Of a DNA stretch of 44,650 bases, positions 1 through 44,650 are shown piece after piece (the first letter of the stretch is position 1; the number at the start of each line of letters is the position of its first letter). This DNA comes from Chloroflexota bacterium (GTDB taxonomy: Bacteria > Chloroflexota > Anaerolineae > Anaerolineales > UBA11579). The notes under the pieces are model-generated. The model saw only the letters and a list, made by a program, of their open reading frames with translations. It was not told the DNA's origin and did not search any database. Location of the stretch: NCBI GenBank assembly GCA_023485685.1, contig JAMCZK010000044.1:1-44650 (forward strand), read 5' to 3'. The translations under genes and the position numbers were made by a program.

Positions 1-279
1 TGCGAGATTGACAAAGAGTCCATCGACGAGATCCCGGTCAGCGAGTTCCCGGAAGGCGTAAACCCGGAAGTGGGAATGGAACTTGAGATCAAAGACAAAG
101 AGGGCAATGAGATGTACGGCCGCGTGCTCTCCATTCAGGGCGATACCGTCACCATGGATTTCAATCATCCCCTGGCAGGCAAGGATCTGCATTTCGAGGT
201 CAAGATCGTCGATCTGCGGGCCGCCACTGGCGAAGAACTCGCTCACGGACACGTGCACTCGCACGGGCATCATCATTAA
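1..279 (+). CDS. slyD: FKBP-type peptidyl-prolyl isomerase SlyD, C-terminal part (5' truncated by window)
   Basis: Frame 1 is open from base 1: CEIDKESIDEIPVSEFPEGVNPEVGMELEI...NHPLAGKDLHFEVKIVDLRAAT with His-rich tail HGHVHSHGHHH, typical of SlyD. Confidence 0.9.
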   Translation, partial: CEIDKESIDEIPVSEFPEGVNPEVGMELEIKDKEGNEMYGRVLSIQGDTVTMDFNHPLAGKDLHFEVKIVDLRAATGEELAHGHVHSHGHHH

Positions 280-313
280 ACAGTGAGTAGTGAACAGTGA
301 TGGTTATTAGGAA

Positions 314-345
314 AAAGCGCACCAGTTGGTGCGCTTTACTTTTTT
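314..345 (+). terminator. Rho-independent terminator of slyD
   Basis: AAAGCGCACCA-gt-TGGTGCGCTTT perfect inverted repeat followed by ACTTTTTT. Confidence 0.85.
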
Positions 346-404
346 AGCCTTGCGAAGGTTGGATTTAAGGCATCATTGTCCTCAAATCCAACCTTCGCAA
401 GGCT
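346..404. repeat. REP-like inverted repeat, copy 1 (21-bp perfect arms, 17-nt loop)
   Basis: AGCCTTGCGAAGGTTGGATTT (346-366) / AAATCCAACCTTCGCAAGGCT (384-404); the same core recurs at 40369-40427. Confidence 0.85.
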
Positions 405-1094
405 TTACGCCGTCGCTTCGCGCAACGCGGCCCGCGCCAGCAGCCGGGTGGAGTCCAGTGTTGGCAGCACGGAATCCTCCGGCGCGATCATTAATGGAAT
501 CTCAGTGCAGCCCAGCACGACCGCGTCGCAACCCTCTTTGGCAAACTGCTCGATGAGTCCTTGGAAATAGATCCGGGTGTCTGGCAACACGGTGCCATAG
601 ATTAGTTCTTCGACAATGTACTTATGCACCTTTTGACGACCTGCCAGGTCCGGCGTGCGCCAGCGGATACCGCGCTTTTCTAACTTGCGCGGATAAACAG
701 GGCCTTCCATCAGCGGTTGCGTGCCGAGGACACCCACGTTGCGGAAACCCTTCGCCTCTGCTTCCCGGGCCACTTCCTCGGCGATATGCAGCCAGGGCAG
801 CGGGGATTTGTCGATGATGGGGTCAATGGAGACGTGTACCGTATTATCGGGAGAGATCAGGAAGTCCGCACCCGCACCTGCCAAAATTCTGGCCGAGGCG
901 AGGACGAGATCGCTCACCAAATCCCAGCGATCGGCGTCCGAGGGTTTCTTGTAATCGTTGAGGTTGAAGGTATGCATCGTAACTTGCGGATGCTCATACA
1001 TCCCCAACCAGTCTTTGCCTTCCTGGCAGATGGTGCGGTAACACAACGCCGCACCTTCATACGAGACGCCGACAATGCCAATGTGCTTAGTCAC
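405..1094 (-). CDS. Aspartate/glutamate racemase family protein
   Basis: MTKHIGIVGVSYEGAALCYRTI...; SPDNTVH and VVLGCTEIPLMI motifs of the Asp/Glu racemase family. Confidence 0.9.
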   Translation of the reverse strand: MTKHIGIVGVSYEGAALCYRTICQEGKDWLGMYEHPQVTMHTFNLNDYKKPSDADRWDLVSDLVLASARILAGAGADFLISPDNTVHVSIDPIIDKSPLPWLHIAEEVAREAEAKGFRNVGVLGTQPLMEGPVYPRKLEKRGIRWRTPDLAGRQKVHKYIVEELIYGTVLPDTRIYFQGLIEQFAKEGCDAVVLGCTEIPLMIAPEDSVLPTLDSTRLLARAALREATA

Positions 1095-1171
1095 TTAGTT
1101 CCTTAGTTTTATAGTTTGGTAGTTAACGAAGAACCTAACAATTATCCGCGTTCGTCCGCGGCTATCTCGAC

Positions 1172-2791
1172 TTATTCTCGAAAAATCCTTACGCGGCGGT
1201 TCGGCTCTTTGCCATAGGAATGCGATACCAGCTTGGATTGCTGCACCAGTTCATGCTGCAGACGCCGCACATAGGAGGACGCGGGCGGCAGTTCCACCCA
1301 GCGTTCGCCGTTGAGCACCGCATTGATCGCCTGCTGTGTGCTGCGCATCTGCTCCTCTACGCTGCCAGCCTCCTCGGCAGCACCAGGCAGGTCAAAGAGC
1401 CCAATCAGGAAACGCTCCATCTGCGAAACGGTGTTGGCGCGCAGCACATACACAGGCATGCCCCGTTGCTCGGCGTCCACAATGGCGCGCTGGCGCTTGC
1501 GATAGTAGGAACGCAGGGTGACCAGCACATCCGCCTCGCCCGGTTCCTTCATCGGTACCGCCGGGACGCCCAGGCGCTTAGCAGCGTTCACCAGGCGGTT
1601 GCGCGCCACTCCATAAGGATAGACGCGCACGGTTTGCATCCTGGCCCCATTGCGCGCAGGAGCGGCTGGCGCGATTCCAACCTCACGCGGCTCACTGGCG
1701 ATGCGGGCATAAGCTTCTTCGCCAGGCATCGCCAGCTCGCGGCGCCGCGGGCCGGTAGTTGAGGTGGTGCGCGCCGGTTTGCGCGCCGGCTCCACCGTTT
1801 TCTGAACGTGAACCTCGCCTTTTTCATCGCGCGAGCGGATCTCTGGCACTAGCGGATAACCACGCAGCATGGCATCCACGGAGGCGGCCACATCGCGGTG
1901 GACGGCTAGCTGGTCGCGGGTTTGGATTTCGATAAGCACATCGAAGGTGGGCGGCGAACGACGCTCCAGCACGGTCTTTTGCGTGCCGCGGCGCCGGGCT
2001 TCTTCATCGGACAAGGTGACCGATTCGATCCCGCCCACCAAATCAGAGAGTGTTGGGTTGATCATGAGATTTTCGAGATTGTTACCGTGCGCTGTCCCAA
2101 TGAGCTGCACGCCGCGCTCGGCGATCGTGCGAGCGGCCATGGCTTCGAGCTCGCGGCCGATCTCATCGATCACGATGACTTCGGGATTGTGATTTTCCAC
2201 CGCCTCAATCATCACTTCGTGCTGGCGGGACGGCGTGGTCACTTGCATGCGGCGGGCGCGGCCGACGGCGGGGTGCGGAACGTCGCCATCGCCGCCGATC
2301 TCGTTGGAGGTGTCTACAATGACGACGCGGTTATTCTCGGCGAGGATGCGCGCCGCTTCACGAAGCAACGTGGTTTTGCCTACTCCGGGCCGGCCCAGCA
2401 GCAATAGACTCTTGCCTTCTTCGATCAGGTCCTGGATGATATCGATGGTGCCATACACAGCGCGGCCGACGCGCAAGGTGAGACCGACCACATCGCCGCG
2501 GCGGTTGCGGATCCCGGAGATGCGGTGCAGAGTGCGCTCGATGCCGGCGCGATTGTCCTCGTCGAAATCGCCGAGGCGCTCGACGACATATTGGATATCT
2601 TCATGGGATACCTCGCGATCGACAAGCACGACTTCTTCGGTGGTCAAGCGCGAGGTGGGCACACGCCCCAAGTCTAAAATAACTTCGAGCAGATCGCCGC
2701 TGTTATTGCGCTCACGGACCGCAGATTCGATATCCTTCGGCAATACGGACAACAGGGCATCTAAGTCATCGGTAATTTGGCGTCTGGTCAT
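1172..2791 (-). CDS. SpoIIIAA/Ycf45-type AAA ATPase with C-terminal R3H-like region
   Basis: LLLLGRPGVGKTTLLREAARIL (Walker A), VIVIDEIGRELEA (Walker B). Start at MTRRQITDDLDALLSVLP preferred over the upstream ORF start at 2869. Confidence 0.85.
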   Translation of the reverse strand: MTRRQITDDLDALLSVLPKDIESAVRERNNSGDLLEVILDLGRVPTSRLTTEEVVLVDREVSHEDIQYVVERLGDFDEDNRAGIERTLHRISGIRNRRGDVVGLTLRVGRAVYGTIDIIQDLIEEGKSLLLLGRPGVGKTTLLREAARILAENNRVVIVDTSNEIGGDGDVPHPAVGRARRMQVTTPSRQHEVMIEAVENHNPEVIVIDEIGRELEAMAARTIAERGVQLIGTAHGNNLENLMINPTLSDLVGGIESVTLSDEEARRRGTQKTVLERRSPPTFDVLIEIQTRDQLAVHRDVAASVDAMLRGYPLVPEIRSRDEKGEVHVQKTVEPARKPARTTSTTGPRRRELAMPGEEAYARIASEPREVGIAPAAPARNGARMQTVRVYPYGVARNRLVNAAKRLGVPAVPMKEPGEADVLVTLRSYYRKRQRAIVDAEQRGMPVYVLRANTVSQMERFLIGLFDLPGAAEEAGSVEEQMRSTQQAINAVLNGERWVELPPASSYVRRLQHELVQQSKLVSHSYGKEPNRRVRIFRE

Positions 2792-3752
2792 ATCTAATCC
2801 ATTCGGGTTCGCGCGCCTTCGGTAGCGGCGCATGGATTGGGGTAGTCGGTTCGGCGCTGCGGTTGGCAACCGGGATGCGGCGTGTTTCTTCAGCCTTAAG
2901 CGGCAAGGTGGTACGCTTAGCCATCACGGCCTGGCGAGGGCCGGGCTCTGCGCCCAGTTTCTCTAAGGAGCTTTGCAGCCAGTCCTGGTAAGAACGTAAA
3001 CAGACATATACCGGTCTTCCTTTCCTTGGGCGCAACCTTTTTAGTAGATCGGCCAACGCCTCGTCAAAAGGGTCTGCATCGAGGGAAACGAAAGGCTGCA
3101 GCCAAACACCACGCGGTCCCCGTTTCACCTCCGCGTAGGCCAGCAATTGTTCCTTATTATAGAGAACATAGCCATCTGGTTTTTCTTGGGCAGCTTCAAC
3201 CTGTTGCACTTGTCCAGGCACTAATCCGTTGCGCAAAAGTTGAATAGCAAGCTCATCGCGTCGAAGGGTGGGCTGCCATAAAGAAGTCTGTTCCGCAACA
3301 TTGGGTACATTGTCGATTTTCCAGATTTGCTGACGGGCATATATGCTAAATCCGTTTTGGCGAAGAACACTGAAGCCCGGGCTGTCCTCATCCACCTCGG
3401 CCACCAAGCTATGGGCGCCGCGGCTCCCAACCTGTTTCAACAGGCCGTCCAGCAAATCAGGCATAGACCGGGAATTCAAACCGTTATCCGGCGCCAAAAA
3501 CCGGCAATGGGCCAATGAAGAACCAGGGAGATGGGCCACCTGAGCGATGATTGCCTGACCGTTGTGACTGACGCCTGGCGAACGATGCACATAGGTGAAG
3601 ATGCCGGCGAGGGCAGAGAGGGGCGACAACAGCACCGCCCGCATGATGGCTCCAGGTCCCTGGGTAAGTAGCGATTGTGGATGTAAGAAGACCGCCTGGC
3701 TAGATGCTGACTGCCACAGGCCTAAGTCTCGAATTGTAAACGGGCGCAACAC
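2766..3752 (-). CDS. GNAT-like/hypothetical protein
   Basis: Complete ORF of 328 aa; overlaps the preferred start of the downstream ATPase by 26 bp; GNAT-like FSVLRQNGFSIYARQQIWKI segment. Confidence 0.65.
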   Translation of the reverse strand: MLRPFTIRDLGLWQSASSQAVFLHPQSLLTQGPGAIMRAVLLSPLSALAGIFTYVHRSPGVSHNGQAIIAQVAHLPGSSLAHCRFLAPDNGLNSRSMPDLLDGLLKQVGSRGAHSLVAEVDEDSPGFSVLRQNGFSIYARQQIWKIDNVPNVAEQTSLWQPTLRRDELAIQLLRNGLVPGQVQQVEAAQEKPDGYVLYNKEQLLAYAEVKRGPRGVWLQPFVSLDADPFDEALADLLKRLRPRKGRPVYVCLRSYQDWLQSSLEKLGAEPGPRQAVMAKRTTLPLKAEETRRIPVANRSAEPTTPIHAPLPKAREPEWIRYDQTPNYR

Positions 3753-3817
3753 GAACCTATTCTACATGAGCCGAAAAAAAGGTGGGGAAAACGATAAGTC
3801 CAGAATCTGTCCCGCGC

Positions 3818-4402
3818 CTATTTTCCCTCGGCCATTTTGATAAAGTAGCGATGAAAGCGATCGTCACTGGTCAGTTCCGGGTGGAAAGCGGTGGCCAGCA
3901 GGTTCCCTTGCTGGGCGGCCACGATACGGCCATCCGGAAGAGAGGATAGCGCTTCGGCTTTCCCGGATACTTTCTCGATAAGCGGGGCGCGAATGAAGAC
4001 TGCATGTACCGGTGGATTTTTCTTGTCGATGTCTTTCAGGGCAGGGACTTCCAAATCGGCCTCGAAGCTTTTCACCTGGCGGCCGAAGGCGTTGCGTTCA
4101 ACGGTGATGTCCATGAGCCCAAGCAGAGGCTGCTCGCGACGAGCATCTTTGGAGAGGAAGATCGCCCCGGCGCAGGTTCCCCAAACCGGCTTTTGATTCC
4201 CGAATTTTCGCAGCGGTTCGATAAGTCCGTAGTCCACAGCCAGTTTCCCAATGGTGGTCGATTCCCCACCGGGGATGATGAGCCCATCCAGGCCATCAAG
4301 ATCTTCGGGCAGCCGGACTTCGCGCCCCTGAACACCCAGGCGCGAAAGCATGGCCAGGTGCTCGGCAAAGTCACCCTGAAGTGCGAGGACGCCAATAATC
4401 AT
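3818..4402 (-). CDS. pdxT: Pyridoxal 5'-phosphate synthase glutaminase subunit PdxT
   Basis: MIIGVLALQGDFAEHLAML, PGGESTTIGKL, GTCAGAIFLS, AFHPELTSDDRFHRYF. Confidence 0.97.
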   Translation of the reverse strand: MIIGVLALQGDFAEHLAMLSRLGVQGREVRLPEDLDGLDGLIIPGGESTTIGKLAVDYGLIEPLRKFGNQKPVWGTCAGAIFLSKDARREQPLLGLMDITVERNAFGRQVKSFEADLEVPALKDIDKKNPPVHAVFIRAPLIEKVSGKAEALSSLPDGRIVAAQQGNLLATAFHPELTSDDRFHRYFIKMAEGK

Positions 4403-4459
4403 GAGGAGTGAATCTCCAGACTCCTATTTCTATTCTCTGGAGATTGGAGATTGAATTGC

Positions 4460-5392
4460 CTACCAACCTCTTTGCGCGATCAGATCTTCCTTCGGAATAT
4501 CCGTTACCTGGCGTCCTATCATAGGTTCGCCCAAATTGCGGCTGACCTCTGCGAGGATCTTGGGATTGCTGAAATGCGTGGTGGCTTTGACAATGGCTTC
4601 GGCGCGCTTGGCCGGATTGCCGGACTTGAAGATCCCCGAGCCCACGAACACGCCATCCACGCCGAGCTGCATCATCAGCGCGGCATCCGCGGGAGTGGCG
4701 ATACCGCCGGCGGCGAAATTCACTACGGGCAAGCGACCAAGTTCTTTGGTTTCCTTGACCAACTCATACGGCGCGCCGAGTTCCTTGGCGAAAGCCATCA
4801 ACTCTTCATCGAGCATATTCTGCAAACGGCGGATGTCACCCAGAACAGAGCGGGCATGGCGCACGGCTTCCACAACGTCGCCGGTGCCGGCTTCGCCCTT
4901 GGTACGGATCATCGCCGCGCCTTCACCGATGCGGCGCAGGGCTTCGCCCAGGTTCCGGCAGCCGCACACAAACGGGATCTTGAAATCATGTTTGTTAATA
5001 TGGTGCTCGTCATCGGCAGGGGTTAATACTTCGGACTCATCCACATAATCCACGCCCAGCGCCTCAAGGATCTGCGCCTCGACGAAATGGCCGATACGCA
5101 CTTTGGCCATCACCGGGATGGTGACAGTTTCCATGATCTCTTCGATGAGAGCCGGGTCGCTCATGCGGGCTACGCCGCCGTAGGCACGGATATCGGCCGG
5201 CACACGCTCCAAAGCCATCACGGCCGCGGCGCCGGCATCTTCAGCAATCTTGGCGTGCTCAGCGGTAACCACGTCCATGATCACGCCACCCTTGAGCATC
5301 TGGGCCAGGCCCTTCTTTACGGCAAATGTTGCAATTTGCTGCCCCATCTTTACTCCTGACGGCGAAAAAACGATTGGTAGAACTGCGTTCAT
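4460..5392 (-). CDS. pdxS: Pyridoxal 5'-phosphate synthase lyase subunit PdxS
   Basis: [44 protein letters not shown]; adjacent to pdxT. Confidence 0.98.
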
Positions 5393-5438
5393 AAAAATTC
5401 TACCATGTGCAATTTAGGTTGTCTTAAACAGAAAGGGG

Positions 5439-6302
5439 TTACGAGGCAAATTTGTAGCTCAATATCTTATAGACCAGCTTGGCCGCCAAAAAATCTGGAC
5501 CCTTATTTTGCTCGTTGGGGCTCAGCTCGACCACATCGCAACCAACCAGGTTGTGTGCGCTGCAGACTTCTTTCAGAAGTCGCAGCACTTGGTACCAGTA
5601 CATACCACCGGGTTCTGGGGTACCCGTGGAGGGCATGATGGCCGGGTCGAACACGTCCAGGTCGAAGGTAAGGTAGACGTTGGGCTGCAGTAACTTGATG
5701 AGGTCCTTCACCCAACCCGTCGAATGGAAGATGTCTTCGGCGTAGAAAACCTTTTTTTTATCCAGGTATTGGAGCTCAGAGATGTCCAGGCTGCGGATAC
5801 CCACCGAAACGATATCGCTGTTCAGTTCCGAAATGCGCCGCAAGGTGCAGGCGTGGCTGAATTTATTATCCTCGAGTTCTTCGCGGCGGTCCGTATGCGC
5901 GTCCAGATGCAGGATGCTGAGCTTCTGGAACTGCTCGATGTGGGCCTTGGCCGCGCCGTACGATGCGGAATGCTCCCCGCCCAGGGTGACTACGAATTTC
6001 TTCGCGCCAAGGTGCTTCAAGACGCGTTCGTGAACTCTTTGATTCAACTCATCCGAGTTCTTTGCCTCGACATTCTCGTCAGTAAAAATCCCCTTGCGAT
6101 ATACCTCACTTTTTGTTTCGATGTCATAGAGTTCCATGTAACCGGAAGCCTCGATTAGGGCCTTGGGGCCATGGCGCGTTCCAGACATCCACGACGTGGT
6201 TAAATCAAAAGGCACAGGTACGACAGCCACCTGCGCCTTTTGATAATCCGTGAATTCTTCAGAGAGACCGCCGAAGTTATAGGGCGGCTTCACCTCGCTC
6301 AT
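5439..6302 (-). CDS. speB: Agmatinase / ureohydrolase family
   Basis: [52 protein letters not shown] metal-binding motifs. Confidence 0.93.
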
Positions 6303-6847
6303 CGATCTTCAATAAGGACAGCGGCTGCCAATACCGTTGTCCATAGGCCGTCTTTGTTACCCTCGTCAGATTGGACGATGTGGCGCGTCTTGAAAATGTC
6401 CGGGCTGGCGTTGTAGATTTGCTTGCGTTCATCCCAAGCTGTATTCGGGTCAAATGGGATGCCCATAGTGGTGGCCAGCATAGTAGCCGCTAGGTCCTCG
6501 GCATATTCCCCAGCTTTTTCCCCTTTCTCTCCATACGTATGATGCTCGGAGAGGTAGCCATAACGATTTTCGTCTTGCGGCAGGGCTACACCAATAGCAG
6601 CCGAAACCAGACGGTTGGGTTCGTTAGTTTCGCTGCGCGCCATTACACAGTAAACGATTTGGCCGGGTGATAAATGCTTGAGGCCTTCGTCCACCGTCAC
6701 GGTTTTGCAGCCAGCCGGAAAAATGCTGGAAACGTAAACCAGATTGTATTTCTCGATCTTTGCATTACGCAATGCAGCCTCGAATGAGGCCAGTCGGTCT
6801 TTGTGCACGCCGACACCTTTGGTGAAAAAGATCTTGTTTGGGATCAA
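6299..6847 (-). CDS. Pyruvoyl-dependent arginine decarboxylase
   Basis: [50 protein letters not shown] self-cleavage site; overlaps speB by 4 bp. Confidence 0.93.
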
Positions 6848-6910
6848 TGATGTCTCCTTGTGGTAGTCGCTGGGGTTTGCTTCGGCAGCCTGCGGCTGTC
6901 TCCCAACGGC

Positions 6911-7939
6911 CTACCGGCTGCCTTCCAGGAAGGCGTTGAATTTTTTCTCTTTGCGTGTCTTCCAGTTTCCTTGATGATAGGCATAGCTGGCCAACAAAGG
7001 AAAGGCCAGAGTAGCTTCGGCGAATACCATTTGCTCGGCGCCCTGGTCCACTTTGCCCCAAGAGTGTGCCTCTTTCAGCGTGGAGCCCGAGAGGCCGCCA
7101 TCGCGTTCATCGGCGACAGTGATCTGCACCGCGTACTTATGCATATCGGCATCGGCGCCTAAGATCTCGGCGGCTACCGTAGTATCTTGGGCGAAGTTTT
7201 TGGGTACGCCGCCGCCAATCATTAACAACCCCGTAGTCTTCGCTTCGATTTTGATTTTTGTCAGTTCCAGGAAATCCTTGGCTGAGTCAATAGAGACGGT
7301 CGCCTTCTTCCCAGCCTGGTACTGGTGTTCCACCAAACCGAAGCCGGCGCTGGAGTCGGAAAAGGCGGGGACAAAAATGGGGACGCCTTTCTCATAAGAT
7401 CGGCGCACCACAGAATCCGCGCCGATTTTCTTGTCAGCCAAATATTTCCCCATATGCAAGATGAATTCGCGGGAGGAGTAGGGGCGCGGCGGCAGGCCGT
7501 CGGCGATCTCTTTGCTGGTGTTGTCGCAAATGCGCAACTCATCCTCGTCGATGTAGGTGTCATAGATGCGGTCAATGTGCGCCTGCATCAGTTCATCATC
7601 ATCAGCATGAGGTGTACCGATGTAATGCTTGAAGCCCAGGCCTTCAAAGAAGTCCTGATCCACGATGATGGCGCCGGTGGAGACGATAGCATCTACCATA
7701 TTGTTGTCCACCAGATCAAAAACCACCTTCCGGAGCCCGGCGCTGAACAACGATCCGGCCAGGCACAAAAAGACTGCGCATTCGCGGTCTTTGAGCATCT
7801 GGTCATAGATCAGGCAGGCGCGGGCCAGGTTGCGCGCTTGAAAGGCCATGTGTTCGAATTGGCCGATCAACGGTCTGGCATCGAAGCTTTTGATATCGAT
7901 GTGCTCGATTAGCGAAGTCAAGTGTTTTTTCTTTAGCAT
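6911..7939 (-). CDS. Deoxyhypusine synthase-like protein (bacterial DHS-like / homospermidine-synthase-type)
   Basis: SLTSLIEHIDIKSFDARPLIGQ-type N-terminus, SLFSAGLRK, MIGGGVPKNF, EAHSWGKV containing the catalytic-type Lys of the DHS family. Confidence 0.88.
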   Translation of the reverse strand: MLKKKHLTSLIEHIDIKSFDARPLIGQFEHMAFQARNLARACLIYDQMLKDRECAVFLCLAGSLFSAGLRKVVFDLVDNNMVDAIVSTGAIIVDQDFFEGLGFKHYIGTPHADDDELMQAHIDRIYDTYIDEDELRICDNTSKEIADGLPPRPYSSREFILHMGKYLADKKIGADSVVRRSYEKGVPIFVPAFSDSSAGFGLVEHQYQAGKKATVSIDSAKDFLELTKIKIEAKTTGLLMIGGGVPKNFAQDTTVAAEILGADADMHKYAVQITVADERDGGLSGSTLKEAHSWGKVDQGAEQMVFAEATLAFPLLASYAYHQGNWKTRKEKKFNAFLEGSR

Positions 7940-8231
7940 ACGCGCATTATAACGATAATTAGCAATTAGATTTAATGAGTGTTCGAATCAGACACCGTAA
8001 CGAAATGCAACAGCTCACCTATTAGCGATTCTCCAGTAAGGGTTGGCCAAGATGTTGTTTGTTTTTCCTGGGGGTGGGTACTGAACAACTTGACAACATC
8101 ACCACGTCAAATTTCGATTTCCTTGCCTGCTCCAACTCCAGCGGGGGATTAATAGCAGAGTTTCGGCAGTTAAAGGATCAAAGAAGAAAAAATCAAGGGG
8201 TTGGTTTTGAGGGGCTGAAGCAAGCCACCAC

Positions 8232-8259
8232 TTGACAAAATCCAAATTTGGCATACAAT
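8232..8259 (+). promoter_or_regulatory. Sigma70-type promoter of the gntR operon
   Basis: TTGACA (8232-8237), 16-bp spacer, TACAAT (8254-8259). Confidence 0.7.
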
Positions 8260-8300
8260 GATACAAAGATACAATCATACAAAGGCACACTCATACAATC
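8253..8300. repeat. Octamer array ATACAAWN (six units at 8-bp period, the fifth degenerate)
   Basis: ATACAATG ATACAAAG ATACAATC ATACAAAG GCACACTC ATACAATC. Confidence 0.9.
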
Positions 8301-8312
8301 GGACTGGAGGCC

Positions 8313-8708
8313 ATGAAATTTGAAATCGACCTAACTACGCATAGCCCTGTTTACGCCCAGATTATGGGACAGGTGAAGCGGGCCATTGCCGCCGGCGAAC
8401 TGAATCCCGGCGACCAGCTCCCCACCGTGCGGCAATTAGCGGCAGACCTGCGCATCAACTTCAACACTGTGGCGCGAGCCTATCGCTTGCTGGACGAGGA
8501 GGGCATCATCTCCACGCAACATGGTCGCGGTACCTACATATTGGAGCGACCGCCCTCCAAAGAGAGCGAACGCGCTCGCCGGCGCCAGATCGTTATGCTA
8601 GCCGAATACTTGATCGGAGAGGCTGAACGATTGGAAATAGGGCCGAATGAGGTGCGCGAAATTGTGGAGGACCAGGTGAAGACCTGGGAAGAAGAAAAGA
8701 ACAAGTAA
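8313..8708 (+). CDS. GntR family transcriptional regulator (YtrA-type)
   Basis: PVYAQIMGQVKRAIAAGELNPGDQLPTVRQLAADLRINFNTVARAYRLLDEEGIISTQHGRGTYI; RBS ggactggagg. Confidence 0.95.
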   Translation: MKFEIDLTTHSPVYAQIMGQVKRAIAAGELNPGDQLPTVRQLAADLRINFNTVARAYRLLDEEGIISTQHGRGTYILERPPSKESERARRRQIVMLAEYLIGEAERLEIGPNEVREIVEDQVKTWEEEKNK

Positions 8709-8738
8709 TTTGCATAACGATTTGGACAAAGGAGAAGA

Positions 8739-9692
8739 ATGACTACATCTATTCAAGCGTTATTACCCACTAATCGAAATATCACCTCAACTTCGGCGCG
8801 CATCAATAGCGTAGCCGCATCGGCTGGGACTCTGATTTGGCTGGCGAGCGCGCTGGGTGGCGTGCTGCTAACCGGGCGCGTCAGCATCGCAATCGTCATC
8901 GGCTATGTGCTGGTGACCGCGCTGGCCGGTGTGTATGTAATGCTCGCGCTCAAACTTGCCAATCAGTGGGAGAAGGCAGTAGTGCTGCGCTTCGGAAAAT
9001 TCTCGAGTCTCAAAGGCCCCGGTATGTTTTGGATGATTCCCATCATCGATACGATTGCACAGTGGATTGATCATCGCGTGATGGTTTCTCCATTCCGCGC
9101 CGAGAAGACCCTGACCAAAGATACAGTGCCGGTTGACGTGGACGCCGTGCTGTTCTGGTTGGTGTGGGACGCACAGAAAGCTGCGCTCGAAGTGGAGGAT
9201 TATCGCTCAGCGATCAGTTGGGCTGCTCAGACTGCATTGCGCGAAGTAATCGGTGCAAGCGACCTGGCCGATATCCTTATCGGACGAGCCAAGATGGATA
9301 AGGACCTGCAAAAGATCATCGACGAGCGCACCACACCTTGGGGCATCACAGTCCAGTCGGTGGAAATACGCGATATTGTCATCCCACAGGATCTCGAGGA
9401 TGCCATGTCGCGCCAGGCGCAGGCCGAGCGCGAACGCCAGGCTCGCGTCATCCTGGGCGAATCCGAAAAACAGATCGCCGCATCGTTCGCCGAAGCCTCC
9501 CAGGCCTACAAGGAGAACCCGACCGCGTTGCACCTGCGCGCAATGAACATGCTCTTCGAAGGCCTCAAAGAAAAAGGCGCCATGGTCATCGTGCCGAGCA
9601 GCGCGGTGGACACTATGAACCTAGGCGGGCTCAGCGGTATGGTGGCCCTGGCCCAAAACGCCAACCCAGACAAGAGTGGGGCAGGTAAATGA
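8739..9692 (+). CDS. SPFH/band 7 (slipin/stomatin-like) membrane protein
   Basis: QWEKAVVLRFGKFSSLKGPGMFWMIPIIDTI...TVPVDVDAVLFWLV...WGITVQSVEIRDIVIPQDLEDAMSRQAQAERERQARVI. Confidence 0.95.
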   Translation: MTTSIQALLPTNRNITSTSARINSVAASAGTLIWLASALGGVLLTGRVSIAIVIGYVLVTALAGVYVMLALKLANQWEKAVVLRFGKFSSLKGPGMFWMIPIIDTIAQWIDHRVMVSPFRAEKTLTKDTVPVDVDAVLFWLVWDAQKAALEVEDYRSAISWAAQTALREVIGASDLADILIGRAKMDKDLQKIIDERTTPWGITVQSVEIRDIVIPQDLEDAMSRQAQAERERQARVILGESEKQIAASFAEASQAYKENPTALHLRAMNMLFEGLKEKGAMVIVPSSAVDTMNLGGLSGMVALAQNANPDKSGAGK

Positions 9693-10081
9693 GCGCCTAC
9701 GCGGCGATCGAACGCAGGCGAAAACGCAGATTGGAGGAAGAAGCGATGACCTCATATCGCGATTCGGATCTTGAAAAAGGTTGGGAATTCAAGATCATGC
9801 GCTCTGCTACCGGTGCTTTCAAAAACCCGCAAGTGCTGCGAGCCACCGTGCAACAAGAAAGCCTGGGCGGGTGGGATCTTGTGGAGAAGTTCGATGATGA
9901 GCGGTTGCGTTTCCGCAGACCTACAGCGGCCAGGAACAACGATGTCAATCTGCCGCGCGGCTACGATCCTTATCGAACCCGAGTAGGCATCAGCGAAGGT
10001 GCGCTTGTCTTTTATATTCTGCTCGGTATAGCGCTGATCGGTGGGGCATCCTGGGAACCCTGGCATTACTTGGGCTTCTAA
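9689..10081 (+). CDS. Hypothetical protein with C-terminal TM segment
   Basis: ATG overlaps the slipin stop by 4 bp; TM ALVFYILLGIALIGGASW. Confidence 0.7.
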   Translation: MSAYAAIERRRKRRLEEEAMTSYRDSDLEKGWEFKIMRSATGAFKNPQVLRATVQQESLGGWDLVEKFDDERLRFRRPTAARNNDVNLPRGYDPYRTRVGISEGALVFYILLGIALIGGASWEPWHYLGF

Positions 10082-10107
10082 ATTGAGCGTAGCAAAAAAA
10101 AAAGAAC

Positions 10108-10137
10108 ATGGCGCGTTAGGGGACGCGCCATTTCTTC
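10108..10137 (+). terminator. Hairpin, probable terminator or attenuator
   Basis: ATGGCGCGT-taggggA-CGCGCCAT followed by TTTCTTC. Confidence 0.6.
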
Positions 10138-10162
10138 GCTAGGCCAGCCTGCCTCAGAACAT

Positions 10163-10178
10163 GGTTTCACGTGAAACA
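10163..10178. promoter_or_regulatory. parS-like site 1
   Basis: GGTTTCACGTGAAACA; 15/16 to the consensus TGTTTCACGTGAAACA, perfect 14-bp palindrome. Confidence 0.8.
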
Positions 10179-10192
10179 CCGAAAGGAGTGCA

Positions 10193-12154
10193 TTGAAGCA
10201 GACTTGTGTTGATACTCGGCGAATCATCCTATTCATACTATTCGCCTTTGGCATCGCCTGGGCGTTTGGACTGTGGGTCTACCTAACAGGAGGGATCGTT
10301 AACAGTCCGGAGCTTCTTCAGGGAACCGGTATCACGCTTGCCGTAGCCCTGATCGCCTTGGGCTACATGTGGGCGCCGGCGCTAGCCAATATTCTCACCC
10401 GCACGATCACTAAAGAAGGTTGGAAAGACGCGGGCCTCCGTCCGCAAATCAGGAAGGGATGGGGGGCCTGGGTCGCCGCCTGGTTCTCGCCTGCTATCTT
10501 GACCTTCCTTGGTGTACTGGTTTATTTCGCTGCCTTTCGCGATCAATTCGACCCGGAGCTTGGCGCCCTGCGCCAGATGATGCAAGCTGTGGAAGCGCAG
10601 GCGGGGGAGGCCATTCCTTTCAGCCTATGGACCCTGGTGCTGCTCCAACTCGGCGTTGGGCTACTCGTCGCTCCGTTGATCAACAGCTTCTTTACCTTCG
10701 GGGAGGAACTCGGCTGGCGAGGTTATTTGCAACCCAAACTTATGGTACTGGGCTATCGGAAAGCTCTATTACTAACGGGTGTCATCTGGGGCATCTGGCA
10801 TTGGCCTGTGATCGCCATGGGCCACAATTTCGGCTTTGATTATTGGGGTGCCCCGTGGACCGGCTTCCTGATGATGACTTGGTTCACCATAACCGCGGGC
10901 ACCATCATCGGCTGGCTAGCCTTACGCGGCCAGAGCGTTTGGCCGGCGGTCATTGCCCACGCGGCCACCAACGGCATTGCCGGGGCCGGCCTTTTATTTC
11001 TTCGAGCGGACGCGCAAGTCAATACCTTGCTAGGCCCGGCGCCTGTTGGCCTGACCGCCAATATCCCCTGGGCGCTGCTGGCAGTTTACCTGCTTTGGAA
11101 AGGCGAGCCTCGGCAACAAGATGTTTCACGTGAAACTACTGTTGCGAGACAGGCCTATTCGCTCCGCTCAGGGCAGGCTCCGCCCGGCGAAGCAAACTCT
11201 ACCCCTGCCAGCCAGGCGCCGAAAAGCGCGATGATTTATGCCCACGGACTCGGCAAGGATTTCGGGAAAGTGAAGGCGGTGGAAGGGCTGGATCTCGAAA
11301 TCCCGGCTGGCGAGGTATTTGGCCTGCTGGGACCCAACGGGGCCGGCAAGACAACTACCATCCGCATGCTCAGCGCACTGATCGCGCCGAGCGCTGGGGA
11401 AGCCTGGGTCGCCGGTCACCGAGTGGGCGAAGCCGACGATCAAATCCGCCGCAATGTAGGCATCCTCACCGAGACGCCCGGGCTCTATGAGCAACTTAGC
11501 GCCGAACGCAACTTGGCCTTCTTCGCCCAGATGTATGATGTTCAAGGCGTAGCGAAGCAAGTGGAGCGTTACCTTCGGATGCTGGGCCTTTGGGGCCGGC
11601 GAAGCGAAGCCGCGGGCACCTTCTCTAAAGGAATGCGGCAGAAGCTGGCTATCGCTCGGGTTCTATTACATGAACCTGAGGTGCTCTTCCTGGACGAACC
11701 CACCAGCAGTCTGGACCCCGAATCCGCGCACTTGGTACGCGACTTCATTTCCGAATTGGGCAAGGAAGGGCGCACCATTATCCTGTGTACCCACAACCTG
11801 GACGAGGCCGACCGCCTCTGCGATCGGGTGGCGGTATTCAAGACGCGACTCTTGGCGGTGGACACACCGACCAACCTGCGGCGTAGGTTGTTTGGGCGCT
11901 CTGTGGTATTCCATTTGGCGGAGGTCAAGAATCAATTTGCGGCAGTCATGCGCCAAAAGGAATATGTTCTCCAGGCAGAAATGGTGGACAACAAATTGAT
12001 CGTCAAATTGGATGACCCGGAAAGGCGCAACCCTGAACTGGTGCGGGAGCTGATAGGTCTGGGAGCTCAAATCCAATTCGTCGGCGAGATGCGCCAAAGC
12101 CTGGAGGATGTGTATTTGCAATTGATGGGTTCGGAAAACGAGGTCCGGCAATGA
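10193..12154 (+). CDS. Fusion protein: N-terminal CPBP intramembrane metalloprotease + C-terminal ABC transporter ATPase
   Basis: Single 653-aa ORF. CPBP motifs EELGWRGYLQPKL, GVIWGIWHWP, HAATNGIAG; then GPNGAGKTTTIRML, FSKGMRQKLAIARVL, LFLDEPTSSLDP. Confidence 0.9.
   Translation: MKQTCVDTRRIILFILFAFGIAWAFGLWVYLTGGIVNSPELLQGTGITLAVALIALGYMWAPALANILTRTITKEGWKDAGLRPQIRKGWGAWVAAWFSPAILTFLGVLVYFAAFRDQFDPELGALRQMMQAVEAQAGEAIPFSLWTLVLLQLGVGLLVAPLINSFFTFGEELGWRGYLQPKLMVLGYRKALLLTGVIWGIWHWPVIAMGHNFGFDYWGAPWTGFLMMTWFTITAGTIIGWLALRGQSVWPAVIAHAATNGIAGAGLLFLRADAQVNTLLGPAPVGLTANIPWALLAVYLLWKGEPRQQDVSRETTVARQAYSLRSGQAPPGEANSTPASQAPKSAMIYAHGLGKDFGKVKAVEGLDLEIPAGEVFGLLGPNGAGKTTTIRMLSALIAPSAGEAWVAGHRVGEADDQIRRNVGILTETPGLYEQLSAERNLAFFAQMYDVQGVAKQVERYLRMLGLWGRRSEAAGTFSKGMRQKLAIARVLLHEPEVLFLDEPTSSLDPESAHLVRDFISELGKEGRTIILCTHNLDEADRLCDRVAVFKTRLLAVDTPTNLRRRLFGRSVVFHLAEVKNQFAAVMRQKEYVLQAEMVDNKLIVKLDDPERRNPELVRELIGLGAQIQFVGEMRQSLEDVYLQLMGSENEVRQ
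11122..11137. promoter_or_regulatory. parS-like site 2 (inside the fusion gene, in the interdomain linker)
   Basis: TGTTTCACGTGAAACT; 15/16 to the parS consensus. Confidence 0.8.
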
Positions 12155-12948
12155 GGAAGATTTGGGTACTGATACGCAAGGAATGGGACGAGGTCTTCAA
12201 GAACAAGATCGTCATTTTCAGCGTCAGCTTTATGCCGCTGATCTTTAGCGCCATCCCGTTGGGGATCTTGTTCAGTATGCGCGGCGCTGCCGATGTGAGC
12301 AGCATCACGGAGGAGTTCGGGGCCGCTTTCGGTCAATTGAAGACGCTTTGCGGCAGTCTGGAAGATCTGGAGTGCGCGCAATTCCTCTTGCTCCAGCAAT
12401 TCATGGTGCTGTTCCTGATGATGCCGGCCATCATACCCATCACGATTGCGTCGTACAGCATCGTCGGTGAGAAGAATACGCACACCCTGGAACCTTTGCT
12501 GGCCACGCCGATCACGACCGGCCAACTGCTGGCAGGCAAAGCGCTGGCAGCAGCCATTCCTGCGATTATTGCCAGCTTGGTGAGTTTTGTAATCTTTGCA
12601 ACGGGCACCTACTTACTGGCCGCAAGCCCTGCAGTAGCATTTCAGCTCTTCAGCCCGTTGTGGCTGATCGGCATTTTCGTGGTCGGGCCGCTGCTCTCGC
12701 TGGCAGGTGTCAGTCTGGCGGTGATGATTTCTTCGCGAGTCAACGAACCACGAGCTGCGGAGCAACTGGCGGCTCTGATCATCCTGCCTGTGATGGCAAT
12801 CTTCATCGGCCAACTGATGGGGGCGGTGATCGTCAATCAGACTTTCTTACTCTTGCTTGCAGGAGCCCTAGTCTTGATCGACGCGGCGCTATTGTATTTC
12901 GCCACGCAGCTTTTCCAACGAGAAAATATTCTCACGCGCTGGAAATAA
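12151..12948 (+). CDS. ABC-2 type transporter permease (NatB-like)
   Basis: MRKIWVLIRKEWDEVFKNKIVIFSVSFMPLIF...IASYSIVGEKNTHTLEPLLATPITTGQLLAGKALAA; 4-bp overlap with the ATPase. Confidence 0.93.
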   Translation: MRKIWVLIRKEWDEVFKNKIVIFSVSFMPLIFSAIPLGILFSMRGAADVSSITEEFGAAFGQLKTLCGSLEDLECAQFLLLQQFMVLFLMMPAIIPITIASYSIVGEKNTHTLEPLLATPITTGQLLAGKALAAAIPAIIASLVSFVIFATGTYLLAASPAVAFQLFSPLWLIGIFVVGPLLSLAGVSLAVMISSRVNEPRAAEQLAALIILPVMAIFIGQLMGAVIVNQTFLLLLAGALVLIDAALLYFATQLFQRENILTRWK

Positions 12949-12991
12949 CCTCGTAAACGGGCGCATAACTGACCAGTTCACAAGGATTGGA

Positions 12992-13723
12992 ATGAAAATT
13001 CTTTGGAAGTTTTTGCCGGCCTTTTTAATTGCTTTAGCGGCTGCACAAAACGCATCGGCGCAGGGCGAGTTACACCTCAGTCTCAATCGTGATTTCGGTT
13101 ATGGCGGATTCGACAATAAGATCGAAGGGCTTTTCAGCCTTGAAGTCCAAGGCCCTGAAGATCTGATGAAAGTGGATTTCTACATCGACGAGAAAATTAT
13201 GGCCTCTATTGATGAAGCGCCATTCCAGGTTCAATTCTCGACGAACGACTACGCGCCGGGCGAGCATCGCCTTTACGCGATCGGTTTCACCGCGTCCGGC
13301 GCGCAATTGCGCTCGAATGAGATCACGCGTGTGTTTATAACCAAAGAAGAATCGCGCCACGCGGTGATGGGAATCATTGTCCCCATGGTTGGCATCATCC
13401 TTCTGTTGATGTTAGCCGCAGCCGGCATTCCAGCGCTGCTTGGGCGCAAGGAGAAAGTGGGCGAATACGGCATCCATGGCGGCACCGTATGTCCGAAATG
13501 CGGGCTGCCGTTTTCATTGAAGGTCCCGGGAATCAACTGGTTCAGTGGGAAATGGCAGCGCTGCCCGCATTGTGGCAAGTGGTCGGTGGTGAAACGCGTC
13601 AGCCCCGAAGGGTTGGCGGCGGCCGAAGCTCGTTACCGCGGGGAGGAGACAAACCATGCCACCACCGAAAAGAAGGAGCAGCGGATTCGTCGTCAAATAG
13701 ACGATAGTCGATATGAGAAATAG
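12992..13723 (+). CDS. Secreted/membrane protein with Ig-like domain, TM segment and C-terminal zinc ribbon
   Basis: Signal peptide MKILWKFLPAFLIALAAAQNASA; TM GIIVPMVGIILLLMLAAAGIPALL; CPKCGLPF...CPHCGKW. Confidence 0.7.
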   Translation: MKILWKFLPAFLIALAAAQNASAQGELHLSLNRDFGYGGFDNKIEGLFSLEVQGPEDLMKVDFYIDEKIMASIDEAPFQVQFSTNDYAPGEHRLYAIGFTASGAQLRSNEITRVFITKEESRHAVMGIIVPMVGIILLLMLAAAGIPALLGRKEKVGEYGIHGGTVCPKCGLPFSLKVPGINWFSGKWQRCPHCGKWSVVKRVSPEGLAAAEARYRGEETNHATTEKKEQRIRRQIDDSRYEK

Positions 13724-13790
13724 CGTGGGTGGACGAGTACTTTAGATCACAGTTTGTTGTACACTTTTTTCGCATAAAATTCACGGGACT

Positions 13791-14814
13791 ATGCCTAAAT
13801 CGCCAAATTCCTCAATAGGCACTTCTAAGCGCTGGCTACCAATATTGCGCATTGCCTGGGTTTTAGTTTTTCTATTTGCCATCGTTCTTGGCGCGGTCAG
13901 TTGGTCGATTGTTTACGGTCGCGCCGTAGGCCAGTGCGAGAGTATATTGTGTCAGGAAGCTCTCCAATTGGAGGACACAGAAACAAGCCTCCCAATCTAT
14001 CAATCCCTTGGACTTTCTCTCGGCGCTTCAATGGCTGTACAAATTGGAATTGAAGCCCTTGCCATGCTTCCGTACTTCCTTGCTGCACTGATACTGTTCG
14101 GACGTCGATTTAATGAGCGCGTAGGCGTTTTGGGACATTGAAGTTGTCATTAACCGCGCCCTGATCTATGGTTCTTTATCGGCCATCCTGGCGGGCATTT
14201 TTGCAGCCTCAATTGCCTTGATCAACCTGGCCGCTCGAGATTTCTTTGGCACCGAATCCACGGCTACCGCCGCAGTGGTATCGGCGCTCTTTATTGCCAC
14301 CATATTTCAACCTTTGCGCGCCGGGATAGAAGCCTGGGTCAACAAACGCTTCTTCCCCGACAACATCAACTTGTCCAAGGAATTCATCGAATTCACACCC
14401 GAGGTGCGCAGCGTGATCGGTCTCAAGGATTTGTTGCCAGTGCTTGCCGCCAAGACGGCAGAACTCCTGGGCGTCCAGCATGCAGCTATTTTGCTAGCTG
14501 ATCAGAAGGGCTCTTTCCGGCGCGCCAGGGCCCACCCGACAGCGTCGGCCAGCACGGGGAAGTTCAAGCCCGACAAAGCCGTGCATGCGGAGCTCGCCAA
14601 GGGACGAGCGGTTTCCAAAGGTAACCAACAGGGTCTCTGGGTGCCGCTTTATCTGAAGCGATTGCACAAACACGATGTGATTGGAATCTTGGATATTGGC
14701 CCCCGGAAAAACAAGACGGGGTTTTCGAGCGATGACAAAAAGGCGTTGAGCAACCTCGGGGTTGAGATAGGCACTTCGATCTACACCGCGCAACTGCGCG
14801 CCAAGAAATCCTAG
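13791..14814 (+). pseudogene. Remnant of a multi-TM + GAF sensor-type protein, broken by internal deletion and frame change
   Basis: N-terminal piece 13791-14141 (frame 3) ends LFGRRFNERVGVLGH*. The frame-1 continuation begins just after TAG (14122-14124) with FWDIEVVINRALIYGSLSAILAGIFAASIALINLAARDFFG...IFQPLRAGIEAWVNKRFF and a GAF-like region to 14814. Confidence 0.65.
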
Positions 14815-15461
14815 CTGGACTTGGGCACCTCCAACGTCATCCGCGTCTGCCGCGGGAGTTCGGTGAGCCGCGTCCGGATTTGCTGCTCGACGAAGCCCCG
14901 GTCTTCAGCGCTGCTGACGATGTTCAGGCTGTTGGTATCGACGCGCAACACGGGCACACCCTGGAAATACTTATCGAAAAAATCTTCGTAGGCCTGATTC
15001 AGCGTGTCGATATAGGTCTCTTCCATGTTACGCTCGTAGGGGCGGTCACGCATGGCGATGCGTTCCATCAGGATTTTCGTATCCGCACTCAGATAGACCA
15101 CCAGATCCGGACGGGGGATTTTTTCCGCCAGCGCGTCGTGTACGTTGTAATACATATCCAGCTCGTCCCCTTCCAGATTGATGCGCGCAAACAAGGCGTC
15201 TTTGGCGAAGGTGTAATCGGTGATCAGGTTCTTGCCGCGGGCAAGGACCTCGGGGACAGAACGGTTTTGCTGGTGGTACCGGCTGAGCAGGAAAAAGATC
15301 TGGGTTTGGAAAGCGTAGCGGGCCCGATCTTCGTAGAACTTGGTAAGGAAGGGGTTTTCTTCGAAGACCTCAAGCAAAAGCTCGGCCTGAAAATTCTCCT
15401 GCAGTAAACGCGCCAACGTAGTTTTGCCGACGCCGATGACACCCTCGATCGAGATGTACAT
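14811..15461 (-). CDS. Deoxynucleoside kinase
   Basis: MYISIEGVIGVGKTTLARLL, ERIAMRDRPYERNMEETYIDTLNQAYEDFF; start at MYIS preferred over 15506. Confidence 0.93.
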   Translation of the reverse strand: MYISIEGVIGVGKTTLARLLQENFQAELLLEVFEENPFLTKFYEDRARYAFQTQIFFLLSRYHQQNRSVPEVLARGKNLITDYTFAKDALFARINLEGDELDMYYNVHDALAEKIPRPDLVVYLSADTKILMERIAMRDRPYERNMEETYIDTLNQAYEDFFDKYFQGVPVLRVDTNSLNIVSSAEDRGFVEQQIRTRLTELPRQTRMTLEVPKSS

Positions 15462-15593
15462 AAATTTAGGATACCACGAGAAAATCGATGAGAATTCACG
15501 AATCATTCGTTATAGTAATTAGTAAATAGTAATTGGAGCGCAAATAATGACCCAATGCTATAGTTACTTCAGCTAACCTAAGTGAGGTTTGCC

Positions 15594-16454
15594 ATGATTA
15601 AACGCGTACTTTTTATTTTGCTCGCGCTAAGCCTTGCGCAGGCGGCGTGCACCGTCAGCCTTTTCGCCGCGCCGACGCCGACCGCCACGGAGATCGTGCT
15701 GCCGACGGATACACCCACTTTGGCCGCGACTGCCACCTCTACGTCGACACCGGCGCCGAGCGCTACTCCCAGCCAGACCCCAGAATCCAGCGAGACTCCC
15801 GAGCCTAGCGAGACACCGGAAGATACTGCCACTCCCACCGAGCCGCCCTTCGACCCGTCTGCTCAATACGGTGCTCCCACGCTGTTTGACAGTATGGACA
15901 CCGACAAGAACTGGGCCAGCGTTGGCGGCGGGTTGCCAGACAACGAGTTCATCCGGTTGGCGCTGGGCGGCGGAAACCTACATGTAACCGGAAAGCAGGC
16001 GGATTTCGATACCTGGTGGTACACCGCCTCGGCACCGAGTGATTTCTTTATCCAGATCAAAGTAAACAGCGGCAACTGCAGCGGCAAGCAACAATATGGT
16101 CTGATCGTACGCGGCCCGGCCTCTGCTGGAGCTGGGGCTCGTGGGTATATCTACACGTTCTCGTGCGACGGGTTCTACCGCCTGGATCGTCTGGACACCA
16201 CTGCTCCATTCACCAAGGTCGAATTGGTCGGCTGGACCAAATCCGATTTCATCAACTCTGGTGACAACGAGACCAATGTCCTGGGTATCCGAATGGTGGG
16301 CGAAGACATCACGCTGTACGCCAACGGTTTCGAGGTCGAGGACCTGGATGATGGCAAGTTTGCCTCCGGGCGGTTTGGACTATTCGTGAATGCCGGCTCC
16401 CCGGGCAATTACACTTTCAATGTGGACGAGCTGTCGTACTGGGATTTGGATTAG
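15594..16454 (+). CDS. Secreted lipoprotein-like protein with Thr/Pro/Glu-rich linker and LamG/DUF1080-like domain
   Basis: MIKRVLFILLALSLAQAAC signal; TPSATPSQTPESSETPEPSETPEDTATPTEP linker; DDLDDGKFASGRFGLFVN-type C-terminal module. Confidence 0.8.
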   Translation: MIKRVLFILLALSLAQAACTVSLFAAPTPTATEIVLPTDTPTLAATATSTSTPAPSATPSQTPESSETPEPSETPEDTATPTEPPFDPSAQYGAPTLFDSMDTDKNWASVGGGLPDNEFIRLALGGGNLHVTGKQADFDTWWYTASAPSDFFIQIKVNSGNCSGKQQYGLIVRGPASAGAGARGYIYTFSCDGFYRLDRLDTTAPFTKVELVGWTKSDFINSGDNETNVLGIRMVGEDITLYANGFEVEDLDDGKFASGRFGLFVNAGSPGNYTFNVDELSYWDLD

Positions 16455-16525
16455 AAGGCCAGTGAATAGTGGACAGGGATAAGTGAACAGGAAAAACCCA
16501 AATCATTGAACTTTCCTTTTATTAC

Positions 16526-16559
16526 AACGAGCGTACAATGTGCGCTCGTTTTGTTTTTC
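16526..16559 (+). terminator. Rho-independent terminator
   Basis: AACGAGCG-tacaatgtg-CGCTCGTT followed by TTGTTTTTCTT. Confidence 0.8.
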
Positions 16560-16599
16560 TTGATAACGAAATCCATTGTGTGTTCCCCTATTCAGTGTT

Positions 16600-16662
16600 G
16601 GAGATTGCTTCGTCGGACTGCGCCGCTAAAAACGGCGCAATACGTCCTCCTCGTAATGACGG
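16600..16662. repeat. Dispersed repeat of the 'GGAGATTGCTTCGTCG...TCGTAATGACGG' type, copy A
   Basis: GGAGATTGCTTCGTCGGACTGCGCCGCTAAAAACGGCGCAATACGTCCTCCTCGTAATGACGG; related copies at 27797 and 30871. Confidence 0.75.
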
Positions 16663-16663
16663 A

Positions 16664-18445
16664 TTAAGAAAGTTTCTCCAGCTCCTCAAGCATGTTGGCG
16701 ACGACGTTGTAGCCACCCTGCCAGAATTCCGCATCGCGCATATCGATGCCGGCGCGAGTAAGAATCTCGTCGGGAGATTTGGAGCCGCCCGCGGAGAGCA
16801 GTTCCAGATAGCGCGGTTTGAAGGCATTGCCTTCTTTCTTGTATTGCTCATAGAGCGCGAAGACCAACAGTTGGCCGAACGCGTAGGCGTATACATAGAA
16901 GGGGTAATAGTAAATGTGCGGAATGGAAACCCACTCCCATTTGAATTCTTCGGCGAGATCCAGTGAGTCGCCAAATTGATCCTGCAGATTTTTCATGTAA
17001 GCGCCGGAGAGTTCGTCCACGGAAGCGCCTTTGTTGACCAGTTCATGCGCCTGGCGCTCGAAGAGCGCGAAGTAGACCTGGCGCATGATGGTGGCATAGG
17101 CATCGTCCACTTTGGAGAAGAGGATATCGCGGCGCACCGCTTGATCTTTCTCCTCGGCGAGCAGGCGATCGACCAGCAGCATTTCGCCAAAGGTGGAGGC
17201 GGTCTCCGCAAGAGGCAGCGAGGAGTGATAAGTGAAGACGTTGTGTTTCTCCGCCAGCATGGCGTGGATGGCGTGGCCAAATTCGTGGGCCAGCGTAGAC
17301 ACGTCGCGTGCCGAGCCGGTGTAGTTGAGCAGCACCCAGGGCGCCAGCGATGGATCACCAGAAGAGCAGAAGGCACCGGAGCGCTTGCCTTTGCGCGATT
17401 CGCTATCGACGTGGTTGGCTTCAAAAACTCTGCGTGAAAGTTTTTCCAGCTTCGGATCGAAGTTACGGTAGCAATCCAGCGTCATTTGCACGGCTTGCTC
17501 GTAGGGATATTCCTTATTGGAAGCGGCCACGGGCGCGTAAATGTCGTAGCGGCGGAGTTTCTCCATGCCCAGCAGCTTGGCCTTCATCTTGAAGAAACGC
17601 TGGAAGATACGCGCGTTCTCTTGGGAGACGCCGAGCAAGGTGTCCACCACTTCGTTGGGGACGTCGTTGCCTAAATTCCGAACCGCTATAGCGGTTCGGA
17701 ATTTTCGCATGCTCAGGTTCTCGTTGTGCCAATCGCGGGTCAGCGTCTGATACATCTGCCCCAGAATAGGGCAGTCATTCCCATACACGCGGTAAAGCTC
17801 CTGGTACGCCGCGGCGCGGTGGTCTGGATTGGGGCTGTAGACCAGCTTCATCAAATCGGCGCGGGTGTAATCCTTGGTCTCACCGTGGATGGTCACTTTG
17901 AAGACATAGCGATTGGTGATAGAGCTATACAAGGTCTGAATGGCCTTAGCGCCAGTGACGTCTTTGAGGTTGATGATCTTTTCTTCGGGCTCGGCCAGCG
18001 TATAAGGCTTGAAGTTGCGCATCTGGCGCAGCCAGTATTGGTATTCACCGCTGCCCTTCATCAGGCGAGCGGCGTTCTTGTTGTCGAGGTCCTTCCACCA
18101 GAGGCTGAAGAACAGGGTGCGATTTTGGTGCTCCGCCATGAGTTGCTCGATCTTTGCCTGGAAGGTCTGCGCCGCCTGATTTTGTGTATCTTCGCTATAC
18201 CAGAGACCGGCGAACTGGTCGATTTTGACGGCTAATCGAGTTTGGGCTTCCAACTGGTTCAAAATGGCGAGGAAGTCCTTTTTTGAGATGGTCTTCTTCA
18301 GTTTTTTGCGCTGTTTTTCGAAGGAGGCGACGAGGGTATCTAGTTTTTTCAATGCCGCTTTCATCTCCTTGCTCTCGTGACCTGGGAAAAGGTCTGCGAG
18401 GCTCCAGCGGCTGAGTTGGTAGGTCTTAGTCTTTGGTTCGGGCAT
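16664..18445 (-). CDS. pepF: Oligoendopeptidase F family (M3) peptidase
   Basis: STLAHEFGHAIHAMLAEKHNVFTYHSSLPLAETASTFGEML zinc motif; full-length ORF. Confidence 0.95.
   Translation of the reverse strand: MPEPKTKTYQLSRWSLADLFPGHESKEMKAALKKLDTLVASFEKQRKKLKKTISKKDFLAILNQLEAQTRLAVKIDQFAGLWYSEDTQNQAAQTFQAKIEQLMAEHQNRTLFFSLWWKDLDNKNAARLMKGSGEYQYWLRQMRNFKPYTLAEPEEKIINLKDVTGAKAIQTLYSSITNRYVFKVTIHGETKDYTRADLMKLVYSPNPDHRAAAYQELYRVYGNDCPILGQMYQTLTRDWHNENLSMRKFRTAIAVRNLGNDVPNEVVDTLLGVSQENARIFQRFFKMKAKLLGMEKLRRYDIYAPVAASNKEYPYEQAVQMTLDCYRNFDPKLEKLSRRVFEANHVDSESRKGKRSGAFCSSGDPSLAPWVLLNYTGSARDVSTLAHEFGHAIHAMLAEKHNVFTYHSSLPLAETASTFGEMLLVDRLLAEEKDQAVRRDILFSKVDDAYATIMRQVYFALFERQAHELVNKGASVDELSGAYMKNLQDQFGDSLDLAEEFKWEWVSIPHIYYYPFYVYAYAFGQLLVFALYEQYKKEGNAFKPRYLELLSAGGSKSPDEILTRAGIDMRDAEFWQGGYNVVANMLEELEKLS
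17673..17704. repeat. Perfect 32-bp palindrome within pepF
   Basis: AAATTCCGAACCGCTA|TAGCGGTTCGGAATTT. Confidence 0.98.
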
Positions 18446-19532
18446 CTGCTTTCATCCCTTCGCGAAGGATTTGTCGAAGTGAATCGATCGAGCGGCGTCG
18501 GCCGCCGTCAGGGTCCACATAATACCAGTGCTGCCAACCGTTGGCCGGGGCGCCCAATAATTCTTTGGCAACCTGGTGAATGGAGCCGCGAAAACCGTTG
18601 AGCTTCAGCGAGCCATCTGCCAGCACGCGGGCGCTGGCCTTGCCATTTTCGCCGAAGTAGAGACGTTGCCCCGGTTCCAGGAGGCCAGCCTCAAGCAGAT
18701 GCCCAAATGGAATGCGTTCTTGTTGGCGCGGTTCGGCAGGGTCAAAGAGTTCTGGTTCGTAGGACACCGGCTCGATTTCGTCGATGCGGCGGCGAGCGAG
18801 TTTGGTATACGACTTTTCGCGCTCGATGCCAATCCAATTGCGATGCAGGCGCTTGGCTACCGCGCCGGTGGTGCCGGTGCCGAAGAAGGGATCCAGCACC
18901 ACGTCGCCAGGGTGACTGCTGGCCAATAGGACGCGATAGAGCAGCGCCTCGGGTTTCTGCGTGGGATGCGCGGCTTCTCCATTGGTGCGCAAACGCTCAG
19001 CGCCAAAGCTGACGGGCAAGAGCCAATCAGAGCGCATTTGCTTGCCGTCGTTGAGGGCCTTCATGGCGTGATGGTTGAAGGTGTAAGGCGCGCCTTTTTC
19101 TTTTTGCGCCCAGAGCAGAGTCTCGTGGGCGTTGGTGAAACGCACGCCGCGAAAATTCGGTGTGGGGTTGGTCTTGATCCACACTACCGAATTGAGCAGC
19201 CAGTAGTTCAGGTCTTGCAAAATGGCGCCGACGCGATGGATGTTGTGATAGCTGCCAATGACCCAAATCGTTCCGTTGGGTTTCAGCACACGGCAACAAG
19301 CGGCGAGCCAGGAACGAGTGAATTCATCGTACGCAGCAAAATCGTCGAAGCGATCCCAGGCTTCCTGTACGCCGCGCACCCGAGTGTTGTTGGGGCGGCG
19401 CAACTCGTTTCGGAGCTGCAGATTGTAGGGCGGGTCGGCGAAGATGAGATTTATGGAGGCGGCGGGCAGAGTGGCGAGGAGTTCAACGCAATCGCCGACG
19501 AGTATCTGGTTGAGTGGCAAGTTGGTGGACAT
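18426..19532 (-). CDS. Beta-class adenine-specific DNA methyltransferase, CcrM-like, with C-terminal RAMA-like domain
   Basis: LIFADPPYNLQL...VLDPFFGTGTTGAVAKRLHRNWIGIE; C-terminal FGHLLEAGLLEPGQRLYFG...RRSIDSLRQILRE. Start at MSTNLPLNQILVGDCVELL. Confidence 0.9.
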   Translation of the reverse strand: MSTNLPLNQILVGDCVELLATLPAASINLIFADPPYNLQLRNELRRPNNTRVRGVQEAWDRFDDFAAYDEFTRSWLAACCRVLKPNGTIWVIGSYHNIHRVGAILQDLNYWLLNSVVWIKTNPTPNFRGVRFTNAHETLLWAQKEKGAPYTFNHHAMKALNDGKQMRSDWLLPVSFGAERLRTNGEAAHPTQKPEALLYRVLLASSHPGDVVLDPFFGTGTTGAVAKRLHRNWIGIEREKSYTKLARRRIDEIEPVSYEPELFDPAEPRQQERIPFGHLLEAGLLEPGQRLYFGENGKASARVLADGSLKLNGFRGSIHQVAKELLGAPANGWQHWYYVDPDGGRRRSIDSLRQILREGMKADARTKD

Positions 19533-19609
19533 CGGCACCATTATGGACAAGGAAAGCGAATTGCGCCTCATAGGACAGAGTCCAGCTTGGGAGCATTGGT
19601 GTTGGGATG

Positions 19610-19641
19610 AAAAGAAAAAGGGCGGGTCTCAGACCCACCCT
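19610..19641 (-). terminator. Rho-independent terminator of ychF (minus strand)
   Basis: Minus-strand AAGGGTGGGTCT-G-AGACCCGCCCTT followed by TTTCTTTTC. Confidence 0.75.
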
Positions 19642-19688
19642 TACTAGACTCCAATTGTGAATGGCTGCTGTCGCGCGCTTTTTTGTTG

Positions 19689-20747
19689 CTAAATATTAAA
19701 CCTAACGTTGATCACATCCCCGTCTTGCATTTTGTACTCTTTGCCCTCGAGGCGCAGGCGGCCTTTGTCGCGAGCGGCGGCCATGCCGCCGAGATCCAAT
19801 AGCTCTTGGCCGGCGACGATCTCGGCGCGGATGAAACCGCGGGCGATGTCAGAGTGGATCGTATCAGCGGCCTCCAGGGCGGAAGCGCCGCGGCGCAGCA
19901 TCCAGGCGTGGGCCTCGGGTTCGCCTATGGTGTAGAAGGTTTGCGTGTTCAGCAGATCGTAGGCGGCGCGGATGACGCGGCGCGAGCCGCTTTCTTCCAG
20001 GCCATATTCCTTGAGAAAGATTTCGGCGTCCTCAGGAGAAAGCTGGGCCAATTCCATTTCAAGCTTGCCTTGCAAGGAGAGCAGAGGCGCAGAGCTAGGG
20101 AATGAGGGAGCTGACTGTCCCTCCCCGAAATTGAGGACGATAAGCAGCGGCTTGGTGGTCAGGAAACCGGCGCCGGCGAGTTGCTTGAGTTCGTCTGAGG
20201 AGAGTGAGGTTTCACGCAAAGGTTTGTTGGCGGAAAGCTTTTCCTGCAAGCCGGTGTAAAGCGCCAATTCGCGCTCGATGGCGGGGATGTCGCGGCCGCC
20301 CTTGCCGCGCTCCTCGGTGAGTTTGCCGATGCGGCGCTCAACGATGATGAGGTCGTTGAGCAGCAACTCGTCTTCCACCAAGCGCAGGTCGCGGGCGGCG
20401 TCCGCGGTCCCGTGGGGATGCGGAACGCTGGGGTCTTCGAAGGCGCGCAGCACCAGCAATAAACCGTCCATGCCCGTGAGCGCGTTGAGCAATTGACCCG
20501 AGAGACCTTTGGAGGTGTCGCTGCCGCCCAGACCCGCTATATCTGCAAAGGAAATCTGAGCATGGACGATCTTTTTGGACGAGAAAAGGTCGGCCAGCTT
20601 TAGCAGGCGCTCGTCAGGCACATCGACGACGGCGGTGGTGATCTCAACGCGGCCGGCGCTCATGGCCAGCGGGCGGCTGGAGCGGGTCAGCGCGTTGAAG
20701 ATGGTGGTTTTGCCGGATTGGGGGAGGCCAATAATGCCGAGTTTCAT
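19689..20747 (-). CDS. ychF: Redox-regulated ATPase/GTPase YchF
   Basis: MKLGIIGLPQSGKTTIFNALT, IAGLGGSDTSKGLSGQLLNAL, C-terminal TGS LEGKEYKMQDGDVINVRFNI. Confidence 0.95.
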   Translation of the reverse strand: MKLGIIGLPQSGKTTIFNALTRSSRPLAMSAGRVEITTAVVDVPDERLLKLADLFSSKKIVHAQISFADIAGLGGSDTSKGLSGQLLNALTGMDGLLLVLRAFEDPSVPHPHGTADAARDLRLVEDELLLNDLIIVERRIGKLTEERGKGGRDIPAIERELALYTGLQEKLSANKPLRETSLSSDELKQLAGAGFLTTKPLLIVLNFGEGQSAPSFPSSAPLLSLQGKLEMELAQLSPEDAEIFLKEYGLEESGSRRVIRAAYDLLNTQTFYTIGEPEAHAWMLRRGASALEAADTIHSDIARGFIRAEIVAGQELLDLGGMAAARDKGRLRLEGKEYKMQDGDVINVRFNI

Positions 20748-20753
20748 GGGCAG

Positions 20754-20781
20754 TTGACAGTAGACAATTGACAGTAGACAG
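20754..20781. repeat. Tandem 14-mer x2 upstream of ychF
   Basis: TTGACAGTAGACAA TTGACAGTAGACAG. Confidence 0.9.
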
Positions 20782-20855
20782 TGAAAAGGCGCGTTTCAAT
20801 TTGCGTGTGGTTGACTATGGTCATGCGACTGATTATACTTTTCATCCTTAACGAC

Positions 20856-20981
20856 GCCGAATGTGGCGTACGCAAGCAAAACAAGAAGCGCTTGCGTTTG
20901 GGCAGACGCGCACGACTCAAAATCGTGTTCCCTGTGCCAAAACGCGGAGCTGGAATGCGGGTTCGATTCCCGCCTTCGGCT
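20856..20981 (+). pseudogene. Aberrant tRNA-Leu(CAA)-like copy with inserted hairpin in the D-loop and an enlarged variable region
   Basis: GCCGAA[T]GTGGCG-(32 nt)-GGCAGACGCGCACGACTCAAAATCGTG-(29 nt)-GCGGGTTCGATTCCCGCCTTCGGCT. Confidence 0.75.
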
Positions 20982-21023
20982 TTGATAGTGCAACTTTTAC
21001 AACACTATATACTTATATACCTT

Positions 21024-21106
21024 GCCGAAGTGGCGGAACTGGCAGACGCGCACGACTCAAAATCGTGTGCCCTTCGGGCATGTGGGTTCGATTCCCACCT
21101 TCGGCA
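21024..21106 (+). tRNA. tRNA-Leu (CAA anticodon)
   Basis: GCCGAAG TG GCGGAACTGGCAGACGC G CACGA CTCAAAA TCGTG variable arm GTGGG TTCGATT CCCAC CTTCGGC A; 7-bp acceptor pairs perfectly; CCA not encoded. Confidence 0.95.
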
Positions 21107-21121
21107 CTCAAAGACACTATC

Positions 21122-21220
21122 GCCTTCGGAACGGGCAGACGCGCACGACTCAAAATCGTTCTTCCCTACGCACGGCTGGGCCGAGCTAATGAAGTGGGGG
21201 GTGGATTCCCGCCTTTGGCA
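21122..21220 (+). pseudogene. Degenerate tRNA-Leu(CAA)-like copy lacking the 5' acceptor and canonical T-loop
   Basis: TTCGGAACGGGCAGACGCGCACGACTCAAAATCGT...GGGGGTGGATTCCCGCCTTTGGCA. Confidence 0.75.
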
Positions 21221-21244
21221 AATGGGGAGATAATAAATGTTCTG

Positions 21245-22372
21245 ATGCGTCGCTCAACTTTTGTTTCCGAGTTCCTGTTCCACTATATCCCGGCAATGCT
21301 AAGTATTGCTTTCACGACCGCTCTTTTGTATTTGATGCGGGACGTGCTGGATACACCCCTAATTGCCCTGTTGTACTTGCTCCCGGTAGGTGCAAGCGCT
21401 TCTGTTTGGGGGCTAGGAGCCGGCATTATCGCGGCATTAACAGCTTTCCTTGCCTTTAATTATTTCTTCATTGAGCCTAACTTCACCCTGGTTGTTCACA
21501 GCCCAAGTGATCTGGTGGGCTTGTTTGTATTCCTGATTGTAGCGGTTGCCATCAGCCAGCTTGTTGGCCGCGCCCGAGCCGGGCAAGCCTTGGCAGTGGA
21601 AAAGGCACGCCTTACTGAAATCGCATCGCGTGCGCAGGTCCTGGAGGAGAGCGACCGCATGAAATCCGCGTTACTTTCTTCTGTATCCCATGAGCTAAGA
21701 ACTCCTCTCGCCACGATCAAGGCAGCCACCACCAGCCTGCGCAGCGGCGAAGTGAAATGGGAATCGAAAGCCAGACAAGAGTTGTTAGAAGCCATAGAAG
21801 ACGAAACTGATCATCTTAATCTCCTGGTTGGCAACCTGTTAAACATGTCGCGCATTGAGGCCAACGCGCTAAAACCCGAGCGCCAGTGGAATCTTTTGCC
21901 CGAGATCGCGGGGTCCGTTGTTGCGCGCATGCACCATCCACTCGAGGAACATCAGATCATCATAGAAATTCCAGAGGATCTGCCGCTCGTGCCCGTGGAT
22001 TATGTTCAGATGGAACAAGTCTTCACGAACCTTATAAACAACAGTTTCAAATACGCACCGGCAGGTACGACCATTCGAATCCGCGCCGAAAAAGAAGGTG
22101 CTGATACTGTGCGGGTGCAAGTTGTAAACGAGGGCCCGCCTGTGCCAGAAGAGGACCTGGACCGGATATTTGAAAAATTCCACCGCATCACCGCCGCGGA
22201 TCGCATCACCGGAACGGGTTTGGGATTATCGATCTGCAAAGGTATTATCGAAGCTCATGGAGGAAAGATCAGGGCAGAGAATCTGCCCGGTGGTTTTGCG
22301 ATCATTTTTCTATTGCCCCTTTCCATGGACGGCAAACTAGCCCCTGAGCCTCCACGCGAGCCGGAAGCATGA
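21245..22372 (+). CDS. KdpD-like sensor histidine kinase (DUF4118 membrane domain; no N-terminal KdpD/Usp part)
   Basis: FNYFFIEPNFTLVVHSPSDLVGLFVFLIVA; LLSSVSHELRTPLATIKAATTSL; TGLGLSICKGIIEAHGG. The ORF call from 20861 is extended across tRNAs. Confidence 0.9.
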   Translation: MRRSTFVSEFLFHYIPAMLSIAFTTALLYLMRDVLDTPLIALLYLLPVGASASVWGLGAGIIAALTAFLAFNYFFIEPNFTLVVHSPSDLVGLFVFLIVAVAISQLVGRARAGQALAVEKARLTEIASRAQVLEESDRMKSALLSSVSHELRTPLATIKAATTSLRSGEVKWESKARQELLEAIEDETDHLNLLVGNLLNMSRIEANALKPERQWNLLPEIAGSVVARMHHPLEEHQIIIEIPEDLPLVPVDYVQMEQVFTNLINNSFKYAPAGTTIRIRAEKEGADTVRVQVVNEGPPVPEEDLDRIFEKFHRITAADRITGTGLGLSICKGIIEAHGGKIRAENLPGGFAIIFLLPLSMDGKLAPEPPREPEA

Positions 22373-23061
22373 GCACGGCCCCGCATATCCTGGTCATCGA
22401 TGACGAACCGCAGATCTTGCGGGCGCTGAAGACCATCCTGGGCGAAAAGAAATTCAAGGTCACTACTGCGGCGAACGGGGAAGAAGGCTTGGCGCTGGCA
22501 GCAGCTAATCCGCCGGATATTGTGATCCTAGATCTGGGCTTGCCGGATATAGATGGATTCGAAGTATGCAGCCAGCTGCGGGAATGGACGCAGTGCCCGA
22601 TCATCGTGCTGTCCGTGCGGGAAAGTGAACGCGACAAAGTGGCTGCCCTGGACAAAGGAGCCGATGATTACCTGGTCAAACCCTTTGGCATTGAAGAGTT
22701 GCTTGCCCGAGTGAGAGTCGCACTGCGGCATGCAGGGCGTGCAACAACCAACAAAGAAACCAAGGTCACTGCGGGCTCAATCGTCATCGACCTGGCTTGG
22801 CATCGCGTGACTCGCGATGGGGAAGAAGTAAAGCTCACGGCAACGGAATACAAGCTACTCGCTTATTTAGCGGCCAATGCAAGGCGAGTGCTCACACACC
22901 AGGCCATTCTTACCCACGTGTGGGATCCAGCGGATGCTGATCACGTGGAATATCTCCGCGTTTACATGCGGCAACTGCGTAAGAAACTGGAAGCGGATCC
23001 GGAGCGGCCGGATTTCATCATTACCGAACCTGGAGTCGGATATCGCTTCCTGGCAGACTAA
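22369..23061 (+). CDS. KdpE-like response regulator (OmpR family)
   Basis: HILVIDDEPQILRALKTIL...IVILDLGLPDIDG...KPFGIEELLARVRVALR...DPERPDFIITEPGVGYRFL. Confidence 0.95.
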   Translation: MSTAPHILVIDDEPQILRALKTILGEKKFKVTTAANGEEGLALAAANPPDIVILDLGLPDIDGFEVCSQLREWTQCPIIVLSVRESERDKVAALDKGADDYLVKPFGIEELLARVRVALRHAGRATTNKETKVTAGSIVIDLAWHRVTRDGEEVKLTATEYKLLAYLAANARRVLTHQAILTHVWDPADADHVEYLRVYMRQLRKKLEADPERPDFIITEPGVGYRFLAD

Positions 23062-23079
23062 TTCCTGTTTTTTTTCTGC

Positions 23080-23107
23080 AAAGCGCCCAGAATTGGGCGC
23101 TTTTTTA
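23080..23107 (+). terminator. Rho-independent terminator of the HK-RR pair
   Basis: AAAGCGCCCA-GAAT-TGGGCGCTTT followed by TTTT. Confidence 0.85.
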
Positions 23108-23149
23108 TTTGTTCTTTATGAAGTCGGGCAATACTCTTGTGACCGTTTT

Positions 23150-23359
23150 ATGGGAACTGACTACGATTTGCACTTGGAGAATTTTGATTTGGCGGAAATG
23201 CTTTCCTGGCTTGGTTCGATTGCGATCATCGCTGGCTTTTTTTGGATCCAGGTGCAAGTTGATCAGCTAGGCAAAGGCTGGGCACACACCATTTTGTTTT
23301 TGCTTTCCATGGTCGCCGAGGTGTACCTACTCTGGTTGTGGAATTCAAGAGATATTTAG
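23150..23359 (+). CDS. Small two-TM protein (69 aa), uncharacterised
   Basis: MGTDYDLHLENFDLAEMLSWLGSIAIIAGFFWIQVQVDQLGKGWAHTILFLLSMVAEVYLLWLWNSRDI. Confidence 0.55.
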   Translation: MGTDYDLHLENFDLAEMLSWLGSIAIIAGFFWIQVQVDQLGKGWAHTILFLLSMVAEVYLLWLWNSRDI

Positions 23360-23389
23360 ACCTACAGGAATGTCGCCGGGAGAATTGTT

Positions 23390-25687
23390 TTGATTTCAAT
23401 CGTTCTGTTATTAATTTTTGTTTTTATCGCCAGCAAACTTGCGCCGCGCGAAAAAGCGGAACATGCCAAAGTGCATGGTGCGGGTCAAATCGGGTTGTTG
23501 GCTGCTCTAGCTCTATTTGGCGTGGACTATTTCACCTCGTATTACTACGCCACCGGCGAAATGATGAGCGCCCTGCACCCTTATGGGCTGGAGCACAATG
23601 CTTACATTGCAGTTGGCATCATAGCGTTTGCCAACTTTGTGTTTGGCGCGCTGTACATGTATTCGCTCGGACCTTTCAACGAGGGAGGTGGTTCCTATAC
23701 CGCCTCTATGCGGTATTTATTCCCCACTCTCAGTCTGATCGTCGCAGTAACACTTATTCAGGACTATGTGCTCACCATCGTTGTTTCAGCTTTGTCGGGC
23801 GGGGACCAATTACTCTCGGCCTTGAATGCGTACGATGCCAGCTGGGTTTGGCACTTCATCATCGGCGCGGCGCTAGCGGCGGTGACCTGGTACATAACGA
23901 TTCGCGGCCGGGGTGAATCGGCGCGAGTCGTGTTCACTCTCATTGGCACTTTTGTGCTGCTCACCATCACTATGGGCGTTGGCCTTTTCTTCGCATCCGC
24001 CAGCGGGGTACCGCCTGTGCCCGCAGAGGCCACGCGACACGTTGCCTCGCTTGGCGAGGCCATGTTGCACATGTTAACGGCATCGATGAAGGGCATGGTA
24101 GCTCTCACAGGTTTAGAGGCAGTTTCCAACGGTGTGCAGTTCATCATCGATGAAGACTTCAGCCTGATAAAATGGGGAAAGAAACGCCTGCCAAGACTCA
24201 AGGGTTTGTGGAATTTTTACAGCGGGAAGTCAGGTATCGCAAGAGTGGTGCAAACATCATTCCTCTTTTATGGAGGAGTCACCACTCTATTTCTGACCGC
24301 ATTCTCTTTGAGGTTCAACGTGTTCGACGGAACTCTTGGGCGAACGTTAGTGGGCAACCTGGCGTTTATTGGCTTTGGCCAGTTGGATGGAGGGGTCATC
24401 CTATTTTGGGCCTACCAAATTTTAGCGGTGCTGATGTTAGCAGCCGCGTCCATGACCGCATTTCAGGATGCGCAGGCGACCGAATGGCGCGATGTCGCAA
24501 TCGGTGAAATTCCCGAGGCAATTGTGTATCGGGATCCACGAGGAACATTCACGCGGTCCGTCACCATTACGTTTGGGATTGCTGTTTTGATCATGTTCCT
24601 GGTGCGCGGGCAAACCACGGTCGCCATCCCATTCTATGGAGTGGGTGTATTTATGCCCATCATGGTGATGGGGCTGGCGGTGCGCCGCCATATCCTGGAA
24701 CACGCCAAGGGACGGGCGCGCACCATTGGCGCGGCAGGTGCTGGCTTTGCCGCAGGTTTGGCAATCGTTGTATTCCTTGGACAGCTTATTGGAAAGTGGC
24801 ATGAAGGAGGGTGGATCGCCCTGGTTTCCTTCACCATTTTGGCCGTCATTGCCCACCTGATGCTGCTCTCCCCAGTGGGACATCGCGAGGCGAAGCAAGT
24901 CGCGCGCATTGTTCGCGAAAAGGCGCGTGTAGAAGGGGGCATGGCTTCCATCGTTGAATGGCAGGCCTTCAAGATGCAAGAATATCGTTACAAATTACTG
25001 ATCGCTATTTTCAGCATCATGGAATTCTTTGGAATTCGCCAGCTTACGCGCCGCCATTTGGCGGTTGCCATTCCGGGCGCCGGTGGATACTCAGTACCTC
25101 AATTGCTCTTTCTATCACGCGCCGGCGAAATAAATGGCGTCAAAGTTACGCCGCGGCGCGGCAAGGCAGGAAATATGAAAGCTGAACCGACAGAAACGAA
25201 ACTCGAGCATTATCAGCTACCCCCTCGCTATGTACGACACCGGATTTTGGTGCCGGTCAACGGAGTGCATCAGGGCACCCTGACCTCATTGCGCTATGCC
25301 CATTCGCTCTCCAATGATGTAACTGCTGTGCATGTCTCGGATACTCCGGAGGAGACGGAGAAGCTAAAGAGGGATTGGGCGCAATGGGGTGACGGTGTGC
25401 GCCTGGTGGTGCTGGATTCCCCACACAACATGGTGTTGGAGCCGTTGATCCACTATATCCAAAAGATCATGGATGCCAAGCAGCAGAATGAAATCATCAC
25501 TGTCGTGGTGCCGCAACTGATCCGCCCACGCTGGTGGTCCAACCTGACGCGCACTCAGTTGGCTGCGCTGTTGCGAATGGCGCTGCCCTTCGAAACAGGC
25601 ATAGTCATTACTGACGTGCCTTATTCGCTGGAAACTGAAGAACCACCGAAATTATCTTCTAACGATTTAGAAAAGGAAAAGAAATGA
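23390..25687 (+). CDS. APC-superfamily K+ permease, KimA-like, with C-terminal cytoplasmic (Usp-like) domain
   Basis: GVDYFTSYYYATGEMMSALHPYG...YSLGPFNEGGGSYTASMRYLFPTLSLIVAVTLIQDYVLT; C-terminal HRILVPVNGVHQGTLTSLRYAHSL; start may be slightly different. Confidence 0.8.
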   Translation: MISIVLLLIFVFIASKLAPREKAEHAKVHGAGQIGLLAALALFGVDYFTSYYYATGEMMSALHPYGLEHNAYIAVGIIAFANFVFGALYMYSLGPFNEGGGSYTASMRYLFPTLSLIVAVTLIQDYVLTIVVSALSGGDQLLSALNAYDASWVWHFIIGAALAAVTWYITIRGRGESARVVFTLIGTFVLLTITMGVGLFFASASGVPPVPAEATRHVASLGEAMLHMLTASMKGMVALTGLEAVSNGVQFIIDEDFSLIKWGKKRLPRLKGLWNFYSGKSGIARVVQTSFLFYGGVTTLFLTAFSLRFNVFDGTLGRTLVGNLAFIGFGQLDGGVILFWAYQILAVLMLAAASMTAFQDAQATEWRDVAIGEIPEAIVYRDPRGTFTRSVTITFGIAVLIMFLVRGQTTVAIPFYGVGVFMPIMVMGLAVRRHILEHAKGRARTIGAAGAGFAAGLAIVVFLGQLIGKWHEGGWIALVSFTILAVIAHLMLLSPVGHREAKQVARIVREKARVEGGMASIVEWQAFKMQEYRYKLLIAIFSIMEFFGIRQLTRRHLAVAIPGAGGYSVPQLLFLSRAGEINGVKVTPRRGKAGNMKAEPTETKLEHYQLPPRYVRHRILVPVNGVHQGTLTSLRYAHSLSNDVTAVHVSDTPEETEKLKRDWAQWGDGVRLVVLDSPHNMVLEPLIHYIQKIMDAKQQNEIITVVVPQLIRPRWWSNLTRTQLAALLRMALPFETGIVITDVPYSLETEEPPKLSSNDLEKEKK

Positions 25688-26346
25688 ACGTAATTGTTGT
25701 AGGTTGCGGCCGCGTGGGCGTGGAACTCGCTCACACGCTGCATAAAGAACACATAGTCACGGTCATCGACAAGAACGCCGGAGCCTTCGACCAGCTCGGT
25801 CTGGATTTCCTGGGTCGAACGGTGCAAGGGGAAGCGCTGGACCGCAAAGCGTTGCAGCGCGCAGGCGTTGAGACAGCCGGCGCGCTGGCTGCAGTGACTT
25901 CCTCGGACAACGTGAATGCCATCGTGGCGCGCATCGCTCGAGATGTCTTCAACGTAGAACGAGTGGTAGCGCGCGTCTATAAGCCAAGCCGCGCTCCGAT
26001 CTACGAAAGGCTGGATTTGCAAACTGTGTCCTCGTCTTCCTGGGCGGCTCAACGCATCAAACAAATGATGACGCATCCAGGATTGACCAGCTTGAGCATT
26101 ACTGCCGAAGGCGAAGTGCAAATTTATGAAATGAAAGTCCCTGAAAAATGGGTGGGGCATCCGCTTTCGAAATTCCTTCCCGAAGGAAAAACCAACCCCG
26201 CCATCATTTTGCGCAATGGGAAAAGTATTTTGCCGACGTCAGCAACTATTTTCGTGGCCGGAGATGTAATGCAATTAAGCGCAACCATGGATGGCGCCAA
26301 CGCGCTGCGCGCCATTATACATGCCGACGGGAAAGAGAAGGAGTAA
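25684..26346 (+). CDS. TrkA/RCK family K+ regulatory protein (NAD-binding), 1
   Basis: MNVIVVGCGRVGVELAHTLHKEHIVTVIDKN; C-terminal TrkA_C-like; 4-bp overlap with the permease. Confidence 0.92.
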   Translation: MNVIVVGCGRVGVELAHTLHKEHIVTVIDKNAGAFDQLGLDFLGRTVQGEALDRKALQRAGVETAGALAAVTSSDNVNAIVARIARDVFNVERVVARVYKPSRAPIYERLDLQTVSSSSWAAQRIKQMMTHPGLTSLSITAEGEVQIYEMKVPEKWVGHPLSKFLPEGKTNPAIILRNGKSILPTSATIFVAGDVMQLSATMDGANALRAIIHADGKEKE

Positions 26347-26348
26347 AC

Positions 26349-27032
26349 ATGTACGTACTCATTGTTGGTGGCGGGCGCACCGGTTCCCATTTAGCTTCGT
26401 TGTTGCTGACAGGCGGTTATGAAGTCCGTGTAGTCGAAAAACGTCACGAGGTATTGCAGAACCTGCATCAAGAACTGCCCACGGAAGTTATTTACGAAGG
26501 TGACGGGACAGATCCTCAGGTACTGGAAGCTGTCGATATAAGACGTGCCCAGGTATTCGCGGCCGTGGATAACGACGACGCCGACAACCTGATGGCGGCC
26601 TTTCTTGCGCGGCGCCAGTTCGGCGTCAAGCGGGTTATTGGCCGCGTCAACAACCCGCGCAACGCCTGGCTCTTCACCGAGGAGTTCGGCGTCGATGTGG
26701 CTTTAAATCAAGCCGACATTATGGCGAAACTGATCGAGGAGCAGATGTCTCTTGGCGACATGATGACGATGTTGAAACTGCGTAAAGGGGAGTTCTCCCT
26801 GGTCGAGGAAAAAATCTTCCCCGGGGCCTTCGCGGTAGGCAGGTCAATCAAAGACCTGCCCCTGCCTTCGAACTCGATGATTTGCGGCATCATTCGTCAT
26901 GGCGAGACTGTGCTTCCACGCGGAGATGCCGTCTTGCAGGAAGGCGATGAGATATTAGCTTTAGTGGACGATGACTCCCGGACAGTCGTTGCGGAATTGC
27001 TTGGCCGGCCCGAGGAAGCTGAACAGCATTAA
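26349..27032 (+). CDS. TrkA/RCK family K+ regulatory protein (NAD-binding), 2
   Basis: MYVLIVGGGRTGSHLASLLLTGGYEVRVVEKR; start at 26349 preferred over the ORF start 26148. Confidence 0.92.
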   Translation: MYVLIVGGGRTGSHLASLLLTGGYEVRVVEKRHEVLQNLHQELPTEVIYEGDGTDPQVLEAVDIRRAQVFAAVDNDDADNLMAAFLARRQFGVKRVIGRVNNPRNAWLFTEEFGVDVALNQADIMAKLIEEQMSLGDMMTMLKLRKGEFSLVEEKIFPGAFAVGRSIKDLPLPSNSMICGIIRHGETVLPRGDAVLQEGDEILALVDDDSRTVVAELLGRPEEAEQH

Positions 27033-27112
27033 TCGCATTCCTTATCTTTTCTCGGTTAAGGTGATGGAGCAGTTGGCGCGGGCGTGCCAGCCGGTGAAGT
27101 CGGCACGGGGTT

Positions 27113-27536
27113 TCAGGTTGGGGGCGAGGTGGGTGGCGGAGAAGTTGGCTGGGGTTGCGGCGTACTTGTTGACGGTGGCGTCTGAGTGGGTACTGGATCG
27201 TCGCGTTCTTCAATAGGCACGGGTTCCAGGCCAACGACGTGTTTGATAGGAATCTGGGGAGGCTGCAAGTCGACATAGGCAACTTCGTTGGGCTTCGGTT
27301 GGGGAAATTGCAATGCCACTCAGAAGACCAGGCCCATAATGACTGCCAATCCCCAAGCCCAGCGCACGGCGCGACGTTCCGCTACAGCACCGCCACGGTC
27401 GGTTTGTCCATGACGTAAAGGTTTCCGGCGCGTCTTGAGGCTGAGGAAACTGAAATAGGGGGCGAGAGATGACGGCTAGAAGTCCAAATGCGATGAAGCC
27501 AATCCCGATAATGGTCTCCCAATAACTGGCGCGCAA
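27113..27536 (-). pseudogene. Decayed two-TM, Pro-rich-tailed membrane protein gene
   Basis: MRASYWETIIGIGFIAFGLLAVISRPLFQFPQPQD; a frame change to KTRRKPLRHGQTDRGGAVAERRAVRWAWGLAVIMGLVF-TGA-VALQFPQPKPNEVAYVDLQPPQIPIKHVVGLEPVPIEERDDPVPT... Confidence 0.6.
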
Positions 27537-27796
27537 CGTGGACCAAGCCTTTTAGCCCGGACTTAGATTTCGATGTGGCGCAGCAACCACAAGAATCGCC
27601 ACATGTGTAATAAGAGAAAAACCGCGGGCTAAGGCCTCCTCGGCACGCGTGGTCAGGGCATGCAAGGGGCGCGAGGGCTGGGTGTCGGCAAGCCCGACCA
27701 TGGGTAGAAGGCAGTAGTGCGTACAAAGAGAGCAAGTTGCTTTTGTTATCTTCGGCTTTAAGCCTTAGACTAAAATAAGGTGGTGTAAAGGGGTTT

Positions 27797-27829
27797 GGGG
27801 ATTGCTTCGCCAGCTTCGCGGGCTCGCAA
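27797..27829. repeat. Dispersed repeat of the GGAGATTGCTTCG... type, truncated copy B
   Basis: GGGGATTGCTTCGCCAGCTTCGCGGGCTCGCAA. Confidence 0.6.
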
Positions 27830-27841
27830 AAACATTGGAAC

Positions 27842-28987
27842 TTGAAAGGCGATGAATTCGTGGTCACCATTGAGAAAACAGATACCGAATCAAAGAAGGA
27901 TGTGCAGCGCTTTGTAACGCTGCCCTACAGGTTGTATAAAGATTGTCCGCAGTGGGTGCCGCCTTTGCTGATCGACGCGCAAATGTTCCTGAACCGCAAG
28001 AAGCATCCCTTTCATGAACATTCCGACGTGGATTTCTTTGTGGCGGTGCGGGATGGAAAGGTAATGGGACGCATCGCGTCGATAGAGAACAAGCCTTACA
28101 ACCGTTATCACAACAAAAAGACGGCCAACTTCTATTTATTCGATACGGTCGAAGACCAGTCAGTGGCCAATGGTTTGTTCGAGCGCGTTTTTGAGTGGGC
28201 GCGCTCCCGCGGCCTGACCCAGGTCGTAGGGCCCAAAGGGTTCGGCCCACTGGATGGCTACGGGATCCAGGTGGAAGGGTTCGAACACCGCCAGGTGATG
28301 ACGATGATGAACTACAACTATGCCTATTACCCGCGTTTGGTAGAAGCGTTGGGATTTCGCAAAGAAGTGGATTTTGTTTCCTGCTATGCAAACCGCGAGA
28401 CTTTTCGTTTTCCGCCGCGAGTACACAGCATTGCTGAACGCGTGCAGAAACGCGGCACCTTAAAAGTAAAGCGATTCAAGAATAAAAAGGAGTTGGTGAG
28501 CTGGAGCGCTCGCATCGGGAAGGCTTACAACGACGCGTTTGTCAATAACTGGGAATATTATCCTCTGACAAAGCGCGAAATTGATTTCGTTGTGCAGAAT
28601 ATTATGGTAGTTGCTGATCCCCGTCTCATCAAGGTCATCTTGCACGACGAGGACATTGTTGGGTTCTTATTCGCGTTCCCGGATCTCTCGGCGGCGATGC
28701 AGCGCGCCCGCGGCCACCTGTTTCCCTTCGGGCTGCTGGACCTGATGTTGGAGCTGCGACGCACGAAGTGGGTGGCGGTCAACGGGGTCGGCGTTCTACC
28801 GGAATTCCAAGGGCGCGGCGGGAACGCGCTGATGTACTCCGAGATGGAGAAGACGCTGCGCGACTACCAATTCCAAGAAGGGGATCTGACCCAGGTAGCC
28901 GAATCCGCGTGGGAGATGCGCAGGGATCTGGAAAATCTGGGGGGAAAGCCCTATAAGAATCATCGCGTGTTCGTCAAAGACCTTTAG
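27842..28987 (+). CDS. GNAT-like N-acetyltransferase family protein (uncharacterised)
   Basis: WVPPLLIDAQMFLNRKKHPFHEHSDVDFFVAVRDGKVMGRIASIENKPYNRYHNKKTANFYLFD; VGVLPEFQGRGGNALMYSEMEK. Confidence 0.8.
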   Translation: MKGDEFVVTIEKTDTESKKDVQRFVTLPYRLYKDCPQWVPPLLIDAQMFLNRKKHPFHEHSDVDFFVAVRDGKVMGRIASIENKPYNRYHNKKTANFYLFDTVEDQSVANGLFERVFEWARSRGLTQVVGPKGFGPLDGYGIQVEGFEHRQVMTMMNYNYAYYPRLVEALGFRKEVDFVSCYANRETFRFPPRVHSIAERVQKRGTLKVKRFKNKKELVSWSARIGKAYNDAFVNNWEYYPLTKREIDFVVQNIMVVADPRLIKVILHDEDIVGFLFAFPDLSAAMQRARGHLFPFGLLDLMLELRRTKWVAVNGVGVLPEFQGRGGNALMYSEMEKTLRDYQFQEGDLTQVAESAWEMRRDLENLGGKPYKNHRVFVKDL

Positions 28988-28990
28988 GTT

Positions 28991-29785
28991 ATGTCTTTTT
29001 CATTCGTCCACATCAGCGATCATCATTTGCTTCACAGCGCGGATGAATTGTTGCTGGGATTTTCGCCCGGCCATGCATTCCGCAAAGTGCTGCGATTCAT
29101 CAGTGAGCATCTAGCCAGGGAGATCGACTTCATCGTTTCGGGCGGAGATCTGGTGGAGATTCCGGACCTTGTTTCTTACGAAACCGCCAAGCGCTTGATG
29201 GATTTACGCCCGGGATCGCTGGCACCGGGTCCAGGATTCGTGCGTGCGGAAGGCCTAAATGGGCTCCCTATTTATTTCCTACCGGGAAACCACGATGACC
29301 GCAAGAATTTCTATCGCTCGTTATACGTTGAGCAAACCATGTTGGGATTGATGAATGCCTACTTTGAACATGATGGCATTCGTTTCCTGTGCCTGGACCT
29401 CGGAACCGAAATCAAAGGCGTTTTGAGTGAAGAAACGTTTGGTTTCCTAAAGGCTTGCCTTACCGACCAACCGGCCATCATTCTGTCGCACCAACCAGTT
29501 GTCAGGATAGGGGCAAAGTGGCTGGATAAATATCTCGCTAAAAGGTTGGGCCGTTTTTGGAAAATTCTGGCCCAGAAAAAAGTACTTGGAATCCTTTCGG
29601 GCCACGTACATATTAGCTATGACCAAGTGGTGAATGGCATTCAAGTGATGGGAACGAGGTCAACGGCTTTCCCCTTTGCCCCATTGGGCGAGAAGGTGAT
29701 CTGCCTGTGGCCACCTCACATAAGGGTGATCCATATCAAAAAGGGTGTATTGAGTAGCCGGCTGATTGAAGTTCCCCTGGATTAA
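28991..29785 (+). CDS. Calcineurin-like metallophosphoesterase
   Basis: FVHISDHHL, FIVSGGDLVE, FLPGNHDDRKN, ILSHQP, LSGHVHISYD. Confidence 0.92.
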   Translation: MSFSFVHISDHHLLHSADELLLGFSPGHAFRKVLRFISEHLAREIDFIVSGGDLVEIPDLVSYETAKRLMDLRPGSLAPGPGFVRAEGLNGLPIYFLPGNHDDRKNFYRSLYVEQTMLGLMNAYFEHDGIRFLCLDLGTEIKGVLSEETFGFLKACLTDQPAIILSHQPVVRIGAKWLDKYLAKRLGRFWKILAQKKVLGILSGHVHISYDQVVNGIQVMGTRSTAFPFAPLGEKVICLWPPHIRVIHIKKGVLSSRLIEVPLD

Positions 29786-30174
29786 TCCCCTGTGGATAAC
29801 TACGGGCCGGCTGTGGATAACCGGGTTTGCATGGGGAAAGCTATCTCATAATCCATTAATTATCCGCTGGGACGGGTGCGCCCCTTTGGGGAAAAATAGT
29901 GGCTCTTTTATAGAAAGAAGAGGCAAACCTCCCCCCAGCCTTTTTGTGCAGTTGTCCCCTTTTTCTCTACAATATAGGGTTGAAAAGAAGCGTCTCGAGA
30001 ATCGCTATATTTGGGGATTAACCTTGATAGGTAGCCATATATATGCCCTTCTTTTGTAGAAAAGGACGTATACGACAAATCCACAAGGACTACTATTACG
30101 ACTAGGGTCTAGTTAACAAAGCAAATAGGTGTAGAGTATAAAGAGTTTCTTATTACAGAATTTTGGAGGTTAGG
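29786..30174. other. oriC: Candidate chromosomal replication origin (oriC)
   Basis: Roughly 390-bp intergenic region; perfect DnaA boxes TGTGGATAA at 29791-29799 and 29812-29820; near-matches TTATCCGCT (29860-29868) and AAATCCACA (30077-30085); AT-rich stretch 29965-30165. Confidence 0.6.
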
Positions 30175-30858
30175 ATGTCTTTTACCTTTACCTGGTACGG
30201 ACATGGCACTCAAGGGTATCTCATCGGTAAAAACAAGTTAGTCGTTGATCCATTCTTCACAGGCAACCCGGCTGCGTCCAGCAGCGTCGACGTTATTGAG
30301 GCCGATTTTATTCTGGTGAGTCACGGGCACGGGGACCACGTCGGAGACCTGGAGAAGCTGGCCAAAGCTACCGGCGCCCTGGTGATCTCCAACGACGAGA
30401 TCGCGCGGTGGAGTGAAGGTAAGGGTCTCAAAGCACACGGGCAGCATATAGGCGGCGGTTATCAATATCCGTTTGGGTATTTAAAGCTAACTCAAGCAGT
30501 GCATGGTTCCGAACTGCCGGACGGGTCCAATGGCGGCAACCCGGCAGGCTTCCTGATCACCACGCCGGAAGGACAGAAGATTTACGCAGCCTGTGACACC
30601 GGTCTATTTGGGGACATGAAGCTGATTGGAGAAGAAGGAATCGATTTGGCGGTGCTGCCCATTGGGGACAACTATACGATGGGGCCCGACGACGCGCTAA
30701 GGGCCGTGAAGCTCATCCAGCCCAAGCATGTGGTGCCGGTGCATTACAGCACCTGGGATTTGATCCAGCAGGACGCCAATGCTTGGGCGCAACGCGTAGA
30801 AGCGGAAACCAAAGCCAAAGCGCATGTGCTCAAGCCCGGGGAAAGTCTGAGTTTGTAA
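30175..30858 (+). CDS. UPF0173-type metal-dependent hydrolase (metallo-beta-lactamase fold)
   Basis: MSFTFTWYGHGTQGYLIGKNKLVVDPFFTGNP...LVSHGHGDHVGD...GDNYTMGPDDALRAVKLIQPKHVVPVHYSTW. Confidence 0.95.
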   Translation: MSFTFTWYGHGTQGYLIGKNKLVVDPFFTGNPAASSSVDVIEADFILVSHGHGDHVGDLEKLAKATGALVISNDEIARWSEGKGLKAHGQHIGGGYQYPFGYLKLTQAVHGSELPDGSNGGNPAGFLITTPEGQKIYAACDTGLFGDMKLIGEEGIDLAVLPIGDNYTMGPDDALRAVKLIQPKHVVPVHYSTWDLIQQDANAWAQRVEAETKAKAHVLKPGESLSL

Positions 30859-30870
30859 AAACACCACTTA

Positions 30871-30962
30871 CCATTGCGAGGAGGCGTAGCCGACGAAGCA
30901 ATTCTCAAGACGATTTGCAAAGAAGATTGGGGATTGCCACGCCCGTTTCACGGGCGCACAAT
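30871..30962. repeat. Dispersed repeat of the CATTGCGAGG...CGACGAAGCAAT type, copy C
   Basis: CCATTGCGAGGAGGCGTAGCCGACGAAGCAATTCTCAAGACG...GAAGATTGGGGATTGCCACGCCCGTTTCACGGGCG. Confidence 0.75.
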
Positions 30963-31053
30963 GGTTTAATTTTCTGGATGGGATTGAATCAAGTTCACCA
31001 GGCTTTCATAATAAAATTACACTTTCGCCACTATACTCATAGGGACGTGAATT

Positions 31054-31701
31054 ATGTTCGATAACCTAAAAGGACGACGCGAAGAGGAAGACCGAATCCG
31101 TAAAGAAGGGCGCCTGCCACCCGGCCAGGCGCTGACGCAGAAATTCCCCGTACTCCATTATGGACCAGTGCCACGCTTCGATCCGGGCACCTGGGATATG
31201 CGCGTTTGGGGAGAGGTTGAAGAGGAAATGCGCTGGAGTTGGGATGAATTTAAGAAGCTGCCGCGGCGTTCGCTGAAGATGGATATCCATTGCGTGACGC
31301 GCTGGAGCAAATTCGACACGACCTGGGAAGGCGTCTCGCTGAAGGACTTGGTCGACAAGGGAATCGTCAAATTGAAGAAGAGTGCTAAGTTCCTGCTGCA
31401 GCATGCCGAATACGGTTTCACCGTGAACGTGCCCATCGAGGTTGCGCTGGCCGACAACTTTTTGCTGGCAGACACATTCGAAGGGCAACCGCTGACTCCG
31501 GACCACGGTTACCCGCTGCGCGCGATTGTGGGATTCATTCCCGGGCGCGACGAGCTGGAAGCGCCGTATTTTTGGAAGGGCGCCAAGTGGCTGCGCGGAC
31601 TCGAATTCCTTGCCGAGGATCAATTAGGGTTCTGGGAGCAGGCCGGATATCACAACCAGGCTAATGTGTGGAAAGAACAGCGGTTTGCAAGAGGTTGGTA
31701 G
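31054..31701 (+). CDS. Molybdopterin-dependent sulfite-oxidase-like oxidoreductase
   Basis: WSWDEFKKLPRRSLKMDIHCVTRWSKFDTTWEGVSL; LLADTFEGQPLTPDHGYPLRAIVGFIPGRDELEAPYFWKGAKWLRGLEFL. Confidence 0.93.
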   Translation: MFDNLKGRREEEDRIRKEGRLPPGQALTQKFPVLHYGPVPRFDPGTWDMRVWGEVEEEMRWSWDEFKKLPRRSLKMDIHCVTRWSKFDTTWEGVSLKDLVDKGIVKLKKSAKFLLQHAEYGFTVNVPIEVALADNFLLADTFEGQPLTPDHGYPLRAIVGFIPGRDELEAPYFWKGAKWLRGLEFLAEDQLGFWEQAGYHNQANVWKEQRFARGW

Positions 31702-31796
31702 AAATACAGCTATCAGCTTTTAGCTGTCAGCTTTAAGCTAAAGAAAACAAGACGGCGGAATATAATGCCCCCGCCGTTCATGTTTTTAAAAATGCC

Positions 31797-32666
31797 ATGA
31801 ATAGATTAAAGGTTTTTCTTTTGCTAATTGCTATAGTACCTGCTTGTGCGCCAACACAACAAGCGGATGAAAGGGTGGCAGCTACCCCCACAGCAAAAAC
31901 GAGGCCTTCCGTTGCCAGCGCGACCCCTTCAATCCGACCCGCGGATGAGGGCTGCACAGTGGAAGAAGGCATTGTCGAACAGGTCGGCATTGAATCCGCC
32001 TATTACGACCAAGGCATCACATTCCGCGTTTACACCCCGCCTTGTTATAAGCAATTTAAAGATGAGCGCTACCCGGTCCTGTATCTGATCCATGGACAAG
32101 GGTTCCTGGACGATCAATGGGATCGAATCGGTGTGGACGAGGCGGCGGATGAACTGATCCATTCTGGCGAAGTCGCCCCTTTTATTATTGTTATGCCTTA
32201 TGACAATTATTCACTGCGCCCAACGGTTGGATTCTTTGACGAAGCTTTCCTTAATGAGCTGGTTCCATGGATCGATGAAAACTACCGCACTATTGCCGAC
32301 CGTGAACATCGCGCCATTGGAGGGTTATCGCGGGGAGCATCCTGGGCCATCCATTTTGCGCTTACGGAGCCCGACCTCTTCGGCGCCCTTGGGGGGCACA
32401 GCCCAGCGGTTTTCATTGAAGAAGCCAAGAAGGTAATCGAATGGTTGGACGCGATCCCTGCCAGCCAAATGCCCCGCATTTGGCTGGACATCGGTGACCG
32501 CGACACGCAGAACATTATGCAGTCCGCAGAATTTTTCGAGGGGCTGCTCACCGAACGGAACATCCCTCACGTGTGGCATGTGTTCCCCGGCGATCACAGT
32601 GAGGAGTATTGGAGCAGCCACGTCGAGGAATACTTGCTCTGGTATGCGGAACCCTGGTCCGAGTAG
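31797..32666 (+). CDS. Alpha/beta-hydrolase esterase (esterase D-like), lipoprotein
   Basis: Signal/lipobox LLLIAIVPACAPT; YPVLYLIHGQGFLDDQW; AIGGLSRGASWAIHFAL nucleophile elbow. Confidence 0.88.
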   Translation: MNRLKVFLLLIAIVPACAPTQQADERVAATPTAKTRPSVASATPSIRPADEGCTVEEGIVEQVGIESAYYDQGITFRVYTPPCYKQFKDERYPVLYLIHGQGFLDDQWDRIGVDEAADELIHSGEVAPFIIVMPYDNYSLRPTVGFFDEAFLNELVPWIDENYRTIADREHRAIGGLSRGASWAIHFALTEPDLFGALGGHSPAVFIEEAKKVIEWLDAIPASQMPRIWLDIGDRDTQNIMQSAEFFEGLLTERNIPHVWHVFPGDHSEEYWSSHVEEYLLWYAEPWSE

Positions 32667-32696
32667 CCGAAAGGTATTCGTCGTTATAATCTCAGT

Positions 32697-32993
32697 ATGC
32701 CCCTCTCCCGCGAAGATGTTGAACATATTGCCTTGCTGGCGCGCCTACACCTGACCGCCGAGGAAAAGGAACGTTACCGCGAGCAGTTGTCCAATATCCT
32801 AGACCACATCAGTAAACTGCAGGAGCTGGACACCAGCAGCGTGCAACCGATGAGCAGCGTGGTGGTGGAGCAGAGCCGGTTGCGCGAAGACGTGGCGGGT
32901 CCGGCAATGCCGCGTGAAGATTTGTTGCGCAACGCGCCGGACGCCGCAGATGGCCAGTTCCGCGTCCCGCCCGTGCTGGATACCAGCCCATGA
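32697..32993 (+). CDS. gatC: Asp/Glu-tRNA amidotransferase subunit C
   Basis: MPLSREDVEHIALLARLHLTAEEKERYREQLSNILDHISKLQELDTSSVQPMS. Confidence 0.97.
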   Translation: MPLSREDVEHIALLARLHLTAEEKERYREQLSNILDHISKLQELDTSSVQPMSSVVVEQSRLREDVAGPAMPREDLLRNAPDAADGQFRVPPVLDTSP

Positions 32994-34474
32994 GCGAACT
33001 CCACTCACTCAATGTGGCGAGTGCGCTAAAGGGGTTGCGCAGCGGAGCTTTCTCCAGCAGGGAGCTGACCGCAGCGTACCTGCAACGCATCGAACAACTC
33101 AACCCGCGGCTGAATGTTTTTTTGTACGTGGCCGCCGACAGCGCCCTGAAGGCTGCAACCGCCGCGGACAAAAAACTCAGTAAATCCCGAAAAACCAAGG
33201 CCAAACTTCCACCCTTGCTTGGACTGCCAATTGCCATCAAAGACGTGTTGACGGTTGCCGGGATACCGGCCACCGCAGGCTCCCGCATTCTGGAAGGCTT
33301 CGTGCCCAGTTACAACGCCACCTCTGTGCAGCGCTTGCTAGATGCAGGCGCGGTCATCCTTGGCAAGACCAATACCGATGAGTTCGCCATGGGCTCTTCT
33401 ACGGAGAACTCGGCTTATGGAGTAGTTCGCAATCCCTGGGACGAGGAGCGCGTGCCAGGCGGGTCCAGCGGAGGCAGCGCCGCGGCGGTGGCCGCGGGCC
33501 TGGCACCTGTGGCGTTAGGGACGGATACTGGTGGCAGCGTACGACAGCCGGCCGCGCTGTGCGGGCTGACGGGGCTCAAGACCACCTACGGGCGCGTTTC
33601 ACGCTATGGGTTGATCGCCTTCGGTTCTTCGCTGGACACCGTGGGTATTTTGGCGCGCAGCGCTCAAGATGCGGCAATCCTCCTCAATGTAATGGCGGGC
33701 TACGACCCGCTGGATGCCACGACATTAGAAAGCAAGGCTCCTAAGGTAAAGTTGGACGGCAAGGCCACCGTCAAGGGACTGAAGATTGGCGTGCCGAAGG
33801 AATATTTCATCGAAGGCGTGCAGGCCGAAGTTGCGAAGGGAGTTCGGGAGGCTATTGCACATCTGGAAGGCCTGGGCGCACAAGTGCGCGAGATCAGCCT
33901 GCCGCACACCGAATATGCGCTGCCGGTTTATTACATTATCGCCCCAGCGGAAGCATCCGCAAACCTGGCGCGCTTCGATGGGGTGCGCTATGGCTTGCGC
34001 GTCGAAGACCAAAACTTGATCGATATGTTCTCGCGCACCCGTGGCCAGGGGTTCGGCCCTGAGGTGAAGCGCCGCCTTATGATCGGCACTTACGCGCTAT
34101 CGGCCGGCTATTACGACGCGTACTATGGTCAGGCGCAGAAAGTGCGCACGTTGATCCGCAGGGATTTCGAGCAAGCCTTCGAGCAGGTCGACCTGATCGC
34201 CGCGCCGGCTACGCCGAGCACGGCCTTTCGCATCGGTGCGCACACCGGCAATCCGCTGGAAATGTATCTCGAAGACGTGTTCACCTTGCCGGCGAGTTTA
34301 GCCGGCGTGCCGGGCCTCAGCTTGCCAGCCGGATTCGACCATCAGGGATTGCCGCTTAGTTTGCAACTGCTGGGCCCACATTTTTCTGAGGAACGATTGC
34401 TGCAAGTGGGCCATGCTTACCAACAGATCACCGATTGGCACACGATGTTGCCGATGGATTTATTGAAAGCTTAG
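32990..34474 (+). CDS. gatA: Asp/Glu-tRNA amidotransferase subunit A
   Basis: PGGSSGGSAAAVAAGLAPVALGTDTGGSVRQPAALCGLTGLKTTYGRVSRYG amidase signature. Confidence 0.98.
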   Translation: MSELHSLNVASALKGLRSGAFSSRELTAAYLQRIEQLNPRLNVFLYVAADSALKAATAADKKLSKSRKTKAKLPPLLGLPIAIKDVLTVAGIPATAGSRILEGFVPSYNATSVQRLLDAGAVILGKTNTDEFAMGSSTENSAYGVVRNPWDEERVPGGSSGGSAAAVAAGLAPVALGTDTGGSVRQPAALCGLTGLKTTYGRVSRYGLIAFGSSLDTVGILARSAQDAAILLNVMAGYDPLDATTLESKAPKVKLDGKATVKGLKIGVPKEYFIEGVQAEVAKGVREAIAHLEGLGAQVREISLPHTEYALPVYYIIAPAEASANLARFDGVRYGLRVEDQNLIDMFSRTRGQGFGPEVKRRLMIGTYALSAGYYDAYYGQAQKVRTLIRRDFEQAFEQVDLIAAPATPSTAFRIGAHTGNPLEMYLEDVFTLPASLAGVPGLSLPAGFDHQGLPLSLQLLGPHFSEERLLQVGHAYQQITDWHTMLPMDLLKA

Positions 34475-34479
34475 ATTAC

Positions 34480-35085
34480 ATGAAGACGCTCTTCACGGAT
34501 ATCCCCAAGCCAGTCCTCGATCGCATGAATTATTTAGAAGAACGCGACGCTCGCGATCGCAAAGACGGTACACCGCAGCTAAAGCGTTTGCGCCAGATCC
34601 CGGCAGAGACCGGGATGTTGCTGGCGATTCTCGCGTCCAGTGCGCCCCGCGGCCCAATGCTCGAAATCGGCACCAGCGGCGGCTATTCGGCGCTGTGGCT
34701 GTCGCTGGCCTGCAAGCAACGCGGCGACAAGCTGATCACCTATGAATTGCTTCACGACAAAGCCGAGCTGGCGCGCGAGACCTTTGCCAAAGCACAGGTA
34801 GAAAATTGGGTCGAACTGGTGAACGGCGATGCTCGCTCTCACCTCAAAGAGCGCGATGAAGTGGCGTTTTGTTTCCTGGATGTCGAAAAGGAAATGTATA
34901 TCGAGATTTACAAAGAGATTGTGCCGCGGTTGTTGCCAGGCGGAATGTTGGTTGCCGATAATGTGATCAGCCACAAAGAAGACCTGGCAAAGTTTGTCGA
35001 CCTGGCGCGTAAAGACCAAAGCGTGGACGCGGCCGTATTGCCAGTTGGTAAAGGTCTGCTGGTTTGCACGAAACGGGAGAGTTGA
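34480..35085 (+). CDS. O-methyltransferase (class I SAM-dependent, caffeoyl-CoA OMT-like)
   Basis: MLEIGTSGGYSALWLSLACKQRGDKLITYELLHDKAELARETF; CFLDVEKEMYIEIYKEIVPRLLPGGMLVADN. Confidence 0.9.
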   Translation: MKTLFTDIPKPVLDRMNYLEERDARDRKDGTPQLKRLRQIPAETGMLLAILASSAPRGPMLEIGTSGGYSALWLSLACKQRGDKLITYELLHDKAELARETFAKAQVENWVELVNGDARSHLKERDEVAFCFLDVEKEMYIEIYKEIVPRLLPGGMLVADNVISHKEDLAKFVDLARKDQSVDAAVLPVGKGLLVCTKRES

Positions 35086-35086
35086 T

Positions 35087-36097
35087 GTGGAGCCGCTGAA
35101 GATCATCATCGCGATGGCAGGCTTCGGCACGCGCATGCGCCCGCACACCTGGAGCCGGCCCAAACCTCTGATCAGCGCGGCAGGGGATACGGTGTTGGGG
35201 CATATGCTTCAAATGACTCGTAATATGCCAGGCTCCGAGAACGCGGAACTTGTCTTCATCGTGGGGTACCTGGGTGATCAGGTCCAAAAATACGTGAAGA
35301 CCGAATATCCTCAGGTGAAGGCGCATTATGTTGAGCAGCGCGAGCTGCTTGGGCAGTCCCATGCCCTGGCGCAGGCGCGCGAATATTTGCATGGCCCGAC
35401 CATCGTGATCCTCGGCGACACGATCATTGAAACTGACTTTTCCCGGCTAGATAAAGAGGAAGCCGACGCGCTGGCTTGGGTGAAACCGGTCGAAGACCCG
35501 CGCCGTTTCGGCGTAGCCGCGGTGGACGCGCGGGGCTGGGTAACGGGCCTCATCGAGAAACCCAGTGATATGAAGAACAACCTGGCGGTAGTGGGCATTT
35601 ATTACTTCAAGCGCGGCGAAGATTTGCTGGCGGCTATCGATGAGCAAATGAATAAGGGCGTGATCACCAAGAAAGAGTTCTATTTAGCCGATGCCATCGA
35701 TATCATGCTCAGGAAGGGGCTGAAGATGCGCACCGTGGTAGTGGACGAGTGGCTGGATGCCGGGCTGCCGGAAACCGTTTTGGAAACCAACCGCCGTCTG
35801 CTGGACAAAGGCAACGACAATTCCGCGGTGGCGGGTAGACGCAGCGGCGTCACCATCCGACCGCCGGTGCATATCCACCCCAGCGCCACCGTGGAGGATT
35901 CCACCCTGGGGCCTTACGTGTCCGTGGGCCGCAACTGCGTGATACGCAACAGCACCATTGAAGACGCCATCCTCGAGGCTGAAGTAACGGTGGAAGACAG
36001 CGAATTGCTCGGATCGCTGCTGGGTGAACGCAGCCAGGTACGCGGGATGAAGGGCAAAGTCAATGTGGGGGATGATTCGCAGGTTCGTGGCGCGTAG
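35087..36097 (+). CDS. Sugar-phosphate nucleotidyltransferase with left-handed beta-helix C-terminus
   Basis: IIIAMAGFGTRMRPHTWSRPKPLI; C-terminal IHPSATVEDSTLGPYVSVGRNCVIRNSTIEDAIL; GTG start overlapping the upstream stop region. Confidence 0.92.
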   Translation: MEPLKIIIAMAGFGTRMRPHTWSRPKPLISAAGDTVLGHMLQMTRNMPGSENAELVFIVGYLGDQVQKYVKTEYPQVKAHYVEQRELLGQSHALAQAREYLHGPTIVILGDTIIETDFSRLDKEEADALAWVKPVEDPRRFGVAAVDARGWVTGLIEKPSDMKNNLAVVGIYYFKRGEDLLAAIDEQMNKGVITKKEFYLADAIDIMLRKGLKMRTVVVDEWLDAGLPETVLETNRRLLDKGNDNSAVAGRRSGVTIRPPVHIHPSATVEDSTLGPYVSVGRNCVIRNSTIEDAILEAEVTVEDSELLGSLLGERSQVRGMKGKVNVGDDSQVRGA

Positions 36098-36173
36098 TAC
36101 GCTGCTCCTTCCTGCGCTATAATGCGCGTTAGCCTGGTTTTCCAGGTACGCCCATTCCAAATAAGGAATCCCT

Positions 36174-38201
36174 ATGTCGCTCCGACAATTGAAATATCCG
36201 TTGTTCGCTGTTGCTATTGTCTTGATCCTTGCCGCGTGTGCGGCTCCCCCGGCGCCCACGCCGACAGCAGCGCCCTCGCCCACCAGCACGCCCAGCCAGT
36301 TTCGCAACGCAGCGGTTCCCTTTGAGGCAGTAGTGCAGATCTGGGCTGAGTTCTATGACGAAAGTGGTGAGCTCCAAATCGGGTGGACCGGCTCCGGTAC
36401 CATCATCAGCGGCGACGGGCTCATCCTGACCAACGCCCACGTGGTGCTGCCCGATCGCTACTTCCCCGTGGATGCATTGGTTGTGGCTCAGACGTTGAGC
36501 CAGGAACAAGAACCCGAGCCGCGTTTTTATGCCGAAGTGTTGCAGGCCGACGCCGCGTTGGATATTGCCGTCATTCGTGTCACCCAGGATTACGGCGGAA
36601 ACCCCATAGATACGGCTTCCCTAAATCTGCCCCATGTACCACTAGGGGATTCTGACCAATTGAACCTGGGCGACGCGCTCACCATCTTGGGTTACCCGGG
36701 CATCGGCGGCGACACAGTAACTTTGACCCGAGGGGAGGTCAGCGGATTCACCAGCCAGCCAGATTACGGGCAGCGCGCTTTCATCAAGACCTCGGCCACC
36801 ATCGCTGGTGGCAATAGCGGCGGCCTGGCAGTGGATGATGCCGGGGAACTGATCGGCGTGCCCACCCAGTTGGGCTACGGAGGCGAGGACCAATATGTGG
36901 ATTGCCGCGTGCTGGCCGACACCAATCGGGATGGTTTTGTGGACGATTCCGATAGCTGCGTTCCCACCGGTGGCTTTATCAACGCCCTGCGCCCGGTGGC
37001 GCTGGCCATGCCGCTAATCGAAGCAGCCCAGCGCGGCGAGGTTAGCATCGTGGGCGTCGAAGAGCCTATGGCAGTAAGCGAACCGGTGGAAAGCGGCTCT
37101 ATCACCGATGACTTTTCGGACGAGAATAGCGGATGGGATGTGTATTCGACCGAGACAGGTTCTGCTTATTATTTGGGCGGGGAATACTTTGTTGAAGATG
37201 TTGCCGGTGACGTTTACTACTACACACAGCCTTACGTGTCCTTTGATAATGTGGAGCTGAGCATCGACATTCGCGTAGTAGAAGGCGCTGCGATCAACGA
37301 AATCGATCTCATTTGCCGCTATGTAGATAACAATAATAATTACGAGTTTCGATTATTCACTGATGGCAACGTCGGGATCTCGAAGTGGCTGAATGGCGAG
37401 TACATCGTACTCGTTGATCTACAGCAAGCCGGTTTGACCTGGGATTCAACTCAGCGGGTCACCGTGACCTGTGAAGGGAGCCGACTTGTACTCAGTGTGG
37501 GTGGGCAGGTTATTGCTGAAACAAACGATGATAGCTTTACAACCGGCGGCCTAGCCTTGGCAGTTTTCAATCCAAATGAAGTAGGCAACCGGTTTGTTGC
37601 CGCCTTCGACAACTTCGAGGCCAGCGTGCCTTCAGGCGGGCCGCAGGCTGCCGAAGGCACGGTAGCGATCTATGATGATTTTTCCGATCCAGCTTTTGGT
37701 TGGGCAACGGGGTCAGGACAGGAATGGGCGCTTTACTATCAAGACGAACGGTATTTCTCTGAAGTACATCCAGAAAATTATTCTTCGTGGAGTAGCTTGT
37801 CGGATACGTTTGAAAACCTAATTATTAATGTTGATGTCAATATTGAACAACCCGCACAAGATGGTGACATTGGTGTGCTTTGTCGATACGTGGACGCTGA
37901 CAACCATTACGCGCTAGAAGTCTCCGAGGACGGCTATTACACAATTTGGAAACGCGTGAATGGGGAAGTGATCTACATTGTGGAGTGGGCTGCATCCGAT
38001 TTGATTCCCACGGATGGCAGTCCCTTCACAGTTAATGCTTCTTGCGACGGCGCTCAGCTTTCCGTGGGCATCAATGGCAATCTATTGGCCACCGGCACCG
38101 ATACCGATTTTAGTTCCGGTGGTGTTGGCCTGATCGCGGGAACATGGAACAAAGGCGGCCTGGTGGTATCGTTCGATAATTTCGAGGTAATTGAGTATTA
38201 G
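36174..38201 (+). CDS. Trypsin-like (S1C/Deg-type) serine protease lipoprotein with two tandem C-terminal DFSDxxxGW modules
   Basis: Lipobox ILAACAAPPAPTPT; NAHVV / ALDIAVIRV / GGNSGG triad; repeated DDFSDENSGWDV and DDFSDPAFGWAT. Confidence 0.9.
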   Translation: MSLRQLKYPLFAVAIVLILAACAAPPAPTPTAAPSPTSTPSQFRNAAVPFEAVVQIWAEFYDESGELQIGWTGSGTIISGDGLILTNAHVVLPDRYFPVDALVVAQTLSQEQEPEPRFYAEVLQADAALDIAVIRVTQDYGGNPIDTASLNLPHVPLGDSDQLNLGDALTILGYPGIGGDTVTLTRGEVSGFTSQPDYGQRAFIKTSATIAGGNSGGLAVDDAGELIGVPTQLGYGGEDQYVDCRVLADTNRDGFVDDSDSCVPTGGFINALRPVALAMPLIEAAQRGEVSIVGVEEPMAVSEPVESGSITDDFSDENSGWDVYSTETGSAYYLGGEYFVEDVAGDVYYYTQPYVSFDNVELSIDIRVVEGAAINEIDLICRYVDNNNNYEFRLFTDGNVGISKWLNGEYIVLVDLQQAGLTWDSTQRVTVTCEGSRLVLSVGGQVIAETNDDSFTTGGLALAVFNPNEVGNRFVAAFDNFEASVPSGGPQAAEGTVAIYDDFSDPAFGWATGSGQEWALYYQDERYFSEVHPENYSSWSSLSDTFENLIINVDVNIEQPAQDGDIGVLCRYVDADNHYALEVSEDGYYTIWKRVNGEVIYIVEWAASDLIPTDGSPFTVNASCDGAQLSVGINGNLLATGTDTDFSSGGVGLIAGTWNKGGLVVSFDNFEVIEY

Positions 38202-38223
38202 TTTGCCTTCTGCCTCAAAGAAA

Positions 38224-38290
38224 TAACCACAAAGTCACAAAGAACACAAAGTTATTATTTTTCTTTGTGCCCTATGTGACTTTGTGGTTA
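38224..38290. repeat. Nested inverted repeat (intergenic, 15-bp perfect outer arms)
   Basis: TAACCACAAAGTCAC (38224-38238) / GTGACTTTGTGGTTA (38276-38290), inner CACAAAG / CTTTGTG. Confidence 0.95.
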
Positions 38291-38332
38291 AACATTGATA
38301 CCCCCTTGTTATAATCCTTTCGCAAAGTTGCA

Positions 38333-39811
38333 ATGAGCCCCAAATATCAACCTGTCATCGGGCTGGAAGTCCATGCCGTGTTGGAAACGCGGTCCAAGAT
38401 GTTTTGTGACTGCCCGGTGGTGGACTCCACTCACGAGCAACCGAACGTGGCAGTCTGCCCGGTGTGTGCGGGGATGCCCGGCATGCTTCCGGTCGTCAAC
38501 CGCTCCGCGGTGGACTATGCGCTGCGCGTGGCGCTGGCGCTCAATTGCGAGATCCACAACACTAGTATCTTTGCGCGCAAAAGTTATTTCTACCCCGACC
38601 TGCCCAAAGGATTCCAGATATCGCAATACGAGCAGCCATTGGCTACCAAAGGCTGGGTGATGGTGGAGACCACTGAAGGGGAACAGCGCGTGGGCATCCG
38701 GCGTGTGCACATGGAAGAGGACACCGGCAAGCTCACTCACGTGGTCAAGGATGGGCAGCGGTATTCGCTGGTGGACCTCAACCGCTCGGGTGTGCCGCTG
38801 CTGGAAATCGTCACCGAACCCGAACTCCATTCTGTGGAAGCAGCACGCAACTGCGCTTATACCTTGCGTAGCATTTTGCGTTATCTGGGCGTAAATTCCG
38901 GCAACCTGGAAAAAGGTTTGCTGCGCATCGAGCCAAATATTTCCAACCGGCCATTGGGCATCTTGGAGTTTGCTACCCGCGTGGAGATCAAGAACTTGAA
39001 CAGTTTCCGTTCCTTGGAGCGCGCCGTGAGCTACGAGTTGGCGCGCCAGGAAGCCTTGGTGGAAAAGGGCGGCGTAGTGAAGCAGCAAACGCTAGGCTGG
39101 GACGACACACGCGGCACAACGGTGCCGCAGCGCTCCAAAGAATACGCAGAAGATTACCGGTATTTACCGGAGCCGGACTTGCCGCCACTGGTGGTCGATC
39201 CCGCCTGGGTGGAAGCCACTCGCGCCGCATTGCCCGAATTGCCCCATGCCAAACGACGGCGGTTCATCCAGGATTACGGCCTTAGCGGCTATGACGCAGG
39301 TGTGCTGGTTGCCGAACGCGAAACAGCCGAATTTTTTGAGGCAGTCGTGATGGCGGCCAAGGTGGCAGATGCCAAACAAACCGCGAATTGGATCACCGGC
39401 AACTTGTTTGGGTTGATGAATGAGGCGGGCACGTCGGTAACTGATTTGTTGTTTGGTCCGGCTGATTTAGCGAAATTGCTGGATCTGGTTGCCACTGGTG
39501 AGTTGAACCCAGCCGGGGCGCGACAAGTGCTGGCCGAACTTTTCGCCAAGGGCGGCAAGCCCGCCCAGATTGTCAAGAAGCATGGCCTGAAACAAGTCTC
39601 GGATGCTAAGTTGCTGCGCAACTGGGTGGCCAAGGCGCTCGATGGAAATCCCGAGCAGGTGGCCGATTATGCGGCTGGCAATCAACCGGTGTTCAACTGG
39701 CTATTTGGCCAAGTGATGCAAACAAGCAAGGGCAAGGCCAACCCGAATAGACTGAGGGCAGAATTGGAACGACAGTTGGCAGAACGAAGCCCGGAAGGAG
39801 GAATTCGCTAA
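38333..39811 (+). CDS. gatB: Asp/Glu-tRNA amidotransferase subunit B
   Basis: YQPVIGLEVHAVLETRSKMFCDCPV, VCAGMPGMLPVVNRSAVDYALR, VDLNRSGVPLLEIVTEPELHS, DYRYLPEPDLPPL. Confidence 0.98.
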   Translation: MSPKYQPVIGLEVHAVLETRSKMFCDCPVVDSTHEQPNVAVCPVCAGMPGMLPVVNRSAVDYALRVALALNCEIHNTSIFARKSYFYPDLPKGFQISQYEQPLATKGWVMVETTEGEQRVGIRRVHMEEDTGKLTHVVKDGQRYSLVDLNRSGVPLLEIVTEPELHSVEAARNCAYTLRSILRYLGVNSGNLEKGLLRIEPNISNRPLGILEFATRVEIKNLNSFRSLERAVSYELARQEALVEKGGVVKQQTLGWDDTRGTTVPQRSKEYAEDYRYLPEPDLPPLVVDPAWVEATRAALPELPHAKRRRFIQDYGLSGYDAGVLVAERETAEFFEAVVMAAKVADAKQTANWITGNLFGLMNEAGTSVTDLLFGPADLAKLLDLVATGELNPAGARQVLAELFAKGGKPAQIVKKHGLKQVSDAKLLRNWVAKALDGNPEQVADYAAGNQPVFNWLFGQVMQTSKGKANPNRLRAELERQLAERSPEGGIR

Positions 39812-40369
39812 ATGGGTGAAGAGTGTAGGGGTCGAGTAGAAACGCTGCTGATCACTCCCAAGTCAATGCCCGGTATTCCGGTAGACGAAGTGAACGTAGC
39901 TTGGGAGGGGTTTATGGGAGACAAACATTTTGGGCTGACCATGAAGGCAGGCAATTCACAAAAAAATTATCCGAAAGGCACAGAAGTGCGCAATGTGCGC
40001 CAGATTTCGATAGTTTCTGCCGAAGAATTGAGCGAAGTTGCCGAATCCATGGGCCTGCCAATTATCGAACCGGCTTGGCTTGGAGCGAACCTGCTGGTGT
40101 CGGGCATCCCAGCTTTGACCCAATTACCTTCGGGTTCTCGATTGTATTTCGACAACGGGGTGGGCATTGTTATCGAGGGCGAGAACCTTCCGTGTACCAC
40201 GGCCGGAAATTCCCTCCAGCAGCAATTCCCTGATCGGCCGGAGATCACCACCACCTTTCCCAAGAAAGCCATTGGGAAACGCGGAGTGGTTGGCTGGGTG
40301 GAGAAACCTGGCAGACTGAGTACCGGGGAGGGCTTTTTGCTGCGTTTAGCCCAGGATATACGCAGCTAA
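39812..40369 (+). CDS. MOSC domain-containing protein
   Basis: GFMGDKHFGLTMKAG...VRNVRQISIVSAEELSEVAE...LGANLLVSGIPALTQLPSGSRLYF...CTTAGNSLQ. Confidence 0.9.
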   Translation: MGEECRGRVETLLITPKSMPGIPVDEVNVAWEGFMGDKHFGLTMKAGNSQKNYPKGTEVRNVRQISIVSAEELSEVAESMGLPIIEPAWLGANLLVSGIPALTQLPSGSRLYFDNGVGIVIEGENLPCTTAGNSLQQQFPDRPEITTTFPKKAIGKRGVVGWVEKPGRLSTGEGFLLRLAQDIRS

Positions 40370-40427
40370 GCCTTGCGAAGGTTGATCTTGAAACTATCTC
40401 TGTCGAAAGTCCAACCTTCGCAAGGCT
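40369..40427. repeat. REP-like inverted repeat, copy 2 (16-bp perfect outer arms)
   Basis: AGCCTTGCGAAGGTTG (40369-40384) / CAACCTTCGCAAGGCT (40412-40427); same core as copy 1 at 346-404. Confidence 0.85.
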
Positions 40428-40430
40428 AGA

Positions 40431-40469
40431 CTATTTTTAGTGCGTTTGGCCCGGGACATCCGTTCCTAA
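40431..40469 (+). pseudogene. Orphan second copy of the MOSC gene C-terminal codons
   Basis: cta ttt tta gtg cgt ttg gcc cgg gac atc cgt tcc taa = LFLVRLARDIRS*, versus GFLLRLAQDIRS* at the true gene end. Confidence 0.7.
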
Positions 40470-40511
40470 ATACCTTGACTCGACTTTAAAGTTCGGTTAA
40501 CTTAAAGGCCC

Positions 40512-40604
40512 TTGCCGAGCCATAGCATGGCAATACGCAACTTGCCAGGCAGAGTCCTGGACCTTTGCAATGACGGTGCGGGCGCTATTTCCGAGGTGCC
40601 CGCA
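40512..40604 (+). promoter_or_regulatory. Structured leader upstream of gdhA (three consecutive stem-loops)
   Basis: TTGCC..GGCAA; TTGCCAGG..CCTGG..TGCAA; TGCGGGC..GCCCGCA. Confidence 0.45.
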
Positions 40605-40638
40605 TATTTATTAACAAACCGGCCATGACAGGAGTTCA

Positions 40639-41925
40639 ATGTCCGAAATCACGAATGCCTTCAGCATAGCGCAATCGCAATTTGATCACGTAGCCAGTCT
40701 TCTTCATCTGGATCCCCAAGTTAAGGAGTTGCTGCGTTGGCCGAGGAGGGAATTTAAATTTCAAATCCCAATTCGGATGGACGACGGAAGCCTAAAAGTT
40801 TTTTTTTGGATACCGCGTCCAACACAATACGCACGCGGCCCAACGAAAGGCGGCATCCGTTTCCATCCCTCAGAGACGATGGATACTGTGCGCGCCCTGG
40901 CCATGTGGATGACCTGGAAATGCGCCGTGGCCGATATCCCTCTGGGGGGCGCCAAAGGAGGCGTGGCGGTGGACTCTGCCACCTTGTCGCTGGCGGAGAA
41001 AGAAAAATTGTGCCGCGGCTGGGTGGATGCAATCTATCGCAACCTGGGACCGCGCGTGGACGTGCCCGCCCCCGACGTGGGCACCACCGCGCAGATGATG
41101 GGCTGGATGATGGATGAGTATTCCAAGCTGGCCGGCCAATTCACCCCCGGCGTGATTACCGGTAAGCCGGTTGGCAGCGGCGGATCCAAGGGCCGCAAAG
41201 AGGCCACTGGTTACGGCGTCATTTACAACGTCCGCGAAGCCATGAAGCATCTTAAGATGGATGGAAGCAAAGCTTCCGCGTCCCTGCAAGGCTTTGGCAA
41301 CGTGGCGCAGTTCGCTGCGCTGGGCTTCACCCAGCAAATCGGTGGCAAGGTGGTTTGCGTATCCTACTGGGATCGCAAGGACAAAGCGGCTTACAGCGTG
41401 GTGAACAAAAAGGGTTTGGACATTCCCTTCCTGCAGAATATCACCGACGAGTACGGGTCCATCAACAAAGAGAAAGCCAAGGAAGTCGGCTGCTCCATCG
41501 AGTCCGGCGATGCCTGGTTGGAGCAGGACGTGGAAGTGCTCATCCCGGCTGCGCTGGAAAGTCAGCTCACCGGAGAAACGGTCAAAAAGTTAAGCGGGAA
41601 AGTAAAGCTGGTGGCCGAAGGCGCCAACGGTCCCACCACGCCGGATGCAGACGAGGAGTTCAAGCGCAGAGGCATCTTTGTCATCCCTGATTTCTTGTGC
41701 AACGCCGGCGGCGTCACGGTCTCGTATTTTGAGAGTGTTCAGAATGATATGAACTACTATTGGACTCACGAGGCGGTGTTGCAAAGTTTGGACACAAAAA
41801 TTACGGAGGCATTTAATAAAGTATTGAAACTTTCCGTTAAGGAAGATGTCTACATGCGTGATGCTGCCTACATGGTCGCCATCGGATCGGTAGTCGAAGC
41901 CATGGAGATGCGCGGCTGGTTGTAA
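40639..41925 (+). CDS. gdhA: Glu/Leu/Phe/Val dehydrogenase (glutamate dehydrogenase)
   Basis: GPTKGGIRFHPSETMDTVRALAMWMTWKCAVADIPLGGAKGGV; VDVPAPDVGTTAQMMGWMMDEY; GFGNVAQFAA. Confidence 0.97.
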   Translation: MSEITNAFSIAQSQFDHVASLLHLDPQVKELLRWPRREFKFQIPIRMDDGSLKVFFWIPRPTQYARGPTKGGIRFHPSETMDTVRALAMWMTWKCAVADIPLGGAKGGVAVDSATLSLAEKEKLCRGWVDAIYRNLGPRVDVPAPDVGTTAQMMGWMMDEYSKLAGQFTPGVITGKPVGSGGSKGRKEATGYGVIYNVREAMKHLKMDGSKASASLQGFGNVAQFAALGFTQQIGGKVVCVSYWDRKDKAAYSVVNKKGLDIPFLQNITDEYGSINKEKAKEVGCSIESGDAWLEQDVEVLIPAALESQLTGETVKKLSGKVKLVAEGANGPTTPDADEEFKRRGIFVIPDFLCNAGGVTVSYFESVQNDMNYYWTHEAVLQSLDTKITEAFNKVLKLSVKEDVYMRDAAYMVAIGSVVEAMEMRGWL

Positions 41926-41943
41926 CCCGACAATCGCAGTACA

Positions 41944-41993
41944 CCATCGGCGCAGCGACTGCTCAGGGGCTCGTTGCGCCGATGGCTTTTTAA
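41944..41993 (+). terminator. Rho-independent terminator of gdhA
   Basis: CCATCGGCGCA...TGCGCCGATGG followed by CTTTTTAAA. Confidence 0.85.
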
Positions 41994-42128
41994 ACAACGG
42001 ACTGTTTCTTGACCCGAAACTTCTAGAATAAATCTTTTCAAAGGAATAGAGGTCAAAGACCAACTTCTGGAAAAAAGGCCCCTATCGTTGTATACTCAAT
42101 AAAAGCCACTCTTTGAGTGGTTAAACTC

Positions 42129-43262
42129 ATGAAGCTCTCCGTCCTCCAGGAAAACCTAGCTCAAGGGTTGAACATTGTTTCGCGCGCCGTTTCTCCGCGC
42201 AGTACCTACCCTATTTTGGCGAATGTTCTCCTATCTGCGGAGGATGGGCGCTTGAAATTGTCAGCAACCGACCGCGAACTGGGCATTACCTGCTGGCTGG
42301 GGGCCAAGATCGAGGAACCGGGGGCGACCACGGTTCCCGCTCGCACCTTTAGCGACCTGATTGCCACCTTCCCCAATGAAACCATAAAGATGGAGCTGGC
42401 CCTCCGCACCCAGACTCTGCATCTGACCGCCGGCCGCTCCAACGCTGAGATCAAAGGCATTGATGCCCAGGAATTCCCGCCCATGCCCGAACCCGATAAA
42501 TCGGGCGGCATCGAAATGCCGGTTTCGGAATTCAAGGAAATGATCCATCAGGCGGCCTTCGCCGCCTCTCGAGACGATGCCCGTCCAGTGCTTACTGGCG
42601 TGTTGATCACCGTAGAGGGCAAAACCATCACCATGGCGGCGGCGGACGGGTTTAGGCTCTCGGTGCGCAAGGCGCAGCTTAAGACTGCAGCGGATCAACC
42701 GATGCGGGCCATTGTGCCCGGTAAGGCGCTTAACGAACTTGCCCGCATCGCCCCCGACGATGGAGAAGTTGTGCGCATGATGCTGCCGCCCGGCCGCGGC
42801 CAGGTCATTTTCAGTTTGAAGAACGCCGAACTGCGCAGCCAATTGGTCGAAGGCAGCTTCCCGGAATATCAGCAAATCATCCCCAATGGATATAAGACTC
42901 GCACCATCGTCTCCACCGAAGCCTTTCTTAAAGCAGCCAAGCAAGCCGAGATTTTCGCGCGTGAAAGTTCGCACATCGCCCGCGTCGACATCAAACCCGG
43001 CGATGGCAAGTCCCCAGGCACGATGGAGATTTCCGCGCAATCTGAAGAGACCGGATCCAACGACGCCAAGGTGGATGCCACCGTGGAAGGTGTTCCCATT
43101 TTGATCGCTTTCAACGTGCGTTTTTTACGCGAAGTCTTGGACGTAGTGAAGACCCCTAATGTAGCCATTGAGACCACGGCTGCCGCGGCTCCCGGCGTGG
43201 TGCGTCCCATCGACGATGACGACTTCCTGCATGTGATCATGCCCATGCATCTGGGCAAGTAA
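42129..43262 (+). CDS. dnaN: DNA polymerase III subunit beta (sliding clamp)
   Basis: MKLSVLQENLAQGLNIVSRAVSPRSTYPILANVLLSAEDGRLKLSATDRELGI...C-terminal VRPIDDDDFLHVIMPMHL. Confidence 0.98.
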   Translation: MKLSVLQENLAQGLNIVSRAVSPRSTYPILANVLLSAEDGRLKLSATDRELGITCWLGAKIEEPGATTVPARTFSDLIATFPNETIKMELALRTQTLHLTAGRSNAEIKGIDAQEFPPMPEPDKSGGIEMPVSEFKEMIHQAAFAASRDDARPVLTGVLITVEGKTITMAAADGFRLSVRKAQLKTAADQPMRAIVPGKALNELARIAPDDGEVVRMMLPPGRGQVIFSLKNAELRSQLVEGSFPEYQQIIPNGYKTRTIVSTEAFLKAAKQAEIFARESSHIARVDIKPGDGKSPGTMEISAQSEETGSNDAKVDATVEGVPILIAFNVRFLREVLDVVKTPNVAIETTAAAAPGVVRPIDDDDFLHVIMPMHLGK

Positions 43263-43275
43263 TAACGGTATAAAG

Positions 43276-43336
43276 TTTAAGGTTGAAGGTTTAAGGTTGG
43301 GTGCTATATTCAACTTTAAACCTTCAACCTTAAACC
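43276..43336. repeat. Near-perfect 24-bp inverted repeat between dnaN and the PEP-synthase-like gene
   Basis: TTTAAGGTTGAAGGTTTAAGGTTG...CAACTTTAAACCTTCAACCTTAAA (one mismatch). Confidence 0.85.
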
Positions 43337-43345
43337 GGCATTTCT

Positions 43346-44650
43346 ATGACTCTCCCACTTTTTTCATTTGATCCCACCTATCGCATCTATCTGACCTTGG
43401 CGCAATATCCCATGCTGCGGCGGCGCATCCGCAGCAAAATGCGCCAGGAACTATTCCAGCGTGGAATTATTTCTGCTGAGGCGCTGGAAGAAATGGTGCT
43501 ACAACAAGCCGTCGATTCACAGTACCGCGAGGGATTGCTGGACACCCCCAGCGAGGAGGCCCAGGACGATTGGAAACAGCGCCTGGACGGCGTGCGCGAA
43601 CATCTCACCGATTTGAATTTCGCCAACAACCTGCCTTACGAGGTTTTTGAAGACATCGTGCGAGCTACGCTGGCGGAGCGTGGCGCCGAGAGCGATGACC
43701 TGCTGCGCACCTTCAACCCCGAATTGGCGCCGCAGGAAGCCCTCTTCGAGCAGGCCATGACCATTGCACGCCTAAGTCCAGAGCGGCGTGCGGCTTACGA
43801 GGCGCGCGAGCGTGAGATCAAAGTCGTGTTGATCCGTTTGATGATTTCGGATCAGCTCGCCTACATCAATATCGCCAAGGATTGGTTCAAGCTGGATGAC
43901 TTGCTGGCCATCCGCCGCCACAAATTTGGCAAAGGCCGCATCGGGGGCAAAGCCGCCGGCATGCTGCTGGCTTTGCGCATCCTGCAAGGCGTTGCGGAGC
44001 GCGACATCGTTGAAAATGTCACCATTCCCGAGTCGTATTTTTTGGGCGCGGATGTCATGTACACATTTATGGCGCACAACGGCATGATGCATTGGGCCGA
44101 TCAAAAATACAAAGATGAAGATCAAATCCGCAACGAGTTTCCGCGCATCCAGCGCGAGTACGCAGCAGGGCATTTCCCCCAAGACATTCGAGATGAGTTG
44201 GCTGGATTGTTGGAAAGGGTTGGAGGTCAACCCATTATCGTGCGCTCGTCCAGTTTGTTGGAGGACAACTTTGGGTCTTCGTTTGCGGGCAAATATGCCA
44301 GCTATTTTTGCCCCAACCAGGGCAGCCCCGAGGAGAACCTAGAGGCGCTCACCAAGGCCATCTCTGCGGTTTATGCCAGCGGGCTAAACCCAGATGCGCT
44401 GCTTTACCGGCGGGCGCATGGTCTGCAGGATTATGACGAACGCCTGGCCGTGCTGATTCAGGTCGTGCAAGGGGAAGCATACGGCCAATACTATTTCCCG
44501 CATTTGGCTGGGGTGGCCTTTAGCCGTAATTTGTTCCGTTGGTCGCCAAAGGTTCGCCGGGAAGACGGTTTTTTACGGCTCGTGGTAGGCATGGGCACCC
44601 GCGCCGTGGAGCATGTGGGAAACGATTACCCCCGGCTGGTGGCCCTCAGC
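43346..44650 (+). CDS. PEP synthase / pyruvate phosphate dikinase N-terminal (PEP/pyruvate-binding) domain protein, 3' truncated by window
   Basis: ATG at 43346, open to the window end: GKGRIGGKAAGMLLALRIL, IIVRSSSLLEDNFGSSFAGKYASYFCPNQGS, AYGQYYFPHLAGVAFSRN. Absent from the ORF track because no stop lies in the window. Confidence 0.85.
   Translation, partial: MTLPLFSFDPTYRIYLTLAQYPMLRRRIRSKMRQELFQRGIISAEALEEMVLQQAVDSQYREGLLDTPSEEAQDDWKQRLDGVREHLTDLNFANNLPYEVFEDIVRATLAERGAESDDLLRTFNPELAPQEALFEQAMTIARLSPERRAAYEAREREIKVVLIRLMISDQLAYINIAKDWFKLDDLLAIRRHKFGKGRIGGKAAGMLLALRILQGVAERDIVENVTIPESYFLGADVMYTFMAHNGMMHWADQKYKDEDQIRNEFPRIQREYAAGHFPQDIRDELAGLLERVGGQPIIVRSSSLLEDNFGSSFAGKYASYFCPNQGSPEENLEALTKAISAVYASGLNPDALLYRRAHGLQDYDERLAVLIQVVQGEAYGQYYFPHLAGVAFSRNLFRWSPKVRREDGFLRLVVGMGTRAVEHVGNDYPRLVALS

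Follow-up and report, generated by a model that had tools for sequence, protein, structure and literature searches.

A probable chromosomal replication origin marked by a DnaA-box pair and an inverted basal unwinding system in a largely uncultured bacterial order

An intergenic region with a phased pair of DnaA boxes

The window analyzed here comprises 44,650 nt and is one entire contig (C15) of a 76%-complete draft genome of 1.71 Mb in 56 contigs. The region of interest, at 29786–30174, is intergenic. It lies between a metallophosphoesterase (Metallophos) gene (28991–29785, plus strand) and a gene encoding a UPF0173-type metallo-hydrolase of the metallo-beta-lactamase fold (30163–30858, plus strand), where the first-pass annotation had placed it; the gap between the two genes is 29786–30162 and extends to 30174 if UPF0173 begins at its ATG. 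Two perfect DnaA boxes (TTATCCACA) occupy the minus strand, with the outer member of the pair at 29791–29799, a position conserved among relatives, and the inner member at 29812–29820, 21 bp away. The first-pass annotation had read TGTGGATAA at these two places, on a shared strand and 21 bp apart from start to start, each within the 11-mer CTGTGGATAAC, and had listed weaker boxes TTATCCGCT at 29860 and AAATCCACA at 30077; all of these were recovered. The first of the weaker boxes (29860–29868, plus strand) has two mismatches and a presumptive role, and a TTATCC-like motif occurs at a comparable place in several congeners.

The genome contains 11 copies of TTATCCACA and nine of a reversed-pattern control, so single boxes carry little information and the signal rests on the pair and on the unwinding module described below. 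The pair at 29791–29820 is the only place in the whole 1.71-Mb draft where two copies of TTATCCACA are separated by ≤30 bp, against ~0.001 such pairs expected by chance from 11 boxes. It thus forms a DnaA-box cluster that is unusual for its genome, as would be expected of oriC. Of 151 relatives, 100 have same-strand perfect pairs spaced by ≤30 bp; the reversed-pattern control yields none in this set. The original argument from chance therefore stands for the phased pair, and chance was rejected as an explanation of the pair on the strength of the expected number and the empty control. An RNA feature was also rejected, the only Rfam match in the window being a tRNA.

A basal unwinding system beside the boxes

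When the regions upstream of UPF0173 were aligned, 14 genomes shared a 28-nt module without gaps, laid out as a box, a 4-nt spacer and five triplets, mainly CTA. In the window, this module spans 30077–30104 and reads AAATCCACA-agga-CTA CTA TTA CGA CTA, that is, the box, spacer and DnaA-trios of a basal unwinding system (BUS). The BUS box (30077–30085, plus strand) has the opposite orientation to the perfect pair, the agga spacer (30086–30089, plus strand) is usually G+C-rich in relatives (for example, GGCC or GGGC), and the trio array (30090–30104, plus strand) is of the 3′-GAT-5′ type on the other strand. The AT-rich flank at 30105–30162 would be the melting and helicase-loading side; AT content is 66% over 30105–30174 and 67% over 30077–30162. 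Judged by its sequence, 30077–30104 places an unwinding element beside a DnaA box. The weak box at 30077 and the AT-rich DNA noted earlier are both present, but the unwinding element is more exactly the BUS at 30077–30104. The perfect pair itself is not the predicted unwinding site; opening is expected at 30077–30110.

Scored with a 28-nt matrix that was derived from 13 relatives and excluded the window sequence, 30077–30104 reaches 30.2 bits. The next-best site in the window scores 2.7 bits, and the highest score over 200 simulated windows was 18.6 bits.

The B. subtilis BUS consists of DnaA boxes 6/7, a spacer and DnaA-trios (PMC6669920, PMC8287927), a layout that has been predicted in 85% of 2070 origins (PMC8287927). 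Under the rule of Pelliciari et al. (2021), by which a BUS has a box with ≤2 mismatches and ≥3 consecutive 3′-NAN-5′ trios within 16 bp, the site at 30077 is recognized through AAATCCACA (two mismatches), a spacer of 4 and the trios CTA CTA TTA. Three other sites in the window score higher under this bare rule, which was not used alone because it matches elsewhere in the window; specificity comes from conservation. Tandem boxes are the commonest form of the BUS (57%) and are not obligatory (PMC8287927). The tandem box upstream of the BUS is present in most relatives and degenerate in the window, where the tandem-box form is consequently missing. In B. subtilis strand-separation assays, the upstream tandem box is the required one (PMC8287927). 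Its degeneration in the window counts against an assignment as oriC, as does the incompleteness of the draft (76%).

The geometry of the pair and the BUS is conserved across the order

Boxes and BUS are conserved upstream of UPF0173 in ten congeners, all of which keep the layout, and in G011, G012 and G013. Nine of the ten congeners have at least one perfect box upstream of UPF0173, and G001 has one-mismatch boxes only. Across the congeners, a second box, perfect or slightly mismatched, follows 21–22 bp from the first; the pair lies ~330–410 bp ahead of UPF0173, and a further box lies ~80–120 bp ahead of it on the other strand.

With a threshold of ≥14 bits, comparison of 103 loci identified a BUS within 800 bp of the pair in 57 genomes from 12 families. 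The distance from pair to BUS ranges from 212 to 319 bp with a median of 286 bp, which is also its value in the window, and pair and BUS are inverted to each other throughout these cases. The remaining pair loci score ≤10.9 bits, and their distances and orientations are mostly arbitrary. Neighboring genes vary by family: UPF0173 and ychF in the family of the window, and deoxynucleoside kinase, dnaA, GDH or gatB elsewhere. The predicted origin module thus keeps its shape across the order while its neighbor genes change. Conservation of the boxes in related genomes, which the first-pass annotation had named as a check and which would be expected of oriC, accordingly extends to the whole layout, both among the ten congeners and in the wider set.

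Neighboring genes, parS-like sites and dnaA

UPF0173 is the constant neighbor of the site and flanks it throughout the genus, so the position, at first described as noncanonical, is the norm for this lineage. The metallophosphoesterase gene on the other flank belongs to a variable block (21108–29785, or 21024–29785 by a wider delimitation) that reaches from tRNA-Leu/ychF to the site and is absent or different in congeners. In G004, G007 and G008, UPF0173 and ychF flank the site, both pointing outward. The block contains KdpDE-like, APC transporter, TrkA-like, GNAT and phosphoesterase genes and borders tRNA-Leu(CAA). G004, G007 and G008 lack nearly all of it; G010 and G009 carry a longer block of ~14 kb, mostly different in content, between tRNA-Leu(CAA) and the site. 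This arrangement resembles an insertion hot spot beside oriC. Upstream regions of UPF0173 genes were without an origin in 80 loci of a named collection, mostly outside the family of the window, and UPF0173 is therefore a lineage-specific neighbor only. The closest UPF0173 relatives there come mostly from draft genomes assigned to Anaerolineaceae, Anaerolineales and further Chloroflexota, and they suggest a host of Anaerolineales type.

Two parS-like sites with one mismatch each (10163–10178 and 11122–11137, ~20 and ~19 kb from the site) and dnaN (42117–43262, plus strand, 12 kb downstream) were found where the first-pass annotation had reported them. The parS-like sites are the only ones in the genome with ≤1 mismatch, and a parS pair lies 10–25 kb from UPF0173, on the ychF side, in all eight congeners tested. 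The two sites, one directly ahead of a CPBP/ABC fusion gene and the other within it, are ~960 bp apart in the window and 953–966 bp apart in congeners. The genome has one ParB-type gene, on another contig.

Bacterial origins are often located beside dnaA, and one alternative holds that oriC lies there and that the boxes at 29791–29820 are secondary. The pair and BUS do adjoin dnaA in some families of the order, which favors this alternative. In the present genome, however, dnaA lies on a different contig (C10, 2896–4248), and that contig has no perfect box, no parS and no comparable BUS, the matrix reaching a maximum of 5.1 bits; the search for a better box cluster at dnaA thus came out in favor of the candidate. 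In congeners with both genes on one contig, UPF0173 and dnaA are 114–188 kb apart. In other families, the pair–BUS origin adjoins dnaA at L044–L047, L282–L284 and L310, so origin and dnaA have been parted or brought together within the order.

Strand composition

Within the window, GC skew stays positive between ~8 kb and 42 kb without a switch of sign at 29.8 kb, a pattern that may be partly due to the variable block (~21.1–29.8 kb) between ychF and the site. The skew becomes positive near 8 kb and gene direction flips at 7940–8312, as would suit an origin at a strand switch near 8–11 kb, by the parS-like sites. Yet neither a perfect box nor a match to the BUS matrix occurs at 8–11 kb, and in congeners without the variable block the genes diverge at the pair and BUS between UPF0173 and ychF. 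We regard an origin at the strand switch as exceedingly improbable.

Two congeners that are each a single contig of 2.24 Mb (G004 and G007) were sampled in 20-kb stretches every 56 kb, and the half-chromosomes defined by each possible origin were compared. The combined GC-minus-AT contrast of G007 peaks at 350 kb and stays within 90% of the peak over 294–392 kb; the candidate lies at 322 kb. That of G004 peaks at 1078 kb, a value equaled at the candidate (1121 kb). In both genomes, the combined contrast is lower at dnaA, and at a second box pair near a DUF92 gene (see below), than at the candidate. Single contrasts slightly favor dnaA in two instances, namely GC alone in G007 (0.040 at dnaA versus 0.037 at the candidate) and AT alone in G004. 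None of 3000 permutations matched the AT or the combined contrast in either genome; for GC alone, P was 0.03 in G007 and 0.13, not significant, in G004. The skew of these two congeners supports an origin in the candidate region, coarsely, at a 56-kb resolution that indicates a region and not an exact base. The skew check gives a mixed picture, with the combined contrast of the congeners consistent with the candidate and no switch at 29.8 kb in the window. Taken with the bare dnaA contig, the higher combined contrast at the candidate leaves an origin at dnaA scarcely credible.

A second conserved pair before a DUF92 gene

Pair contexts in the genus are of two main kinds, one upstream of UPF0173 (A) and the other directly before a DUF92 membrane-protein gene (B). 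The second conserved pair has the same 21-bp period and no BUS. In this genome, it lies at L302:2550–2600 (G000:C29), ahead of the DUF92 gene at 15731–16549, and one of its two boxes has a mismatch. The same pair occurs at L050–L056, L058 and L060–L062, and at least two same-strand boxes with ≤1 mismatch were found at 18 of the 30 DUF92 loci tested. In congeners, it lies 104–139 kb from UPF0173, on the side opposite dnaA. The DUF92 pair may have a role in titration or regulation.

That a conserved pair of equal spacing exists without a BUS means that not every pair is an origin, and the pair in the window might likewise serve in DnaA titration or in regulation (datA/DARS-like, or controlling UPF0173 transcription), with the true origin elsewhere. 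The two kinds of pair differ, however, in that a BUS at fixed geometry accompanies UPF0173 pairs but none of the DUF92 pairs at the loci examined, and parS and skew both speak for the site at UPF0173 rather than the one at DUF92. We consider a purely regulatory role for the window pair very unlikely.

Proposed working and relation to known systems

The BUS beside the boxes, the conserved layout, the proximity of parS, a dnaA contig without an origin and the skew of two congeners together indicate that 29786–30174 is almost certainly the chromosomal oriC, of a known bacterial kind, as the first-pass annotation had inferred. At this oriC, DnaA would bind the high-affinity tandem pair at 29791–29820 as an anchor. 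DnaA on the BUS box at 30077–30085 would, following the mechanism of B. subtilis, extend an ATP-DnaA filament onto the trios at 30090–30104, and this filament would open the duplex toward UPF0173, where the helicase would be loaded. The inverted arrangement at a near-constant ~286 bp suggests that anchor and BUS are brought together in a single orisome. ParB at the two parS sites 19–20 kb away would probably act in origin segregation. A further-reaching idea, which we advance tentatively and hold to be rather doubtful, is that the origin of this order is a rigid two-part machine with the DUF92 box pair as its dedicated titration or timing partner.

These results assign an oriC to a bacterial order that is for the most part uncultured. 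Among the titles and abstracts of open-licence literature on Anaerolinea, Chloroflexi and Chloroflexota, no paper appeared to report this origin, and an earlier computational prediction may exist. The more novel content lies in the rigid inverted pair–BUS geometry across the order and in the second DnaA-box pair at DUF92. The findings add evidence, from a lineage that is apparently Chloroflexota, for an ancient box–spacer–trio unwinding module. A pair with an inverted BUS ~286 bp away is a signature by which origins could be located in fragmented genomes and growth-rate estimates from read depth calibrated. Its nearly constant spacing also opens a looped or bridged orisome to direct testing.

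The site resembles the B. subtilis BUS in its box, 4-nt and usually G+C-rich spacer, CTA-type trios and AT-rich DNA (PMC6669920, PMC8287927), and most relatives share the tandem upstream box as well. It differs from B. subtilis in having a degenerate upstream box in the window, an inverted anchor pair at a distance of 286 bp, and a location adjacent to neither dnaA nor dnaN. The DUF92 pair can be likened to E. coli datA and DARS (PMC4585315) as a set of conserved boxes away from oriC; its place before a gene start would also allow transcription control. As in the origins cataloged by DoriC and Ori-Finder, an intergenic DnaA-box cluster marks the oriC, with skew and neighbor genes in a supporting role (PMC6323995, PMC10225481), whereas the assignment made here is based on a pair–BUS geometry that extends across the order.
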